From Bacteroidota bacterium (lineage in GTDB: Bacteria > Bacteroidota > Bacteroidia > Bacteroidales > UBA12077), in contig JAHLLG010000002.1 in the NCBI GenBank assembly GCA_020444275.1, positions 855,991-919,990 on the forward strand: 64,000 nt of DNA. The letters run 5' to 3'. Both the position numbers and the translations under genes were made by a program. Shown here in pieces: positions 1-64,000 of the stretch (positions are counted from its first letter, which is position 1; every line of letters starts with the position of its first letter). The notes beneath the pieces were generated by a model. It did no database searches. It saw only the letters and a program-made list of their open reading frames with translations, and was not told the DNA's origin.

Positions 1-402
1 CTCGGGATTAAGATGTATATAAAGTATTAATTGTCTAAAGTATTCTTCCGAATCTATTCTAACTCTATGTAAATGTTCCTGAAATAAACTTCCTGCTCGG
101 TTGTACTTCTTGTTAATAGCTTTACTGTAAGCATTAAATAGGTTTGAAAAAGGTTGATGTAATTTCCTCTTCCCTAATTTGTATAACTCAGGTAAGTACT
201 CAATTTCTTTTATTTTAAGAAGTAAATGAAAATGATTAGGTAATAAGCAGTAAGAATAAATATTCGCAGTTGGCGTTATATACCTTTGAATCAATTGAAT
301 AAAATAGTTGTAATTTAAATTTTCTTTAAAGATATTCTCCTTATTATTTCCTCTGTTAAAAATGTGGTAATAGTTACCACTTTCGAAAGGTTCTTTTTTC
401 AT
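1..402 (-). CDS. REP-associated tyrosine transposase (IS200-like Y1 family), partial
   Basis: The reverse strand from the ATG at 402 reads open to the left edge for 134 codons. The product has the Y1 (HUH) transposase signatures: an N-terminal YYHIFNRGNN segment (residues 11-20), the metal-binding His-hydrophobic-His motif NHFHLLL with His57 and His59, an LFQEHLHRVRID stretch (106-117), and LILYIHLNP (125-133), where Tyr128 is the likely nucleophile. This layout fits the single-copy RAYT group that processes REP palindromes rather than a classical IS200. The C-terminus is outside the window. A REP-like palindrome lies just upstream of the start, as expected for RAYT genes. The gene continues past the edge, so its intactness is unknown. 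Confidence 0.85.
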   Translation of the reverse strand, partial: MKKEPFESGNYYHIFNRGNNKENIFKENLNYNYFIQLIQRYITPTANIYSYCLLPNHFHLLLKIKEIEYLPELYKLGKRKLHQPFSNLFNAYSKAINKKYNRAGSLFQEHLHRVRIDSEEYFRQLILYIHLNPE

Positions 403-448
403 AATCAATTAGTTTAAACTAAAAATACAATTTTAATTTTAATAGACA

Positions 449-502
449 TAACAAGTTTCTAAAACCTGTTAGGTTTATTCTATCATTTAATTCCTGTTAG
501 GT
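449..502. repeat. REP-like palindromic repeat beside the RAYT gene
   Basis: An AACAAGTTTC / CCTGTTAGGTTT unit spans about 449-476, and a second half-unit CCTGTTAGGT lies at 493-502. The same core, in opposite orientation and with a better stem, occurs at 28934-28964. Its position just upstream of a RAYT start suggests that it is this transposase's substrate. This is inferred from two copies in the window only. Confidence 0.6.
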
Positions 503-561
503 CTTGATCTTTTTATCTGTTTTTTTTATATCTTTAACCATTGGCAAGAAAATAGATTATT

Positions 562-2433
562 ATGAGCGCACAATTTTCGTTAAAAGCACTATTTGGAGCT
601 ATTCCAAAAACTTCTGTTTTAGAAGAGAAAGAGAACAAGTTAAAGCAGGAATATGAAGAGTTTACTGCTTATTCAGAATCAGAAGAACTAGCCCGTTTTA
701 AAGAACTGGAGGCGTTTGTTAACTCTCCTGAATTTGAAAAAATCAAAAAGGAAATTAACGCGAAAAAGTATCCAGGCTCTGAAGCTTACGAGAAAGAGAA
801 AAAATACAAAGAGCTTAAAAAATCGAAGCGCATTAAAACCTATTATCATGTGAAGGATTCGCAGGAATTAAAAGATTATGAATCGTTTAAAGACTCGGAA
901 AAACTTGCCAATTATGAAGAGTTAAATCAGTTTTTTAATTCACCTGAATTTGAAGAGTTCAAGAAATCGCTCGAAGAACAAAAAAAGCAGAAAACACAGG
1001 AAATAAAAGATAAACAAGCAAAATATAAGGAGCTTAAGAAAAAATATGCATGGTTCTTTAAGCTAAAAGATTCCAAACAGCTAGCTGAGTTCAATAACTT
1101 TGAAGGATCAAAAGAGCTGGAAGATTATCTGGAATTAAAGAAATACATTGATTCGTTAGATTTTAATTCACTTGATAAAAAAGAAAATCCCGAAGAGTTT
1201 GCCAAACTTAATGAATATAAGAAGCTTTCCAAATCATCAAAAGTTAAAAACTATTTTAAATTTAAAGAATCTGATAAATACAAGAAATATCTTGAACTTG
1301 ATGGCTCACCTGAAATTGATGAATTTTTAGCTTTGGAAAAAGAAGTTACTTCCGATGAATTTAAAAAACACATTGAAGAGGTTAAAAATCTTAAATTTCA
1401 AAATACCGACGAATTCAAAAAACTACAGGAATATAAATCATTAAAGAAATCGCCTGAAATTAAGAAATATTTTAAGTTTAAAGACTCGGAAAAACTTGCC
1501 ATTTTTAAAGAACTAGATGGTTCTCAAGAAATAGCTGATTTTGAAGAGTTAGAAACCTATATTAATTCAGACGAATTTAAAGAAGAGAAAAAATATCTTC
1601 AAACTAAAGATAAATTCAAGCTTTCAGAAGAATACAAACAAGCTGAAGAGTACAAAGAGCTTAAAAATTCAGATAAGATTAAGTGGTATTTAAAACTTGA
1701 AAAGAAAAACGATTTTGATAAATTACATGAATGGAACTTAACGTTTGAAGATGATTTTGACCAAAATAAGCTGGATGTAGAAAAATGGATGAGTGGTTAT
1801 TTCTGGGGTAAGAATTTACTTCAGGATAGTTATGTGCAAGTTAACGAAAGACAATTTTTTAAAGATTCAAATATCGAAGTTTCAAATAGTAATTTAAAAA
1901 TTGTAACCAAGCAAGAAAAGGCTGAAGGAAAAGTGTGGGATCCATCAATGGGCTTCTATGCAAAAGAATTTGACTTTACATCTGGTTTGGTTAATACTGG
2001 ACAGTTTTTTAGACAGCAATACGGCCTGTTTAAAGCTAAAATAAAAGTAAATCACTCCTATCCTGTTCATCATGCATTTTGGTTGTTAGGCGAGAAAATT
2101 ACACCTGAAATAGATGTATTTAAATATGGTAAGAAATCGGCCTCTAAACTAGAAGTTGCCACATACTGGAATGGAAATGAACAAATTAATAGCCACAAGA
2201 AAGCATTCGGCGGATTAAATTTCTCGAAAGACTACTTTATTTATTCCTTGGAATGGACACCGGAAAAAATTATCTGGAAAATAAACGATGTAGTTCTTTA
2301 TGAACAAACCGAAGGTATTCCGCAAGAACCAATGTACATTGTTTTAAGTTCGGGAATTAGCCAGGAAGGAAATCCTTCGATTCCAACAACTATGGAAGTT
2401 GATTGGGTTAGAGCATACAAAAAGGCAGAGTAA
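562..2433 (+). CDS. Internal-repeat protein with C-terminal GH16-like domain, probable pseudoenzyme
   Basis: The protein has 623 residues and no signal peptide or membrane segment. Residues about 33-380 form five Lys/Glu-rich units of roughly 70 residues, recognisable by YFKFKDS-like starts at about 93, 164, 230 and 302, followed by ELDGSxEI and NSxEF motifs; they look helical. From residue 393 (LTFEDDFDQNKLDVEKW) to 620 (TTMEVDWVRAYKK) it matches the concanavalin-like fold of glycoside hydrolase family 16. The family's active site is ExDxxE; here it reads E516-I-D518-V-F-K521, so the acid/base glutamate is replaced by lysine. This points to a glucan-binding or structural role rather than hydrolysis. 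A DUF1648 gene follows 5 bp downstream. The GH16 fold is fairly certain; the function is unknown. Confidence 0.75.
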   Translation: MSAQFSLKALFGAIPKTSVLEEKENKLKQEYEEFTAYSESEELARFKELEAFVNSPEFEKIKKEINAKKYPGSEAYEKEKKYKELKKSKRIKTYYHVKDSQELKDYESFKDSEKLANYEELNQFFNSPEFEEFKKSLEEQKKQKTQEIKDKQAKYKELKKKYAWFFKLKDSKQLAEFNNFEGSKELEDYLELKKYIDSLDFNSLDKKENPEEFAKLNEYKKLSKSSKVKNYFKFKESDKYKKYLELDGSPEIDEFLALEKEVTSDEFKKHIEEVKNLKFQNTDEFKKLQEYKSLKKSPEIKKYFKFKDSEKLAIFKELDGSQEIADFEELETYINSDEFKEEKKYLQTKDKFKLSEEYKQAEEYKELKNSDKIKWYLKLEKKNDFDKLHEWNLTFEDDFDQNKLDVEKWMSGYFWGKNLLQDSYVQVNERQFFKDSNIEVSNSNLKIVTKQEKAEGKVWDPSMGFYAKEFDFTSGLVNTGQFFRQQYGLFKAKIKVNHSYPVHHAFWLLGEKITPEIDVFKYGKKSASKLEVATYWNGNEQINSHKKAFGGLNFSKDYFIYSLEWTPEKIIWKINDVVLYEQTEGIPQEPMYIVLSSGISQEGNPSIPTTMEVDWVRAYKKAE

Positions 2434-2438
2434 TAACC

Positions 2439-2834
2439 ATGCATAACAGACCGAATCTTAAAATAAAACGAGATTGGTTAGATTATTTAATAGAGATTTG
2501 TTCTATTCTTATACTTTTCTCTATAATTATTGTAGTGTTGGTTAACTATTCGACATTGCAGAATATTATTCCAACACATTATAATTTAAGTGGAGCTGTA
2601 GATTCCTATGGCAGTAAGAATTTAATTTGGATATATCCATTAGTTGCTATTCTCGTTTATGTGGGATTGTCCATTGTGATAAAATATCCATATAAATTTA
2701 ATTATCCGATAACCATTACAAATCTGAATGTAAAAAGGGTGTATAAATTAGGAATAATAGTTATTCGATTAATTAAGTTCTTATTTCTAGTGCTACTATT
2801 TTATTTTAGTTTAAAAACAATTTACGGAACATAA
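2439..2834 (+). CDS. DUF1648 domain membrane protein
   Basis: A 131-residue protein with three predicted membrane segments (about 17-39, 63-82 and 105-127). Between the first two lies TLQNIIPTHYNLSGAVDSYG, the characteristic segment of DUF1648, also found in SdpI-like immunity proteins and bacterial membrane regulators. The start is 5 bp after the preceding stop, so the two genes are probably co-transcribed. It meets the STN-protein gene tail to tail, with 4 bp between the stops. Function is not known; the SdpI C-terminal half is absent. Confidence 0.7.
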   Translation: MHNRPNLKIKRDWLDYLIEICSILILFSIIIVVLVNYSTLQNIIPTHYNLSGAVDSYGSKNLIWIYPLVAILVYVGLSIVIKYPYKFNYPITITNLNVKRVYKLGIIVIRLIKFLFLVLLFYFSLKTIYGT

Positions 2835-2838
2835 GAGT

Positions 2839-4401
2839 CTATTCTTCAATATTTTCCAGTTTCTTCTGAATTCTTATCAAAGCTTCTTCTAAACTTTCAT
2901 CAGGGCTTATATAATTGTAATCGCCCCAAAACTGATGATCATATTTGAAGTCTTCATCAATAAAAATTTTATGTGATGAAATGGTTTCTATCCTTTCGAA
3001 TCGACTAACATCCGTTGTGTCAATATTATTCGAAGCAAACTCAAACACTGTTTTAAAATCTTTTGTAAATAATTTCCTTCTGTATTTTACTTTAAATTCA
3101 AGCTCTCCTTTGGCCAGATTTAAAAAGTATTTTCCGTTAATTTTTCGATAATTAATAAAATATTTAGCAGATATCGGTCTTACTCTGGTTCCAAAAGACT
3201 TTTTAACAACCAGGTTATTACCTATTTTATCAATAGCATCTTCATCAACTTTAAATTCAATAGCTATAATGGCCAGATTATCAGTATTTATGTAGATATT
3301 TCCTTCAAAAGTCTCCTCCTGCAAATATACGCGTGGCTTAAAATTGATAATATAAGCCGGGCTATCATCATATTTTACAATATCTGTAATAGTGTACGTA
3401 AAATTATGAAAGAAATCTTCATTCAAAAAAATCGATGGATTTTTTATCATATCCAGATAAAGGCTGGCATATAATCCGCCTTTCAGTTTTAAAGAAACCG
3501 TATCTTCTGACGAATAATACTCATTTTTGCGGCTTTTAAGTAGTTTAATCTGATCGGAAAACAGTCCCCAGTAAGGACTTTTATAAACTTCCAGAACCGC
3601 TTCGCTTATAGCCGCTAATTGGTCTTTGTTTGTAACTATTTCACGATAGAAAGAGGTAATATAGTAAGGATCAGTATAATAATTTTCGCTGATCTTATCA
3701 ATGGCTTCTAAAAGGATTTCACGTGGTTTGTTCGTTCTAATTACTACTTCCTGAATCTGATAATGATCTTCTTCGAGATATATCTTATTCATCAATACAG
3801 AAAGCTGACTAATAGGCATATATGTGTTTTTATAACCTATATATGAAACCACAAGAGTATCGTTGATCTGACTATCAAGAATCTTTATATTGAATTCGCC
3901 CTCTTCGTTCGATACTGTTCCAATGCTTTTTTCTAACAATGATATATTTGCAAAAGGGAGTGGTTCTTTGGTTGCTTTATTAAACACCTTACCCCTTACC
4001 TGAATAAAATCCCGTTTCTTTTCAAAATTGGTTTTTAAAGAGAGTCTATCATTCAGCAGCCTCATTTTTGTTATAACAATCTGTTTATCTACCACATGGA
4101 ATTGCAACGTTGAATCGTTAATTAAATCCGACAATATATAACTTACCGGTTTGTTTTCATATGCTACTTTAATGGTGCTATTCACCGCTATTAAATCGGC
4201 GTTGTATGAAAACTCATAGTCAATAATTTCACTAATTTCATGAAGTCCTTCGTAAAGCGTAATATTTCTGGCCTTATAGGATATCAAACTATCAAGGATT
4301 GGTGTTTTTTGAGAGAATGCCTGATAAGGATTAAAAAAAAATACCATAACTCCTATTATCAGTGTTATGGTATTCGTTATATGTTTGCTCTTATGCTTCA
4401 T
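2839..4401 (-). CDS. Exported STN and carboxypeptidase-regulatory-like domain protein
   Basis: A 520-residue protein with an N-terminal signal peptide (hydrophobic core LIIGVMVFFF, ending near AFSQ at 30). Residues about 40-110 form an STN (secretin/TonB N-terminus) domain, and about 130-210 a CarboxypepD_reg-like beta-sandwich (VRGKVFNKATKEPLPFANISLL). The rest resembles the long C-terminal region of Bacteroidota proteins in which this domain is not followed by a TonB barrel. It lies 45 bp downstream of a FecR anti-sigma and its ECF sigma, the place usually held by a SusC-like receptor. It may be the periplasmic or outer-membrane partner of that regulatory pair; the ligand is unknown. Confidence 0.7.
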   Translation of the reverse strand: MKHKSKHITNTITLIIGVMVFFFNPYQAFSQKTPILDSLISYKARNITLYEGLHEISEIIDYEFSYNADLIAVNSTIKVAYENKPVSYILSDLINDSTLQFHVVDKQIVITKMRLLNDRLSLKTNFEKKRDFIQVRGKVFNKATKEPLPFANISLLEKSIGTVSNEEGEFNIKILDSQINDTLVVSYIGYKNTYMPISQLSVLMNKIYLEEDHYQIQEVVIRTNKPREILLEAIDKISENYYTDPYYITSFYREIVTNKDQLAAISEAVLEVYKSPYWGLFSDQIKLLKSRKNEYYSSEDTVSLKLKGGLYASLYLDMIKNPSIFLNEDFFHNFTYTITDIVKYDDSPAYIINFKPRVYLQEETFEGNIYINTDNLAIIAIEFKVDEDAIDKIGNNLVVKKSFGTRVRPISAKYFINYRKINGKYFLNLAKGELEFKVKYRRKLFTKDFKTVFEFASNNIDTTDVSRFERIETISSHKIFIDEDFKYDHQFWGDYNYISPDESLEEALIRIQKKLENIEE

Positions 4402-4446
4402 AATCTACTGTATAATCAAGATTTCAATATACAGATAATTTTGAAA

Positions 4447-5469
4447 TTAAGAGTCATGTTTTACAAGATAAATTGTATTGTCCTTGGTTTCTGTTTTTAA
4501 ATCAAAAGTAAGACAGATAACATTTAAAATAGAATCAATTTCCTGATTTCTGAATGTAGATGTATATTTCAAGTTTAAAAGATCAGGATTCTTAAATTCA
4601 ATATTTGTTTTGTACACATTATTAAGAACTTGTACAACTTCTCCTAAGTTATCTTCACGAAATACAATCTCTTTAGTTTTCCAAGCAATGATATTTTGGT
4701 TCTGATTTTTCTCTTTTACCAGTTCATCAGAGTATAAAATACCCACATCACCTGGATTAATCAAAACTTTTTCATCTTGTCTGTCTTTTCTGGCCAGCTG
4801 AACTAGTCCGGTTTCCACAAAAACTTCAACTTTACTTCCCGGAATACTGGCATTTACATTAAAACTAGTACCTAAAACGCGCACTTCAGCATCTTCGGCA
4901 TCAATTATAAAAGGTTTCTCCGGATTTTTGGTAACATCAAAATATGCTTCACCCTCCAATTGAACTTTTCTTTCAGCAGAAGCAAACTTCGCCGGATAAG
5001 AAATTGTACTATTGGCATTTAAAACTACTTTACTACCATCGGGTAAAATTATTTCTTTCCCCTGCTCTGCTACAGAAGCGTATTCATAAGTAATTTTTCC
5101 ACCACTAAATTTTTGATATACCTTGTTTGAGAAGAATCCGATACCCAGAATTATAATAATTGCTGCTGCATATTTAAATACAGGTGTTAATATAAATCTG
5201 GTACTCTTCTCTTCACTTACCGGTAATTTCTGCTCATCCTCCTGAATTCGGTTTTTCACTTTCTCCCAAGCCGATTCTACATTCACTTTATTCATCGATT
5301 TATTTAAATTAATAATTTCTATATCTTTTTTTACTTGATTAAATAATTGTTCATTTTCTGTGTTGGCATCTCTCCAACGAAATAATTCATCGCACTCTTG
5401 CTGATTACATTCTCCAGCAAAATACTTTGCGATAAGATCCCAGTTTTCTATATTATGTTTATTCTCCAT
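4447..5469 (-). CDS. FecR-family anti-sigma factor with DUF4974 domain
   Basis: A 340-residue protein. The cytoplasmic N-terminus (1-95, with an EECDELFRWRDANTENEQLF-like segment) should bind the sigma factor. A single membrane segment spans about 97-116 (YAAAIIIILGIGFF). The periplasmic FecR domain follows at about 125-225 (GKEIILPDGSKVVLNANSTI), and a DUF4974 domain lies at about 265-335. The gene is 16 bp downstream of the ECF sigma gene. By family knowledge it holds the sigma inactive until a periplasmic signal arrives; here the neighbour carrying the STN domain is the probable signal source. Confidence 0.92.
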   Translation of the reverse strand: MENKHNIENWDLIAKYFAGECNQQECDELFRWRDANTENEQLFNQVKKDIEIINLNKSMNKVNVESAWEKVKNRIQEDEQKLPVSEEKSTRFILTPVFKYAAAIIIILGIGFFSNKVYQKFSGGKITYEYASVAEQGKEIILPDGSKVVLNANSTISYPAKFASAERKVQLEGEAYFDVTKNPEKPFIIDAEDAEVRVLGTSFNVNASIPGSKVEVFVETGLVQLARKDRQDEKVLINPGDVGILYSDELVKEKNQNQNIIAWKTKEIVFREDNLGEVVQVLNNVYKTNIEFKNPDLLNLKYTSTFRNQEIDSILNVICLTFDLKTETKDNTIYLVKHDS

Positions 5470-5485
5470 AGCTTTTCATTTTAAT

Positions 5486-6037
5486 TTAAACCGCCTCTGC
5501 ATAATCTTTTAAATGCGACCTGAAATGTTTAAGTGCTTTACCCATGTTCGCTTCAACAGTTTTTATCGATATTGAAAGCTTTTCAGCAATTTCATGATAC
5601 TTTAATCCATCGTATCTGCTCATCTTAAAAATTTCCCTGCACCTTTCTGGCAGCGAATTTAATGCTTTATTTATTACATCCGATAATTCTTTGGCATTTA
5701 ACTCATCTGATGGTGTAATACTCGAATTTTCATAATGAGATTTATAATAATTCTCGTATTTTATATCCAAAGAACGTGTACGTAAAACTTGTAAGCAATT
5801 ATTTCTTATAGCGGTGAATAAATAGGATTTAAGCGATGTTTTAATATTTAAAGTTGCCCTGTTTTTCCAGATATTATAAAATGTATCCTGCACTACCTCT
5901 TCCGACTGCTCTATGTTTTTTACATATTTTATTGCAAAATGACATAACATTTCATAATACTCCTTAAAAAGATTCTCAAATTGCTTAATATCTCCTTGTT
6001 TAATCCTGCTTAATATCTTTTTTTCGTCAAGATTCAT
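5486..6037 (-). CDS. RNA polymerase ECF sigma factor, Bacteroidota expansion family
   Basis: A 183-residue protein. Sigma region 2 covers about 25-90 (EEVVQDTFYNIWKNR), and region 4 covers about 128-176 (LPERCREIFKMSRYDGLKYHEIAEKLSISIKTVEANM, a helix-turn-helix). Length and sequence fit the Bacteroides expansion ECF group that works with FecR anti-sigma factors. First gene of a three-gene unit with FecR and the STN protein. Its target promoter is not evident from the window. Confidence 0.93.
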   Translation of the reverse strand: MNLDEKKILSRIKQGDIKQFENLFKEYYEMLCHFAIKYVKNIEQSEEVVQDTFYNIWKNRATLNIKTSLKSYLFTAIRNNCLQVLRTRSLDIKYENYYKSHYENSSITPSDELNAKELSDVINKALNSLPERCREIFKMSRYDGLKYHEIAEKLSISIKTVEANMGKALKHFRSHLKDYAEAV

Positions 6038-6110
6038 ATAGTTATGCTATCAATTTATTTATATTAAAATAACGAAATATTCTTTTCTTTTACAAAATTC
6101 GGTTTTTAAA

Positions 6111-6140
6111 ACTTATGGCCGGTCGAAACCGACCATAAGT
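6111..6140 (-). terminator. Hairpin terminator downstream of the AEC transporter gene
   Basis: ACTTATGG and CCATAAGT arms enclose an inner CGGT/ACCG stem with a CGAA loop and one mismatch. Read on the minus strand the hairpin is followed by TTTTAAAA. It lies 145 bp after the AEC stop and 74 bp before the sigma gene start, so it probably ends the AEC transcript. Confidence 0.55.
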
Positions 6141-6284
6141 ACCCATTAAATCACTCTTTTTTAAGAACTAATCTTACCCACAAACCAAAACTTTTATCTC
6201 ATATTATTTGTTTTCTAATACATAGATAATATCATATGGTTTTACCCTATATAAAAATGATTTTTTTCTGATTATTTGATTTTT

Positions 6285-7238
6285 CTATAAAATCTGGACT
6301 AAATAATAGATTACAGGCAAGGTAGCTAAAGATAAGATTGTAGATAAAAACAAATTCTCAGTAGCATGTATATCGTCGCTTCCAAATTTTTTAGCTAATA
6401 CTACAACCATTGCCATGCAAGGCATTGCTGTTTGCATTACTACTACCGTTTTTGCGATTAACCCGATTTCTATAGAAAAAAGGGTTGTTATTCCATTAAT
6501 GATTAAAAGCAAGACAAAAGGAACGAGTAGCATTTTATTAAAAACAAGGGCGTATATCTCCTTTTTCTTAAAAGCTTTTAGCATAGGATTTTGTGCTAAA
6601 ACAGCTCCAATATAAAGCATGGCAAGATAAATAGTTGTTTTGCCTAAACCTGCTAATGGTTTATATAAATACTCCGGAAATCTTATACCAACAATTAACA
6701 TTAGTAAACCAACACCAAAAGCAATGGTGTTAGGGTTTATTAAATGCCTTAGGCTCTCTTTAAAGGTTATTTTTTGCGAATTGTGAAATTCCAGTACTCC
6801 AATGGTCCAAATGTAAATATCTTGCGTTAAATGAAATATAACAGCATAAAACAGGCCTTCTCCACCAGGAAACAAAGCTGAAAAGAGTGGATATCCCAAA
6901 AACGCAACATTTCCTAACATGGTATGAATAACATGCACATTCCCCTTTTTCCCATGAACACCTATTATAAATCTGGATAGTTTACCTGTTGCATAAAGCA
7001 TAACTATTCCAAGGTTAGCTACCAGGAAAACCAGAAGACTATTATTTAATACTTCCTTGTTGATTTCTACATTGGATACAGATGTAATTATTAAAGCAGG
7101 CAAAGTGATATTAAAAACAATAGATGCAATACTGTTTTTAACTTCTTCTGATATGATCTTAAATTTAGTAGCAACAACACCTATGGCTGCAAGGAATGCC
7201 AAAACCAGAATCTGATTTGTTATGATAGATAAATACAT
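6285..7238 (-). CDS. AEC family transporter (auxin efflux carrier-like)
   Basis: A 317-residue integral membrane protein with about ten hydrophobic segments in two halves. It shows the family's SIVFNITLPALIITSVSN segment (residues about 39-56) and a late MQTAMPCMAMVVVLAKKFG segment (about 267-285). AEC proteins export or import small organic anions such as malate; the substrate cannot be read from the sequence. It appears monocistronic, with a hairpin downstream. Confidence 0.9.
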   Translation of the reverse strand: MYLSIITNQILVLAFLAAIGVVATKFKIISEEVKNSIASIVFNITLPALIITSVSNVEINKEVLNNSLLVFLVANLGIVMLYATGKLSRFIIGVHGKKGNVHVIHTMLGNVAFLGYPLFSALFPGGEGLFYAVIFHLTQDIYIWTIGVLEFHNSQKITFKESLRHLINPNTIAFGVGLLMLIVGIRFPEYLYKPLAGLGKTTIYLAMLYIGAVLAQNPMLKAFKKKEIYALVFNKMLLVPFVLLLIINGITTLFSIEIGLIAKTVVVMQTAMPCMAMVVVLAKKFGSDDIHATENLFLSTILSLATLPVIYYLVQIL

Positions 7239-7320
7239 ACTTTTTAATGTTTGTACTATTTAGCAAAGCTAACAAAAGGAATATTCTTCTGCACAATAAA
7301 AACTATGTTTTTAAGCTGCT

Positions 7321-8109
7321 TTAGTTAGCAATCATTTTATTCGTAATATCTTTTTCGGGTAAAAATTTCCAAAAGCGCTTTGGTAAAAACTGCATATGTA
7401 CTTTAAGATTTTTTCGTTCTTTAATGTTTATGCTGTCGTAATAACTTTTCCAGAGCTTCTGAAAAAGCTTCTCACTAACATGTAAAATATCCTTATCAGC
7501 CTTTCCGGTTTCCAAATTAACTTTTTGATTACCAATTGTAACCTCGCGTACATTCTCTAAATCATAGTAGTAACCATATTTTCTGCGTGTATCAAATATT
7601 ACCCACTTTTGGTCGGCAAATCGATTTTTAAAGTGCGATATGGTTAACGGAATTACATTATATTTTGGATCGAACGATGCGTAATAGATGTCATCAATAG
7701 TTTTTTGAAACCGTGTAAACATAAGCATCCGATGCACCTCTCTGCCTACTTTCTTTTGTAAATTATTAAGTTTAATAACCGTATCATTACTAAAATCGGT
7801 TTCAATATTATGAGGTGTTTCTATAATTAACTTTATATAGTTGTATATAACATTCTCAATTCCTGCATTTTCTGACAAGTAAGCCTTAAATATTCGCTGA
7901 CAGCTTTGCTCGTTGGTTTTATCCTTAACTTTTTTCCATATTTCCTCAAATTTATCATATTCTGCTGATATGTTGTATTTTATAGCAAATAAATCATCCT
8001 GAAATGATTTGGTACTTACAATTTTATCTGGATTTATCTTCATCTCCATAGCATCGTGTATAGCAGTTAAGAGTCCTTCGAATGTGTGATCGTATATAAA
8101 TATATTCAT
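7321..8109 (-). CDS. TIGR03915 / DUF4130 probable DNA repair protein, partner of the radical SAM protein
   Basis: A 262-residue protein starting MNIFIYDHTFEGLLTAIHDA, typical of the TIGR03915 family (DUF4130), which is almost always encoded beside the TIGR03916 radical SAM protein. It contains the conserved REVHRMLMFTRFQ segment (about 124-136) and FANRF-like FADQKWVIFDTRRKYGYYYD (about 168-187). It follows the radical SAM gene by 21 bp in an apparent operon. A DNA repair or modification role is predicted for the pair; the chemistry has not been shown to my knowledge. Confidence 0.85.
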   Translation of the reverse strand: MNIFIYDHTFEGLLTAIHDAMEMKINPDKIVSTKSFQDDLFAIKYNISAEYDKFEEIWKKVKDKTNEQSCQRIFKAYLSENAGIENVIYNYIKLIIETPHNIETDFSNDTVIKLNNLQKKVGREVHRMLMFTRFQKTIDDIYYASFDPKYNVIPLTISHFKNRFADQKWVIFDTRRKYGYYYDLENVREVTIGNQKVNLETGKADKDILHVSEKLFQKLWKSYYDSINIKERKNLKVHMQFLPKRFWKFLPEKDITNKMIAN

Positions 8110-8130
8110 AGCAATTTGGTTTAGTTCAAT

Positions 8131-9396
8131 TTAAAATAAGCTTAGCTGTTTATGTATAATTCTGTTATTTTGAACTTTAGGTCGATTATGACTCAACATA
8201 ATTTGTCGAACCGTTTCCGGTTGCAATTCATTAACCGTAGGTTGTTTTAGCTCGTTGCAGGTTATAAAGTATTGTGCTCTTTTTAATACTACACCTATTT
8301 TTTTCAAACTGGCTATAGTGAGTTTTCCGTATCGTCTTCCTAAAATGATTTTCTTTGCCGATAAGACGCCTATTCCAGGGACTCTTAATATAGTTTCATA
8401 ACTTGCTTTATTAATATCCACCGGGAAAAGCCATGGATTTCGCAGCGCATAACTTAACTTCGGATCAATCTCCAGATCCAAATCGGGATGCTGATCATTC
8501 ACAATTTCATCAATATTAAAATGATAAAACCGGAATAGCCAATCGGCCTGGTAAAGTCTGTTTTCTCTTTTTAAAGGAGGCTCTTTAAGAACCGGTAACC
8601 TCTTATCATAATCATTTACAGGAATAAATCCCGAATAATAAACACGTTTTAGTTTATTTGAATTATACAGATTTCCGGCCAGAGTTAAAATATGTTTATC
8701 ACTATCGGGTGTTGCTCCTATAATAAGTTGTGTGCTTTGTCCTGCCGGAGTAAAACGTGGCGAATGTTTGAATTTTCTGCGCTCCTCTTTGTTTTCCAGA
8801 ATCCTGTTTTTAATCGTATTCATTGGATTTAGAATACTTTTAAAATTTTTATCAGGTGCTAATGCTTTCAAATTAGGTTCAGTGGCAATTTCGATGTTAA
8901 CACTTAATCTGTCGGCAAATAAACCGGCTTTATGATGCAACAGATCATTGGCTCCCGGAATAGCCTTTAAATGAATATATCCGTTGTAATTATGCTTTTG
9001 GCGCAACTCTTTAGCAATGCGCACCATTCGTTCCATGGTATAATCCGGATTTTTTATGATTCCGGAGCTTAAAAACAATCCTTCAATATAGTTTCTGCGA
9101 TAAAATTCAATGGTAAGATTTACTACTTCATCCACGGTAAAAGTTGTTCTCGGAATGTCATTACTTTTTCGGTTAATACAATATGCACAATCGTAAATAC
9201 AATAATTGGTAAGCATTAATTTCATGAGCGAAATGCAGCGCCCGTCCTCTGTGAAACTATGACAAATGCCCCAGGGTGAAGCATTTCCTAACCCTTTACC
9301 TTGGTTAGGTCTATTACTTCCGCTTGATGCACAGGAAACATCATATTTTGCTGCTCCTGCTAATATTTTTAGTTTATTTGTGGTATTTTGATTCAT
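8131..9396 (-). CDS. Radical SAM protein, putative DNA repair/modification (TIGR03916)
   Basis: A 421-residue protein. Cys66, Cys70 and Cys73 form the CxxxCxxC 4Fe-4S motif within NYCIYDCAYC. A helix-hairpin-helix segment near the C-terminus (about 333-365, INKASYETILRVPGIGVLSA) is expected to contact DNA. Upstream of the radical SAM motif are further conserved cysteines (Cys22, Cys45, Cys54). First gene of a two-gene unit with the DUF4130 protein and divergent from a LexA-like repressor, which supports damage-inducible expression. The start is the only ATG before the conserved N-terminus. Confidence 0.9.
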   Translation of the reverse strand: MNQNTTNKLKILAGAAKYDVSCASSGSNRPNQGKGLGNASPWGICHSFTEDGRCISLMKLMLTNYCIYDCAYCINRKSNDIPRTTFTVDEVVNLTIEFYRRNYIEGLFLSSGIIKNPDYTMERMVRIAKELRQKHNYNGYIHLKAIPGANDLLHHKAGLFADRLSVNIEIATEPNLKALAPDKNFKSILNPMNTIKNRILENKEERRKFKHSPRFTPAGQSTQLIIGATPDSDKHILTLAGNLYNSNKLKRVYYSGFIPVNDYDKRLPVLKEPPLKRENRLYQADWLFRFYHFNIDEIVNDQHPDLDLEIDPKLSYALRNPWLFPVDINKASYETILRVPGIGVLSAKKIILGRRYGKLTIASLKKIGVVLKRAQYFITCNELKQPTVNELQPETVRQIMLSHNRPKVQNNRIIHKQLSLF

Positions 9397-9414
9397 TTAA
9401 TGCAATTATTATTA

Positions 9415-9475
9415 GCAAATATACTAATATTATTTGCATAAAAACTAAATTATTTAGTATTTTTTAGTATCTTTA
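9415..9475. promoter_or_regulatory. Candidate operators and promoter between the repair pair and the S24 repressor
   Basis: In the 106-bp divergent gap lie a perfect ACTAAAT-T-ATTTAGT palindrome (9444-9458), GCAAATA/TATTTGC arms (9415-9421 and 9431-9437), and a repeated TTTAGTA. TATCTTTA at about 9468-9475 resembles the Bacteroidota -7 box TAnnTTTG. The layout fits autoregulation by the adjacent repressor, but no binding data exist here. Confidence 0.5.
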
Positions 9476-9502
9476 CATCAGTTATTGCTAAAACTGCAGT
9501 TT

Positions 9503-10288
9503 ATGGAGGTTATCGGAAAAAATATCAAGTTTCTAAGAAAATCAAGGGGTTTAACCCAGGACGAGCTGGCCAAAAACATTGGCGTAAACAGAGCTGTTAT
9601 TGGATCTTACGAAGAAAGCAGGGCAACACCAAAATTATCTGTACTCAAGGATTTAGCCTATTTTTTCAAGGTCTCTATTGATGATTTGGCTAAATTAAAG
9701 TTGTGGGAAGAATCTGATATCCCAACTCCATCCGATTCAGTTACCGGAAAAAACCTTAGAGTTTTAAGTACTATTGTCGATAATGAAAATAAAGAGTTAA
9801 TTACGACTGTACCGGTGCAGGCATCAGCCGGATATACCAATGGTTATGCAGATCCGGAATATATTGAAGAGTTACCTCACTTTTCGCTTCCTTTAGTTGA
9901 GTTAAGCCAGGAAAAAACCTACCGTGTATTTCAGATTAAAGGTGATAGCATGCTGCCTATAACGTCGGGATCATACATTATTTGTGAATACCTTGATAAT
10001 TGGGAAATGATTGATAATAACAAACCTTATATTGTCATCTCTAAAGATGAAGGCATCGTTTACAAACGACTTATTAATAAAATTCTGGATACAGGAGAAA
10101 TTATCTTACAATCGGACAATAAGGAGTATTCTAGCTATAATTTAAAGGTTGAAAATATTCATGAGATTTGGAAAGCTCTTGGATTTATTAGTTTTGAGTT
10201 GCCTGAGCCCGGTAATGATTTATCAATGAATGAATTACACAGTATGATTTTGGATATGAAGAAGGAAATAAATCAGTTAAAGAAATAA
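9503..10288 (+). CDS. XRE-S24 (LexA/CI-like) self-cleaving transcriptional repressor
   Basis: A 261-residue protein. The N-terminal XRE helix-turn-helix covers about 4-62 (LTQDELAKNIGVNRAVIGSY). The C-terminal peptidase S24 domain has an Ala109-Gly110 cleavage pair in QASAGYTNGY, nucleophile Ser149 (GDSMLP) and general base Lys188 (VYKRL), with LexA-like spacing. I chose the ATG at 9503; an in-frame TTG at 9485 would add six residues before the conserved helix. By family knowledge it should cleave itself on DNA damage and release its targets. Divergent orientation to the TIGR03916/03915 repair genes makes them the likely targets. Confidence 0.88.
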   Translation: MEVIGKNIKFLRKSRGLTQDELAKNIGVNRAVIGSYEESRATPKLSVLKDLAYFFKVSIDDLAKLKLWEESDIPTPSDSVTGKNLRVLSTIVDNENKELITTVPVQASAGYTNGYADPEYIEELPHFSLPLVELSQEKTYRVFQIKGDSMLPITSGSYIICEYLDNWEMIDNNKPYIVISKDEGIVYKRLINKILDTGEIILQSDNKEYSSYNLKVENIHEIWKALGFISFELPEPGNDLSMNELHSMILDMKKEINQLKK

Positions 10289-10290
10289 AC

Positions 10291-10689
10291 TTAGCCCAGG
10301 TTTCGTAAACGCTTTTTCTCCGATTGAATTTTTTTGTTCTTTAATCTTTTTTCCCTGGAAGCCTTTGTTGGCTTAGTCTTTATTCGTTTTTTAGGCTTTT
10401 TTAAAGCGTTCTCAATAAGCTCAAAAAACAGTTCAAGTACCTTTCTCTTATTGCCAAGCTGTGTTCTTTCCGAATCCGATGTAAGAATTAATATTCCATC
10501 GTTAGAAATTCGATTCTTCAGTTTAGTGTTTAATCTATTTTTCTCGTAATCAGAAAGTAATTGAGAGTTTTCAATATCGAATCGCAGTTCAACTTTGGTT
10601 GAAACCTTATTTACATTCTGCCCTCCGCTACCACTGCTTCTCGATGTCTTAAAGTTTATTTCTTTTATTATCTTATCTTTAGATATCAT
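10291..10689 (-). CDS. arfB: Alternative ribosome-rescue aminoacyl-tRNA hydrolase ArfB
   Basis: A 132-residue protein with the release-factor GGQ motif at Gly22-Gly23-Gln24 (SGSGGQNVNKVSTKVEL) and the long basic tail (KKPKKRIKTKPTKASREKR onward) that enters the mRNA channel of stalled ribosomes. Length is normal for ArfB (YaeJ). It releases peptides from non-stop ribosomes without a stop codon. It is convergent with the S24 repressor, with 2 bp between the stops, and divergent from the phosphoesterase across a gap with two strong inverted repeats. Confidence 0.93.
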   Translation of the reverse strand: MISKDKIIKEINFKTSRSSGSGGQNVNKVSTKVELRFDIENSQLLSDYEKNRLNTKLKNRISNDGILILTSDSERTQLGNKRKVLELFFELIENALKKPKKRIKTKPTKASREKRLKNKKIQSEKKRLRNLG

Positions 10690-10777
10690 ATCTTAAAGTT
10701 GTATTTTAAATTACACCATCTTATAGCTGGAATATATTAAGTTAAAAATAAATTTTATAGTATTTTTCAAATGTAAA

Positions 10778-10809
10778 AATGTATTGTTTAAAAAATTAAA
10801 CAATACATT
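10778..10809. repeat. Perfect 14-bp inverted repeat with AAAA loop
   Basis: The arms AATGTATTGTTTAA (10778-10791) and TTAAACAATACATT (10796-10809) are exact complements around four A residues. The element lies about 90 bp upstream of arfB and 135 bp upstream of the phosphoesterase. It could be a regulator site or a cruciform or RNA hairpin in a 5' leader; no U-tract marks it as a terminator. Confidence 0.6.
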
Positions 10810-10840
10810 AAAAATCTTGTTTATTGCTTACGCAATTTAT

Positions 10841-10869
10841 CAAATATAGGGTATTCATTCCTATATTTG
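10841..10869 (+). promoter_or_regulatory. Candidate promoter with overlapping palindrome for the phosphoesterase gene
   Basis: CAAATATAGG (10841-10850) and CCTATATTTG (10860-10869) are perfect inverted arms separated by 9 bp. The right arm contains TATATTTG, an exact fit to the Bacteroidota -7 consensus TAnnTTTG, about 75 bp before the start codon. No clear -33 TTTG precedes it. A repressor on the palindrome would cover the -7 box. Confidence 0.45.
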
Positions 10870-10944
10870 TAGTATTAACTCCATTTTATAGAATATGTTA
10901 GAAATGTAGATGATATTTTGGTGGAGTAATAATATAAAATAACT

Positions 10945-12216
10945 ATGAAACAACGATTTATGATGTTCTATCTGTTTGTTATAACCTTTATTGTATTGGT
11001 CGACCTTTATTCATTTAAAGGAGTGAAATTATTGTCTTCAAACATCAGTTCAGACCTGCTTAAATATTCAATATACATTATTTACTGGATTATCCCGGTA
11101 TTAATGATTTCCATACTATTATATTTTCGAACACTAATACCCATTGAACGAGATCCAAGAATATTCAAGAATTTCTTTTTGTTGGGTGGTTTCTTTATAT
11201 TGTTTTACGTACCCAAACTAATATTTATTCTTTTTCATTTCACCGAAGATGTTATTCATGTGTTAAAGTGGATTATGCACAAAATCACTGCTTCGCCTGA
11301 GGTAGTAAACAGCGAAAGTACTCCTGGCATATCAAGGGCCAAATTTATTTCACAACTTGGATTGTTAGTAGCAGCTATTCCGTTTACATCGATACTTTAC
11401 GGAATGGCCAGAGGACGTTTTGATTTTAGGATCGAACCTATCGATTTACGATTCGCCAACCTACCCGAAGCATTCGATGGATTTAAAGTAATCCAGATAT
11501 CGGATATGCATATGGGCAGCTTTTACGGACACGAGCAGAAAGTTAAGTACGCTATTGAACTCATTAACAGGCAAAATCCTGATATTATTTTGTTTACCGG
11601 TGATTTGGTTAACAACTTTGCTGAAGAATTGGATGGCTGGACACCTATTTTAAGCAATTTAAAGGCTAAATACGGCAAGTATTCTATTTTGGGAAATCAT
11701 GACTACGGAGACTACTTTGATTGGAAAAACGAGACTGAAAAGGAGCAAAATCTTGATAAACTGAAACAAATACAGCAAGATATTGGTTTTCGGTTATTGT
11801 TAAATGAATCGGAAGAGATTAAACTAAATGGTTCAAAAATAGATTTGATTGGCGTTGAAAACTGGGGACTACCACCTTTTCCTCAGCATGGCAATTTAAA
11901 ACACGCTATGAATGGTTCTTCAAAAAATCAGTTTAAAATATTAATGTCGCACGATCCTTCACATTGGGATGCTGAAGTTATACATAAAACAGATATTGAT
12001 TTAACGTTATCGGGACATACACATGGAATGCAGTTTGGTATTAACCTGGGTAAATTAAAATGGAGTCCTGTAAAATATAAATACCCACGCTGGGCTGGTC
12101 TATATCAAGAAAAAGACCAGTATTTATATGTAAATCGTGGATTTGGTTATATTGGTTTTCCCGGACGTGTGGGTATGCCGCCTGAAATTACAGTTATTCA
12201 GTTAAAGAAAGCATAA
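10945..12216 (+). CDS. Membrane-anchored metallophosphoesterase
   Basis: A 423-residue protein. Membrane segments lie at about 5-25, 42-61, 75-98 and 136-153, followed by a calcineurin-like phosphoesterase domain from about 180: Asp187 and His189 (ISDMHMGS), Asp220 (FTGDLVNN), Asn251-His252 (GNHDYGDY), a later SHDPSHWD and LSGHTHGMQFG. This order is typical of YkuE/YaeI-like phosphodiesterases, some of which act on UDP-2,3-diacylglucosamine; the substrate here is unknown. A strong terminator directly follows the stop. Confidence 0.9.
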   Translation: MKQRFMMFYLFVITFIVLVDLYSFKGVKLLSSNISSDLLKYSIYIIYWIIPVLMISILLYFRTLIPIERDPRIFKNFFLLGGFFILFYVPKLIFILFHFTEDVIHVLKWIMHKITASPEVVNSESTPGISRAKFISQLGLLVAAIPFTSILYGMARGRFDFRIEPIDLRFANLPEAFDGFKVIQISDMHMGSFYGHEQKVKYAIELINRQNPDIILFTGDLVNNFAEELDGWTPILSNLKAKYGKYSILGNHDYGDYFDWKNETEKEQNLDKLKQIQQDIGFRLLLNESEEIKLNGSKIDLIGVENWGLPPFPQHGNLKHAMNGSSKNQFKILMSHDPSHWDAEVIHKTDIDLTLSGHTHGMQFGINLGKLKWSPVKYKYPRWAGLYQEKDQYLYVNRGFGYIGFPGRVGMPPEITVIQLKKA

Positions 12217-12241
12217 AAAAAGGAGCTTCGAGCTCCTTTTT
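12216..12241. terminator. Bidirectional Rho-independent terminator
   Basis: AGGAGCT-TCG-AGCTCCT is a perfect 7-bp stem flanked by an A-run before and a T-run after. It separates the convergent phosphoesterase and lipoprotein genes and can end transcripts from both. Confidence 0.9.
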
Positions 12242-12270
12242 CATTTATATAACTTTTCTATCATTTGAAC

Positions 12271-13473
12271 TTAGAATCCACCATAATATCCGTCCAATCC
12301 ATTTAAAAATTGCTGAATTCCAGTCATAAAACTTGCAAAGTATGGTAGTGCCGATTCTGTTGAACCATCATTATATGTAAATATGATGTTTACATATATA
12401 CCATCTTCTTGGCTTACTGGTAATGTATATTGAGAAGGAGTTGTTGTAAAATCAGCTGAAATATCAGCAGCTTTTGCACCATTCACTTCAACATCAGCAT
12501 CAATTAACGCATTAAAAGCAACTTCAAATTCTTCAATATCAGTAATTGCTGGAGGATCGTTTTCCTGTCCTTCCATAAGATCTTCCAGACTGGCTGCCTG
12601 AATAGATGCATTAAATTTAACATCAAAAAGTTGAATATAACCGCTAATAACTTCTGGAGTATCATCAAAATTGGTAGAAGTAAAATTAGCACTTAATCCA
12701 ACAGATAGTATTTTAGCTCCTTCGTACTCAATCCAACCATTGATGGCTGCAGAAGTTGACTGATGATTAAAATCGAAATGGAATGTAAATGGTATTACAT
12801 ATACATCAACATCTAACGTTTTGGGTTCACCAGCATATTCACCAGTAGTTTCCCAGGTTGCTGTCATATCAATATCAATAACTTTACTATCACTTACCAT
12901 TACTTCAACATCAAGAGCTGTTGGATTATAGTATTCATAAGTTTCATACTCATCCGTTTCGGTAATTAAGGTCTCCTGGTAATCATAAATGGTTAACGTA
13001 CCATCGTTTGTACCTGAAAGTTGATTTTCTTCGGTTGTAGGAAAATTAATTTCAATAACATCTCCTCCCAGCTCTACAGTCCAGTATGGATAAGTATTTA
13101 TATACGTATAAACACCTTTATGTGCATTGAAATCAAATGGAACAGCTTCCGAAACATTCTTTTCATGATTTAAAATGGTATTCGGCATTAAATAATTATT
13201 AATCTTGCCAAATACTTGATTTTCATTAGATGACTTAGTTCCTGCCTCAAATGGACTTGGTAATGACATCATCATTTGAAATGCTTGCATTCCTTCAGAA
13301 TTTTGCATTTGATTCATCATTGTTGTCATGTCAGTTGATAAATCCTGCATTTCCTGTTTTGCTTCGTCCGGAGTTAGTGTTGATCCTCCATCATCGTCAT
13401 CATCGTCGCATGCGTAGAATAATACTAATGCAAGCATTAGCATCATTGATAGTAGTTTCTTCATGTTTTTCAT
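12271..13473 (-). CDS. Large exported lipoprotein, unknown function
   Basis: A 400-residue protein with a lipoprotein signal: hydrophobic LSMMLMLALVLF, lipobox cysteine at 22, then a run of six aspartates. An acidic run directly after the lipid-bearing cysteine is typical of surface-exported Bacteroidota lipoproteins. Residues about 35-75 are Met/Gln/Asp-rich and probably helical (QEMQDLSTDMTTMMNQMQ). The remainder looks beta-rich, with many Thr/Val/Tyr strands. I recognise no catalytic domain. Monocistronic, with a terminator between it and the convergent phosphoesterase. Confidence 0.75.
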   Translation of the reverse strand: MKNMKKLLSMMLMLALVLFYACDDDDDDGGSTLTPDEAKQEMQDLSTDMTTMMNQMQNSEGMQAFQMMMSLPSPFEAGTKSSNENQVFGKINNYLMPNTILNHEKNVSEAVPFDFNAHKGVYTYINTYPYWTVELGGDVIEINFPTTEENQLSGTNDGTLTIYDYQETLITETDEYETYEYYNPTALDVEVMVSDSKVIDIDMTATWETTGEYAGEPKTLDVDVYVIPFTFHFDFNHQSTSAAINGWIEYEGAKILSVGLSANFTSTNFDDTPEVISGYIQLFDVKFNASIQAASLEDLMEGQENDPPAITDIEEFEVAFNALIDADVEVNGAKAADISADFTTTPSQYTLPVSQEDGIYVNIIFTYNDGSTESALPYFASFMTGIQQFLNGLDGYYGGF

Positions 13474-13634
13474 AGTTTACTGTTTTGGTTAGTGATTAAA
13501 TATTATATTATTTTTTCCTTTATAAGAATAGATGTAAAAAAAGGTAAAATGGTTTCGTTAGAACATGGTTTTATACGTTTATCTTCCTTTTATGTTTCGA
13601 TCAAGAAGTATTCAAGTATCGTGCCAAAAAATTA

Positions 13635-13666
13635 AAAAGGAGCGAACCCTAAGCCTCGCTCCTTTT
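13635..13666 (-). terminator. Rho-independent terminator of the DUF4252 / ECF sigma cluster
   Basis: AAAAGGAGCGA and TCGCTCCTTTT are perfect 11-bp arms around a 10-nt loop, with T-runs on both sides. It lies 20 bp after the last DUF4252 stop on the minus strand. Confidence 0.88.
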
Positions 13667-13685
13667 ATAAATCATACATTATTCA

Positions 13686-14204
13686 TTAATTATCCATATT
13701 CTTCAACTTTTGCATATTGATCGATTCATATACTTTCATAACATCTTCTTTTGTAAACTCTCCTACGAAATTTAATCCGATATATTCTTTATCTGAAACG
13801 ATAACAATTAATACTTCATGAATAATTTTATCGCTTTCAATAACATAAATTGCAATATCATTATCCTCCTGGGCAATTCGAGTAACCAGATTATATTCAA
13901 ATTTTTCTACCTTTGTATTCATTGATTCCTTGATACTCTCTAGCTTAGAAGTTTTCTCATTTTGCTCGAAAAACATCACTTTAATAACGTCTATTTTATC
14001 CAGCAATTTTTTTGAATCAATATCAGATTCATCCGAAAGAGAGAATACAATCTTAAATAATACCGGTGGCAAATGCAATACGGTGAATCCAGCCTGGGTT
14101 TCATACTCTTCAAAAATATCGGTTTCTTTATATTTATTCTGATCGGTAATACAGCTCCACTGAAAAAGAAATAAAATCAGCAGTATATAAGAAATTTTCT
14201 TCAT
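13686..14204 (-). CDS. DUF4252-like lipoprotein (third of the cluster)
   Basis: A 172-residue protein read from the ATG at 14204, which starts a proper lipoprotein signal (MKKISYILLILFLFQWSC, Cys18). An upstream in-frame ATG at 14234 overlaps the preceding gene and would put ten extra residues before the signal. After the cysteine the protein follows the DUF4252 pattern (AGFTVLHLPPVLFKIVFSL, then a central VIKVMFFEQNE segment) but diverges from its two neighbours. It ends the cluster before a strong terminator. Function of DUF4252 is unknown. Confidence 0.7.
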   Translation of the reverse strand: MKKISYILLILFLFQWSCITDQNKYKETDIFEEYETQAGFTVLHLPPVLFKIVFSLSDESDIDSKKLLDKIDVIKVMFFEQNEKTSKLESIKESMNTKVEKFEYNLVTRIAQEDNDIAIYVIESDKIIHEVLIVIVSDKEYIGLNFVGEFTKEDVMKVYESINMQKLKNMDN

Positions 14205-14223
14205 ATAGGTAATTTCTATTGGT

Positions 14224-14733
14224 TTATTTATCAATTTCTTCCAGGTGCTCCAATCCTTCTATCTGCATCGATTTTGATAATTTCGAAATATTTTTTAAAT
14301 CGATATTTCCCTGAATACTAATTAGTGCGTTTTCGTCTTTACCTCCGGCAATAAGCAATAGCTCAACTATTTTACCATCTTTTTCGTTAATTAAAAACTT
14401 CACGTCCTGGTCTTTTTCTTTAATAACCATAAGTTCCTTATATTGATCCATTGGCAGCTTATCGATAATTTCTTTATAGAAATTAGCATTTCCGTTATAT
14501 GTTTCATCGGTGGCTAAGATCTTAATTGCTTTTAAGTTCTTCATTAATTCATCGAACTCAGGATCATTCGTTTCAACATCTGTAAACATGCTAAACATAT
14601 AGCTTGTAATATATACTGACGTGAATCCTTCTTTTCCGCTATATTTATCGAATAACTCATCAACGGGGGTTTTTTGAGCTAAAAGCATCATAGGAATAAG
14701 AATAAAGATCAAATTTACAATTACTTTTTTCAT
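14224..14733 (-). CDS. DUF4252 domain exported protein
   Basis: A 169-residue protein with a cleavable signal peptide (MKKVIVNLIFILIPMMLLAQ). The DUF4252 domain follows: FDKYSGKEGFTSVYITSYMF near the N-terminus and an ISIQGNIDLKNISKLSKSM segment near the C-terminus. It is clearly paralogous to the protein at 16090-16596, which shares GNIDLK-xx-SLS and the GGxDENA motif. It lies downstream of the sigma/anti-sigma pair after a 210-bp gap holding an inverted repeat. Confidence 0.85.
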   Translation of the reverse strand: MKKVIVNLIFILIPMMLLAQKTPVDELFDKYSGKEGFTSVYITSYMFSMFTDVETNDPEFDELMKNLKAIKILATDETYNGNANFYKEIIDKLPMDQYKELMVIKEKDQDVKFLINEKDGKIVELLLIAGGKDENALISIQGNIDLKNISKLSKSMQIEGLEHLEEIDK

Positions 14734-14846
14734 CTGTTTATATTTATTAATTTATTATTTTAATGTTAGTTATTTATTTGCCATTCCAGTCAATAACACT
14801 TTTTTTGTTACTCGCTCACACAAGCCACAAACACAACCTGCTCGTG

Positions 14847-14935
14847 AACCTTCATGATTCTGTTCTCTGTTGTTACAATGTATTGCAAAATTAATCATTA
14901 TCTTATTTTTCAAAACTAAGTTTGTCATGAAGGTT
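14847..14935. repeat. Separated 11-bp inverted repeat upstream of the middle DUF4252 gene
   Basis: AACCTTCATGA (14847-14857) and TCATGAAGGTT (14925-14935) are exact complements 67 bp apart, in the gap between the anti-sigma gene and the DUF4252 gene. It could fold a 5' leader or mark two regulator half-sites. I see no coding potential in the gap. Confidence 0.4.
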
Positions 14936-14943
14936 TCATGGTT

Positions 14944-15519
14944 TTATTGTTTAAAATATTTATCTGCTTTGGTATATTCTGTTATAGGTTTTAATTCGTT
15001 TAAACCTTTATTAAAGCTGGTTAGTTTTGATAATGGTTGGGTTCCCTCTTCAATCTTTTTTATGGGTTCTAAATGATCTTTACCCGTGTTAAGCATTTCA
15101 GAAACATAAAGAAGTGTTTCTTTGGCCTGTTGATATGCTAAATCCGGGTTATCATACGTATCTGTGAATTGTATTTCGGTATTCTTATTAAACACCTGAT
15201 TTTTAATTAAAAAGAATGAACCAATAATAATGATTATACTTGCTGCAATTCTTAAGTAAAAGTATCCTATCTTATTGTTAGAGTTTACTTTGTGCGTTGA
15301 CTTATTTTGCAATTCATGCCACAGTTCCTCTGAAATGTCTGGTATATCTTCGGTATGATTAGTTTCCTGATCCTGATATAAAAAGATATCTTGATCAGCA
15401 ATAAACTCCTGATCAACAGGCTCATTTAAGAAATACTCTCGTAATAAGCTTTCTTCCTCTAATGTTGATTCTCCGTTATAATATTTCTCTAACAGATCTC
15501 TTATCTTTTTCGGATCCAT
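14944..15519 (-). CDS. Putative anti-sigma factor, single-pass membrane protein
   Basis: A 191-residue protein. The first 60 residues are acidic with an IRDLLEKYYNGESTLEEE segment, like the zinc-less anti-sigma N-termini of Bacteroidota. One membrane segment spans about 96-113 (IAASIIIIIGSFFLI). The periplasmic tail is short, with no FecR domain. Its start overlaps the end of the ECF sigma gene by 44 bp, strong evidence for translational coupling and for a sigma/anti-sigma pair. Confidence 0.75.
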   Translation of the reverse strand: MDPKKIRDLLEKYYNGESTLEEESLLREYFLNEPVDQEFIADQDIFLYQDQETNHTEDIPDISEELWHELQNKSTHKVNSNNKIGYFYLRIAASIIIIIGSFFLIKNQVFNKNTEIQFTDTYDNPDLAYQQAKETLLYVSEMLNTGKDHLEPIKKIEEGTQPLSKLTSFNKGLNELKPITEYTKADKYFKQ

Positions 15520-16021
15520 GGTTATAATATTTAGTTATTATCTGTTCTCTTACTTTCTTTCTTGCCCGCGATAAGCTCACTCTAACCGTATTCACATTCA
15601 TATTTAATATTTGTGCTATTTCGTGGTATTCATACCCCTCAATATCACGCAGTTGAATAATTGATTTCTGCGGTTCGTCTAATGTTTCAATCGTTTGTTT
15701 AACTCTTCGAATCGCTAGTTTTTGTTCACTTAGTTTATCTTCTTCTCTTAATTCGTTCGTGCTTTCTTCTCGAACAACACTATTTAACGAAACGGTCTTT
15801 TTTAATTTAATTTTATCTAAGCACAGGTTTCTGGTCATTCTCATGGCCAAAGCTTCCACACTATTGTATTTATCAAGATCGTTTCGCATATTCCAAAGCT
15901 TAACATATATTTCCTGTACAACATCCTTGGCATCGTCTAAATCTTTCATAAATCGATTCGCAAAACCAAGCAGTTTCCTGTTCAGGGGCAATATGTTTTC
16001 TTTAAAAGCTTCGGTTGTCAT
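15476..16021 (-). CDS. RNA polymerase ECF sigma factor
   Basis: A 181-residue protein with sigma region 2 at about 20-75 (FMKDLDDAKDVVQEIYVKLW) and region 4 at about 120-168 (EPQKSIIQLRDIEGYEYHEI, then a helix-turn-helix MNVNTVRVSLSRARKKV). It overlaps the anti-sigma gene by 44 bp and is flanked on both sides by DUF4252 genes, so these exported proteins are probably part of its regulon or signal path. A hairpin separates it from the upstream DUF4252 gene. Confidence 0.92.
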   Translation of the reverse strand: MTTEAFKENILPLNRKLLGFANRFMKDLDDAKDVVQEIYVKLWNMRNDLDKYNSVEALAMRMTRNLCLDKIKLKKTVSLNSVVREESTNELREEDKLSEQKLAIRRVKQTIETLDEPQKSIIQLRDIEGYEYHEIAQILNMNVNTVRVSLSRARKKVREQIITKYYNHGSEKDKRSVREIL

Positions 16022-16062
16022 TTATCACAATTCAGGATCATGAAAAATACAAATTAATTTTG

Positions 16063-16090
16063 AGAAAGGGAGATATTTCTCCCCCTTTCT
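16063..16090 (-). promoter_or_regulatory. Intra-cluster hairpin between DUF4252 and sigma genes
   Basis: AGAAAGGGAGA pairs with TCTCCCCCTTTCT with a 2-nt bulge and a TATT loop. It begins at the stop of the first DUF4252 gene. There is no U-run after it on the minus strand, so it may be an attenuator or an mRNA-stabilising end that makes the DUF4252 message more abundant than the sigma message. Confidence 0.5.
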
Positions 16091-16596
16091 TAATGATTTT
16101 CTAATTCATCCAAATAATCAAATCCTGAAATATGAACCGAATTTGACAACGATGCCATTTGTTTTAAGTCAATATTTCCCTTAATGCTAATTACCGCATT
16201 CTCATCACTACCTCCAACAACAAGTAAAAGCTCTTTTATATCTTTACCTGAATACTGAGCATAAAAAACTACATCGTTATCATGCTCTTTTACTGTCATT
16301 AGTTCAACATATGCCTTGGTATCAACCTGTGTTTTCATCTCATCGAAAAAATTAAGATCAGAACCAAAGTTATCTTCCATAGCTATAATTCTGATGTTAT
16401 CAATCATACCTTTCATTTTTTGAAGATCTTCATCATCATCAATTTGTGCAGCAATATCGAATAAAGCACTGTTGATTACTACTGTAGTAAATCCTTTTTC
16501 ACCTTGATACTTGTTAATTAAATTATCAACAAAATCCTGAGCATTAATTAAAAATGGAAATGCTGCTAACGCTAATAGTATTATAATCTTTTTCAT
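16090..16596 (-). CDS. DUF4252 domain exported protein (first of the cluster)
   Basis: A 168-residue protein with a cleavable signal peptide (MKKIIILLALAAFPFLINAQ) and a full DUF4252 domain: NKYQGEKGFTTVVINSALF, a central MIDNIRIIAMEDNFG, and ISIKGNIDLKQMASLSNSV. It is paralogous to the product at 14224-14733. It is the first gene of a run DUF4252, ECF sigma, anti-sigma, DUF4252, DUF4252. The family is periplasmic or outer-membrane associated and has no assigned activity. Confidence 0.85.
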   Translation of the reverse strand: MKKIIILLALAAFPFLINAQDFVDNLINKYQGEKGFTTVVINSALFDIAAQIDDDEDLQKMKGMIDNIRIIAMEDNFGSDLNFFDEMKTQVDTKAYVELMTVKEHDNDVVFYAQYSGKDIKELLLVVGGSDENAVISIKGNIDLKQMASLSNSVHISGFDYLDELENH

Positions 16597-16750
16597 AACT
16601 TTAAATTTTAATTTTAAATTCGTTTACTATTTTATGAGCTCAATTCACTATCAAGACGAATTGGATTAGAGATCATTACAGCAAACAGCAAAATTTATTT
16701 TAAATAGATGCATATGTATTTGATTTACTATTGCTTAACAATAAAATAAA

Positions 16751-16972
16751 ATGCAACAAGTAGCAAAATATTTAATTATTACAGGCATTTTTATAGTATT
16801 GATCGGAGTGTTAATCTTTTTTTGGGGAGATAAAATGCACTGGTTTGGAAATCTTCCCGGTGATATTAAAATAAAAAAGGAGCATTTTAGGTTTTATGCT
16901 CCGATCACAAGTATGTTATTCATAAGCGCCTTAATAACGCTTATTCTGTGGATTATTCGTAAAATTCGTTAA
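16751..16972 (+). CDS. DUF2905 family small membrane protein
   Basis: A 73-residue protein with two membrane segments (about 7-26 and 50-69) around the conserved loop WFGNLPGDIKIKKEHFRFYAP, which is diagnostic of DUF2905. Length is standard. It overlaps the 3' end of the convergent thioesterase gene by 4 bp. Function unknown. Confidence 0.9.
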   Translation: MQQVAKYLIITGIFIVLIGVLIFFWGDKMHWFGNLPGDIKIKKEHFRFYAPITSMLFISALITLILWIIRKIR

Positions 16973-17379
16973 GACTTAAAATAAGGTTTTAATTGATCTA
17001 AAAGTTCTTTTGGCGCTTTGCGAGGTCTCCGAGTAGTTTCATCTACAAATACTAAGGTTGTATTTCCTTCATTTAATAGCACACCTTCCTCGTTCAGGAT
17101 TTCATAATGAAAGGTTATTTTTGCCGTTGGCATCTCTTTTACTGTTGTTTTAACCGTTAACAAATCATCGTATTTTGCCGCCTGATAGTATTTAACATCA
17201 AGTGATCTTACCGGTAGCATAATTCCCATATCCTCTATTTTCTTATACGGATAATCAAAATTACGCATCAATTCAGTCCTACCAACCTCATAATAAAGGG
17301 GATATACGCCATAATATACGTATCCCATCTTATCTGTTTCTCCGTATCGTACTCTTACTTGTGTCTCTGAAGTATACAT
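16969..17379 (-). CDS. Acyl-CoA thioesterase, 4-hydroxybenzoyl-CoA thioesterase (hotdog) family
   Basis: A 136-residue YbgC/FadM-like hotdog protein. The RYGETDKMGYVYYGVYPLYYE segment (residues 10-30) replaces the usual TDxxGHVxxxxYxxxxE, with Asp16 as the probable catalytic carboxylate and Tyr residues where His/Asn often stand. It ends with the KAPKELLDQLKPYF helix. It should hydrolyse short or medium acyl-CoA. It follows an SDR gene by 11 bp in the same direction and is probably co-transcribed. Confidence 0.88.
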   Translation of the reverse strand: MYTSETQVRVRYGETDKMGYVYYGVYPLYYEVGRTELMRNFDYPYKKIEDMGIMLPVRSLDVKYYQAAKYDDLLTVKTTVKEMPTAKITFHYEILNEEGVLLNEGNTTLVFVDETTRRPRKAPKELLDQLKPYFKS

Positions 17380-17390
17380 ATTTTATAACA

Positions 17391-18206
17391 TCATTTAAAG
17401 GGTGAATTATGTTCTCTTGCCATATACGTGTAAAAAATCCTGTCCAATGATTTTGGTATTACGCGCTGCAATAATACTGAGAATTTTCCTTCAAACGATA
17501 AAATTATATTTCTTTTTCTTTTAACAATGCCTTTAAATATAGCTTTAGCAACTGCTTCGGCCGACATTAAACCATTTTCTTTTAATGGTGAATCTCCCTG
17601 TGGATCACCGTTTGCAGTAAGAGCAGATTTTCGCACATTTGATTCTGTAAATCCTGGAGCAGCAATAAGTACATGTAAGCCATTTTTAAGGTTTTCAATA
17701 CGAATGGTTTCAAGAAATCCGTGCATCGCAAACTTTGAAGCTGAATAACCCGACCTGCCTGGTAAACCATGAAAACCTGCGATTGAAGTAACACCAACAA
17801 TAGATCCTTTCGATTCTAATAAGTAAGGCAAGGCAAATTTTGTGCAGTAAACAGTTCCCCAAAAGTTCACATCCATGAGTCTTTTAATAACATTGAGTTC
17901 AACATCTTTAAACAATGCTCGCATGGAAATTCCTGCATTATTAATAAGCACATCAACCCTGCCATACTTTTCTATGGTCGTTTCAATAAGTTTTTTACAA
18001 TCCTTTTCGTTGGTTACATCAGCTTTTACAGCACATACTTCAAGTTTTTGATGTTTTAAATTGCTTTCAATTTCTTGAAGTTTTTCAGCACTTCTTGCAC
18101 AAAAAACAACTGTAGCACCGTGTTGAGCAAAAACCTCCACACAAGCTTTTCCTATTCCTGATGAAGCTCCGGTTATAATGACCACTTTTTCTTTAATTTT
18201 TCTCAT
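17391..18206 (-). CDS. Short-chain dehydrogenase/reductase
   Basis: A 271-residue classical SDR: cofactor loop GASSGIG at 13-19, NNAG at 89-92, catalytic Ser141, Tyr154 and Lys158 (GYSASKF). A longer C-terminal helix ends in RVIPKSLDRIFYTYM, as in DHRS7-like or YqjQ-like oxidoreductases associated with lipid substrates. The substrate is not predictable. It leads the two-gene unit with the thioesterase. Confidence 0.92.
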   Translation of the reverse strand: MRKIKEKVVIITGASSGIGKACVEVFAQHGATVVFCARSAEKLQEIESNLKHQKLEVCAVKADVTNEKDCKKLIETTIEKYGRVDVLINNAGISMRALFKDVELNVIKRLMDVNFWGTVYCTKFALPYLLESKGSIVGVTSIAGFHGLPGRSGYSASKFAMHGFLETIRIENLKNGLHVLIAAPGFTESNVRKSALTANGDPQGDSPLKENGLMSAEAVAKAIFKGIVKRKRNIILSFEGKFSVLLQRVIPKSLDRIFYTYMAREHNSPFK

Positions 18207-18297
18207 AACATATTAATTAGAATGTTTATTAAAAATACAAAACACGCAGCATTAACCAATATTTTTAAAATTTATTTTAGATTTTTTTTTGAATTCT

Positions 18298-18327
18298 TTT
18301 GTTTTAAAGAAAAAGGTTTTATTTTTG
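18298..18327 (+). promoter_or_regulatory. Promoter of first tRNA-Lys gene
   Basis: TTTG at 18298-18301, an 18-bp spacer, and TATTTTTG at 18320-18327 match the Bacteroidota -33 / -7 consensus (TTTG, TAnnTTTG). The tRNA begins 11 bp downstream. Confidence 0.7.
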
Positions 18328-18337
18328 CAGTCCAATT

Positions 18338-18413
18338 GACTCAATAGCTCAGCTGGTAGAGCACATCCCTTTTAAGGATGGGGTCCAGGGTTCGAGCCCC
18401 TGTTGGGTCACCA
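18338..18413 (+). tRNA. tRNA-Lys (anticodon TTT), copy 1, with encoded CCA
   Basis: All arms pair: acceptor GACTCAA/TTGGGTC, D-arm GCTC...GAGC, anticodon stem CATCC/GGATG with loop CTTTTAA (anticodon TTT), T-arm CAGGG/CCCTG with TTCGAGC. The discriminator A at 18410 is followed by a genomic CCA (18411-18413). The body is identical to the second copy 252 bp downstream. Confidence 0.97.
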
Positions 18414-18444
18414 AAAAAGAGAAACAAAAATGTTTCTCTTTTTT
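18413..18444 (+). terminator. Terminator of first tRNA-Lys
   Basis: AAGAGAAACA and TGTTTCTCTT are perfect arms around an AAAA loop, followed by a T-run. The stem sequence is the same as that after the second tRNA; only the loop differs. Confidence 0.9.
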
Positions 18445-18540
18445 GTTTTTTCATAAAACGCTCTTCTTCAATGTTATACAATGTTTGTTTAAACAGAAAT
18501 ATCTAAGTAAAATATTTTATAGATATTTTTTAGTATAAAA

Positions 18541-18571
18541 TTTGGATTTAAAATTTAAGATACTACTTTTG
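18541..18571 (+). promoter_or_regulatory. Promoter of second tRNA-Lys gene
   Basis: TTTG at 18541-18544, a 19-bp spacer, and TACTTTTG at 18564-18571 are an exact match to the Bacteroidota promoter consensus. The tRNA begins 19 bp later. The sequence around it differs from the first tRNA's promoter region. Confidence 0.78.
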
Positions 18572-18589
18572 CAAACGCAAATAAGAAAT

Positions 18590-18662
18590 GACTCAATAGC
18601 TCAGCTGGTAGAGCACATCCCTTTTAAGGATGGGGTCCAGGGTTCGAGCCCCTGTTGGGTCA
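18590..18662 (+). tRNA. tRNA-Lys (anticodon TTT), copy 2, no encoded CCA
   Basis: The 73-nt body from the acceptor G to the discriminator A is identical to copy 1. The next bases are CAA instead of CCA, so the 3' CCA must be added by the nucleotidyltransferase. It has its own promoter and terminator. Confidence 0.97.
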
Positions 18663-18663
18663 C

Positions 18664-18694
18664 AAAAAGAGAAACATTTTTGTTTCTCTTTTTT
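18664..18694 (+). terminator. Terminator of second tRNA-Lys
   Basis: AAAAAGAGAAACA and TGTTTCTCTTTTT are perfect arms around a TTTT loop. The arms are the same as in the first terminator, so the duplicated unit covers tRNA plus terminator. Confidence 0.9.
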
Positions 18695-18825
18695 ATTCAG
18701 TAAACCATCAATGCAAAACATTAATAAAAACATTAACGACCCTTCGCCATAATTGTTAATTACCTCATATTAATTAACAAGAGTACTTTCATACATTTTT
18801 TTTTAACCGCGAAATATAGATTATT

Positions 18826-20208
18826 ATGTTTTTATTAATGCTATTTATCTTTATTATAGGATATATACTAATCATCTTTGAACACAAAATAAACATTAAT
18901 AAGGCTGCTTCAGCTTTATTATTAGGTGTTCTAACCTGGACAGTTTACATTTTAGGAGGCAAAGAAATCCTGTCACTTGGATTTAGCCGCAGCTGGAGTG
19001 AATTTGTTGCAAATCATCAAGTGCATGCAAATGCTCATTCCATTAGAGAATTTATTAGTAATCATGAACTTGCTGAACATATCTCCGAAATAGCAGGGAT
19101 TATTCTGTTCTTAATGGGTGCTATGACCATTGTTGAAGTAATTGACAATTATCAGGGTTTTAGAATCATCACGAACAGAATTAAAACAACCAATAAAGTT
19201 AAGTTACTTTGGATAGTAGGCTTTCTAACGTTTTTCCTTTCCGCTGTACTTGATAACCTTACAACAACGATTGTGATGGTAGCACTCATGAGAAAATTGC
19301 TATCGGACAAACAGAATAGATGGTTGTTTGCCGGTATTGTAGTGATTGCTGCAAATTCGGGAGGAGCCTGGTCGCCAATTGGCGATGTTACTACAATTAT
19401 GTTATGGATTGGAGGACAAATTACAGCTTACAGTATTATAAAAACAATTTTAATACCGAGCTTAATAAGTATGATGGTTCCATTAATTATCTTATCATTT
19501 TTTATCAAAGGAAAAATTGCCAAGCCTCCTATGGAGGAAGATGAAGACAGAGAATTTGTAATATTTAGAGATCGAATCACAATACTTATTGCAGGAGTGT
19601 TAGCATTAATTTCTGTTCCGGTTTTTAAAACCTATACGCATCTACCTCCATATATGGGAATGCTTTTAGGATTAGGCTTTTTATGGTTTTATACCGATTT
19701 AAGGTTTCATTTCATCAGACGAAAAGATGTAAGAAAATTGAATGTAAACAGAATATTAAAGGAAGTAGATACTCCCACTATACTATTTTTCTTAGGAATT
19801 CTTAGTGGTGTTGCCGCATTGCAAAGTGCAGGCCATTTAGATATTTTGTCAACCTGGCTTGCCGAGAAAATTGGAAACATATACATTATTAATGTGCTCA
19901 TTGGCCTTATCTCATCTATTGTAGATAATGTTCCTTTGGTTGCTGCATCAATTGGTATGTATGATATTGCCAGTCCTGAAGCCATTGGATATTCATCGTT
20001 TTTTATTCAGAATGGTGATTTTTGGTCGTTTTTAGCGTATTGTGCCGGAACCGGAGGTAGTGTATTAATTATTGGATCGGCAGCCGGAGTTGCTGCTATG
20101 GGAATGGAAAAGATAGACTTTTTCTGGTATATTAAACATATTAGCTGGTTAGCACTTTTAGGATATATATCAGGTGCTCTTACCTTTTGGTTGGTTACGA
20201 TTATATAA
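18826..20208 (+). CDS. nhaD: Sodium:proton antiporter NhaD
   Basis: A 460-residue ion-transporter-superfamily protein with about 12 hydrophobic segments. It carries the NhaD signatures: an early SALLLGVLTWTVYILGG, the VLDNLTTTIVMVALMRKLL segment (about 143-161), AANSGGAWSPIGDVTTIMLW, and the mirrored IVDNVPLVAASIGMYDIA in the second half. Length fits NhaD. It expels Na+ or Li+ in exchange for protons and is common in marine or alkaline habitats. Monocistronic, followed by an unusual terminator. Confidence 0.93.
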   Translation: MFLLMLFIFIIGYILIIFEHKININKAASALLLGVLTWTVYILGGKEILSLGFSRSWSEFVANHQVHANAHSIREFISNHELAEHISEIAGIILFLMGAMTIVEVIDNYQGFRIITNRIKTTNKVKLLWIVGFLTFFLSAVLDNLTTTIVMVALMRKLLSDKQNRWLFAGIVVIAANSGGAWSPIGDVTTIMLWIGGQITAYSIIKTILIPSLISMMVPLIILSFFIKGKIAKPPMEEDEDREFVIFRDRITILIAGVLALISVPVFKTYTHLPPYMGMLLGLGFLWFYTDLRFHFIRRKDVRKLNVNRILKEVDTPTILFFLGILSGVAALQSAGHLDILSTWLAEKIGNIYIINVLIGLISSIVDNVPLVAASIGMYDIASPEAIGYSSFFIQNGDFWSFLAYCAGTGGSVLIIGSAAGVAAMGMEKIDFFWYIKHISWLALLGYISGALTFWLVTII

Positions 20209-20218
20209 AATAAATTAG

Positions 20219-20271
20219 CAAATAGCTGGATTAGATTAGATTAGATTAGATTAGATTACTCCAGCTATTTG
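20219..20271. terminator. Bidirectional terminator hairpin with a TTAGA microsatellite loop
   Basis: CAAATAGCTGGA (20219-20230) and TCCAGCTATTTG (20260-20271) are perfect 12-bp arms. The 29-nt loop is five copies of TTAGA plus TTAC. The right arm contains the pyrD stop codon (20265-20267). It lies between convergent nhaD and pyrD and can end both transcripts; loop length could vary by repeat slippage. Confidence 0.8.
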
Positions 20272-21302
20272 TTTCTTTTCAGTATTGCCTTATTTATTCG
20301 TTTAACGAATCCCGGACCTTCATATATAAATCCTGTATACACTTGAATCAAGGTTGCTCCTGCCTCTAACTTCTCAAGTGCATCCTGAACGCTCATGATT
20401 CCACCCACTCCGATAATTGGAATTTTGTAATCTGATTTTTGTGAAATATACCGGATAATTTCGGTAGATCGATTTGTTAAGGGTTTTCCGCTTAAACCAC
20501 CATTAGCTATCTCGTCAATTCGTTGCTTATCGGTTATCAGACCTTCACGCGAAACCGTTGTGTTGGTTGCTACAAGACCATCAACTCCTGTTATATTGTA
20601 TGTTTCAATAACATCATCCAGCTGATTATCAGTTAAATCAGGCGATATTTTCAATAATACAGGCTTGTACGGCGTTTTATCTCTTCGTAATTCGGTTAGC
20701 CTATTCAGTATTGCTATGGTAGAATCCTTATCTTGTAATTTTCTTAAATCCTTGATATTAGGGCAACTCAGATTTACCACAAAATAATCAACATGATCAT
20801 ATAATTTATCAAAACATGTAATATAATCATCTAAAGCCTGCTCATTTGATGTTTCAGTATTTTTACCAATATTACCACCAATAACAACTTTATGTTTCTT
20901 GTTTTTCAGTTTATTAACAGCAAAATCAACACCTTTATTATTAAAACCCATGCGGTTAATTAAGCCTTTATCTTTGGGAATTCTAAAAGAACGTGGTTTT
21001 GGATTACCTGGCTGAGCCTTAGGTGTTACAGTGCCTATTTCAATAAATGAAAATCCGAAATTAGAGAATTGATTATATACTTCGGCATTTTTATCAAATC
21101 CTGCGGCAAATCCTACCGGATTATCAAAATCTAATCCTAAGAAAGAAGTTTTTAATCGTTCATCCTTAATTGTATATAGTTTTCTTATTAAACACGCCAC
21201 TCCTGGTATTTTAAAACCAATTTTTAAGAGATTTACAATTAAATGATGAACAGTTTCGGGTTGAAGTAAAAAGAGAATAGGACGTATGAAATTTCGATAC
21301 AT
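20265..21302 (-). CDS. pyrD: Dihydroorotate dehydrogenase, quinone-dependent (class 2)
   Basis: A 345-residue protein with the class 2 N-terminal membrane-associating helices (MYRNFIRPILFLLQPETVHH), then the TIM barrel with PVGFAAGFDKNAEV, IEIGTVTPKAQPGNPKPRSF, NRMGFNNKG, a VVNLSCPN segment and C-terminal GGIMSVQDALEKLEAGATLI. It oxidises dihydroorotate to orotate in pyrimidine synthesis and passes electrons to menaquinone. The stop codon lies in the stem of the shared terminator. Confidence 0.95.
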   Translation of the reverse strand: MYRNFIRPILFLLQPETVHHLIVNLLKIGFKIPGVACLIRKLYTIKDERLKTSFLGLDFDNPVGFAAGFDKNAEVYNQFSNFGFSFIEIGTVTPKAQPGNPKPRSFRIPKDKGLINRMGFNNKGVDFAVNKLKNKKHKVVIGGNIGKNTETSNEQALDDYITCFDKLYDHVDYFVVNLSCPNIKDLRKLQDKDSTIAILNRLTELRRDKTPYKPVLLKISPDLTDNQLDDVIETYNITGVDGLVATNTTVSREGLITDKQRIDEIANGGLSGKPLTNRSTEIIRYISQKSDYKIPIIGVGGIMSVQDALEKLEAGATLIQVYTGFIYEGPGFVKRINKAILKRNK

Positions 21303-21338
21303 GAGTTTTTTTGCAAATATAATATAGAAATCGGAATT

Positions 21339-21776
21339 TTATTGTGGTTTATATTCCTTAAAAGATCCATTTGTGTAAAAAACAATCACTCTTTCAATAG
21401 ATGAGGAATTTTGCCTGATTTCTGGCGTTTTGTTTGATTTTATTTCATTTTCTTCTGCAGAATGAGGTCTTTCTGTGCTCTGATCATCTGAATTTTGAAT
21501 ATTTAATTCTCGAGGAGTTGAGTTTTCATTATTTGTTTCTTCAGTTTTATTAAATAGTGAAGGTTGATTCGCAAACATATTACCTTTACCCGTAATTAAC
21601 CATTGGGCGTTTAAATCGGGGTAGGCAACCAGCATTTTTTCTATAAAATCAAAGCTGGGCTTATTTCTGCCTGATAAAATATGCGATATACTGGAACGCT
21701 GAACACCAATTTTATCAGCAAATTTTGTTGATGTAAGGTTGTTTTCACTTAAAAATTGAATAATCCTGTCTTTCAT
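21339..21776 (-). CDS. Small XRE-family helix-turn-helix protein
   Basis: A 145-residue protein read from the ATG at 21776 (MKDRIIQFLSENNLTSTKFA). An upstream in-frame ATG at 21836 would add 20 hydrophobic, unconserved residues. The helix-turn-helix covers about 2-58 (FADKIGVQRSSISHILSGRN), followed by DLNAQWLITGKGNMF, typical of Bacteroidota phage-repressor-like regulators. The C-terminal half is polar and low-complexity, without an S24 peptidase. It faces a long noncoding region rich in TTACA-TGTAA-like palindromes, which may be its operators. Confidence 0.82.
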   Translation of the reverse strand: MKDRIIQFLSENNLTSTKFADKIGVQRSSISHILSGRNKPSFDFIEKMLVAYPDLNAQWLITGKGNMFANQPSLFNKTEETNNENSTPRELNIQNSDDQSTERPHSAEENEIKSNKTPEIRQNSSSIERVIVFYTNGSFKEYKPQ

Positions 21777-22614
21777 GGTTATAATGTTAATATTTACAAA
21801 TGTAATAATAATAAAGTTTACAATTGTATATTTCATAGTTGAAGTGGCATGTTACATTTGTAACTTTAACTTTAGTTAGTGAAATAGTATACTTACATAT
21901 TACTTTGATCTAACCGAGTATTTCAATTCTCTTGCCTAAAGTTTATACAAATTATTATTATTAACCTAAAATAGGCAATTATAGAGTTATTATTTAGTCA
22001 ATGAATATGGATCAAAGAAACCAAATCAGCTAAAAAAACCAGCGAATATGCAATATATAAAGTAGTACTTTAAATTTAGTGCATATAATACTGATAATTA
22101 GGGATTAATTATTATATATTGACCGATTATTACATACTAAATTGTAAAAACCATTAATTTGATTAAATATTTACTTTACTTATATGTTATAACTAACTGA
22201 TATTATGATTATAATAACTATTTAGAACACTATTTCGATTACGAATTATAAGTGGTAACATTTGTGAATATTTTAACGTATAAATCTTTTATACATATGT
22301 AACATACTTTGCTGGTTATCCTGTTTACTTTTGTAATTTTTACAATTGTTTACATTTGTTATGCGATTTTTATTCATTTAAACTATTTCTTTTGGTTATA
22401 TCAGCAAATAATGATATAATTTATTCCAAAATGTTTTTATTTTTTAACCTCGTGAGAATTGAATATTTAAAATCATCTTTTATCATTATACATAATATTA
22501 AAATCTCCAAGGTCATTATTTTTACCCAAATTTTATTCAATTTTAATCTCATTACCTATTTTGCATCAAAAACATAATGATTATTTTTATGAGCAATTCA
22601 CAAAGGATACTACT
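21777..22614. promoter_or_regulatory. 838-bp noncoding region with a cluster of TTACA/TGTAA palindromes
   Basis: No convincing gene is present. Recurrent sites are TTACA-AA-TGTAA (21794-21805), TACAATTGTA (21819-21828), a perfect GTTACA-TT-TGTAAC (21851-21864), GTAACATTTGTGA (about 22254-22266), TACATATGTA (22292-22301), and overlapping TACAATTGTT/TTACATTTGTTA (22341-22361). They lie at both ends of the gap, beside the HTH gene and before the symporter. I infer operators for the adjacent XRE regulator; the rest is AT-rich with nothing recognisable. Confidence 0.45.
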
Positions 22615-23826
22615 ATGAAAAAATTAGCATTACACTGGCAAATATTAATAGCATTTATCTTTGCTGTTATTTTTGGTATTTTTTTAAAAGAGCAGGTAAA
22701 ATATGTTTCGTGGATGGGAGATATATTTCTCCGAATGTTAAAAATGATTGTTATACCTTTAATTCTGAGCTCAATTATATCAGGTATTGCTAATATTGGT
22801 AATGAAGGAAACTTTGGGCGCCTAGGACTAAAAACTTTAGGCTATTATCTTACAACAACTATTTTAGCCATATCTATTGGTTTATTATTGGTTAACATAG
22901 TTAAACCAGGTGTAGGAATGGATATCTCTTCCATTTCGATTGGAGAAAATATTAATATTCAACGGCAAAGTATGTCTGATATGTTAATTCAGATTGTACC
23001 TCAAAACATATTTAAATCAATGGCCAGTAATGAGTTCCTGTCCATTATATTTTTTGCTATTGTGGTAGGAATTTTTATTACAAAGGTTGATCAAAAAAAT
23101 CAGACTATCCTATCCGACTTCTTTAGCGCATTTTTTGAGCTATTCATGAAAATGACTATGCTTATTATTAAACTGGCACCCTTCGGAATTTTCGGATTAA
23201 TAGTTGAAGTCGTAGCAGAACAAAATGATTTTGGAAATATGGTGATTAAGTTAGGATCGTTTATGATTACTGTAATTGTTGCAATCCTTATACATGCATT
23301 AATAACGCTGCCTTTACTTACACGCTTAATTGGGAAAGCAAAACCTTTTAAACATTTTAATAATGTAAAAACTACTATTATAACAGCCTTCTCAACTGCT
23401 TCATCGGCAGCAGCATTGCCACTTAATATGAAAGAGACACATGAGAAATCAGGTGTTTCACATAAAATAACCAATTTCACTTTACCAATTGGTGCTACAG
23501 TAAACATGGACGGCACTGCAATCTATATTGCGGCTGTTGTTATGTTTATTGCACAAGCCAATGGAGTTGATATGGGACTAAAAGAGCAGATCATGATCTT
23601 AATAACTGCTGTACTTTCCAGTATTGGTACAGCTGCTGTTCCTATGGCAAGCCTTGTAATTATTACCATTATTCTGGAAGTACTACAATTACCTATTGAA
23701 TTAATGGCCTTAATTTTACCTGTTGACAGAATTCTGGATATGTTCAGAACAGCAACTAATGTATGGAGCGATAGTTGTGGTTCTGTTATAATAGCCAAAT
23801 CAGAAAATGAGCAATTAAATGTTTAA
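22615..23826 (+). CDS. Dicarboxylate/amino acid:cation symporter (DAACS family)
   Basis: A 403-residue protein from the ATG at 22615, preceded by AAAGGA; an in-frame TTG at 22561 is less likely. It has the glutamate-transporter fold: LKMIVIPLILSSIISGIANIG (TM2-3), the serine-rich TAFSTASSAAALPLNMKETH hairpin, PIGATVNMDGTAIYIA (TM7) and the late TATNVWSDSCGSVIIAK segment with the Asp-rich substrate site. It should import glutamate, aspartate or C4-dicarboxylates with Na+ or H+. Its long leader holds several palindromes. Confidence 0.93.
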   Translation: MKKLALHWQILIAFIFAVIFGIFLKEQVKYVSWMGDIFLRMLKMIVIPLILSSIISGIANIGNEGNFGRLGLKTLGYYLTTTILAISIGLLLVNIVKPGVGMDISSISIGENINIQRQSMSDMLIQIVPQNIFKSMASNEFLSIIFFAIVVGIFITKVDQKNQTILSDFFSAFFELFMKMTMLIIKLAPFGIFGLIVEVVAEQNDFGNMVIKLGSFMITVIVAILIHALITLPLLTRLIGKAKPFKHFNNVKTTIITAFSTASSAAALPLNMKETHEKSGVSHKITNFTLPIGATVNMDGTAIYIAAVVMFIAQANGVDMGLKEQIMILITAVLSSIGTAAVPMASLVIITIILEVLQLPIELMALILPVDRILDMFRTATNVWSDSCGSVIIAKSENEQLNV

Positions 23827-23840
23827 TATCTAATTGCTCA
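23808..23840. terminator. Hairpin at the end of the symporter gene
   Basis: TGAGCAATTA (23808-23817) and TAATTGCTCA (23831-23840) are perfect 10-bp arms with the stop codon in the loop. No strong U-run follows, so termination is uncertain. It lies between convergent genes. Confidence 0.45.
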
Positions 23841-23886
23841 TTCCAAAAACAGTTTCCAAATAATTTTCTACAAAGCTTGATTATTA

Positions 23887-26247
23887 TTATTCGTAGCGTA
23901 ATACTTCCGCCGGATTTCGGTTTGCAGTTACGTAAGCATTGTAAATAACTGTTGAAAGAGAAATTATTATGCTAATAACTCCAGCGAGAACAAAAATCCA
24001 TAAACTCATTTCTGTTTTGTACGGAAACTTATCTAACCAGTACTGCATGATGTAATACGCAACAGGCCAGGCAATAACATTGGCAATTAATACCAAATAC
24101 AAGAATTCTTTAGAAAATGTAAATAAAACATTTTTAATAGTGGCACCATACACCTTTCTAATACTAATCTGACGGCTGTTTTTCTCAGCCATATACGAAG
24201 CCAAACCATACATTCCGATAGCTGCAATAATTATGGCAAGCAATGCAAAAATAGTAAAGATATTTCCAAGTTTCTCCTCTTTCTGATAATGTTTGTTAAA
24301 CTCCTGATCAACAAATGTATATTCAAATGGGTATCCGGGAGCGAAATCTTTCCAAACATCATGAATATAATTTATTGTTTTGTTCAGGTTATTTGCGGAA
24401 ACTTTAATGTGCAACTTAAAGGCCCAGTTATCATACCATATAAAAACCAACGGTACAATCTCTTTTTGCAACGAATTAAAATGAAAATCTTTCATCACTC
24501 CTATTACAGTTCGGGGTGTTCCATCCCATCCTTCAATTTGATAACCAATTACAGAATCACGAGGGATTTGAAACTTACTGATGGCTTTTTCATTAATTAC
24601 CCAGGAATTTAATTTATCTGCAGGTCTGTTCCAATCATGGTTTCTACCATCTACAAATTCAACCTCTATTAAATCTGCATAATCCGGATCAACATATTGT
24701 ACCCGATATGCTTCATGAATACCTTCATGAACGTAGGTTGAGGTATTTCTTATCATTCCGGGAATCTGCTGAGCGTAGGAAACTTTCAATATATCGGGGT
24801 TTTGTAATAAGCTATTCTTGATACTCTCTTTATTTTGAGTTATATCTTTAGGAATATGCAATACCATTATCTGATCAGGATTAAAACCTAAATCTTTGTT
24901 TTTCATGTAGATATATTGCTTGTTTACCAGTATGGAACCAATAATCAGAATAATAGATATTGAAAATTGTAAAACAATAAGCATCTGTTTTAATATACTC
25001 TTTTTGATGCCCTGGTTTTGTGAGACTTTAAAAATCCGAAGTGCAGAAACTGACGAAAGATACGATGATGGATACAAACCTGCTAAAAAACCCGTCAACA
25101 GAGCAATGGCAACAAGTATTATAATTACAGCCAAAGGCAATTCATTTATTCCTATCGGATTATCAGAAAGGTAGAAAAAAACTGATTCGGAACTTAACGT
25201 GATTATAACTATACTGAACAAAAACGCTATTACTGATAGCATAATTGATTCGGTAATAAACTGCATAAATACTTTTGATTTTCCTGAACCCACAATTTTT
25301 CGAATGCTAACCTCTTTAAATCTTGACATGCCGCGAGCTGTTGTAATGTTTACATAATTAATTCCTGCAATTAATAACACCAGTAGCCCGACCAAAATGA
25401 AGGCTCCCACAACTTTTCTGTTTCCATGAACACAACCCATTTCGTATTCTATTGAACTGTTTAGATAAATATCTGAGAATTCACGTAACCAGAATTGTGG
25501 AGGATCTTCTTTGGTCCATCCATCCCGCTTTCCAACAAAATATTCATTGATTTTATTCTCCAGCAATTCAGTATTCAAATTTGGATTTAGCAACATATAA
25601 ACCAGATAGTTTTGTGGGCCTAAGTTGTTTATATACTCTTCGTTACCTCCTCCACGAATATCTTTTAGTGATTCAAAATTTACCAATACATTATACTGTA
25701 TATGAAAATCGTCGCGTTGTTCAATTACTCCTGTTACCGTAAAATTATATTCGTTATTATACTTTATGGTTTTACCGATTGGATCTTCATTTCCGAATAT
25801 TTTTTTTGCCAATGGTTCGGTAAGTACCATAGAATAAGGATCTTTTAATAAATTAGAATTATCTCCGGATAATACTTCCAGTGTGAATATTTTAAAAAAA
25901 TCGTTATCGGTATAGGTAAAATTATCTATAGAGAATAAGTTTTCATCATAATTTAACACATTATTTCCCCACGAAAATCCAATTCGGGTTGTATAATCAA
26001 TTTCCGGAAAGTTTTGTTTTACATGCGGAGCAACACCGCTTGCTAAAAGCGACCAGTTATTCAGTTCCAACCGGTAAATGTTATCGTAATTTTTGTTAAA
26101 CTTATCGTACGACAGCTGATTGTAAACATACATTATTATAAGTATGCATACCGAAAAAGCTACAGTTAGACCGATAAAATTTATTAAAGTAACCTTTAGG
26201 TTCCTCTGTAAATTTCTAATTGATGTCTTAATATAATTTTTCCACAT
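23887..26247 (-). CDS. ABC transporter permease, MacB/FtsX type
   Basis: A 786-residue protein with the Bacteroidota two-unit layout: first membrane segment at about 20-42, MacB-like periplasmic domain, an FtsX block of three segments at about 280-405 (RMSRFKEVSIRKIVGSGKSKV motif), another segment near 425, a second periplasmic domain, and a second FtsX block at about 665-780 (MAEKNSRQISIRKVYGATIKN). It ends NPAEVLRYE as is typical. No ATPase gene is adjacent, so its partner is elsewhere. Such proteins move no substrate across the inner membrane but transmit force to periplasmic substrates or are used in peptide efflux. Confidence 0.92.
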   Translation of the reverse strand: MWKNYIKTSIRNLQRNLKVTLINFIGLTVAFSVCILIIMYVYNQLSYDKFNKNYDNIYRLELNNWSLLASGVAPHVKQNFPEIDYTTRIGFSWGNNVLNYDENLFSIDNFTYTDNDFFKIFTLEVLSGDNSNLLKDPYSMVLTEPLAKKIFGNEDPIGKTIKYNNEYNFTVTGVIEQRDDFHIQYNVLVNFESLKDIRGGGNEEYINNLGPQNYLVYMLLNPNLNTELLENKINEYFVGKRDGWTKEDPPQFWLREFSDIYLNSSIEYEMGCVHGNRKVVGAFILVGLLVLLIAGINYVNITTARGMSRFKEVSIRKIVGSGKSKVFMQFITESIMLSVIAFLFSIVIITLSSESVFFYLSDNPIGINELPLAVIIILVAIALLTGFLAGLYPSSYLSSVSALRIFKVSQNQGIKKSILKQMLIVLQFSISIILIIGSILVNKQYIYMKNKDLGFNPDQIMVLHIPKDITQNKESIKNSLLQNPDILKVSYAQQIPGMIRNTSTYVHEGIHEAYRVQYVDPDYADLIEVEFVDGRNHDWNRPADKLNSWVINEKAISKFQIPRDSVIGYQIEGWDGTPRTVIGVMKDFHFNSLQKEIVPLVFIWYDNWAFKLHIKVSANNLNKTINYIHDVWKDFAPGYPFEYTFVDQEFNKHYQKEEKLGNIFTIFALLAIIIAAIGMYGLASYMAEKNSRQISIRKVYGATIKNVLFTFSKEFLYLVLIANVIAWPVAYYIMQYWLDKFPYKTEMSLWIFVLAGVISIIISLSTVIYNAYVTANRNPAEVLRYE

Positions 26248-26376
26248 AGTTTTGAATTTTATTTATGCAAAAACGACGATTAATTCTTTTCTTGGCTGCA
26301 TGAAAATATATGTTCCATATCATTTTCTATTCAGTTGAAACTTGTTAAATTTATCTTGCATTTAAAATAAAACATA

Positions 26377-26754
26377 ATGAGAATATTAGGAAATATATTA
26401 TGGTTAATTTTTGGTGGTATCATAACTGCCATTGAATATTTTATTAGTAGTTTAATATTAATGATAACTATTATAGGAATTCCATTTGGCGTACAAACCT
26501 TAAAAATGGGCTTACTTGCTTTATGGCCTTTTGGCAAAACAACTGTTCAAAGTGAGCGCTCTTCCGGTTGTCTCTATATTCTGTTTAATATTATTTGGAT
26601 TTTTATTGGAGGAATATGGATAGCACTTTCTCATGTTGTTTTTGGACTTATTCTTTATATAACCATAATTGGAATTCCGTTCGGAAATCAGCATATGAAG
26701 TTGGCTTCGCTTGCATTAACTCCTTTTGGCAGAGACATTATTAATAGAAAGTAA
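26377..26754 (+). CDS. YccF domain membrane protein
   Basis: A 125-residue protein made of two similar halves, each with a membrane segment and the YccF motif: ITIIGIPFGVQTLKMGLLALWPFG (about 30-53) and ITIIGIPFGNQHMKLASLALTPFG (about 94-117). Length is normal for the family, whose function is unknown. It is divergent from the permease and precedes a lipoprotein gene by 25 bp. Confidence 0.9.
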   Translation: MRILGNILWLIFGGIITAIEYFISSLILMITIIGIPFGVQTLKMGLLALWPFGKTTVQSERSSGCLYILFNIIWIFIGGIWIALSHVVFGLILYITIIGIPFGNQHMKLASLALTPFGRDIINRK

Positions 26755-26779
26755 CATTAAAAAAAATCTTGTATTCAAT

Positions 26780-27337
26780 ATGAAACATACTCGTTTTATA
26801 ATCTATATCAGTGCACTAGTCGCTTTAACAAGCTGTAATTCAGATAACTTTTACAACACCAAACGATTTATTGAGACCGATAAAAACATGTATTGTATTG
26901 GTGATTCTATATTTGTTACCTTGAATATTATGCCACTACAAGTTGATTCAAAAGAGATTAGAGTTTTTTCTGATCTCAAAAACATCAAATTATTTCCTTA
27001 TTCCAAATCGGCAATGATTAGTTCTGATTTCTACGAATTTGATAAAACGGGAGAAATAAATACCATTATAATTACTAAGGAGGATTATTTTTCCAGAACT
27101 CTAAAAGGAATTATACAAACACATGAGGATAAGATCATTATCAACTTTGATAACTATAGTAACAATATTGTACTGAATAAATCAGTATACGAAGAATCTC
27201 CTGATTTAGCTATTGGTGGCATATGTTTGCCCATTAAACCAGAACCGGGAGCCGAACTTGAAGAAACCTTTAATCAGAAAAGAATTGCTATTGTAAATTG
27301 CGAGAAACAGGGTCGCCCAACAAGTATGCCGGAATAA
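26780..27337 (+). CDS. Small lipoprotein of unknown function
   Basis: A 185-residue protein from the ATG at 26780, which begins a lipoprotein signal (MKHTRFIIYISALVALTSC, cysteine at 19). An in-frame upstream ATG at 26726 lies inside the YccF gene and precedes the signal by 18 residues, so I reject it. The mature part is beta-rich, with one KEDYFSRTLKGIIQTHEDK helix-like section and a proline-rich end (CLPIKPEPGAE). No family recognised. Probably co-transcribed with the YccF gene. Confidence 0.68.
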   Translation: MKHTRFIIYISALVALTSCNSDNFYNTKRFIETDKNMYCIGDSIFVTLNIMPLQVDSKEIRVFSDLKNIKLFPYSKSAMISSDFYEFDKTGEINTIIITKEDYFSRTLKGIIQTHEDKIIINFDNYSNNIVLNKSVYEESPDLAIGGICLPIKPEPGAELEETFNQKRIAIVNCEKQGRPTSMPE

Positions 27338-27349
27338 ATAAAAGTACAA

Positions 27350-28924
27350 TTACTTTTCCTTCTTTGGATAATCCGTAATTTCACGAATATTAAAATATAA
27401 AGGTTTTAACCTTTTGTACATTTTTTTATATACCTTATTAAAGAGCTTCTTATAAATGTCGCGATGCTGTGCAACTGGCTTATACACTTCGCCAACCCTA
27501 CACATTTTTTGAATGGCAGTTTCGAAATCTGGATATAATTTGAGTCCAACTACACAATTTATAGCTGCACCCAAAGCAGAAGTTTCGTATGTATGAGGCT
27601 TTTCTACCGGCATATTAAAAATATCAGCTGTCATTTGCAATGCATTTTTACTTTGCGATCCACCACCTGAAACGCGAAGTTTTTCAATTTTCACTCCTGT
27701 CTTTCGCTGTGTTCGCTCCGCTCCTTCTTTTAATGCGTAGGTTAGTCCTTCAAGAATTGAACGATACAAATGTGCGCGTGTATGCACATCGCCGAAACCG
27801 ATTACTGCACCTTTCGCCTCATGACCCGGAATTTTTACTCCTGGCGACCAGTAGGGTTGTAAGGTTAATCCCATCGATCCGGGAGGAATGTCTTCAATCA
27901 TTTCATCGAATAGCTGCTCAGGACTTTTACCTGTTTTTTTCGAAAGCTCAATTTCTTTATGACCAAACTCATTTTTAAACCAGTTTATCATCCAATATCC
28001 TCGGTATATCATCACCTCGGTATTATAATGATCAGGAATAGCGCTAGGATATGAAGGAAAAAACTTTACTACTTCGACATACTTGTTGTTTACAGTTTCA
28101 ATGGTTGCTGTGGTTCCATAACTTAAACATGCTATTTCAGGTGACATACAACCTGAACCCAATACTTCGCAAGCTTTATCAGCTGCTGCAGCAATTACAG
28201 GCAACCCCTCGGGCAGTCCGGTTTGTTTTGAAGCTTCTGTAGTTATGGTTCCCAATAGTTCTGTTGGCTTTACCAAATCAACCAGTTTTTCCTGCTCGAC
28301 TGGAAAAAGTTTTGAATTCATTGAATCAGGTTTTGACCATTGCTGTTTTTTATAATCGAATGGCATGTACCCAACTGTACTTCCAATGGAATCAATGAAA
28401 TTTCCGGTAAATCGATAATTGAAAAAAGCGGATAGAAAAACATACTTGTACGTTTTATCCCAAATATCCGGTTGGTTTTGTCGAATCCAATTGCATTCAC
28501 CATCTTTTATGGCATGAGCAAGCGATTCATACATATTAATAAACTGCAAGCCCTTTTTAACAACGCCTTTGGGCCATTTATCTACCTTAGCTTTACGCTG
28601 ATCGAGCCAAATAATTGCCGGTCGGAGTGGTTTCCCATCTTCATCAAGATTTACAACGGTACCTCTTTGTGTAGTTATCGATAAACCTTTAATTTGGGTT
28701 AAATCAATTGAACTATTTTTAAGTAAATACTGAGTTGTTTCGCAAAGTTTATCCCACAAATATTCCGGATCTTGCTCTGCATAACCCGGCTGATTTGAAA
28801 AATAAGACTCTACCTTGGTGCGTTCAATTTCGCATATATTACCTTGCAGATCAATGATTACAGCACGAATAGATTGGGTGCCTGCATCAATTACTACAAT
28901 GTATTTCTTCTCGTTTTTATTCAT
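27350..28924 (-). CDS. FGGY-family carbohydrate kinase, glycerol kinase-like
   Basis: A 524-residue two-lobed sugar kinase. It has the N-terminal phosphate loop IVVIDAGTQSIRAVIIDLQG (8-27), the hinge AIIWLDQRKAKVDKWP (about 103-118), and the second-lobe SGGGSQSKNALQMTADIFNMPV (about 411-432) with ALGAAINC following. It is transcribed after glpD and an alkyl-DHAP-synthase-like gene, so glycerol or a related triol or ketose is the most likely substrate, although the sequence is not a canonical GlpK. A REP-like hairpin fills the gap to the upstream gene. Confidence 0.85.
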   Translation of the reverse strand: MNKNEKKYIVVIDAGTQSIRAVIIDLQGNICEIERTKVESYFSNQPGYAEQDPEYLWDKLCETTQYLLKNSSIDLTQIKGLSITTQRGTVVNLDEDGKPLRPAIIWLDQRKAKVDKWPKGVVKKGLQFINMYESLAHAIKDGECNWIRQNQPDIWDKTYKYVFLSAFFNYRFTGNFIDSIGSTVGYMPFDYKKQQWSKPDSMNSKLFPVEQEKLVDLVKPTELLGTITTEASKQTGLPEGLPVIAAAADKACEVLGSGCMSPEIACLSYGTTATIETVNNKYVEVVKFFPSYPSAIPDHYNTEVMIYRGYWMINWFKNEFGHKEIELSKKTGKSPEQLFDEMIEDIPPGSMGLTLQPYWSPGVKIPGHEAKGAVIGFGDVHTRAHLYRSILEGLTYALKEGAERTQRKTGVKIEKLRVSGGGSQSKNALQMTADIFNMPVEKPHTYETSALGAAINCVVGLKLYPDFETAIQKMCRVGEVYKPVAQHRDIYKKLFNKVYKKMYKRLKPLYFNIREITDYPKKEK

Positions 28925-28933
28925 TTTTATAAA

Positions 28934-28964
28934 AACCTAACAGGTTTTTGAAACTTGTTAGGTT
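28934..28964. repeat. REP-like palindrome inside the glycerol operon
   Basis: AACCTAACAGGTTT and AAACTTGTTAGGTT pair over 14 bp with one G-U around a TTG loop. Its reverse complement matches the repeat at 449-476 beside the RAYT gene over about 25 bases. It occupies most of the 49-bp gap between two co-directional genes, so it will be transcribed and may stabilise or attenuate the message. Confidence 0.7.
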
Positions 28965-28973
28965 GATCTATTA

Positions 28974-30608
28974 TTAAGGTTTTAATCCTAATGTATTTCC
29001 CGGGTTCATAATTCCGTTCGGATCTAAATGATCTTTAATAGCTTGCATCAGTTCAATTGACTTAGTTCCCAATTCCTGTTCCATCCACGGAGCAAGTGTT
29101 CTTCCAACTCCGTGATGATGAGATAAAGAACCGTTATTGGCTTGAATAGTTTCAATTATTCCTTTATGATATTCTCTGTATTCCTCTATTTCATTCCCCT
29201 TTTTCATAGGACTTAAAAACGTAAAATAGAGATTGGCTCCATTTTCGTATACATGCGATATATGAACCATTGCAACCGTTTTATCTCTGCTTTTTAAATA
29301 TTTGCGCACAGCTTTCCACAACGGAATTAAATTATCCCACAAAACTGCGGTCTCCAATGTATCAGTCATTACTCCTATATCCATTAACGGATCACGTAGG
29401 TAAGCACTTGAATATCTTTGCTCTAACCATTTTTTTGTTGGTTTAGCACCTGTTGAAAAAGCCTTGTGTTTTTTTGCAATCTTTTTAATAGATGAAACAA
29501 CTTGTTTTGTGTATGATTTACTTCCTTCAACAGCAACAAACATTAAGCAGCGTTTACCCGATTGAAAGCCTTTAAAATTTAGAAACTTATCCGCAAAGGT
29601 TCCTTCAAAATTCTTTGTTTTAAATGCAATCTCAGTTTCTTCCGGATCTGAAATTCGAAATAGGTGAGGCACTCCTATCCCACTCTGCATAACAGTTCTC
29701 ATTGCTGTAACAGCTGTTTCAAAATCTTTAAATATAAAAGATGTAAAACGCGTATTCTCAGGCTGGTACTTTCTTATTTTCATAGTTACCTCGGTAATTA
29801 CACCAAGTGAACCTTCCGATCCAATAAATATCGGATGAATATCCCAACCTTGAGCGGATGCCGGATATGTTTTCGTATGAATTACTCCTTTTGGAGTGAC
29901 CACTTTTACCGAAAGAACCATATCCTCAATCTTTCCATATCCCGTTGATGCCTGTCCTGCTCCTTTTGCTGCTAACCAACCGCCAACTGTCGAGTATTCA
30001 AAGGATTGAGGAAAATGTCCGCAAGAATATTTAATCCCATAATTATTCAAATACTCTTCAAATGCAGGTCCAAACATTCCGGTTTGAACTCTAACCGTAT
30101 GATTGATTTCATTTACTTCCAACACTTTGTTCAAATACCTGGTTAAATCAAGGCTTATTCCACCCTGTGGTGTTTCTACACCCCTGGTAACCGATGATTG
30201 TCCACCAATCGGCGTTACAGCAATTTTATTCTTATTACAAATGGCAAGAATTTGAACAATATCTTCATCGTTTTTGGGATAAAGCACAGCATCAGGAGGT
30301 GTTTCAATCTCTCCTTTTCTAAGCTTAACTAAATCAGTGTAATATTTGCCAAAAGAATGATTGGCCCTTTCGAAATCCGAAGTTTCTATATTCTCTTTTC
30401 CAACAATTTGGGTAAACTCATCGAGAATTGTTTCCTTTAACGAACAAGATTTCTTGATTATTATCTCTTGATTACCAGTAAGATGCTTATGTTTTAACTC
30501 CGTGTCAGAATATCCAAATTTCTCTTTAATAACGTGTAAAGTTCCATCATCAAGCTGGGTTTCTCGTTTATCTCCCCATTTTAAAATATCTCTGTATGTT
30601 TTTGCCAT
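28974..30608 (-). CDS. FAD-binding oxidase resembling alkyl-DHAP synthase (AGPS-like)
   Basis: A 544-residue VAO/PCMH flavoprotein. Residues about 120-300 form the FAD domain (AVTPIGGQSSVTRG, then SFEYSTVGGWLAAKGAGQAS and KIEDMVLSVKVVTPKG), which follow the mammalian alkylglycerone-phosphate synthase pattern closely. The C-terminal part keeps ANLYFTF (catalytic-Tyr region) and the His-rich loop GSLSHHHGVG (about 497-506). An N-terminal ILKWGDKRE segment is also AGPS-like. AGPS swaps the acyl group of acyl-DHAP for an alkyl chain, the ether-lipid step. It follows glpD with a 1-bp gap, so DHAP supply is linked to it. It could instead be a glycerol-phosphate or hydroxyacid dehydrogenase. Confidence 0.8.
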   Translation of the reverse strand: MAKTYRDILKWGDKRETQLDDGTLHVIKEKFGYSDTELKHKHLTGNQEIIIKKSCSLKETILDEFTQIVGKENIETSDFERANHSFGKYYTDLVKLRKGEIETPPDAVLYPKNDEDIVQILAICNKNKIAVTPIGGQSSVTRGVETPQGGISLDLTRYLNKVLEVNEINHTVRVQTGMFGPAFEEYLNNYGIKYSCGHFPQSFEYSTVGGWLAAKGAGQASTGYGKIEDMVLSVKVVTPKGVIHTKTYPASAQGWDIHPIFIGSEGSLGVITEVTMKIRKYQPENTRFTSFIFKDFETAVTAMRTVMQSGIGVPHLFRISDPEETEIAFKTKNFEGTFADKFLNFKGFQSGKRCLMFVAVEGSKSYTKQVVSSIKKIAKKHKAFSTGAKPTKKWLEQRYSSAYLRDPLMDIGVMTDTLETAVLWDNLIPLWKAVRKYLKSRDKTVAMVHISHVYENGANLYFTFLSPMKKGNEIEEYREYHKGIIETIQANNGSLSHHHGVGRTLAPWMEQELGTKSIELMQAIKDHLDPNGIMNPGNTLGLKP

Positions 30609-30609
30609 C

Positions 30610-32241
30610 TTATTCTGGTAAATTAAAAATTTTCATCACTTCATCTATTTCTTGTTTCGTTCTTTTGTCAACCCAGTTAAAATAATGTTTTGCAGTTTCA
30701 ACTACTTTTTGAAATACTTTATCACCAGGATAACCCAACGTTCCTATTCCGGTTCTTCTGAAAAAGATATCTTCTAAGGTAAAAGCCATCTCCTTTTTCA
30801 TTACATAAACCACTTCAGCTAATATTTCGCCATCATCGGTTAACACTTCCATTAATGGCTTTTCGTAAAGTGCCAATCTAAAAATAGTATGGCATTGAAG
30901 TCCATAATTTCTGCCAACGTAATTTATGGTGGCTTCGGAAAATTGTGGATAACGGAGCACCAGTTGTCGAATAAAGCTTTCCATGTTTGTAATATCCGAA
31001 TCAACCAGATATTTTTTATCCGTAACCGATTTACCCAGATTTCTATTTAATTTCTTTGAAATGATTTTCATTACATTGCTTGCTAACCTTCGACTGGTAG
31101 TATATTTACCACCTTCTATAGTTATTAATCCGTTTAAATCATCTTTTGCATTATCAAATATTTCATACTTACGCGATGATTCGTAGGATGCCTCGGTTTG
31201 ATTATCAACCAATGGCCGTAAACCACCATAAGCAAACAGCACATCGTTGTATGTTATTTTGGAACTACCATAATTATTGTTGATTTCATCCAGCAGTTCT
31301 AGTATACTCTGTTTGGTAACTTTATAATCATCGGGATCACCATTATATTCTTTATCGGTAGTTCCAATCAAGGTGTGATTTCGCCATGGAATCATCATCA
31401 CATGTTTGCCTTCTTTGGTCATCATTAGTACGGCATGATTATTACATTGCTTTTTAGTAATAATATGAATTCCTTCTGATCTTCTGATATGATGATCTGG
31501 ATTTTTGTTTTTTGAAGCCGAGTTCAACACAATATCAGTCCAAGGGCCTGTACAATTAATCGTTAAGTCAGCAGTAATTCGATGTTTATTGTCATTCAGT
31601 AAATCCACAACCTCTACCCCTTTGACATTTTGATCTTCAACAATAAACGATTCGACCTTACTATAGTTAGCCGCCTGAGCGCCATTAGTTATTGCTGATT
31701 TTAGTATACCAAGCGTCAGCCGCTCCGGGTTTATGTTTTGGCAATCGTAATAGATACTTGATCCGGTTAACTTATGATCGGGTATACATGGTTCAAGGCG
31801 CTTTGTTTTTTTTGCACTTATGGATTTATGAAACTTTAGTTTTTTACTTTTATCCCAGGTAAAGCCTTTATCCAATGAGAGTAAATCATATAAAAACATT
31901 CCGGCAAAAAGAATAGCCTTGTTATTTTTTAGATTACTATAGGTAGGAATCATAAAAGGAAGAGGATACACAAAGTTTGGTGCAATATTTTCAAGTGTTT
32001 TTCGCTCGGAAAGCGACTCGCGAACCAAACCAAATTCTGCATTTTTCAAGTAGCGTAATCCCCCGTGAATTAATTTGGATGTCGCCGATGATGTAGCTTC
32101 TCCGAAATCGCCCTTTTCAAAAAGTGCAACTTTCAATCCCTGCGCAGATGCTTCGTATGCAATGGAAACTCCTGTTATTCCGCCTCCAATAATGATTAAA
32201 TCGTAATGATTGTCGAAAGGTTGATCGAATAGTCTTTTCAT
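30610..32241 (-). CDS. glpD: Aerobic-type glycerol-3-phosphate dehydrogenase (FAD, GlpD/GlpA-like)
   Basis: A 543-residue flavoprotein with the N-terminal dinucleotide fold DLIIIGGGITGVSIAYEASA (13-32), the GEATSSATSKLIHGGLRYL motif (about 48-66), MIPWRNHTLIGTTDKEY, and IEGGKYTTSRRLA near the end of the DAO domain, followed by the C-terminal helical DAO_C domain. It oxidises sn-glycerol-3-phosphate to DHAP and reduces quinone at the inner membrane. First gene of a three-gene unit with the AGPS-like protein and the FGGY kinase. Confidence 0.93.
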   Translation of the reverse strand: MKRLFDQPFDNHYDLIIIGGGITGVSIAYEASAQGLKVALFEKGDFGEATSSATSKLIHGGLRYLKNAEFGLVRESLSERKTLENIAPNFVYPLPFMIPTYSNLKNNKAILFAGMFLYDLLSLDKGFTWDKSKKLKFHKSISAKKTKRLEPCIPDHKLTGSSIYYDCQNINPERLTLGILKSAITNGAQAANYSKVESFIVEDQNVKGVEVVDLLNDNKHRITADLTINCTGPWTDIVLNSASKNKNPDHHIRRSEGIHIITKKQCNNHAVLMMTKEGKHVMMIPWRNHTLIGTTDKEYNGDPDDYKVTKQSILELLDEINNNYGSSKITYNDVLFAYGGLRPLVDNQTEASYESSRKYEIFDNAKDDLNGLITIEGGKYTTSRRLASNVMKIISKKLNRNLGKSVTDKKYLVDSDITNMESFIRQLVLRYPQFSEATINYVGRNYGLQCHTIFRLALYEKPLMEVLTDDGEILAEVVYVMKKEMAFTLEDIFFRRTGIGTLGYPGDKVFQKVVETAKHYFNWVDKRTKQEIDEVMKIFNLPE

Positions 32242-32339
32242 AAATAGTAAGGTTAATGATGATCTATCCTCAAATATCTTAAATATTTATGAAATAACCA
32301 TTTAACATTTGTTAAATAATGAAGTATTAAATTGAAAAA

Positions 32340-32924
32340 TCAGGATTTAATATTTTTTCGTAATCGACTTAATGACTGCAATTTAATGCCCAAGAAATCG
32401 GCTATATATTTTAATGGCACCTGGCGAATCATATCAGGATATTGCCTGAGCAACCGATTATATCTTGTTTCTGCTGTTTCAGTTATAAAGGAATATATTC
32501 TGCGTTGCGATTCAACAAACATCTCTTCAATAATTCGTCTTCCCAGTCGTTCCCATTTTGGAAATGATTGATACAAATTTTCAAGATCTGTTTTCTTAAT
32601 AATTATTAGTTCACAATCTGTTATGGCACTTATTATTTCGAATGAAGGTTTTTCGGATACAAAGCTTGGAAGAGCAGTTGCAAAACTGTGCAACGGTGTA
32701 ATATCCCTGGTAATCTCTTCTCCATTATGATGGTAATAAACTCTTAAGTACCCTCTGTTTGTGAATGCTATTTTATCAGCAATTTCACCTTCATGAATAA
32801 ATATTTCATTCCTTTTTAACTGTATAAATTCCACGACATGAAGCATAGCGTCTAACTCTTTCTGCTCAAAATCAACAAATTGATTGATAAAATGGAATAC
32901 ATGTTTAAATTTATCTTTATGCAT
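32340..32924 (-). CDS. Crp/Fnr-family transcriptional regulator
   Basis: A 194-residue protein with an N-terminal cyclic-nucleotide-binding-like beta barrel (about 20-115, FIHEGEIADKIAFTNRGYLRV) and a short C-terminal helix-turn-helix (IADFLGIKLQSLSRLRKNI, about 174-192) in the compact form usual for Bacteroidota. There are no cysteines for an Fe-S cluster. It is transcribed toward glpD, 98 bp away, so control of the glycerol operon is plausible but not shown. Confidence 0.9.
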   Translation of the reverse strand: MHKDKFKHVFHFINQFVDFEQKELDAMLHVVEFIQLKRNEIFIHEGEIADKIAFTNRGYLRVYYHHNGEEITRDITPLHSFATALPSFVSEKPSFEIISAITDCELIIIKKTDLENLYQSFPKWERLGRRIIEEMFVESQRRIYSFITETAETRYNRLLRQYPDMIRQVPLKYIADFLGIKLQSLSRLRKNIKS

Positions 32925-32960
32925 CTTGTTAAAATTTAATTGAATATCTTAAAAATTATC

Positions 32961-33107
32961 TTAACCTGCATTATTCATGAATAATGCTGCTGACGAAGGA
33001 AAAATCAACGTTTTGATTGAAGTAAACCGTTGATTTTCCACAGTCAGGATTAACCTGAACTATTCATAAATATAAGAAAAATATTATTTGTGAATACATC
33101 AGGTTAA
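32961..33107. mobile_element. 147-bp MITE-like element with terminal inverted repeats and three hairpins
   Basis: The ends are imperfect inverted repeats of about 25 bp, both starting TTAACCTG outermost (left 32961, right 33107 on the other strand), with about 5 mismatches. Inside are a perfect 20-bp palindrome (32968-32987), a long stem from CTGAC (32990-32994) to GTCAG (33043-33047) with GGAAAAATCAACG-like arms, and a third stem from TTAACCTGA (33050-33058) to TCAGGTTAA (33099-33107) with 12 further pairs. No ORF. It lies in a divergent gap between a Crp/Fnr gene and a thioredoxin-like gene. Repeat status outside this window is untested. Confidence 0.55.
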
Positions 33108-33209
33108 AATGATAATTTAATTCCAAGTTGATTTATATCATCATACTGTAGGTTATACATTTGATATTTTAAGTGTATATTCGACTCCAAAATTAATAAT
33201 CACAACATC

Positions 33210-33758
33210 ATGAAAAAAATAACAGTATTATTATCTATTGTATTCATTAGTTTATACTCTTGTAACTTTAAGGAAAGAAAAGCAGAAAAAGAAGCACAGG
33301 AAGATATTAAAAAATCAACCTTAATTGAGATTGGGCAACAAGTTCCTGAATTTAGTTATGTTACTTTACAAAACGACACATTGCATATTAATGATCTCAA
33401 AGGAAAAGTAGTGTTCATGAATTTCTTCGCTACGTCATGTCCAATATGTATAAAGGAACTGCCATTTGTTGAAAAGGATATTTGGGTTACACACAAAGAA
33501 AATGAAAATTTCGAATTAATCGTTTTTGGAAGAGAACATATTGCTGATGAGATGATTGCTTTTAAAGAAAAAACAGGCTATACGTTCAACATCGTTCCCG
33601 ATCCGGAAAGAAAAATTTATTCGCTTTTTGCCGAAAAATATATTCCAAGAAATATAGTTCTTGATCGTGAAGGTAAAATTATTTATCAAGCCACTGGCTT
33701 TGACGATGAAGAATTTGCTAAGCTTAAAGAGGTTATACAAACGGAGCTTAGTAAGTAA
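33210..33758 (+). CDS. TlpA-like thioredoxin-fold lipoprotein
   Basis: A 182-residue protein with a lipoprotein signal (MKKITVLLSIVFISLYSC, Cys18), then a TlpA/ResA-type redoxin domain from about 42: GQQVPEFSYVTL, DLKGKVVFMNFFATSCPICIKELPF with the redox pair Cys77 and Cys80, and a later YIPRNIVLDREGKIIY with the cis-proline region. It is a probable periplasmic disulfide reductase, for example in cytochrome c maturation or repair. Monocistronic, ended by a hairpin terminator. Confidence 0.92.
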   Translation: MKKITVLLSIVFISLYSCNFKERKAEKEAQEDIKKSTLIEIGQQVPEFSYVTLQNDTLHINDLKGKVVFMNFFATSCPICIKELPFVEKDIWVTHKENENFELIVFGREHIADEMIAFKEKTGYTFNIVPDPERKIYSLFAEKYIPRNIVLDREGKIIYQATGFDDEEFAKLKEVIQTELSK

Positions 33759-33780
33759 TATTATATTAATATATAATAAG

Positions 33781-33816
33781 AAAGTTGTTGTACTTTTATG
33801 GTGCAACAACTTTTTT
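33781..33816 (+). terminator. Rho-independent terminator after the thioredoxin-like gene
   Basis: GTTGTTGTAC pairs with GTGCAACAAC (one G-U) and is followed by a run of T. The VOC gene start at 33821 lies only a few bases beyond, so its mRNA must begin within or after the hairpin, or by read-through. Confidence 0.8.
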
Positions 33817-33820
33817 ATTT

Positions 33821-34288
33821 ATGAAGATTGAATACAACGCATCTGTACTTTTTGTAAAAGATATAGCCATATCAAAACAATTTTATATGGATGTTTTATC
33901 GCAGGAAATAGAGCATGATTTTGGTAATAACATCATCTTTAAGTCGGGATTGGCTTTGTGGCAAGTTCCTGAAAAACACCAGTTAAGAGACAGCTTCTTT
34001 ATTTCAGGAAGTAAAAACAGGGCGTTAGAACTCTATTTCGAAACTACTGAGATAAACTCTATTTATGAGAAAATAGAGCAGCAGAAATATGCTTTCAATC
34101 ATAAGCTAATTGAAGAATCTTGGGGACAAAAAAACTTTCGGTTTTACGATCCTGATGATAATTTAATTGAAATAGGAGAATCTCTAAAAACCTTTCTAAA
34201 CAGAATGTTTACTGAAGGAATGACTTTGGATGAAATAACAGTAAAAACAGGTGTTCCAGCTGAAACTATTAAGGAAATAATAGAATAA
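33821..34288 (+). CDS. VOC superfamily (glyoxalase-like) protein
   Basis: A 155-residue protein from the ATG at 33821; an in-frame TTG at 33785 lies inside the terminator and is unlikely. Two beta-alpha-beta-beta-beta modules are visible: NASVLFVKDIAISKQFYMDVL and NRALELYFETTEINSIYEKI, ending with FYDPDDNLIEIGE. The C-terminus continues with about 30 residues (MTLDEITVKTGVPAETIKEIIE) that look like a small helix-turn-helix, an addition not in the minimal fold. Its last base overlaps the ogt start codon, so the two are translationally coupled. Confidence 0.85.
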   Translation: MKIEYNASVLFVKDIAISKQFYMDVLSQEIEHDFGNNIIFKSGLALWQVPEKHQLRDSFFISGSKNRALELYFETTEINSIYEKIEQQKYAFNHKLIEESWGQKNFRFYDPDDNLIEIGESLKTFLNRMFTEGMTLDEITVKTGVPAETIKEIIE

Positions 34289-34761
34289 TGTTCGAAGCTT
34301 ACTACAAATCTCCAATAGGTAATTTGCGAATAGTATCTAATGAGCGCGATATTATTCAAATTGACTTTACTAAGGATTTTTTTAAAATGAAAATGATTCC
34401 TGTTCAGATTAAAAACTGTATGGATCAATTAGATGAATATTTTGAAGGTAAGCGCAAGAAATTTACTGTTGGAATTAATCCTATCGGTACCGAATTTCAA
34501 GGTAAAGTGTGGTATGAGCTTACCAAAATTCCCTATGGAAAAACAATAAGTTATTTAGAGCAGGCTAAGCAACTGGGCGATGAAAAAGCAATACGTGCCA
34601 TAGCTCATGCTAATGGACAGAATCCTATTCCTATTATAATTCCCTGCCACCGCGTTGTGGGATCTGATGGAAAATTAACCGGTTATGCTGGTGGACTGCT
34701 CAAAAAACAGTGGTTACTAGAGCACGAAGGAGCCATTCAGCAAAAAAGCTTGTTTTGGTAA
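34288..34761 (+). CDS. ogt: Methylated-DNA-protein-cysteine methyltransferase
   Basis: A 157-residue protein. The active-site IPCHRVVG gives acceptor Cys120, the N-terminal ribonuclease-like domain covers 1-70, and the FQGKVWYELTKIPYGKTISY helix (70-89) with an AIRAIAHANGQNPI recognition region precedes the active site. It removes alkyl groups from O6-alkylguanine and O4-alkylthymine in one turnover. It is coupled to the VOC gene by a TAATG overlap. Confidence 0.95.
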   Translation: MFEAYYKSPIGNLRIVSNERDIIQIDFTKDFFKMKMIPVQIKNCMDQLDEYFEGKRKKFTVGINPIGTEFQGKVWYELTKIPYGKTISYLEQAKQLGDEKAIRAIAHANGQNPIPIIIPCHRVVGSDGKLTGYAGGLLKKQWLLEHEGAIQQKSLFW

Positions 34762-34785
34762 ATAGTATGTATTCCTTAATTAAAG

Positions 34786-34824
34786 ATTCCTTCGTCTCCC
34801 GATAACCATCGGGATCCTCGGAAT
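34786..34824. repeat. GC-rich palindromic intergenic repeat
   Basis: TCCCGAT-AACC-ATCGGGA is a perfect 7-bp stem nested in ATTCC...GGAAT outer arms. Its GC content stands out from the AT-rich surroundings. It resembles dispersed palindromes common in Bacteroidota intergenic DNA and may act as a bidirectional terminator between convergent ogt and flavodoxin genes. Confidence 0.5.
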
Positions 34825-34828
34825 GAAC

Positions 34829-35356
34829 TCACTGAATCAATTTAATAAATTTATCGAAACGTTCCTGTATTTCTCCATGAAAATTCGAGTCGTCTAAATG
34901 CGTTTCCATAAAGGCAGCTTCATCATCCTTTTTACTTTCCGGAACAACTAAATCAATAGGAAATGCTTCGCAATGAGCTAACCGGTCATTCATAATTTCC
35001 TTTACTTGTTTGAATACCAATGCATGGCCAAACTTCTCCTCTTTTTTTTCGAATGTGCTACCACAGCAGGTTACAAAAATAAGTTGCTTGATTTGCTTTT
35101 TGTATTTTTTTACAAAACTTTTTAAGGGCGGTATAAATCTGCCAACGAAAATCGGTCCACATAATATAATTCGATCATAATCCGATATATTACTTTTTAT
35201 TGATCGAATACCAAAATTTATATTCAGCAGGAAAAATAGAAAAACATTTGACCTTGGCTTTAACTCTTCTATATCGCATTCTAATTGTTCCGAAATTTTA
35301 GTAGCTAAAAATTTGTTACTTCCTTTCTTTGAATAATATACTACCAATGTTTTCAT
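34829..35356 (-). CDS. Flavodoxin-like protein
   Basis: A 175-residue protein. The FMN phosphate loop is TLVVYYSKKGSNKFLATKIS (3-22), followed by DYDRIILCGPIFVGRFIPPL (about 59-78) and FVTCCGS (about 94-100), which give the flavodoxin fold. It could serve as electron carrier or as a small quinone reductase. It precedes, in transcription order follows, the caspase gene by 14 bp, so the two are probably co-transcribed. Confidence 0.82.
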   Translation of the reverse strand: MKTLVVYYSKKGSNKFLATKISEQLECDIEELKPRSNVFLFFLLNINFGIRSIKSNISDYDRIILCGPIFVGRFIPPLKSFVKKYKKQIKQLIFVTCCGSTFEKKEEKFGHALVFKQVKEIMNDRLAHCEAFPIDLVVPESKKDDEAAFMETHLDDSNFHGEIQERFDKFIKLIQ

Positions 35357-35370
35357 CGTATAATTACGTA

Positions 35371-37674
35371 TTATTTAGTTAATAATATAAAATCACTTCC
35401 CGGTTCGTTATCACCAAATTCGCCAAAACGTGGTTGTGGCTCCACCTTTTCAACATACTGAATTATTTCATTTACGGTAAGGATTCCATCGGTACCACCA
35501 TAATTGCGTAGTGCTTCAAGAAATTTTCTTGCAAAAGGTGAGTGATGTCCAGGTCTTCCATCTGGAACATACTCCTTACCACCTGATGTTAAATATAAAC
35601 GCGTTTTATACTTCTTTTTACGAGCAATAAACTCCTGGTTAGTTACCTCACTATACATATCTGCTCCCCGGCTTCTTGAGGCAATTAACGGGTCAAAAGT
35701 TCCACCAAAACAAACATCCATTACTAACATTATATGATTACACGGAATATTATTAACCATTGTGCGTAAATTGCTATGCGATAAATAAGATGTTTTAGCA
35801 ACATCATCCGATTTAGAATCGCGCGAAATAACATAGCCTTCTTTAAAAACTTCGTCGTAAATACCGTGTCCGGCAAAAAAGATCATCAGATTATCATTCG
35901 GTGCATACTCCAGATTTGCATATTCGCGTATCTTCTCAATAATTTCCTTCAATGTCGGATTAATAATGAGCTCTGTTTGCACAAAGTAATTGGTTTGTAA
36001 TTCCTCTGACACCGTAGTAGCATCAATTACAGGATTTACCAACTCAGAAAAAGAGTCGTAAATGTTAGTTGCGAATATAAGTGCTCTGTCTACTCCCAAA
36101 ATGTCTTCTCCACTAACTTCACTTGCTTTTTCAGTAGCTTCTTTTTCCGATCTTTCACTTTGTAAGGTTATGTTTCTACTTTTTTTAATTACATGAAAAG
36201 GATTCTCAATAGGAGTAACATCATAAGCTTTTTTACTTAATGGATGAATTAATTCAAACTTAGAATATTCATTAGATATACCATCATCACTTTTTTGTTT
36301 CACAGCAATTAAAACCGCTTTTTCCCAATGCTCTTTAAATGACTTTGCTTGCTCTATAGGTATCTTAACTCCGGCATCAGTTTCCAAAAATCGTATCTTA
36401 TAGATTTTCAAATCGGCGTTATACCCTATAATTCGTTCAATTGGAATAGCAACTTTACCTCCTGCTTTTGATTTGAGCTTGTAATATTTTTCGGTTTGGT
36501 ATTGTAGTAAACTAAGCACTTCTGCTTTCAATTTTTCTCGTCGTTCTCTATACTGAATAGTTGTTTCAAACTCATCTCTCGGAGCTGTTAACTTTTGATC
36601 AAGTTTATTCAGAATATCTTCAATCACTTCAGAAGTAAGAATTCTCTTTTGTGCTGAAGTTAATTCTCCATCCATGTAATCAGTTATTAATGATTTCCTG
36701 CTTGGCTCCACTCCCGTTAATTCCCAAACAATACAAGATTTATCTGAGCTATAAGAGGTTAGAAATAAACCATCATCGCTAAAATTACCACCAAAAACAT
36801 GATCACTATGTCTGTATATTGCTTCGAATTCTACCATTTTATCAGGTAGCATCTTTAAAATAACCAGATCCCGATTACTACCAAAAGTTAGAAAATCGCC
36901 TGTTGAACTATATTTAATCGTTCGATTAACTCTAATTTTTAAGCTATCTCTAAAAGATAATTTATCTTTATTCAAATCATATCTTCTAACTTCATACTGC
37001 GATGCTGTTACCAATTCATTTTTAACTGGGTGAAAGCTAATATCATAAATCCAATATTTTGATGTATGTAAAGTATCTGCCAGAGAATATTTGTCTTTAT
37101 TTAGCTTATATAAATAAATCATGGCATCATCACCTCCTACGGCAAGATACTGATCGTTATAATTAAAACTAATACCTCTTGCATCTTCTTCGTAAGTTAA
37201 TTTTTGAGACAACGCCAATTCATCATTTTCCCAATACCAAACACATACTGTTTCGTCTGACGAAGCACTTACCAAATATTTTCCGTTATGACTATATTCT
37301 ATTTGATTAATATTATAAGAATGACCATTTAAAACTTGAATAACTTTTTGATCTTCTAAGCGAATAATTGCTATATCATTATCGCTCTTATATTTAGCAT
37401 ATGCCAAGTATTTTTCATCCGGTGAGAATGCAATATGACCTCCCACTGATTTAGGATTGCCCTGGTGTGAAAATATTTTCTTCCAGTTTTTGTCGAATAT
37501 CTCTATACTATTATTCCCAATGGTTAGTGCAAAGTAATTTCTAAAAGGAGAAAACTTACCTTCCATAATATAATCTGGATAACCCTTTAATTCCCTTTTC
37601 TCTTTATAGGTAAAATCTTGCGCTATACTTGGTAAATAAGCCAGTACAAAAATTATAGTAATTAATTTTCTCAT
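35371..37674 (-). CDS. Exported WD40-repeat protein with C-terminal caspase (peptidase C14) domain
   Basis: A 767-residue protein with a signal peptide (MRKLITIIFVLAYLPSIAQ). Residues about 30-330 hold about six WD40 blades (for example NGHSYNINQIEYSHNGKYLV). A charged linker (about 340-405) and a beta-rich section follow. The caspase-like domain covers about 529-760, with catalytic His603 (FFAGHG) and Cys655 (VMDVCFGG), 52 residues apart as in metacaspases and orthocaspases. WD40 plus caspase is known in cyanobacteria and other bacteria, usually cytoplasmic; here export to the periplasm is predicted. Substrate and trigger are unknown. The flavodoxin gene follows 14 bp downstream. Confidence 0.88.
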   Translation of the reverse strand: MRKLITIIFVLAYLPSIAQDFTYKEKRELKGYPDYIMEGKFSPFRNYFALTIGNNSIEIFDKNWKKIFSHQGNPKSVGGHIAFSPDEKYLAYAKYKSDNDIAIIRLEDQKVIQVLNGHSYNINQIEYSHNGKYLVSASSDETVCVWYWENDELALSQKLTYEEDARGISFNYNDQYLAVGGDDAMIYLYKLNKDKYSLADTLHTSKYWIYDISFHPVKNELVTASQYEVRRYDLNKDKLSFRDSLKIRVNRTIKYSSTGDFLTFGSNRDLVILKMLPDKMVEFEAIYRHSDHVFGGNFSDDGLFLTSYSSDKSCIVWELTGVEPSRKSLITDYMDGELTSAQKRILTSEVIEDILNKLDQKLTAPRDEFETTIQYRERREKLKAEVLSLLQYQTEKYYKLKSKAGGKVAIPIERIIGYNADLKIYKIRFLETDAGVKIPIEQAKSFKEHWEKAVLIAVKQKSDDGISNEYSKFELIHPLSKKAYDVTPIENPFHVIKKSRNITLQSERSEKEATEKASEVSGEDILGVDRALIFATNIYDSFSELVNPVIDATTVSEELQTNYFVQTELIINPTLKEIIEKIREYANLEYAPNDNLMIFFAGHGIYDEVFKEGYVISRDSKSDDVAKTSYLSHSNLRTMVNNIPCNHIMLVMDVCFGGTFDPLIASRSRGADMYSEVTNQEFIARKKKYKTRLYLTSGGKEYVPDGRPGHHSPFARKFLEALRNYGGTDGILTVNEIIQYVEKVEPQPRFGEFGDNEPGSDFILLTK

Positions 37675-38092
37675 GATTAAAAATTTTAAGCACCATAAGT
37701 TAAATATTCAAATTCAATTTAAAAAATGAGCGATTCAGATTAGAATAAAATAATGAATAATTTCTCCATATATTAAATCTCTGCAAACGATTGAAATTTT
37801 TCGACCAAATCTCTGCATCGATTATTTTTATTACTATTTAATCACAAATTTAACTACATAATCATTTGAATATAAATAGAATTTAACATATGCTGTTCAT
37901 TACTTTTTTGACAATAAATTTGACTATATTATTTATTTCATATATTTACTGCTGTTATTTAGGTATAAAAATCATTCAAAATTTAAAATCAAGAAACACA
38001 TGTTGAACAAAACAATGTCTAACCTGTAGTGTTTTTATGCCTGGAATAAAAAATATGTTTTATAACATAAGCTAAAATCTAATCCACTTTGT
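37675..38092. other. 418-bp divergent intergenic region, no gene seen
   Basis: The gap separates the caspase gene (leftward) from the acyl-CoA carboxylase operon (rightward). It is strongly AT-rich, with no ORF of note, no tRNA-like fold and no clear TTTG/TAnnTTTG pair that I would call. It presumably holds both promoters. Confidence 0.6.
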
Positions 38093-39649
38093 ATGGATAT
38101 AAAAGGTAAAATCTACAAAGACTTTTTAGATCGAATTGATCGATTTAAAACACAAAATGGGCCTCAGCAGATTAAAAACCAACACAACAAGGGAAAACTG
38201 CATGCTCGTGAACGAATCGAATTATTATTTGACAAGAACTCTTTTGAAGAGTTGGACGCTTTCGTAACGTCTGCAACACCGGATACTGGATTTGGAAAAA
38301 TTGATGCAGCTTTTGGCGATGGTGTAGTTATTGGACACGGTAAAGTTAACGGACGTTTGGTTTATGTTTATGCACAGGATTTTAATGTGATGGGAGGATC
38401 TCTTGGTGCTGTGCATGCTAAAAAGATTATGAAAGTACAGGAGCTTGCACTACGTGTTGGAGCCCCAATAATTGGTTTAATTGATTCTGGTGGAGCACGA
38501 ATTCAGGAGGGTGTTGCCAGTTTATCCGGTTATGCCAGTATTTTTCATAATAATGTTCATTCCTCTGGTGTTATTCCTCAAATATCTGTGATATTAGGCC
38601 CCGCAGCGGGTGGTGCAGTTTACTCTCCTGCTTTAACTGATTTTATTTTTATGACTAAGAATACCAGTTATATGTTTGTTACCGGGCCTGATGTTGTAAA
38701 AGAGGTTTTAAACGAAGAGGTTACCTTTGATGAATTGGGAGGTGCTGAAGCTCACGCGCGCAAAAGTGGTGTGGCAAATTTTATATACGAAGATGAAGAA
38801 AATACCATACTGGGTGTAAAAAAGCTTCTATCCTTCTTTCCTTCTAATAATTTAGAAAACCCTCCATTTATAGAGCCTAAGACCAAAAAGGATGTATTTA
38901 TTGAAAAACTGAGAACTATTGTTCCTGATGATCCGAACAAGCCATACGATGTAAAAAAAGTTATAGAGCTTACAGTTGACCAGGATTCGTTTTTTGAAGT
39001 TTCAGAACAATTTGCGCCTAATTTAGTAATTGGATTTGCCCGGTTAGATGGAAAAGCCATCGGTATTATTGCTAATCAGCCGAAAGTTTTGGCAGGCGTA
39101 ATTGATATAAACTCATCGTTAAAAGGTGCTCGTTTTGTTCGTTTTTGCGATGCATTTAATATTCCTTTATTAACGCTTGAAGATGTTCCCGGTTTCTTAC
39201 CTGGTTTGGATCAGGAACACAACGGAATTATAAAACATGGTGCTAAGCTTCTTTTTGCGTTTAGCGAAGCGACTGTTCCTAAAATCACTGTTATTCTAAG
39301 AAAAGCGTATGGTGGAGCATTTTGTGTATTAAACAGCAAAAATATAGGTGGCGATTACAATTTTGCATGGCCTACAGCTGAAATAGCCGTTATGGGACCC
39401 GAAGGAGCTGTTTCTATTCTCTACAAGCGAGAGTTGCAAAAATCTGATGATCCTAAAAAGCTTAAAAAAGAGTTTGCATCCAAATACAGACAAGAAGTGG
39501 CGAATCCTTATATTGCCGACGAAAAGGGATATATCGATGAAGTAATTGATCCGGCCGATACCCGTAAAAAGTTAATTATTGCATTTGAAACATTGGAAAA
39601 TAAACATGTTGATAATCCATCAAGAAAGCATGGTAATATGCCACTATAA
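38093..39649 (+). CDS. pccB: Acyl-CoA carboxylase carboxyltransferase (beta) subunit, propionyl-CoA type
   Basis: A 518-residue crotonase-fold carboxyltransferase with both halves fused, as in PccB and MmdA: KLHARERIELLFDKNSFEE (about 32-50), the acyl-CoA site SGGARIQEGVASLSGY (about 144-159), the second oxyanion GPAAGGAVYSPALTDF, and a late RKAYGGAFCVLNSKNIGGD. It transfers carboxylate from biotin to propionyl-CoA or a similar acyl-CoA, or runs in reverse as a methylmalonyl-CoA decarboxylase component. First gene of the carboxylase operon. Confidence 0.92.
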   Translation: MDIKGKIYKDFLDRIDRFKTQNGPQQIKNQHNKGKLHARERIELLFDKNSFEELDAFVTSATPDTGFGKIDAAFGDGVVIGHGKVNGRLVYVYAQDFNVMGGSLGAVHAKKIMKVQELALRVGAPIIGLIDSGGARIQEGVASLSGYASIFHNNVHSSGVIPQISVILGPAAGGAVYSPALTDFIFMTKNTSYMFVTGPDVVKEVLNEEVTFDELGGAEAHARKSGVANFIYEDEENTILGVKKLLSFFPSNNLENPPFIEPKTKKDVFIEKLRTIVPDDPNKPYDVKKVIELTVDQDSFFEVSEQFAPNLVIGFARLDGKAIGIIANQPKVLAGVIDINSSLKGARFVRFCDAFNIPLLTLEDVPGFLPGLDQEHNGIIKHGAKLLFAFSEATVPKITVILRKAYGGAFCVLNSKNIGGDYNFAWPTAEIAVMGPEGAVSILYKRELQKSDDPKKLKKEFASKYRQEVANPYIADEKGYIDEVIDPADTRKKLIIAFETLENKHVDNPSRKHGNMPL

Positions 39650-39694
39650 GAATCCTGGATTCAATTGGCAAAATCATTAAATAGCAAAATAAAA

Positions 39695-41203
39695 ATGAAA
39701 AAAATAAATTCCATACTAATAGCAAATCGAGGTGAAATAGCCATTCGCATTTCGGAAACTGCCCGGAAAATGGGAATTAAAACATTCGGAATCAAGACAT
39801 CAAAAGAACCCGGAGCCTATTATCTTCAATTTATGGATGAAATTATCGATTTTACTGAACAAATAAGTGAAATTCCTGAGTTTTTAGATATTGACAGAAT
39901 TATTTATGCTGTTAAGGAACACAACATTGATTCAGTTCATCCTGGTTATGGTTATTTAGCAGAAAATCCATATTTTGCTCAAAAATGTAAAGATGAAAAA
40001 ATTATTTTCATTGGTCCTTCTCCCGATTCTATTTATAAATTAGGCAATAAAACCATTGCCAAACAATTAGCATCAAGCCATAAGGTACCTTTATTGGAAG
40101 GAAGTAATGGAAATATAAGGAATCCTAAACATGCCAAACAGTTAGCCAATAAAATTGGATATCCGGTTATTTTAAAAGCTGCATCGGGAGGTGGCGGACG
40201 AGGAATGCGCATAGTTGAAAAAGAAGAAGATATTGAAAAAATGTTTCGAATGGCTCAAAATGAAGCCGAAAAAGCATTTGCCGATCCATCGGTATTTATG
40301 GAAAAATATGTTCGCAATCCTCGTCATATTGAATTCCAGATATTGGCCGACCATCATGGAAATATTATTCATTTGGGAGAAAGAGAATGTTCTATTCAAC
40401 GAAAACATCAAAAGCTGATTGAAGAGTCACCATCAATTGCCTTAAGCGCAGAATTACGTCAAAAGATGGGCGAATCGGCGATCAATATTGCTAAAGCATC
40501 GAATTACAGAAATGCCGGCACGGTTGAATTTCTATTGGATGAAACAGGAAATTACTACTTTATGGAAATGAATACCCGTATTCAGGTTGAGCACCCGGTT
40601 ACTGAAATGGTTACCGGATTCGACCTGGTTGAATGGCAGATTAAAATTGCTCAGGATGAAAAACTCGATATAAAACAAAAAGATGTTAAACTAAAAGGTT
40701 GGGCAATAGAATGTAGGATAAACGCTGAAGATGTTCAATCAGGATTTACTCCTAACCTGGGAACAATAGAAAAATTGAGTTATTCAAAGGGAAAAAACTG
40801 TCGCTTTGATACGGGAATTACCGAAGGATCCAATGTCACCCCAAATTTTGATTCCATGTTAGCTAAACTGATTTGTTATGGCGAGAACAGAGAAAAAGCT
40901 ATTGCAAGTACATTATCTGCATTAAATAAGTTGCAGATACAGGGAATTAAAACCACAATTCCATTTTGTAAAGCGGTATTAAATCATCCTAAGTTTAAGA
41001 GTGGAGATATTTCAACATCTTTTATAGCTAAGGATATGGACCAGTTATATCACCAGGAAAAGGACGAAGAAATGATTGCTGCATTTTGGGCTGCGCTTAA
41101 TTATAACGTAGAACTTGAAACCGAAGATAAAACCTACGTTGACTATGAAAAAGGGAAAAGCATGACTCCCTGGTTAATGAACAAAAGATTAAAATCCTTA
41201 TAA
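39695..41203 (+). CDS. Biotin carboxylase subunit of acyl-CoA carboxylase
   Basis: A 502-residue protein from the ATG at 39695 (MKKINSILIANRGEIAIRIS); an in-frame TTG at 39665 would precede the conserved start by ten residues. The ATP-grasp features are present: KAASGGGGRGMRIV (glycine-rich loop), ECSIQRKHQKLIEESPS and EMNTRIQVEHPVTEMVTG (metal and bicarbonate site). It carboxylates the biotin on the partner BCCP using ATP. Spacing of 45 bp to the beta subunit and 10 bp to the BCCP gene shows one operon. Confidence 0.93.
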   Translation: MKKINSILIANRGEIAIRISETARKMGIKTFGIKTSKEPGAYYLQFMDEIIDFTEQISEIPEFLDIDRIIYAVKEHNIDSVHPGYGYLAENPYFAQKCKDEKIIFIGPSPDSIYKLGNKTIAKQLASSHKVPLLEGSNGNIRNPKHAKQLANKIGYPVILKAASGGGGRGMRIVEKEEDIEKMFRMAQNEAEKAFADPSVFMEKYVRNPRHIEFQILADHHGNIIHLGERECSIQRKHQKLIEESPSIALSAELRQKMGESAINIAKASNYRNAGTVEFLLDETGNYYFMEMNTRIQVEHPVTEMVTGFDLVEWQIKIAQDEKLDIKQKDVKLKGWAIECRINAEDVQSGFTPNLGTIEKLSYSKGKNCRFDTGITEGSNVTPNFDSMLAKLICYGENREKAIASTLSALNKLQIQGIKTTIPFCKAVLNHPKFKSGDISTSFIAKDMDQLYHQEKDEEMIAAFWAALNYNVELETEDKTYVDYEKGKSMTPWLMNKRLKSL

Positions 41204-41213
41204 ACTGTAAGTT

Positions 41214-41747
41214 ATGATGTTCTCAAAATCAAAAAAAGGTAAACAGAAATTCATTGCTTGTACTGATAAAAACAAGAAATATGAATTTGCCAATCCTAAA
41301 GAGCTTTACATAAAGCAAGGGAAAGAAAATATTCCTATTGAGATTGTTTCAGATAAAAAGGGATTTGTTTACATTATCTGGAAAAAGAAAAAATATCAGG
41401 TTGAAATAATCGAAAAAAACCAGAATCAATATGAAGTGCTTGTTAACGGAGTAAGTTACCCGATAACAGTTGAATCGCCTTTTTCTTACAAGAGAAGAAA
41501 ATTCTTAGCTAAAAGTAAGGAGCAATCAAAAGTTGAACGAATACAAGCCCCAATGCCCGGTAAAATTGTAGAATTCTTAGTTGAAGAAGACCAGGAAGTT
41601 AAGGAAGGAGAGCCACTGCTAATTTTAGAGGCCATGAAAATGCAGAATGAAATTGTTTCTAATATCCAGGGAAAAATAAATAAAATCAATTTTAATCTGG
41701 AAGATAACGTTATGAAGGATGATGTGTTAATTGAGGTTGAAAAATAA
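41214..41747 (+). CDS. Biotin carboxyl carrier protein
   Basis: A 177-residue protein. The last 75 residues form a biotinyl domain: IQAPMPGKIVEFLVEEDQEV, then the biotinylation site EAMKMQNEI with the modified lysine between two methionines. The N-terminal 100 residues are Lys-rich beta-structure resembling the BT linker region of propionyl-CoA carboxylase alpha chains, split here into a separate polypeptide. Third gene of the operon, followed by a terminator. Confidence 0.92.
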   Translation: MMFSKSKKGKQKFIACTDKNKKYEFANPKELYIKQGKENIPIEIVSDKKGFVYIIWKKKKYQVEIIEKNQNQYEVLVNGVSYPITVESPFSYKRRKFLAKSKEQSKVERIQAPMPGKIVEFLVEEDQEVKEGEPLLILEAMKMQNEIVSNIQGKINKINFNLEDNVMKDDVLIEVEK

Positions 41748-41774
41748 TTTTAACACATAACTCATATCACATAA

Positions 41775-41803
41775 AAAAGCTGACTCGTTTCAAGTCAGCT
41801 TTT
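41775..41803. terminator. Bidirectional terminator after the carboxylase operon
   Basis: AAAAGCTGACT and AGTCAGCTTTT are perfect 11-bp arms around a 7-nt loop. It lies between the convergent carboxylase operon and the first DUF4382 gene, with T-runs in both directions. Confidence 0.9.
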
Positions 41804-41828
41804 ATTTACACCTATATATTATTAATGA

Positions 41829-42617
41829 TTAATTCATCATTTCGAACTTTAACGTATCAAGATCAGTTACCTGACCATCTATCACATTTACATCTTCAAT
41901 CATTTTCGATGCATATTCTGCTGTTGGTTCAAAATGTATTGCATATACTCCCTGATCAAGACCACCAAGTAAAAACTCACCAGTTATGGTATCAGCATAA
42001 GAACCTGTGGTGTCATTATTAAGTGAAATAGCCATAATATATGGTTTTGCTTCTACAGGATCAGCTACACCTTTAATTGCGCCATCAATAGCTTCAGTAT
42101 ACGCACGTATTACCGGTTTTAAGTTATATTGTCCGTTACCACGATCCACAACTGAACGTCCTGCATCAAAGTCAATCCAAATGGTGTAATTAATTCCTTC
42201 AATCAATTCGGCATGAACGTTAAACTTCAATCCTGAACTTTGTGCTGAAGGAGTTGTAAGATCATAATATGCATCACCATCTTTTACCTGGTTGTTATCT
42301 CCAAGTACTAATCTCATTTGAGAAATTGTACCGGCAGGTATTTCTTTCTGTACCAGTAAAGTATCGATTCCATTGGTAAAATCCAACAGATCATAAACTC
42401 CCGGATACGTGATATCTAAACTTTGCCATCCATCAGGATCATCAGCTTCAGAAGTGTTTATCATTACATCCTGAATATCAACCAATACTTCCTGATAATC
42501 AGCAGGAGCATCGGTTAAACGAACACTTAACACTGCTTTTCCTGAACCATTATCATCATCACTACATGCACTAAACATAAATAGTGCAATTATCACATAA
42601 ATTAATTTTTTCATCAT
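41829..42617 (-). CDS. DUF4382 lipoprotein, copy A
   Basis: A 262-residue protein with a lipoprotein signal (MMKKLIYVIIALFMFSAC, Cys18) followed by an acidic run SDDDNGSG that suggests surface export. The DUF4382 domain (about 30-165) contains SVRLTDAPADYQEVLVDIQD and IWIDFDAGRSVVDRGNGQY. A beta-sandwich of about 90 residues follows. It closely matches the protein at 42874-43674, so the two are a recent tandem duplication. DUF4382 proteins are exported and of unknown function. Confidence 0.88.
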   Translation of the reverse strand: MMKKLIYVIIALFMFSACSDDDNGSGKAVLSVRLTDAPADYQEVLVDIQDVMINTSEADDPDGWQSLDITYPGVYDLLDFTNGIDTLLVQKEIPAGTISQMRLVLGDNNQVKDGDAYYDLTTPSAQSSGLKFNVHAELIEGINYTIWIDFDAGRSVVDRGNGQYNLKPVIRAYTEAIDGAIKGVADPVEAKPYIMAISLNNDTTGSYADTITGEFLLGGLDQGVYAIHFEPTAEYASKMIEDVNVIDGQVTDLDTLKFEMMN

Positions 42618-42796
42618 TTTTTCCTCTTTTATTGGTTCTACAATTTGTAGTTAAACATGCAAAATCTATTCCTAATATCTTACATATCTGAATATTTACA
42701 TGCATATGTTTTATAATTCGCTCTGAGCGGCTTCTTTCAATCTATAATATTTTTCTATCAATTTGTTCTGTTGAAATTTCTCTGCATTACTTGATT

Positions 42797-42830
42797 TTTT
42801 TTCTACACTATGAGTATTTTTTCTACACTA
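42797..42830. repeat. Tandem 14-bp direct repeat, 20-bp period
   Basis: TTTTTTCTACACTA occurs at 42797-42810 and again at 42817-42830, in the gap between the two DUF4382 genes. A 20-bp period puts both copies on the same DNA face, as with sites for dimeric or LytTR-type regulators. Confidence 0.5.
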
Positions 42831-42873
42831 ACATAAAAAATTATAAATGTATCTATACAATTCAAACAATTTC

Positions 42874-43674
42874 TTATTTGCTAAAATTCATTTCAAATTT
42901 AATAGTATCAATTTCTGTTACTACTCCAGAAATTACTTCAATATTTTCGATTTCTTGTGATAGATATTCTTCGGTAGGCTTCAGTTTTAATGTATAGCTA
43001 CCTTCTTCAAGTCCGTTAATTAAGTATTCTCCATTAGTAGTATCAGCATAAGTACCCATAGTATCACTGCTCGATGAAATTGCCATTACATATGGTTTTG
43101 CTTCTATGGGAAAGATTACACCTTGAATACCACCATTCTCAGCTTCAGTATAGGCTCTGATAACAGGTTTAAGTAAAAATCCTCCGTTTCCTTTTTGAAC
43201 TATGGAACGCCCTGCATCAAAGTCGATCCAAAGGGTATAAGTAAATCCCTCGATAAGTGTTTCATTCAGATTAAATTTTAAACCTGAAGTTTGAGTCGAC
43301 GGCGTTTGAATATCATAATACTCACCGTCAACTTTTACCTGATTATTTTCACCCAGTATTAATCGTATCTGATTAATTGTCCCAGCAGGTATTTCTGTTT
43401 CAACCAATAAAGTATCAAATCCGCTGGTAAAATCAAGTAAATTGTAAACTCCCGGATAGGCTATATCTAAACTTTGCCACCCAAGTGTGTCGTTCTCGGT
43501 AGATAAATTAATCATTACATCTTGAATATCAATCAGTACTTCCTGATAATCTGCAGGAGCATCGGTTAAGCGTACTTTTAATACTGCTTGTTTGCTATTA
43601 TTGATACTTTCTTCAGTTTCACTGCATGCGCCCAACACAAATAATGCTATTACGACATAAATTAACTTTTTCAT
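42874..43674 (-). CDS. DUF4382 lipoprotein, copy B
   Basis: A 266-residue protein from the ATG at 43674, which starts the lipoprotein signal (MKKLIYVVIALFVLGAC, Cys17). An in-frame ATG at 43728 would add 18 mostly basic residues before it. The DUF4382 domain has KVRLTDAPADYQEVLIDIQD and WIDFDAGRSIVQKGNG, and the C-terminal beta-sandwich matches copy A in order. The divergence is greatest just after the cysteine, where copy A has Asp and this copy Glu. No second domain of known activity. Confidence 0.88.
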   Translation of the reverse strand: MKKLIYVVIALFVLGACSETEESINNSKQAVLKVRLTDAPADYQEVLIDIQDVMINLSTENDTLGWQSLDIAYPGVYNLLDFTSGFDTLLVETEIPAGTINQIRLILGENNQVKVDGEYYDIQTPSTQTSGLKFNLNETLIEGFTYTLWIDFDAGRSIVQKGNGGFLLKPVIRAYTEAENGGIQGVIFPIEAKPYVMAISSSSDTMGTYADTTNGEYLINGLEEGSYTLKLKPTEEYLSQEIENIEVISGVVTEIDTIKFEMNFSK

Positions 43675-44101
43675 CTTATAGTTCCTCTTTTTAAGTTTTA
43701 TATGAATAATTCGCCTGCATTTGTTCAAATGCCATACCGAAATCCAATAGATATTTAAAAACCAGACTTAGATATTGAAATAGTGGCAGTTAATCAGTAA
43801 TCATTAAAATTGTACAATATTTAGGAATTATCATTTTGCGCAAATCCTTCTCAAATTGATAATATTTGATCTATAAATACTACAACTTGATAACTCTCTG
43901 GATGGATTATGATTTATATTTCGTCCTTCTGTTAAATACCAAACCAAATGAATCAACGAAGAATAACAATTTGAAACGCCTTTCATACTACCATATCATT
44001 TTAGAATTGCTAAGGCGAATGGAATGATCGTATTTATATTTAATCGTTACAATACTAACATTTCCGGTTTTATCCTGACTCTAAAGAGTGCTCTCAACGA
44101 T
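43675..44101. other. 427-bp intergenic region, no gene seen
   Basis: AT-rich gap between the second DUF4382 gene start and the end of the CBM9/DUF5916 gene, both on the minus strand. It must hold the DUF4382 promoter. The only structure I see is a short ACTCT-AA-AGAGT hairpin near 44079-44090, which lacks a U-run. Confidence 0.5.
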
Positions 44102-46564
44102 TTACTTATTCTTTTTAAGATATTGATAATCTAAATAATACAATATTTTAAATGAGATACTATTAATTTGAGATTGCTGAAAAGTATTATCGAGATTATC
44201 CCAGAAATTATTAATAATCATGTTATCATCAGTGAATATGGCATTTTTCCAAACAATAGAAATATCACTTCCCGGAGCAAATCGCCATAAAAATTTCATA
44301 TCAATTGTAAATGCATTGTAATTGTAGTTCTCTTCATCTCCATATGTGTCATAGCCAAGAGATGGACCTAAACCTCCATCCTTCTGAAGTGTATAAAAGT
44401 CATCATACTCAACACGACTCCAATAGTGCCGCATCCTGAAGTTCAGTGACATTTTGTTATTAAAAATATAGTTGGTATTTAAGGTGTTAACAACTGTAGA
44501 AACATCTCTTCTTCCAAAATTAATTACTGTATTTTCATTATTATCTTCATAATCTTCAATATAACCATAGGAATTATAATTATAATCTAAAACAGTTCTA
44601 TAAATTAACAACCACTTATCGTTAAACCGAACGCGCGGAGAAACGGTTAACCAATATCCATATCTGTTATAATCAAAAGCTTTCCAACCACCAACACGAA
44701 CATCCAACGCCAATACTTTTCTATAATCTGTAGAAATCCATGTTTCATTTACAAAAGATCGTGGTTGTTCAAATTTCCATCCTTCTACACGTGGTTCAAA
44801 GTGATCATAATTTTTAAAAGGATTAAACTGCAAAAAGGTACCAACGCTAAAATAATTCTTTGCGAATGTAGTTCTTGATGACATATTGATTTCAAACTGC
44901 GCAAATTTTCTGGGTTGATACAAATTCTGATATACAAAATTAATTTCATTGTGCCAGTTAAGCACTTTCCAGAATGGTTCATTAATTCTATAATCAAACT
45001 CGGCATACCAGGTTGATTCATTATTTTGCTGGATATATCCCATATCGTTCGGGTCATACGTATCCGATTCCGTATTATGCATAAATTCAAACAAAAAATT
45101 ACCTTTTGTTTTAGAGAATTCAATGTAATATTTGTGTCCCAAATCGAGCGAATCGGTATATTTTTGGCTTATAGCACCACTACCTGAAAGTTTGTAAGAA
45201 TTTTCTTTATTCATAAAACTAAACTCAGTGGCCGTTACATCAGCAGTATAGTTTTCTTCCAAATGCATTACATTGGTATTTGCAAAACTTATGTACGAGT
45301 TATTTTTTAACGATTGATCTAAAACAAACATATTATAATTTGCAAACCCCTGTGTTTGATATTTTCTTTTTTCACCGGTAATGGTATCTTTTATGGTTGC
45401 GTCAGAAGCTCCGGTCATTGCATTAAAAAAACCTACTCCTAAACCTCCTTTGGTTCTTCCTGAAATTTTGGTTGCATTAATCAATTTTGTTTCGGACGGA
45501 TTCTCGCTTATTTCCTCATTCTCCTGTAAAATATCTTCCACATGATCAGCATCCTTAGGTTGTGATCCTACTCTTCTTGAATAAAATATTCCACCTTTGT
45601 TAAAAAGTTCTGTTCCTTCGGTAAAAAACGGGCGTTTTTCATCGTATTTAATTTCATATGGCGATAGGTTCAATACTTCATCATCGGATTGTACCTGTCC
45701 AAAATCCGGAATTAAGATCATATCTAACGTAAAACTCTGACTAATTCCCCATTTTAAATCCATTCCGGCATTAAAATCATTACCCCATGAATTATTATCT
45801 GCGTCATTCTCAAGATAAGCAGAAACATATGGTGTAACGGATAAGCGTAAAGGAGGCTCTATGTTTTTAATTCCGGTAATTTCTCCCATCTGATTGGTTA
45901 ATCCTTCCACATTAATATCAACAGGATTCCAGGTACTCCACTCTCTGAATCTTCTAATATGCCTAAAAAAATGAACGCCCCAGGTTTGGTTATCTTCTTT
46001 TGAAAATCGTAAAGCGGAATACGGAATTTTTATTTCTGCTATCCAGCCATAATCTGTAATTTTTACACTACTTTCCCAAACTCCATCCCAGTTTGGATCG
46101 CCATAGTTACCTGTATGCTTTCCATCTGATTGAACACCCGAGGCAGATACCATAAATTCTATGGCATTTACTCCATCATTAAATGTACTTAGTAAAATGG
46201 TAAAAAGATCGGAATTCATACCATTAAACTCATCTCGTACTCCCAAATCTTTAATGATGCTATCCGGATTGTTATCGTACATGATGGCACCAAAGTAGAT
46301 CGCATTGTCGGAATAGAACACTTTAACCTCGGTAGGTAATGAAGGTTGTTCCATATTATACGGTTCGTACTGTATGAAATCTTTTACTATAGCAGCTTTA
46401 GACCACACCTCTTCGTTAAGTTCACCATCAATTTTTGGCTCTTCATTAACCTTTACAATTTCAATAGTCTTTTTGTCGTTATTTAAGGCAATTGCAGAAA
46501 ATGACATAACAATTGCAACAAAACATATGATTACTTTCCTCACGTCTATTAATTTTAATCCCAA
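44102..46564 (-). CDS. Exported CBM9-like and DUF5916 protein
   Basis: An 820-residue protein with a signal peptide (KVIICFVAIVMSFSAIA, cleavage near 27). The CBM9-like domain covers about 32-225 (EPKIDGELNEEVWSKAAIVKDFIQYEP, then WGVHFFRHIRRFREWSTWNPV). The DUF5916 region follows to the C-terminus, with amphipathic strands consistent with an outer-membrane barrel (aromatic-rich ends, RFNDKWLLIYRT). The type is common in marine Bacteroidota; the ligand is unknown. Monocistronic as far as I can see. Confidence 0.88.
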   Translation of the reverse strand: MGLKLIDVRKVIICFVAIVMSFSAIALNNDKKTIEIVKVNEEPKIDGELNEEVWSKAAIVKDFIQYEPYNMEQPSLPTEVKVFYSDNAIYFGAIMYDNNPDSIIKDLGVRDEFNGMNSDLFTILLSTFNDGVNAIEFMVSASGVQSDGKHTGNYGDPNWDGVWESSVKITDYGWIAEIKIPYSALRFSKEDNQTWGVHFFRHIRRFREWSTWNPVDINVEGLTNQMGEITGIKNIEPPLRLSVTPYVSAYLENDADNNSWGNDFNAGMDLKWGISQSFTLDMILIPDFGQVQSDDEVLNLSPYEIKYDEKRPFFTEGTELFNKGGIFYSRRVGSQPKDADHVEDILQENEEISENPSETKLINATKISGRTKGGLGVGFFNAMTGASDATIKDTITGEKRKYQTQGFANYNMFVLDQSLKNNSYISFANTNVMHLEENYTADVTATEFSFMNKENSYKLSGSGAISQKYTDSLDLGHKYYIEFSKTKGNFLFEFMHNTESDTYDPNDMGYIQQNNESTWYAEFDYRINEPFWKVLNWHNEINFVYQNLYQPRKFAQFEINMSSRTTFAKNYFSVGTFLQFNPFKNYDHFEPRVEGWKFEQPRSFVNETWISTDYRKVLALDVRVGGWKAFDYNRYGYWLTVSPRVRFNDKWLLIYRTVLDYNYNSYGYIEDYEDNNENTVINFGRRDVSTVVNTLNTNYIFNNKMSLNFRMRHYWSRVEYDDFYTLQKDGGLGPSLGYDTYGDEENYNYNAFTIDMKFLWRFAPGSDISIVWKNAIFTDDNMIINNFWDNLDNTFQQSQINSISFKILYYLDYQYLKKNK

Positions 46565-46603
46565 AAAAAAGACTACTTTATCTTAAAATGGTTTAATCTA
46601 AAT

Positions 46604-48184
46604 TTAAAATTCTGAGGTAAAATGAAATTTTATTTTGTCAAATTTCTCCTGAGCCATATGCAAAGAATACGAAGAGTCGGCCATAAACACCTCTCTACCA
46701 TGCTTATCGATAGCGATTGAATTAAATTTTCGTTTACGGAAATCTTCTAGCTGATCTTTATCAGATGATTCAATCCAACATGCTTTATGCATTTGAATCG
46801 GTTCATATTTGCATTTTGCTCCATACTCATGCTCCAAACGAAACTGAATAACATCAAACTGAAGCTGCCCAACCGTACCAATAATTTTTCTTCCGTTAAA
46901 TTTGTTAGTAAATAACTGCGCAACACCTTCGTCCATTAATTGATCTATACCTTTTGCCAACTGTTTATATTTCATTGGGTCGGCATTCTCAACATATCGG
47001 AACATTTCCGGAGAGAAACTTGGGAGCCCTTTAAAATGAATTTCTTCACCTTCTGTTAAAGTATCGCCAATTTTGAAGTTCCCTGTATCGTGAATACCCA
47101 CAATATCTCCAGGAAACGCTTCATCAACTATTGATTTCTTTTCGGCCATAAACGCTGTTGGCGAAGGAAATTTCATTTTTTTTCCTGCACTAACATGTAA
47201 ATAATTGGTGTTACGCTTAAAAGTTCCTGAACAAATTTTCACAAATGCCAACCGGTCGCGATGATTTGGATCCATATTGGCGTGAATCTTAAATATAAAT
47301 CCTGAAAATTTATTTTCGAACGGATCAATTTCTCTTTCCTCGGCAACTACAGGTCGTGGGTGAGGTGCTATATTGATAAAGCAATTTAATAGTTCCTGTA
47401 CGCCAAAATTATTTAATGCACTACCAAAAAATACCGGGGCCAAATCTGCAGATAGGTAATCATCTACTTCGAACTTAGGATAAACTTCGGTAATTAACTC
47501 CAATTCTTCGCGTAGTGTTTCTGCATATTTATCACCAATATAACCTTCCAGTTCAGGATTACTGATATCTTTAAATTCAATGGAATCGGTAATGGTTTGC
47601 TTTACTTCTCCACTAAAAAGGTTAAGTTTTTCTTCGTAAATATTATATACACCTTTAAAAGTTGGTCCGTTACTTATTGGCCAACTTAGTGGTCGCGCAT
47701 GAATTTTTAATTCGCTTTCAATTTCGTCAAGCAATTCAAACGGGTCCTTTCCACTTCTGTCTAATTTATTGATAAAAACCATTACCGGAGTTTTGCGCAT
47801 TCGGCATACTTCCATCAATTTTCTGGTTTGCGGCTCCACTCCTTTTGCCGAATCAATAACAATAATTACACTATCCACAGCAGTTAACGTACGGAATGTA
47901 TCTTCGGCAAAATCCTGGTGACCAGGTGTATCCAGAATGTTAATTTTCTTTCCTTTATATTCGAACCCCATTACAGAAGTAGCCACAGAAATACCACGCT
48001 GTCGCTCAATTTCCATGAAGTCAGAGGTAGCCGTTTTTTTTATCTTATTACTTTTAACAGCACCAGCTACATGAATTGCTCCTCCAAACAATAACAGTTT
48101 TTCTGTTAATGTAGTTTTCCCGGCATCGGGGTGACTTACAATTCCAAATGTTCTTCTACGTTGTATCTCTTCTTTAAATCCCAT
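46604..48184 (-). CDS. prfC: Peptide chain release factor 3
   Basis: A 526-residue translational GTPase: G1 [15 protein letters not shown] (17-31), effector and G2 region [15 protein letters not shown]3 DTPGHQDF, G4 NKLD, then domain II and the RF3-specific C-terminal domain ([21 protein letters not shown]). It removes RF1 and RF2 from the ribosome after peptide release. Length matches E. coli RF3. A short 39-bp gap separates it from the DUF5916 gene downstream. Confidence 0.96.
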
Positions 48185-48271
48185 ATCAATAAAAATTAAC
48201 AGCTTCGAAACCTAAGTTGTTCGAAGCTGCAAAAATATAAAATTGCACATGAATTGCTAATAGAATTTGCT

Positions 48272-49900
48272 TTAATTATTGGTGATTAACTTGCCTGAAC
48301 TAAATGTTTTTGAAATTTGAATGTATGGAATTTCTTCTGCAAGAACTTCCATAATATCTTTTTCCAGAATAATGAAATCTGCAAACTTACCTGCTTCGAT
48401 ACTGCCTTTTTCATTTTCTTCAAAAGCTGCTTTAGCCGCCCAAATAGTCATTGATTTTAAGGTTTCTTCACGAGTTAAAGCATTTTCCATTTGAAAACCC
48501 TCTTCAGGATATCCTTCCAAATCTTTTCTGGTAACCGATGCATAAAACGTTAATCGGGGATCGATCTGTTCAACCGGAAAATCTGTTCCGTTTGGAATCC
48601 ATCCGTTTTGCTCTAATAATTGTTTATAGATGTAAGCATTTTTTATTCGCTCTCCCAATCTTTCATCTGCCCAGTACATATCTGATGTACAGTGTGTAGA
48701 TTGAATAGAAGGAACAATACTATACTTACCAAATTTATGAAGGTCGTCAGGATGTATAACTTGTGCATGTTCTATTCTCCAGCGCTTGTCGTTTTTTCCT
48801 TTTAGATATTGCGCATAAATATTTAATATCAATCTATTCGCGCTATCACCAATTGCATGCGTATTGATCTGATAGTTATTTTCATTTGCCAGTTTACACA
48901 TTTCTTGATAAAATTCAAATGGTTCTATTATCAAGCCATAATTTTCAGGATCATCAGAATAGGGTTCCAGCAAGGCTGCTCCTCTTGAACCTAGTGCTCC
49001 ATCGGCATATAGTTTAATTGAACGAACATTTAATTGATCTGTTTTATAAATACCTTTTTTTACAAAATGCTCTATGTTTTCTTCGTTTGGTTCAAGCATG
49101 GCATACACACGCATGTGCAGATCGCCTGTCTTTTGCAATGAGTCTAATAATAAGACCTGCTTTTTATATAATCCGGCATCGCAAACCGATGTTAAGCCTA
49201 CATTAAAGCAATTTTGTTCGCCTTGTTTTAAAGCTTTAATGGTAGTTTCCAAATCAGGATCAGGAATTAAATCACTTACCAGTTCCATGGCATTATCGAT
49301 TAGCACTCCGGTTGGTTCTCCATTTTTTAAAATTACCTTCCCTCCTTCTATTTTAGCATTTGCATTAATACCACCAAGTTCCAATGCTTTTGAGTTAGCA
49401 ATCGCTGCATGACCATCAACTCTTTTCAAATACACCGGTTTATCAGGAAATAATTGATCCAGTTTCTCTTTTGTTGGAAATTCTTTTACTTCCCAGTCGT
49501 TTTGATCCCAGCTTCGCCCTAAAACCCAGTCTGAGTTGTATTTTTCATCATGATTTTTAATGATTTCCAGTATTTCATCAAACGATTTGGTTCCTCTTAA
49601 ATCTGCTTGTAACAAAGTCATGCAATATCCATAAAAATGCGCATGCGCATCAATGAATCCCGGATAAATGAATTTTCCATCAAAATCGATAATTTGATCT
49701 GACTTGTATTTCGATGTGATTTCCTGGGATGTTCCAACCTCGACAAATTTTCCGTCTTTAACAGCAAAACTTTCTGCTTTTGAAAAATCTGAATCTACCG
49801 TATAAATGTTTGCATTCGTTATAATTAAATCTACTTCTTTATTTTGATTACATGAACTCATAACTAAAACAATAAGTAATATCAAACCTATATTTTTCAT
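48272..49900 (-). CDS. Lipoprotein amidohydrolase, YtcJ-like (amidohydrolase 3 family)
   Basis: A 542-residue protein with a lipoprotein signal (MKNIGLILLIVLVMSSC, Cys17). The metal-dependent hydrolase fold starts at about 22 with the small beta-domain, then DAHAHFYGYC with metal-binding histidines, NTHAIGDSANR, WRIEHAQVIHPDD, and NGTDFPVEQIDPRLTFYASVTR near the end. YtcJ-like proteins are annotated as amidohydrolases of unknown substrate. Membrane anchoring suggests action on periplasmic compounds. Confidence 0.92.
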   Translation of the reverse strand: MKNIGLILLIVLVMSSCNQNKEVDLIITNANIYTVDSDFSKAESFAVKDGKFVEVGTSQEITSKYKSDQIIDFDGKFIYPGFIDAHAHFYGYCMTLLQADLRGTKSFDEILEIIKNHDEKYNSDWVLGRSWDQNDWEVKEFPTKEKLDQLFPDKPVYLKRVDGHAAIANSKALELGGINANAKIEGGKVILKNGEPTGVLIDNAMELVSDLIPDPDLETTIKALKQGEQNCFNVGLTSVCDAGLYKKQVLLLDSLQKTGDLHMRVYAMLEPNEENIEHFVKKGIYKTDQLNVRSIKLYADGALGSRGAALLEPYSDDPENYGLIIEPFEFYQEMCKLANENNYQINTHAIGDSANRLILNIYAQYLKGKNDKRWRIEHAQVIHPDDLHKFGKYSIVPSIQSTHCTSDMYWADERLGERIKNAYIYKQLLEQNGWIPNGTDFPVEQIDPRLTFYASVTRKDLEGYPEEGFQMENALTREETLKSMTIWAAKAAFEENEKGSIEAGKFADFIILEKDIMEVLAEEIPYIQISKTFSSGKLITNN

Positions 49901-49953
49901 AATGATACGTGTTAGAATTAAAATCTAAAATTATAAAATCTAAAGTGTAGTTA

Positions 49954-51249
49954 CTAAGAATTTGAAACTATTCTTTTTTTATACGACCATCGTAAGATGT
50001 AAACACCAAATAAAAGCGACAATATGGCCAATCCAAATGTTGCTGAAAAACCAAGGAGTTCATAAAACGCAATACCAATAACCGGAGCTGCTATTCCTCG
50101 TAATCCGGTAGCAAAAAGGTGGATCGACTGGTAATTACCAGCCTCTTCGTTCTTAGCAAAATAAGATGATCCAATATTCCACGATAATAGCATGGAGGCG
50201 GTAAATAATCCATAAAAGATTGTAGAGATAAGTAAAGATAGATATATTTTTAAATTCCATAACTCAACATGATATGGAATAAATTCAGCTAACCCAATAA
50301 ATAAAATATACCCGGCTAAAGAAACAAATGGAATAACAGTAAATCTTCTTGGGTCAATTTTTCCTAACATTTTTCCAAATATTGGCAATAATATAATCGC
50401 TATTACATTATATGCATTTTGATAGAACGCCACACTGGAGTAATTCAAATTTAACGCTTTATCGTAAAAAATATTAATGACAGAGCGTGTACTCATGAAA
50501 CCAAATCCGTAAAACATGTAAGCTATTTCAAAATCAAAATACGCTTTATTTGTTTTCAGGATATGAATCATCTTCTTGAAAGATCCCCACACAGCATCAA
50601 TAATTCCCTGTGAAATTTCAGGCACTTCTTTAGGAATGTATTCAATTAATGAAATGGCTACTACACTAATAATTCCTAAAATTCCAAGTACAGGGAAAAA
50701 CCAAGTAAATGAAAAATCGTTTCGATCAAGCAAAATACCTAATACAAAAAAGGTAACCATCATGGTGATTTGCCGGATAGAAGAAGATATTCCATAGAAC
50801 CTTCCAAAATTTTCGTTGCTATAGCTATTCTTTAAAAACAGATTAATCGTTGGAAGCACTATTGGATAAGATAGATAATACGTAAAGAAAATAAATAGGA
50901 ATACGTAATGATAGATAGAATTTACGGTATATAATTCAGGATTTTTAGGAAAAAACAGCAATATTAAAAGTGGCAAATGGGTTAAAAAGCCTGCTCTTCT
51001 GAGCATTTTCCGTTTGCGTTGTGTTCTGTAAATCAATTCATTAAAAAATACCGATAAAAGCATCACAATCACGCCGGATTGAAAAAGGAAACTTAGTTGA
51101 TAACTGGTACCATTCAAACTTTTAATAAAAACATATTCGTTCAATAACAATGCAGCACGGATCATTCCATCAATAATGGAAAAAACCATATGAAGATAAA
51201 AAGTCTTTTTTTCCTTACTATTTAAATATCTGAGTACTTTTAACTGCAT
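49954..51249 (-). CDS. MFS transporter
   Basis: A 431-residue protein with about 12 membrane segments, for example YVFLFIFFTYYLSYPIVLPTINLFL and YHVELWNLKIYLSLLISTIF. The first cytoplasmic loop has RTQRKRKMLRRAG where the usual GxxxDRxGRR motif would be. It belongs to the major facilitator superfamily; the substrate is unknown. It is transcribed just before the amidohydrolase gene, 53 bp apart, so the two may form a transport and hydrolysis unit. Confidence 0.85.
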   Translation of the reverse strand: MQLKVLRYLNSKEKKTFYLHMVFSIIDGMIRAALLLNEYVFIKSLNGTSYQLSFLFQSGVIVMLLSVFFNELIYRTQRKRKMLRRAGFLTHLPLLILLFFPKNPELYTVNSIYHYVFLFIFFTYYLSYPIVLPTINLFLKNSYSNENFGRFYGISSSIRQITMMVTFFVLGILLDRNDFSFTWFFPVLGILGIISVVAISLIEYIPKEVPEISQGIIDAVWGSFKKMIHILKTNKAYFDFEIAYMFYGFGFMSTRSVINIFYDKALNLNYSSVAFYQNAYNVIAIILLPIFGKMLGKIDPRRFTVIPFVSLAGYILFIGLAEFIPYHVELWNLKIYLSLLISTIFYGLFTASMLLSWNIGSSYFAKNEEAGNYQSIHLFATGLRGIAAPVIGIAFYELLGFSATFGLAILSLLFGVYILRWSYKKRIVSNS

Positions 51250-51497
51250 TCAAAATATGTTTTTGCGCTGCAAAGATAAATTAACTTTATCTCGTTTTAT
51301 TGGCTTTAAGCATTTTTTAATGTTTTGAGATGAATACAACATTAAACGTAATTATAAAACTTGTTGATTTGCAAGGCCTGAAAGCATTGAAAATATTTGT
51401 GCAACTTTTAGTCTATTTTTAACTGATTTTGGTATTTAATTAAAGTCAAATAACAATTTTAATTGAACATTGTTATCTCAAAATAATCTTATAATAT

Positions 51498-51505
51498 TAC
51501 CTTTG
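51498..51505 (+). promoter_or_regulatory. Candidate -7 box for the fRMsr / TPR unit
   Basis: TACCTTTG matches the Bacteroidota -7 consensus TAnnTTTG exactly, 20 bp before the start codon at 51526. The corresponding -33 element is weak (ATTG at about 51469). The 5' leader would be very short. Confidence 0.45.
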
Positions 51506-51525
51506 AATTTCAAATTATAAATATC

Positions 51526-51990
51526 ATGGATAATAAGAAGAAACAAGGACGATACGAACGAATTTACACACAGTTAAAAGAACTGCTTGTAAAAACAGAT
51601 GACCCTTTTGCGAGAATGTCATCTATTATAGCGGTTTTACATCATAAAATGGATTACTTTTTCTGGACAGGCTACTACTTTTTAAAAGATGGAAAATTGA
51701 TTGTCGGACAGTATCAAGGGCCTGTTGCTTGCCAGGAGCTAGCCAAAGATACAGGAGTTTGCTGGGCAGGAATTAATGAAAAAAAAGCTATCGTTGTTCC
51801 AGATGTAGAAAAATTTCCGGGACATATTGCATGCGATTCGCGTTCTAAATCAGAAATAGTTATTCCTGTAAAGGATAATCAAGGTAATATAATCGGTGTT
51901 TTAGACGTTGATAGTAATGAATACAATCAGTTTAATGAGGTGGATGAAGAGTATCTGACTGAAATTTTAAATTTAATATACACTGCATAA
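51526..51990 (+). CDS. msrC: Free methionine-(R)-sulfoxide reductase, GAF-domain type
   Basis: A 154-residue single GAF domain. The three cysteines are Cys69 (VACQEL), Cys79 (GVCWAG) and Cys103 (IACDSRS), with spacings of 10 and 24, identical to the E. coli fRMsr cysteines 84, 94 and 118 (as known for the family). Cys103 is the likely catalytic residue. It reduces free methionine R-sulfoxide. A TPR-protein gene follows 9 bp downstream. Confidence 0.93.
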   Translation: MDNKKKQGRYERIYTQLKELLVKTDDPFARMSSIIAVLHHKMDYFFWTGYYFLKDGKLIVGQYQGPVACQELAKDTGVCWAGINEKKAIVVPDVEKFPGHIACDSRSKSEIVIPVKDNQGNIIGVLDVDSNEYNQFNEVDEEYLTEILNLIYTA

Positions 51991-51999
51991 TCAGTTTCA

Positions 52000-53961
52000 A
52001 TGGCTAAAAAATCGATTTTGTTTGCATTCCTTTTGATTGCTTTAAACTCCTTTGCACAACTTAACATCAATTATTACATTAGTATTGGCCGTGCGCGGTT
52101 ATTTGCTGAAAAATACAACGAAGCAATCGAATCGTTTAATGTAGTTATTAAAGTTAAACCTGAACTTGCCGAACCCTATTTTCTTCGAGGAATTGCCAAA
52201 TACAATTTAATGGACTACATGGGTGCAGAACAAGATTTTAACAGCGCCATCAAATATAAACCTAATCATACTGATGCATACAGATACCGTGGTTATGCAC
52301 GTATCAATTTAAAAAAACATTATCTTGCAATTAATGATTTTTCCGATGCGATAGACCTCAATGCTATTGATCCTGATTTATACGTAGCCCGCGGATTTTG
52401 TAAAATACGTGTTAATCAGTATAACCAAGCCATAACCGATTTTAATAAATCGCTTCATATTAGCAAAAAAAATAAACGAGCGTATTTTTATCGTGGATTA
52501 TCTAAAAATTACCTGGAAGACACACTTGGAGCCCTTGCAGATTATGACAAGGCTTTAGCAATTGATCCGGATTATATGGATGTATTTATGAATAAAGGCA
52601 TTCTTTATTCAGAATGGAAAAAATTTGATACAGCCATTATCAATTTTAATAAAGTGCTTGAAATTGAACCTTTAAATGCCAGTGCATATATTAATCGCGG
52701 ATTAGCTAACTATCATTTACGTAATACAGATCTGGCTATTCACGATCTGGATACTGCCTTACAGTATGAGCCGGAAAATTCTTTAGCACTTTTTAATCGT
52801 GCATTAATAAAAAGTGAAATTGGACAAAACAGGGAAGCCATTCAAGATTTAGACAAAGTTATTCGTCTTAATCCGCAAAATATTCTCTCCTATTTCAATC
52901 GCGGTTCTATGAAAATGGAAATTAACGACCTTCAAGGTGCTTTTATAGATTTTACACAAGCTATTGAAATTTACCCTGATTTTGCCAAAGCATATATTAA
53001 CAGATCTATTGTTCGGCAAAAATTAAATGATATTAACGGAGCTATTTCGGATCGTGAAATGGCAGATCAGATCATAGAAAATGCCAAACAAAACCAGGAT
53101 AGCTATATGAGTTATTCCGATACAACAGCTAACTTAAAAAGCTTAATCACACTTAAATCGAGTAATCGATTTTATAATAACCCTCAATTTAACCAGCGCA
53201 TAATACCTGAAAGTAATTTCAAATTAGTATTAGGAACCGAAAACAGTAAATATTTTAATCGTTTGGGGGTGCTGTTCGAAGAAATAGATTTAATAAAATC
53301 TGATTACGCCGATCTGGGCATAGTGATGGACAAAGAAGTTCAGGATATTCTGGAAGCAGAAGCAGTTTCTTCAGAAATAAAAAAGTTAGAAGAGGAATAT
53401 CTTAACACTTCCAATAAAGTTCAGAATCTGATTGAAAGCAGCCTCTATAAAAGCCTTACAAGAAATTATAATGGTGCCCTTTCCGATTTAGATTTAGCCA
53501 TTAAAGCTGATCCATATAACTTTCTGGCTTATTTCTGTAGAGCAAATATTCGATCTGAAATGATTGATTATATGAAAATGCTTGAGCAGGAAAATGAAGT
53601 AATTTTGATTGATCCAACCGGAAATTCAAAGGATAATACGATTAAGTCTTATGAGAGCATTCAGGATTACAATATGGTTATTCAGGATTATATGAAATCG
53701 CTTACACTTGCACCTCAGTTTGTATTTGCCACCTATAATTTGGCAAATACCTATGTTAAAACACGAGATTATAAAAAAGCCATTGAATTGTATAATGCAG
53801 TTATAAAACTGGAACCTGTATTTGCCGAAGCATTTTATAACAGAGGGTTAACTTATATCTACTTAAAACAAACCGAAAATGGTTGTATGGATATGAGTGT
53901 TTCCGGAGAGTTAGGGTTGGAAAAGGCGTATAGTGTTATTGCCAGGTTCTGCGAGAATTAA
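52000..53961 (+). CDS. Exported tetratricopeptide-repeat protein
   Basis: A 653-residue protein with a signal peptide (SILFAFLLIALNSFAQ). About ten consecutive TPR units cover 23-350 (repeating NAxAYxNRGxAxYxLxxxxxAIxDLDxALxxxP), then a non-repeat region to about 480 with a short coiled-coil segment (EAEAVSSEIKKLEEEYLNTSNK), then three further TPRs to 640. It is a probable periplasmic or outer-membrane scaffold. Probably co-transcribed with the fRMsr gene; a terminator hairpin starts at the stop codon. Confidence 0.9.
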   Translation: MAKKSILFAFLLIALNSFAQLNINYYISIGRARLFAEKYNEAIESFNVVIKVKPELAEPYFLRGIAKYNLMDYMGAEQDFNSAIKYKPNHTDAYRYRGYARINLKKHYLAINDFSDAIDLNAIDPDLYVARGFCKIRVNQYNQAITDFNKSLHISKKNKRAYFYRGLSKNYLEDTLGALADYDKALAIDPDYMDVFMNKGILYSEWKKFDTAIINFNKVLEIEPLNASAYINRGLANYHLRNTDLAIHDLDTALQYEPENSLALFNRALIKSEIGQNREAIQDLDKVIRLNPQNILSYFNRGSMKMEINDLQGAFIDFTQAIEIYPDFAKAYINRSIVRQKLNDINGAISDREMADQIIENAKQNQDSYMSYSDTTANLKSLITLKSSNRFYNNPQFNQRIIPESNFKLVLGTENSKYFNRLGVLFEEIDLIKSDYADLGIVMDKEVQDILEAEAVSSEIKKLEEEYLNTSNKVQNLIESSLYKSLTRNYNGALSDLDLAIKADPYNFLAYFCRANIRSEMIDYMKMLEQENEVILIDPTGNSKDNTIKSYESIQDYNMVIQDYMKSLTLAPQFVFATYNLANTYVKTRDYKKAIELYNAVIKLEPVFAEAFYNRGLTYIYLKQTENGCMDMSVSGELGLEKAYSVIARFCEN

Positions 53962-53988
53962 AAGTCAGTAAAAAAATTACTGACTTTT
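53960..53988. terminator. Terminator after the TPR gene
   Basis: AAAAGTCAGTAA and TTACTGACTTTT are perfect 12-bp arms around a short A-rich loop, starting in the stop codon. It lies between convergent genes and has A- and T-runs on both sides. Confidence 0.88.
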
Positions 53989-54025
53989 ACGATATACTTT
54001 TTGTTATCTAAAATATTCTCAAATC

Positions 54026-54075
54026 TAGAATCTAACCTGTTTTCCCAAATTAGAATTTAGCCTGTTTTCTCAAAT
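54026..54075. repeat. Imperfect 25-bp tandem duplication at the 3' end of the beta-propeller gene
   Basis: TAGAATCTAACCTGTTTTCC-type sequence at 54026-54050 is repeated as TAGAATTTAGCCTGTTTTCT at 54051-54075, about 21 of 25 positions identical. The second copy encodes the end of the lipoprotein; the stop codon lies at the junction. Confidence 0.6.
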
Positions 54076-55048
54076 CTTCAATAAAATCTGCCTTTATCCA
54101 GTAAATATCAGGATTTCCGTTTTGTGGTGCGTTATATAGCTCCTTTAATTTATCTTCGGTAAGCATAATATTGTCCTTTTTGTCTGTTTTTGAAGCCATA
54201 AAGAACAGATATTTCTGATCAGCAGAAATTGAAGCTGACCAGCCTCCTTCACTATTTATATAAGGCTCCATATTTATTGGTTCGCTCCATTGATCATCTT
54301 CATTGCGAAATACAATAAAGTAATTTGTATTTCTTGGAGCATCCTGCGTTCCAAAGGTCGGTACAATAATATAGCTTTCATCTGAAGCTATGGTTGCATT
54401 GAAGCGAGCTCTGCCACCATTCACTTTTTCATTTAGTTTTTCAGGTTGTGCATACTGACCATCCACAAGTCTTGATCTGTAAATAAACTCTTGTTTCGAT
54501 ACGGTATCTAATGCCGTGTAATAAATTGTACCATCGCTTGTTATTGAAGGGAAGTAATCGTCTTCAGCAGTATTTACAGGGCCATCTAACTTATATGGTT
54601 CGGTCCATTCATTCTGTTCGTTTTTTTCGGTTATCCAGATATCAAATGATGTTGGATTTGTGCCAGACTCAGGCATATCTGTTATAAAAAATAATTTTTT
54701 ACCATCAGGAGTTAAAAACGGTTCCAGAAACTTATATTTAGCATTTGTACAATATTTAAAAACTTCAGGTTTTTGCCATTTGTCATTTTCAATTTTACTG
54801 TAAAATATCGTTGAATAGAGCCTTCCAACACTTCTTACAAAAAATAACTCCTGACCATCGGGAGTAAAAACCAAATCTCTCTCTTGAGCTCCGGTCGATA
54901 CAATATCCGGTGCAAACAGAACTGCTGAATCACCGGGTAGTTCCTGTCCAAAATATGGACCACTAAGATTAGGAAATTGCTGTTTTTCAACTGTTTGATT
55001 AGTGCATGCTACGAGTAAAAAAAGAGCTAAGTAAAGTAAATTTTTCAT
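54050..55048 (-). CDS. PD40 / TolB-like beta-propeller lipoprotein
   Basis: A 332-residue protein with a lipoprotein signal (MKNLLYLALFLLVAC, Cys15). The mature protein shows repeated propeller strands with the PD40 signature: RDLVFTPDGQELFFVRSVG, EPFLTPDGKKLFFITDM, DYFPSITSDGTIYYTAL and GWSASISADQKYLFFMASK. Such proteins often bind carbohydrates or cell-envelope partners. No enzyme motif. A 25-bp duplication extends its 3' end. Confidence 0.85.
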   Translation of the reverse strand: MKNLLYLALFLLVACTNQTVEKQQFPNLSGPYFGQELPGDSAVLFAPDIVSTGAQERDLVFTPDGQELFFVRSVGRLYSTIFYSKIENDKWQKPEVFKYCTNAKYKFLEPFLTPDGKKLFFITDMPESGTNPTSFDIWITEKNEQNEWTEPYKLDGPVNTAEDDYFPSITSDGTIYYTALDTVSKQEFIYRSRLVDGQYAQPEKLNEKVNGGRARFNATIASDESYIIVPTFGTQDAPRNTNYFIVFRNEDDQWSEPINMEPYINSEGGWSASISADQKYLFFMASKTDKKDNIMLTEDKLKELYNAPQNGNPDIYWIKADFIEDLRKQAKF

Positions 55049-55140
55049 TGTATTTTATGTTTAGATTTTAATTAAGATAAAGTTCTAACCTTTTCCCCTA
55101 TAGAATTTCCTGAACTTAGATTACTTGGTTACAATTTAGT

Positions 55141-55177
55141 TTAAAAAAAGATGACACAAAAATTATTGTGCCATCTT
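55141..55177 (-). terminator. Terminator of the glutathione peroxidase gene
   Basis: AAGATGACACAA pairs with TTGTGCCATCTT with one mismatch; on the minus strand a run of seven T follows. It starts about 22 bp after the stop codon. Confidence 0.75.
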
Positions 55178-55199
55178 AAATTTAGTATATAGTCAGAAT

Positions 55200-55739
55200 T
55201 TATTTTTCAATCCAGCTTACGATCTGCTCATCCATAGGACTTGTTTTAGGATATGCAACATCAACTAATCGTCCATTTTCATCAATCATATATTTTTGAA
55301 AATTCCACTTTACCTTAGAGTCCATTTTACCATTTAACTTTTCTTCGGTTAACCATTCATATAACGGATGAATATCTTTTCCTTTAACAGAAATTTTTGC
55401 CATCATTGGAAAAGTTACACCGTATTCTGATGAACAAAACGATTTGATTTCATCATTGGAACCGGGCTCCTGGTTCATAAAATTGTTAGCCGGAAATCCT
55501 ATAATTACAAAATTATCTGAACCATATTTTTTATACAACTTTTGTAAGTCTTCATATTGTGGTGTAAATCCACATTTTGATGCTGTGTTTACAACCAATA
55601 CCTTTTTACCTTTTAACTGTGCTAAATTATAATCATTTCCGTCAATATCTTTTACAGTAAAATCGTAGAAAGTTTTTTCCTGAGCTATTAAAGCGCTTGT
55701 TATAAGCGTTAGGGCAATCACATAAATAATTCTATTCAT
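55200..55739 (-). CDS. Glutathione peroxidase-like thiol peroxidase, exported
   Basis: A 179-residue protein with the Gpx fold: FYDFTVKDIDGNDYNL, LVVNTASKCGFTPQYEDLQ with peroxidatic Cys56, FPANNF and WNFQKYMIDENG with the catalytic Trp and Asn. The N-terminus MNRIIYVIALTLITSALIAQ is a cleavable signal peptide, so it should act in the periplasm, probably with thioredoxin-like donors rather than glutathione. Monocistronic. Confidence 0.92.
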   Translation of the reverse strand: MNRIIYVIALTLITSALIAQEKTFYDFTVKDIDGNDYNLAQLKGKKVLVVNTASKCGFTPQYEDLQKLYKKYGSDNFVIIGFPANNFMNQEPGSNDEIKSFCSSEYGVTFPMMAKISVKGKDIHPLYEWLTEEKLNGKMDSKVKWNFQKYMIDENGRLVDVAYPKTSPMDEQIVSWIEK

Positions 55740-55804
55740 AACTTTTTGTTTTAGTATTTACATTTAAACACTAAACATAAAAATGATGGTTATGTTCAAA
55801 CTAT

Positions 55805-56461
55805 TTATTTATTATCAAAGAAAAAGTATGTAAGAGATAAACCAATCAACTGGTTTTGTGAATTGTCAAATACAGTTTCTTCTGTAACATCAAAAAGATC
55901 TGTAAAAGTTAATTGGTATCGAACTCCTATCTGGAATTCTCCTATTTTGGTGTTATATGTTACTCCCAGTTCTCCTAAAACACTGTAGTCAAATGCATTT
56001 TCTATCTCCTTTTCGTAATATTCTCGTCGATATAGTTCGTTGTTCACTTGAACGATTTCTTTCTCAGATAATAAATATGCAAATGAAGTTCCCAGATTGA
56101 TATAATATTTTAAATTTGGCCTTTTGCCTAATATAATCTGAGTAATAAATGGCAACTCAATATAATTTAATTTTCGCTCATAAGAATTATTAATAGTATC
56201 TAAATTCTCGGTCCATCCTTTTTGTATATAATTCAGTTCTATCTGCAGCCCAAATAATTTCTCATTTTGATATTTAAAAACTAATCCTCCAGTATAGCCT
56301 AATGTTAATCCTTGATCAATTCCCGGTGAAAAATTTACGGTCGATGAGTTTACACCTTGTTTAACACCAAATGAATAGAGTGGCTTAAAATCATTACCTT
56401 GACCATATAAACTTATGACTGAAATAATTAGCAGTGCAGATGTAATAATAAACTTTTTCAA
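55805..56461 (-). CDS. Small outer-membrane beta-barrel protein (porin-like)
   Basis: Read from TTG at 56461 the product is 218 residues and starts with a proper signal peptide (MKKFIITSALLIISVISLYGQ). Reading from the in-frame ATG at 56566 would place 35 extra hydrophobic residues before it, so I prefer the TTG. The mature part is a PorT/OmpW-like barrel of about eight strands, with FGVKQGVNSSTVNFSPGIDQ, LGYTGGLVFKY and a C-terminal LIGLSLTYFFFDNK strand. Ligand unknown. Confidence 0.72.
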   Translation of the reverse strand: MKKFIITSALLIISVISLYGQGNDFKPLYSFGVKQGVNSSTVNFSPGIDQGLTLGYTGGLVFKYQNEKLFGLQIELNYIQKGWTENLDTINNSYERKLNYIELPFITQIILGKRPNLKYYINLGTSFAYLLSEKEIVQVNNELYRREYYEKEIENAFDYSVLGELGVTYNTKIGEFQIGVRYQLTFTDLFDVTEETVFDNSQNQLIGLSLTYFFFDNK

Positions 56462-56597
56462 AATTATCTTGTTTAGTATTTGATGAGCAAATATAATGAA
56501 TAGTATAATAAAATTGCTACTCAGTATTATTATATTAAAAATCGTTGGATTTTTTGATGATAACAATTATCTTATGGATATAAAATAAATTACACTT

Positions 56598-57359
56598 ATG
56601 ATTTTATACGACCAACCTTCAGTTTTTCCATTCGGTATAAGATTCGACGAACCAGTAACCACAATTACCGATCTTGCTGTATCATTTGTTTGCTTTTTTG
56701 CTTTTTACCAGCTTAACAAAATACCGGTAAAAAACAAGGTGCATCTTTACTTAAAATACTACTTTCTAAGTATGGGAATTGCCACAACCGTTGGAGGAAT
56801 TGTAGGCCACGGCTTTCTTTATCTTTTTAATGCACAATGGGAATCTCCCGAAGGACTAGTTCGCTTTTTAAGTCAAATATTTGGCGATGAATTATTACAT
56901 GAGGCAGCTAACCCATGGAAGCTTCCGGGTTGGTTAACCAGTATGTTCTCAATTGCTTTAGTTGAAAGAGCTTCTATTGAATATGCTCGTCCATTAATCA
57001 GTAAAAAAGTAGGGTCGTTTTTCGCATGGTTAAATATTATTGAATTACTAACATTTGTTACCATAACTTTTTTAACTCTTAATTTTTTCTTTGTAGAAGT
57101 TCACTCAGCCTATGGTTTATTGTTAGTAGTTGCTAGTTTTAATCTTACCGTTTATTTAAAGACCAAGAAAAAAGGCAGCAAACATTTCTTAATTGCAGTT
57201 GGCTTTTCGGCAATAGGAGCATTATTCTTTATGAATCAGTGGGGATTGTCTCCATGGTTTAATCATTATGATATTAGCCATACATTTATGACCATTAGTG
57301 CGCTTTACTTTTATATTGGCTCTAAAGAGATACTCGATGATCCGGTTTTAGCCAAATAG
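56598..57359 (+). CDS. Seven-TM-like integral membrane protein, unknown
   Basis: A 253-residue protein with about seven hydrophobic segments and a conserved-looking pattern of histidines: GGIVGHGFLYLF (about 73-84), GDELLHEAANPWKLPGW (about 97-113) and WFNHYDISHTFM (about 223-234). The layout recalls CREST-type hydrolases (alkaline ceramidase, PAQR), but the match is loose, and DUF6962 is another candidate. I do not assign a function. Monocistronic, divergent from the beta-barrel gene. Confidence 0.6.
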   Translation: MILYDQPSVFPFGIRFDEPVTTITDLAVSFVCFFAFYQLNKIPVKNKVHLYLKYYFLSMGIATTVGGIVGHGFLYLFNAQWESPEGLVRFLSQIFGDELLHEAANPWKLPGWLTSMFSIALVERASIEYARPLISKKVGSFFAWLNIIELLTFVTITFLTLNFFFVEVHSAYGLLLVVASFNLTVYLKTKKKGSKHFLIAVGFSAIGALFFMNQWGLSPWFNHYDISHTFMTISALYFYIGSKEILDDPVLAK

Positions 57360-57536
57360 AACAAATTATCTACATATCAAGATGTGTTTTTCCGGTTATC
57401 ACTAACCTTTTACACAACCTGGGGTTCAGGTATTTATTAACATGAGTGCTAATAAAAAAGAGTTTGTAATTAGTTGCTTATAAACGAGAATAAATTATCT
57501 TAGTGATAACTAAATTACAAACTAAACTAAGCGAAC

Positions 57537-58289
57537 ATGGACCCTAATCAAAACGATTATCACATTAGTTTTTTTAAACCTACAACGCCCCAGGCTAAAT
57601 GGAACAGAAATTTAGCTATTAAACTTATACTTATATGGGCAGTTGCAGTTTTTGGATTTCATTTTCTTTTACGAGCAATTGAAAAACCCACACCCGAAGA
57701 AACCTATGTCAAATATGAACAGGTTTGGGAAAGCATTTCATCAGAAAGTGCCACAACTGATGAAATGCAAGTATTTGCCAATACAACTTTATCGGTACTT
57801 GGTAAAGTTTTTATTAAACCTGATGAAAAAAGTGCTTTAACAAATGCTCTAAGCTGGACAACATTTCAGTTAGCAGATTCATCTCAAAAAGCCTTACTTC
57901 AGGAACAACTTGCTGGATTTGAAAAACTCAAATCTGAAGATATTTCTATTTCTGATCCTGCATACATTAGTGCTAAAGATAAGCTGTCTTCATTAGCTTC
58001 GGGAATAATCGGACTGGATCGCTCTGATGTTAGGTCAAAGCTTATTTCTGTAAGTTTATCATCTGCACAGTTAGAATCTTTTAGTGAAACATCTAGAAGT
58101 ATGATTCCTACCATAATGTCTACTTATTTAATTCATAATCAGTCTGTATTAACTGATTTTATATTTCTTGGTTTCCCATTTCACTATTTCTACACAGCAG
58201 TATTCTTACTCATACTTTTTGTTTTCCTATGCTGGTTATATTGCGTTCGTGTAGATGCCATGAATGTTAAATTAGATATTGAAGAATAA
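57537..58289 (+). CDS. DUF4212-like symporter small subunit with a large periplasmic or cytosolic insertion
   Basis: A 250-residue protein. The N-terminal KWNRNLAIKLILIWAVAVFG (21-40) and C-terminal segment IFLGFPFHYFYTAVFLLILF (about 208-227), ending MNVKLDIEE, match the two membrane helices of DUF4212, the small partner of VC_2705-type sodium:solute symporters. Family members are about 90 residues; here about 150 residues, acidic and helical, are inserted between the helices. It directly precedes the symporter gene by 27 bp, which supports the identification. Confidence 0.65.
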   Translation: MDPNQNDYHISFFKPTTPQAKWNRNLAIKLILIWAVAVFGFHFLLRAIEKPTPEETYVKYEQVWESISSESATTDEMQVFANTTLSVLGKVFIKPDEKSALTNALSWTTFQLADSSQKALLQEQLAGFEKLKSEDISISDPAYISAKDKLSSLASGIIGLDRSDVRSKLISVSLSSAQLESFSETSRSMIPTIMSTYLIHNQSVLTDFIFLGFPFHYFYTAVFLLILFVFLCWLYCVRVDAMNVKLDIEE

Positions 58290-58316
58290 GTAGTTACATT
58301 CCAAAAAAAGAATAAG

Positions 58317-59987
58317 ATGAAAAAAATATTATTACCTATTATATTAATACTTACACCTTCGTTATTATTTGCTGCAGGCGCATCAACACAGCTTGAAGGT
58401 GGTTTTAAAGTTGGTCCTGCAATTATTTTGATAACTATTTTATGTGTTTTTGTTCTGGTTGGTATTTTATTCAGAGCAAAAGATACTGCCGATTTTTATG
58501 CTGCCGGACGTGGAATTTCAAGAGTTGGTTCTGGTATGGCAATCGCCTCGAACTGGATGAGTGCTGCTTCATTCTTAGGAATGGCTGCTCTTATGTATGG
58601 AGCCGGATATCACGGTTTAGCTTATGTTGTTGGTTGGACCGGTGGATATGTTCTGTTATTAATTCTTATGGCTGGACAAATTCGAAAATATGGAAAATAT
58701 ACCGCAGCCGATTTTATTGGCGACCGCTATTACTCTCAAGGATTAAGAGCCGTTGGTGCAATCATAGCTATTTTAATTTCAATTTCATATTGTGTAGGCC
58801 AGTTCGGTGGTATTGGCTTAATGTTTAAATGGATATTAGGCTTAGATTACGCTGCTGCTGTAATTATTGGTGGTGCAGTAGTTTTAGCCTACACCTTAAT
58901 TTCTGGTATGCTTGGTGTTACAAAAAACATGCAGATCCAATATGTAATTATTATTGTTTCTTTCTTAATACCGCTTTTTATTTTGACCTTTAAATTTGAT
59001 TATTTTTGGGTTTTACCACAAATTGGATACGGATCTGTAGTCACTGATATTGTAAATGGTGTGCCACTGGCTGAAACTAATCAATTATTTAATTCATTAG
59101 GACATGAATATGCAATGGTTCCTGCACCTGAATATGCTATGCCCTGGGATCCTGCTACAGGACAAACCTTCTTCCAATGGATTGCTATTGCTTTCTCGTT
59201 AATGATTGGTACCGCAGGATTACCTCATGTAATTCAACGTTTCTATGTAGTGCCAAAAGCACGCGATGCCAGATGGTCTGTTGTTTGGGGATTATTCTTT
59301 ATTTGTGTTCTTTACTGGAGTGCTCCGGCATACGCTGCATTTGGAAAAATCTTATCAGCAAACCCTGAGGTTGGAAAATTAGCAAAAGATGCAATTGTTG
59401 TTTATACAGCACAGCTTGGTAATGTAAATCCGCTTATTGTTGGACTACTTGCTGCGGGAGGCGTATCTGCAGCCTTTTCAACTGTATCGGGATTATTAGT
59501 TGCAGGTTCGTCTGCTTTTGCACATGATTTATATGTAAAAATTATAAATCCTAATTCGTCACCAAAGAAACAATTATTAATGGCACGTTTGGGAACCATC
59601 TTAATGGCTGTTATCGTTACTTTACTAGCACTTAAAAACTGGGCACTTATCGGACAATTAGTTGCCATAGCATTCTCATTAGCCGGAGTTACCATATTTC
59701 CGCTGTTCTTACTTGGAATTTGGTGGAGCGGTTCGAACAAACAAGGTGCCATTGCCGGATTAATTGCCGGTGGATTGGTTTCTGTTATCGCACTAACCTA
59801 TTTCATTGCCGGTAAAGAAGGAGTAACATTACCTTATCATGAGTTTGTAAATTACTGGTTAGGAGCCTGGTATTTTGCATGGATAGGAGCTCCACTTGCA
59901 ATTGTAGCAAATATTGTGGTTTCTAAATTAACACCTCCTACTCCACTTGAAATTCGTAAATTCCTTGTACTAAACGTTCACTCATAA
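58317..59987 (+). CDS. Sodium:solute symporter, VC_2705/ActP-like
   Basis: A 556-residue SSS-family protein with about 13 membrane segments and a signal-like first segment (LLPIILILTPSLLFA). It has the ActP hallmarks: DTADFYAAGRGISRVGSGMA, ASNWMSAASFLGMAALMYG, GQIRKYGKYTAADFIGDRY, MIGTAGLPHVIQRFY and VSGLLVAGSSAFAHDLY. ActP-like carriers import acetate or other short carboxylates with Na+. It lies between its probable small subunit and a TPR gene whose ATG overlaps its stop (TAATG). Confidence 0.93.
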   Translation: MKKILLPIILILTPSLLFAAGASTQLEGGFKVGPAIILITILCVFVLVGILFRAKDTADFYAAGRGISRVGSGMAIASNWMSAASFLGMAALMYGAGYHGLAYVVGWTGGYVLLLILMAGQIRKYGKYTAADFIGDRYYSQGLRAVGAIIAILISISYCVGQFGGIGLMFKWILGLDYAAAVIIGGAVVLAYTLISGMLGVTKNMQIQYVIIIVSFLIPLFILTFKFDYFWVLPQIGYGSVVTDIVNGVPLAETNQLFNSLGHEYAMVPAPEYAMPWDPATGQTFFQWIAIAFSLMIGTAGLPHVIQRFYVVPKARDARWSVVWGLFFICVLYWSAPAYAAFGKILSANPEVGKLAKDAIVVYTAQLGNVNPLIVGLLAAGGVSAAFSTVSGLLVAGSSAFAHDLYVKIINPNSSPKKQLLMARLGTILMAVIVTLLALKNWALIGQLVAIAFSLAGVTIFPLFLLGIWWSGSNKQGAIAGLIAGGLVSVIALTYFIAGKEGVTLPYHEFVNYWLGAWYFAWIGAPLAIVANIVVSKLTPPTPLEIRKFLVLNVHS

Positions 59988-60760
59988 TGAGTAATCAACA
60001 AAATAAAAATAAAAGAGCATTCATCCTTGTGATGACTGCTCTTTCTTTCATTGTTATACTATTTGCATATTTCTATTATAGTAATAAAAATTCTTCCAAT
60101 GATCCAAGGATCGTTGAAGCACGAGAGTTATATCAAAAATATAATGCGTATGCTTCCGAAAATGATATTACCCAAATTTTCTCTTTGCTTGATTCAGTAG
60201 AACATATATATTCTACTATTCCGCATTATTCAAAATCATTTGAAGTTGGCGTATTGTACAACAATAGAGCTGCTGCTTATTTAACCATGGCTTTGTATGA
60301 TAATAAACCAGGAAATTTTAAAGAGTATACGAAAGATTCTTTACTAACGCTGGCAAAAGTAAATGTAAATACGAGCATAAACATATATGAAAACTGGTTA
60401 AATAAATATCAAGACAAAGAGATTGATGAAATTGAGAAATTAATTCAACCTTCGTTTTATCAAGGTTTATCAGATTATAGTGAAAAAGAAAAACAACGTT
60501 TTCTTAAAAATCGCCTTAAAGAAATTGAAACTGCTCAATACGAAACAAAAAGAAGACTCTCTGTAGCTTACACAAATCTCGGAATAATTAACCGCCATTT
60601 GGAAAATTATGAAAATGCCATAATTTATTATCAGAAAGCCATTGAATTGTGGGATCAAAACTTAACCGCAGAAAATAATTTGAACATATTATTGGGTAAA
60701 CCCTTGAAAAAAAGAAATTTAATTCAGAAATTATTCCCTCCAAAACGTAAAGAAGATTAA
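59987..60760 (+). CDS. Single-pass membrane TPR protein
   Basis: A 257-residue protein with one membrane segment (about 10-30, FILVMTALSFIVILFAYFYY) and a helical periplasmic or cytosolic part. Residues about 175-235 form one or two TPRs (YTNLGIINRHLENYENAIIYYQKAIELW). It ends in a basic tail. The start overlaps the symporter stop codon, and the Cache/CBS gene follows by 5 bp, so it is part of the same unit. Its role, perhaps scaffolding the carrier and sensor, is inference. Confidence 0.75.
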   Translation: MSNQQNKNKRAFILVMTALSFIVILFAYFYYSNKNSSNDPRIVEARELYQKYNAYASENDITQIFSLLDSVEHIYSTIPHYSKSFEVGVLYNNRAAAYLTMALYDNKPGNFKEYTKDSLLTLAKVNVNTSINIYENWLNKYQDKEIDEIEKLIQPSFYQGLSDYSEKEKQRFLKNRLKEIETAQYETKRRLSVAYTNLGIINRHLENYENAIIYYQKAIELWDQNLTAENNLNILLGKPLKKRNLIQKLFPPKRKED

Positions 60761-60765
60761 TTAAA

Positions 60766-63279
60766 ATGCATTTATCGCCGAAAGATTTACGTAGATTCTT
60801 TTCAGGAATTGTGATTCCTTCAATTCTTGCTATTATTTTATTTATCGCATCCATGTATATTTTCATAATACCAAGCTTCGAAAATAATATTATGAATAAA
60901 AAGCGTGAGATGATCAGAGAGCTTGTAAATACAACCTGGAATCTTGTTGAAGATTTTAATCAGGATTATAAAGAAGGACTGCTTAGCCTGGAAGAAGCTC
61001 AGCAACATGCAATGAATAAAATAGAAAGCATACGATATGGCGATGAAAACAAAGATTATTTCTGGATTATTGATCTGTATCCGCGAATGATTATGCACCC
61101 TTACCGAATTGACCTAAATGGCACAGAGTTAACGAATTATAAAGATCAGGCTGGAAAAGCACTGTTTGTTGTTGCTGTTGATACCGTGCAAAAAAGTGGT
61201 GAAGGTTTTATTGATTATATGTGGCAATGGAAAGATGATTCAACCAAAATTGTACCCAAGTTATCGTATGTAAAACTTTATAAAGAGTGGAACTGGATTA
61301 TTGGAACCGGAATTTATATTGAGGATGTTAAAGAAGAAATATCAAGTTTGGAAAACCGATTACTAAAAATTGCCTTTATAATTATTGGTATTATTAGTAT
61401 TATAATACTTTACATTATTAAGCAAAGCTTAGATATTGAACGACGAAGAAAAGATATTCAAGATAAATTAAAAGCCTCAAGAAGAAAATACCAGTCGCTT
61501 GTTGAAGCCTCTATTGATGGAACGTTATTAGTGGTAGACGATAAAATTATATTTTCAAACATTACCTTTAATAATATGTATGGCAGTTCGGCCAGTTATG
61601 TTTTACTTCAAAAATTTGATGATATATTTGAAATTAAATGGAACAATGTATTATTAAAGGTTAAAGAGGCTGGAAAATCTGTTTCAATTGATACGAGAAT
61701 TAAAACCGCTAATAAAACCTACCGTGATGTTGTTTTATCAATATCAAAAGCCTTTTTTGGAAAACAGGCTGGATATATCATTATTGTAAAAGATTTAAAT
61801 CAGGTTAAACTTGTTGAAAAAGAAACTGAGCAACTATCTAACGAAGTACAAACTTCGCTTTTGTTAATGAATCAACCCATTCAACATTTTAGCAAAGAAA
61901 TAATTAGCTGCGAAATAAATAGCTCAATTGCTAATGCAGTGCAAATCATGACACGAAAGAACAGCGATGTAATATTTGTTTCACAAGATTCAAATCTAAT
62001 TGGGATAATAACCGATCATGATCTTAAAACAAGAGTACTTGCAACCCAAAGAGATATCAGTAGTTCTGTTTCTAATATTATGACTGCTCCCATAATTGCT
62101 GTAAATGAAAATATTCTTCTGTATGAAGCTATTCTGCAATTTAATAATCGTAAAATTTCGCATTTGGCAGTTACCAATTCAGAAGGAAAAATAAGCGGTG
62201 TTATTAGTAATTATGATATTTTCGAAATGCAAAGAAACTCAATTAGCTTCTTAGTGCGTGAAGTTGAACATGCAGAAACTGTTCATCAAATTGAAAAAAT
62301 AACACAAAGATTACCTGTACTTATAAAGGCGCTTATTGATAGTGGTGCAAGAACGCAAAATATTACCCGAATTATTACCTCGTTAACCGATGCAATAACG
62401 AAAAGACTCATTGCATTAGCCATAGAAAAAATAGGTAATCCTCCTTCTGGTTTTGCATTTATTGCTGTTGGTAGTGAAGGCAGAATGGAACAAACATTAG
62501 CAACCGATCAGGATAATGCCATAATAATTGAAAATGTTCATCAGGAAAACTTAGATGTTTTCAAAAGATACTTTTTGGAATTAGGATCAAGAATCAGTGA
62601 TTCTTTAAATGACCTGGGATTTAAGTATTGTAACGGCAAAGTAATGGCGAGTAACCCACGTTGGGTATTAAGTCTGGATGAGTGGAAAAAACAGTTTCAT
62701 ACCTGGATTGTTAACAGCGATCCCAAAAGCATTATGGAAGCAGGTATATTTTTCGACTTCAGGTGTATTTATGGAAGTCAAGAGCTTACTAAGGAATTGC
62801 AGAATTATATTTTTCAAATTTCGGCAAACAAAGCTGCATTTTTTCAACATTTGGCTAATCCTATCATCAAATATAAATCTGCTATAAATCTTTTTGGTAA
62901 TATCGTTGGTGATACCAAAGAGGACAATCAGAATGTACTTGACATTAAAAAAATAATTTTCCCTATAACAAGTTTTATTCGGATATATGCAATCCGGAAT
63001 AAAATTGAAGAAACCAACTCGTTACTGCGCCTGGAAAAACTCAATTCCATAAACCAGGTAAAGAAAAACCTTTACAACGAAATTAATGTCTCTTACAATT
63101 ATCTGATGTTAATGAGATTCAGGTTTCAAACAAACCAATTATTAAAAAAGAAAGATCCCGATAATCTGGTTAACATTGATGAACTTACTGATATTGAAAA
63201 AACTACTCTTAAAAAAATAATATCCGAAATCTCCAATTTACAAACTCAGTTAAACTTCGATTTTAAAGGTAATTTATAA
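60766..63279 (+). CDS. Cache-PAS-CBS-CBS-DUF294 signalling protein
   Basis: An 837-residue protein. Membrane segment 13-35, a periplasmic sCache_2 domain at about 40-195 (DYFWIIDLYPRMIMHP, then EWNWIIGTGIYIEDV), a second membrane segment at 199-218, a PAS domain at about 240-350, two CBS domains at about 375-486, a DUF294 nucleotidyltransferase-like domain at about 525-665 with Gly569-Ser570 and Asp581-Gln-Asp583, and a DUF294 C-terminal helical domain at about 700-830. CBS-DUF294 proteins are known beside ActP-like symporters; the fusion to an extracytoplasmic ligand sensor is unusual. It probably links carboxylate sensing to symporter control. Confidence 0.88.
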   Translation: MHLSPKDLRRFFSGIVIPSILAIILFIASMYIFIIPSFENNIMNKKREMIRELVNTTWNLVEDFNQDYKEGLLSLEEAQQHAMNKIESIRYGDENKDYFWIIDLYPRMIMHPYRIDLNGTELTNYKDQAGKALFVVAVDTVQKSGEGFIDYMWQWKDDSTKIVPKLSYVKLYKEWNWIIGTGIYIEDVKEEISSLENRLLKIAFIIIGIISIIILYIIKQSLDIERRRKDIQDKLKASRRKYQSLVEASIDGTLLVVDDKIIFSNITFNNMYGSSASYVLLQKFDDIFEIKWNNVLLKVKEAGKSVSIDTRIKTANKTYRDVVLSISKAFFGKQAGYIIIVKDLNQVKLVEKETEQLSNEVQTSLLLMNQPIQHFSKEIISCEINSSIANAVQIMTRKNSDVIFVSQDSNLIGIITDHDLKTRVLATQRDISSSVSNIMTAPIIAVNENILLYEAILQFNNRKISHLAVTNSEGKISGVISNYDIFEMQRNSISFLVREVEHAETVHQIEKITQRLPVLIKALIDSGARTQNITRIITSLTDAITKRLIALAIEKIGNPPSGFAFIAVGSEGRMEQTLATDQDNAIIIENVHQENLDVFKRYFLELGSRISDSLNDLGFKYCNGKVMASNPRWVLSLDEWKKQFHTWIVNSDPKSIMEAGIFFDFRCIYGSQELTKELQNYIFQISANKAAFFQHLANPIIKYKSAINLFGNIVGDTKEDNQNVLDIKKIIFPITSFIRIYAIRNKIEETNSLLRLEKLNSINQVKKNLYNEINVSYNYLMLMRFRFQTNQLLKKKDPDNLVNIDELTDIEKTTLKKIISEISNLQTQLNFDFKGNL

Positions 63280-63397
63280 ACGCATCTGTACTTTTCAAAT
63301 TAACAAGATGTTAAATCCTGAACATTTTGTTTATTATCTTGTTTAGAATGGTAAACATTTGTTAAACAATTTTGAAATAAACCAAAACAAAATAAAT

Positions 63398-63961
63398 ATG
63401 AAAAGAGTAAGTTTTTTATTGGCAATTTTGCTGTTCGGATTTACAGCAATAGCACAAGAAATTTCGGCTGATGTTTCGAAATCAGAAATTAAGTGGACTG
63501 GTAAAAAAGTTTCAGGTGAACACTGGGGATATATTGATTTAAAGAGTGGTTCATTTGTTATAGAAGATGGAAAAATTACGAGCGGAACATTTACTATCGA
63601 TATGACCACCATAGTGTGTGAAGATTTAGAAAGCCCTGAATGGAATCAAAAATTGGTAGGGCACCTTAAATCCGATGACTTTTTTAGTGTTGATAAGTTT
63701 AAAACCGCCACACTTAAAATAAAAGAAAGTTCTGAATTTAAGAATGGTGTAGCTGAAGTTAAAGGCGATTTAACCATTAAAGGAATAACCAACCCCATTA
63801 GTTTTAAAGCAAAGAAAGAATCGGGAAACTATTTGGCAACTATCACAGTTGACAGAACCAAATATGATGTTAAATACGGCTCGGGTAAATTCTTCGATAA
63901 CTTAGGTGATAATATGATTGACGATGATTTTACGTTGGATGTAAAACTTGTTACAAAATAA
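63398..63961 (+). CDS. YceI-family periplasmic lipid-binding-like protein
   Basis: A 187-residue protein from the ATG at 63398; an in-frame TTG at 63359 would add 13 residues before the signal. The signal peptide (MKRVSFLLAILLFGFTAIAQ) precedes a lipocalin-like YceI domain: SEIKWTGKKVSGEHWGYIDL, FTIDMTTIVCEDLESPEW, HLKSDDFFSVDKFKTATLKI and KGDLTIKGITNPISF. Family members bind polyisoprenoids or similar amphiphiles. Monocistronic, ended by a strong terminator. Confidence 0.93.
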   Translation: MKRVSFLLAILLFGFTAIAQEISADVSKSEIKWTGKKVSGEHWGYIDLKSGSFVIEDGKITSGTFTIDMTTIVCEDLESPEWNQKLVGHLKSDDFFSVDKFKTATLKIKESSEFKNGVAEVKGDLTIKGITNPISFKAKKESGNYLATITVDRTKYDVKYGSGKFFDNLGDNMIDDDFTLDVKLVTK

Positions 63962-63966
63962 GATTT

Positions 63967-63996
63967 AAAAGAGCGTTTAAAAACGCTCTTTTTTTT
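63967..63996 (+). terminator. Rho-independent terminator after yceI-like gene
   Basis: AAAAGAGCGTTT and AAACGCTCTTTT are perfect 12-bp arms with a 2-nt centre, followed by T residues. Confidence 0.92.
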
Positions 63997-64000
63997 ATAT

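Follow-up and report, generated by a model that had tools for sequence, protein, structure and literature searches.

Organization of the locus

The window analysed here is a 64,000-nucleotide stretch of a Bacteroidota bacterium genome (contig JAHLLG010000002.1, positions 855,991 to 919,990). Towards its right-hand end lie four genes, listed below with one inserted domain:

57537..58289, + strand: expanded DUF4212-type small subunit gene (250 aa; ORF, Pfam, NCBIfam, AlphaFold model)
57699..58130, + strand: all-helical domain inserted in the small subunit at residues 55-198 (AlphaFold model, charge bias)
58317..59987, + strand: sodium/solute symporter gene, VC_2705 family (556 aa ORF; Pfam, NCBIfam)
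59987..60760, + strand: single-pass TPR protein gene (257 aa; TPR part probably extracytoplasmic; ORF, Pfam, charge bias)
60766..63279, + strand: sensor-nucleotidyltransferase gene, sCache_2-TM-PAS-CBS-CBS-DUF294-DUF294_C (837 aa; ORF, Pfam)

All four genes are read from the + strand, spaced by 27, -1 and 5 bp, and the ORF coordinates and Pfam matches agree with the packing and domain content described in a first-pass annotation of this DNA. Neighbourhood comparison found the same gene order again in relatives, which argues that it is not due to chance. Upstream of position 57537, no Bacteroidota-type promoter was matched by the patterns tried.

The symporter, its small subunit and the TPR protein

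The symporter matches the Pfam SSF profile (180.6 bits) and, in NCBIfam, TIGR03648 of the VC_2705 family (507.3 bits; cut-off 320.75). The ActP equivalog TIGR02711 reached only 168.4 bits against a cut-off of 1099.25. The gene had been annotated as an ActP-like symporter; its assignment as a sodium/solute symporter stands, while the ActP label gives way to the VC_2705 family favoured by NCBIfam. The small subunit exceeds the cut-off of TIGR03647 and that of PF13937 (DUF4212; 39.8 bits, cut-off 30), the latter match being limited to residues 204-248 and profile positions 33-78 of 79. The window pair resembles known VC_2705-family symporters with DUF4212 subunits in scoring above all three cut-offs, that of PF13937 over part of its profile, but differs from them in its TPR partner and in a helical insert of ~140 residues between TM1 and TM2 of the small subunit. 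The AlphaFold model of this subunit (mean pLDDT 86.7) has a helix at residues 18-48, helices within 55-198 and a helix at 217-245. Charge bias in 33 of 35 aligned homologues places the insert outside the cytoplasm, where it probably lies, and a PDB fold search with it gave no match at E<=0.001.

The TPR protein (TPR_1, 31.9 bits in Pfam) has one N-terminal membrane helix, and in 20/28 homologues the charge is more positive before than after this helix. By this charge rule, the TPR part is probably outside the cytoplasm. The TPR protein had been proposed as one of two targets of the nucleotidyltransferase; with its TPR part placed outside the cytoplasm and the DUF294 domain inside, it is an unlikely one. 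Its gene is also not universal among related loci.

Architecture of the sensor and comparison sets

The 837-residue sensor has the following domains:

60892..61347, + strand: sCache_2 ligand domain, residues 43-194 (Pfam), with Y98, W100, H111, F134, Y151, W153 and K165
61516..61800, + strand: PAS domain, residues 251-345 (Pfam, slightly short of the gathering score; modelled by AlphaFold with strands and helices)
61879..62235, + strand: CBS pair, approximately residues 372-490 (Pfam; boundaries set by us)
62308..62727, + strand: DUF294 nucleotidyltransferase domain, residues 515-654 (Pfam, motif, Foldseek), with G569, S570, D581 and D583
62836..63264, + strand: DUF294_C helical substrate-binding domain, residues 691-833 (Pfam, AlphaFold model)

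Pfam scores were 155.9 bits for PF03445, 106 for PF10335 and 65.3 for CBS (two CBS stretches), with PAS_9 at 25.2 bits slightly below its cut-off of 27; the AlphaFold model has a mean pLDDT of 84.9 and a pTM of 0.52. The Pfam scan of the sensor found no kinase domain and no RNA-binding domain. DUF294 occurs as a single copy in the 4.2-Mb window genome. The domain is widespread: PF03445 was matched in 125 of the 395 genomes of the phylum sample, many of them only weakly.

Related sensors were collected by sequence patterns (set A), by whole-protein search (set B) and by the DUF294 profile (set C and a later set). Set B comprises 40 loci chosen by hand from whole-protein matches, in tables that carried no neighbour information. 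The later set comprised 12 loci; two (L234, L238) are genes cut off by a contig end, show no Cache domain and were dropped, and one of the remaining ten (L241) repeats L117. Residue conservation was read from 98 rows, namely the sensors of at least 800 aa among L052-L150 plus that of the window, of which 95 are distinct (duplicates L053/L079, L054/L081 and L060/L148). For neighbour counts, 181 nucleotidyltransferase ORFs were reduced to 164 by merging those identical over residues 51-350, giving 116 of the Cache type and 48 cytosolic ones. The latter, a subset of DUF294-profile matches also hand-picked without sight of neighbours, became 47 when L136, a split Cache-type gene, was removed.

A conserved pocket predicted to bind carboxylate

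The closest solved relatives of the Cache domain are 4k08 and 5g4y, the former crystallised with acetate according to the accessible text of one paper (PMC5062169). The same text gives the propionate contacts of the PscD Cache domain as Tyr90, Trp92, His103, Phe126, Tyr143, Trp145 and Lys156 (PMC5062169), which align with Y98, W100, H111, F134, Y151, W153 and K165 of the window sensor. All seven are identical in 98/98 sensor rows, a conservation to which ascertainment could contribute in part, as two of the six scan patterns contain Y98/W100 or Y151/W153. Found without patterns were 19 of the rows, which came from the whole-protein search, and the ten later sensors detected by DUF294 alone (nine of them new), in all of which the seven residues are again identical. 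The suggestion that the protein senses carboxylate outside the cell can therefore be sharpened to a predicted PscD-type C2/C3-carboxylate pocket with every contact residue in place, and the sensor probably detects external small acids, acetate for example. It shares these residues with the sCache_2 chemoreceptors of the PscD/McpP type, but their output is chemotaxis and that of the window sensor a nucleotidyltransferase.

The nucleotidyltransferase domain

The nucleotidyltransferase motif is complete, as had been noted (G569, S570, D581, D583). These four residues and the neighbouring R573, Q582 and N584 are identical in 98/98 rows, and the GS/DxD catalytic residues are also kept in 10/10 of the sensors found later by DUF294 alone. 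Such invariance suggests catalysis. A sequence comparison of the DUF294 part with the PDB gave nothing meaningful (best E 2.2), and GlnD_UR_UTase was matched weakly in one relative, below its cut-off. In a Foldseek search with the whole model, the first nucleotidyltransferase chains were those of protein AMPylators, DrrA (6yx5, E 1.1e-9) and GlnE (3k7d, 1.6e-9; 1v4a, 2.9e-9), matches assigned to the DUF294 part from their length. The enzyme part probably attaches nucleotides to proteins.

GlnE and GlnD act on glutamine synthetase and PII in response to nitrogen, are soluble and, in the case of GlnE, carry their own reversing domain, in all of which the window sensor differs from them. The likeness lies in the pol-beta-type nucleotidyltransferase, with GS...DxD kept in the window sensor, and in the C-terminal helical domain of the same Pfam clan. 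The accessible text of one study describes this succession of nucleotidyltransferase and helical domain in GlnE/GlnD (PMC3710099).

The symporter might instead be regulated by direct binding, the nucleotidyltransferase fold serving merely to bind nucleotide. The tight packing of the genes would suit such a scheme, and several transporters are controlled by nucleotide-binding CBS domains, as the accessible part of one paper describes (PMC10710835). We consider it unlikely given the invariance of the GS, DxD and neighbouring residues in all 98 rows.

Linkage to symporters

A symporter, defined as any SSF-profile match and thus including distant ones (L198, L200, L031, L050 and L172; E 1e-9 to 1e-24), lies within 6 kb of 85/116 non-redundant Cache-type sensors, the window's included, and many of the remainder sit on short contigs. 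The corresponding figures are 16/21 in a sample across the order, limited to sensors flanked by 4 kb or more on either side, 6/6 in a phylum sample and 8/10 in the later DUF294-found set. The Cache-fused DUF294 regulator beside symporters, the part of the first-pass reading that held while the TPR target did not, is therefore recurrent, and the counts do not show a fusion scattered without symporters. There are exceptions: L208 and L211 have long flanks with neither symporter nor phosphodiesterase, L219 has only a porin-like gene, and L085 and L086 adjoin a DUF3360 membrane protein instead.

On the sensor tree, similarity among close relatives is partly plain common descent, which would be compatible with chance or general synteny and no functional link. 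The link persists, however, while symporter type, gene order and strand vary across the tree, with three symporter/small-subunit combinations at sensor loci, and the seven SSF genes in the 4.2 Mb of the window genome predict a symporter neighbour in only a few percent of cases. Chance or synteny is thus a highly improbable explanation.

Phosphodiesterase partners and cytosolic relatives

A second partner is not visible from the window sequence and was found in relatives only. A calcineurin-like metallophosphoesterase lies near 18/21 sensors of the order sample (flanks of at least 4 kb), 4/6 of the phylum sample and 10/10 of the later DUF294-found set. The phosphodiesterase partners form three families whose profiles share no matches at 1e-4. 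Like those for the exonuclease and acetyl-CoA synthetase partners described below, the profiles were built from clusters of neighbours at these loci; the name of each family rests on scans of one or two members, and a motif check was added. In the main family, the metal-ligand residues are kept in 48/48 members (E<1e-60, >220 aa, identical ones counted once). None of the three families was found within 6 kb of 46/116 Cache sensors, some of which are on short contigs. The window genome has 10 Metallophos matches, none within 40 kb of the sensor, and a search of it for the main type, weak for want of a positive control, found no copy. In the window's clade, the neighbouring phosphodiesterase gene appears to have been lost.

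Cytosolic cNMP-CBS-CBS-DUF294-DUF294_C proteins, such as Pflu5625 of the P. fluorescens CrbS/R acetate regulon, share the CBS-DUF294-DUF294_C core (L170). Their input is a cNMP-binding domain (L170), of which the Pfam scan found none at the N-terminus of the window sensor, where Cache-TM-PAS stands instead. Their partner also differs: a DnaQ-like exonuclease lies beside 32/47 cytosolic loci versus 0/115 Cache types, and the three phosphodiesterase families that accompany Cache types occur at 0/47 cytosolic loci (1/47 by motif). Within 6 kb of the cytosolic genes, an SSF-family symporter was found at 11/47 loci and a DUF4212-type small gene at 7/47, and acetyl-CoA synthetase lies near 12/47. 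The accessible text of one report assigns a cytosolic protein with cAMP-binding, CBS and nucleotidyltransferase parts to the CrbS/R acetate regulon, of which actP is also a member; deletion of the cytosolic protein in P. fluorescens, like that of actP, had a negligible effect on growth on acetate (PMC5715377). CrbS-type SLC5-STAC-histidine kinases likewise tie an SLC5 transporter module to acetate signalling, as the same text describes (PMC5715377), but those proteins combine transporter and sensor in one chain and have a kinase as output, whereas in the window the two are encoded separately and the Pfam scan found no kinase domain.

These partners bear on what the DUF294 domain makes. Other pol-beta-fold enzymes make small nucleotide messengers, and DUF294 could do likewise, with the neighbouring phosphodiesterase degrading the messenger and uptake regulated via CBS or other binding proteins. 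Phosphodiesterase-type partners of two unrelated folds, metallophosphoesterase and DnaQ-like, fit such a cycle as well as they fit protein modification. The nearest solved nucleotidyltransferase folds are, however, the protein-modifying GlnE and DrrA, and the annotated recurrent neighbour clusters include no obvious messenger receptor, a CRP/FNR-type gene of nine loci being left aside; we regard a messenger as decidedly unlikely. That DUF294 adds nucleotides to (tRNA-like) RNA which the paired nuclease trims is a still fainter prospect. The DnaQ-like exonuclease, metallophosphoesterase and AP_endonuc_2 TIM-barrel neighbours do belong to families with nucleic-acid enzymes, but the sensor has no Pfam match to an RNA-binding domain, and this explanation leaves the membrane Cache sensor and the symporter linkage unaccounted for.

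Proposed mechanism and significance

From the gene order, the domains, the conserved pocket and catalytic residues and the recurrent symporter and phosphodiesterase linkage, we infer which ligand is sensed, that a nucleotide is put on a protein, which protein receives it and how it is removed again. The 837-residue protein would sense small carboxylates of the C2/C3 range, for instance acetate, glycolate or propionate; their binding to the Cache domain, with signals arriving through PAS and the adenylate-type pair of CBS domains, would switch a GlnE/GlnD-like nucleotidyltransferase at the inner face of the membrane. The nucleotide would most likely go to the sodium/carboxylate symporter next door, the other target first proposed, at a site facing the cytosol, or to another protein of carboxylate use, and uptake would thereby be adjusted to the supply. 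In many lineages, the nucleotide would be taken off by a phosphodiesterase with its own gene at the same locus. We give about even odds to this reading, in which a membrane-spanning receptor for C2/C3 carboxylates acts through GlnE-like nucleotidylation, undone by a phosphodiesterase in many lineages, and controls carboxylate uptake. More tentatively, and with our confidence somewhat short of even, the family may represent a new receptor class, one-component and transmembrane, in which carboxylate outside the cell gates an enzyme that puts AMP or UMP on protein inside it. The eraser would be a phosphodiesterase made as a protein of its own and open to exchange, a metallophosphoesterase for the membrane form and a DnaQ-like exonuclease for the cytosolic one, and the system would control the sodium-driven uptake of carboxylate.

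A literature search found, in the accessible text of its sources, no paper announcing the reaction carried out by DUF294 domains; it also found none on DUF294 with CBS and symporter, on DUF4212, or on a Cache domain with a CBS domain and a nucleotidyltransferase. Bacterial transmembrane receptors are known to act mainly through kinases, chemotaxis signalling, cyclic-nucleotide enzymes and transcription, and a receptor with a GlnE-like nucleotidyltransferase output, if true, would add a kind of output to these. With symporters linked to it, a predicted ligand and phosphodiesterase partners of two alternative kinds, the proposal can be tested at the bench: it offers a sensor, a writer, a candidate target and a candidate eraser. 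The locus suggests a little-known bacterial control of uptake, in which a probable acid sensor is joined to a putative nucleotide-attaching enzyme beside a sodium-driven carrier.

Architecture and distribution of the sensor

The first-pass annotation described four closely packed genes on one strand, and the open reading frames bear this out; its interpretation of them was supported in part and is extended here.

56598–57359, + strand: DUF6962 membrane protein, 177 bp upstream of the unit
57537–63279, + strand: four-gene unit, with gaps of 27, −1 and 5 bp

In gene 1, the DUF4212 match is confined to residues 204–248, ahead of which ~140 residues are inserted. This expanded subunit has 35 homologues and is a widespread form, not one peculiar to the window genome. 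Gene 2 encodes a sodium/solute symporter of the VC_2705 family, and gene 3 a protein in which a TPR unit follows a single N-terminal membrane helix. Gene 4, the sole DUF294 copy in the genome, encodes the sensor, in the order sCache_2, membrane helix, PAS, CBS pair, DUF294 and DUF294_C. The DUF6962 cluster was seen in 6 of 81 loci, the window counted, and is local synteny among the window's close relatives only.

A whole-protein search gave matches at E ≤ 1e-20 in 66 of 393 genomes of the order. The match was single and near full-length in 20 genomes, including the window's own, while others carried Cache and DUF294 pieces within one open frame of ~930–1040 aa. Scanning named genomes gave 164 loci, of which the best 80 were kept; among these, record titles were chiefly Bacteroidota or Ignavibacteria, with further titles from Elusimicrobia, Delongbacteria, Cloacimonadota, KSB1, Armatimonadetes, Calditrichaceae and Gammaproteobacteria, at least one of them doubtful. 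The title of locus L105 (Ectothiorhodospiraceae) is probably misassigned, since its class sample has matches at coordinates equal to those in genomes of the window's phylum sample (G791/G180, G815/G031). The sensor occurs in two forms, short (~835 aa, with a single PAS) and long (~960–990 aa); the two long proteins scanned (L101 and L131) have two PAS_9 stretches each. In a tree of the nucleotidyltransferase part, Cache and cytosolic types parted with three changes, one of them probably the split gene of L136, which suggests a single origin, or a few, for the Cache-DUF294 fusion. The sensor gene of L136 lies in two ORFs, and the matches in genomes G632 (L067) and G614 contain an in-frame stop; these are decaying copies or assembly errors.

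Ligand pocket and output domain

Seven residues of PscD bind C2/C3 carboxylates, according to PMC5062169, and by alignment all seven have counterparts in the window protein. They are identical in 98/98 aligned sensors (95 distinct), of which 19 came from the whole-protein search, where no patterns were used; two scan patterns overlap four of the seven, with H111, F134 and K165 outside every pattern. All seven also recur in the 10 later sensors (nine new) that the DUF294 profile by itself retrieved. From this conservation we infer that the sensor would bind carboxylates.

The GS and DxD motifs of the nucleotidyltransferase are invariant in the 98 sensors and in 10/10 later ones. The AlphaFold model of the sensor has a mean pLDDT of 84.9 and a pTM of 0.52, the latter making interdomain placement uncertain. 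Besides Cache, CBS and PAS structures, it matched, at E about 1e-9, two protein AMPylators: DrrA (6yx5) and GlnE (3k7d, 1v4a). A sequence search detected no solved relative of the DUF294 part. PMC3710099 assigns DUF294_C to the Pfam clan that includes the C-terminal domains of GlnD/GlnE; its table gives no conserved HEPN motif for DUF294_C.

Symporters beside the sensor

Neighbours of the sensor: symporter within 6 kb; the same where at least 4 kb lies on both sides; metallophosphoesterase within 6 kb; metallophosphoesterase immediately upstream on the same strand (by motif, loci with enough upstream sequence)
Order sample: 26/40; 16/21; 32/40; 25/40
Phylum sample: 11/12; 6/6; 7/12; 7/11
Scan: 47/63; 35/37; 31/63; 15/56
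Later set, within 6 kb of the sensor: symporter 8/10; metallophosphoesterase 10/10

Symporters recur beside the fusion. The window's 4.2 Mb genome has seven SSF genes, so that chance neighbourhood is expected at a few percent. Three partner combinations were found (VC_2705 type with expanded DUF4212; 515 aa with DUF485; 632–640 aa with DUF485), and the symporter may lie upstream or downstream of the sensor, on either strand. Across 115 sensors in a FastTree tree, parsimony gave 22 changes of symporter class, a count inflated by an "other" class containing cut-off genes.

At two loci a DUF3360 membrane protein, possibly another carboxylate carrier, immediately precedes the sensor and no symporter adjoins (L085:6252–7691, L086:1880–3355). 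Proteins of a further cluster, c2 (400–470 residues, signal-like N-terminus), occur around the sensor or symporter in 35/81 loci (e.g., L104:1255–2484, L126:14910–16223); they presumably resemble outer-membrane porins, and the one member scanned (L104) had no Pfam match.

Phosphodiesterase partners

The recurrent calcineurin-like metallophosphoesterase could not be seen from the window and emerged in its relatives. The main family also occurs at loci that lack a nearby symporter (L087, L094, L111, L199, L217; L148 and L199 are identical in sequence), and its metal-binding residues are complete in 48/48. Two further families occur in other clades, one downstream and on the opposite strand, the other after the symporter in Elusimicrobia; profiles of the three share no matches at E ≤ 1e-4. 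A further group has an AP_endonuc_2 TIM-barrel gene near the sensor's end on the opposite strand (12/81 loci).

None of the three families was found at the 47 cytosolic DUF294 loci (1/47 by motif), where a DnaQ-like RNase_T exonuclease occurs in 32, adjoining in 29; this exonuclease was found at 0/115 Cache loci. Two unrelated phosphodiesterase folds therefore alternate beside the same nucleotidyltransferase. The nucleotidyltransferase may be the writer, and the phosphodiesterase the eraser, of one nucleotide modification; the main rival is a messenger cycle in place of this modification cycle.

The gene after cytosolic DUF294 in L041, L045, L180 and L036 belongs to another superfamily of sodium symporters, the sodium:neurotransmitter type (SNF, scanned in L041), here adjoining the same nucleotidyltransferase; next comes a CNNM/CorC-type protein gene (scanned in L036).

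In L191, the window sensor's closest sister outside its immediate clade on the tree, the TPR gene is separated from the sensor by a porin-like gene and a metallophosphoesterase, with the phosphoesterase ~1.1 kb ahead of the sensor. The TPR gene and sensor are at most 12 bp apart in the window and in 6/8 near relatives (425 bp in L071; the L093 locus is truncated too far to show this), with no Metallophos match within 40 kb of the window's sensor. A main-type copy was likewise not detected in the window's genome, which has 10 Metallophos matches. The simplest account of all this is that the compact unit is what remains of a longer ancestral cluster. In the window's genome, another phosphoesterase or the nucleotidyltransferase itself might reverse the modification.

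Proposed function

Acetyl-CoA synthetase lies near cytosolic DUF294 in 12/47 loci. DUF294 regulators tied to acetate use have been seen previously: in PMC5715377, the P. fluorescens CrbS/R acetate regulon includes one cytosolic DUF294 protein, whose gene deletion, like that of actP, was negligible for acetate growth. In combination, these neighbours, this regulon, the carboxylate pocket and the symporters point to short-chain carboxylate use as the controlled process.

The TPR protein had been proposed as a candidate target. Prediction places its TPR domain, like the helical insert of the small subunit, outside the cytoplasm; the symporter's cytosolic loops are instead reachable by the enzyme and also recurrent, making the symporter the preferred target. 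We consider it an even chance that the sensor modifies some protein, and modification of the symporter in particular a tentative, less probable proposal. A new class of receptor output is a credible reading of the sensor.
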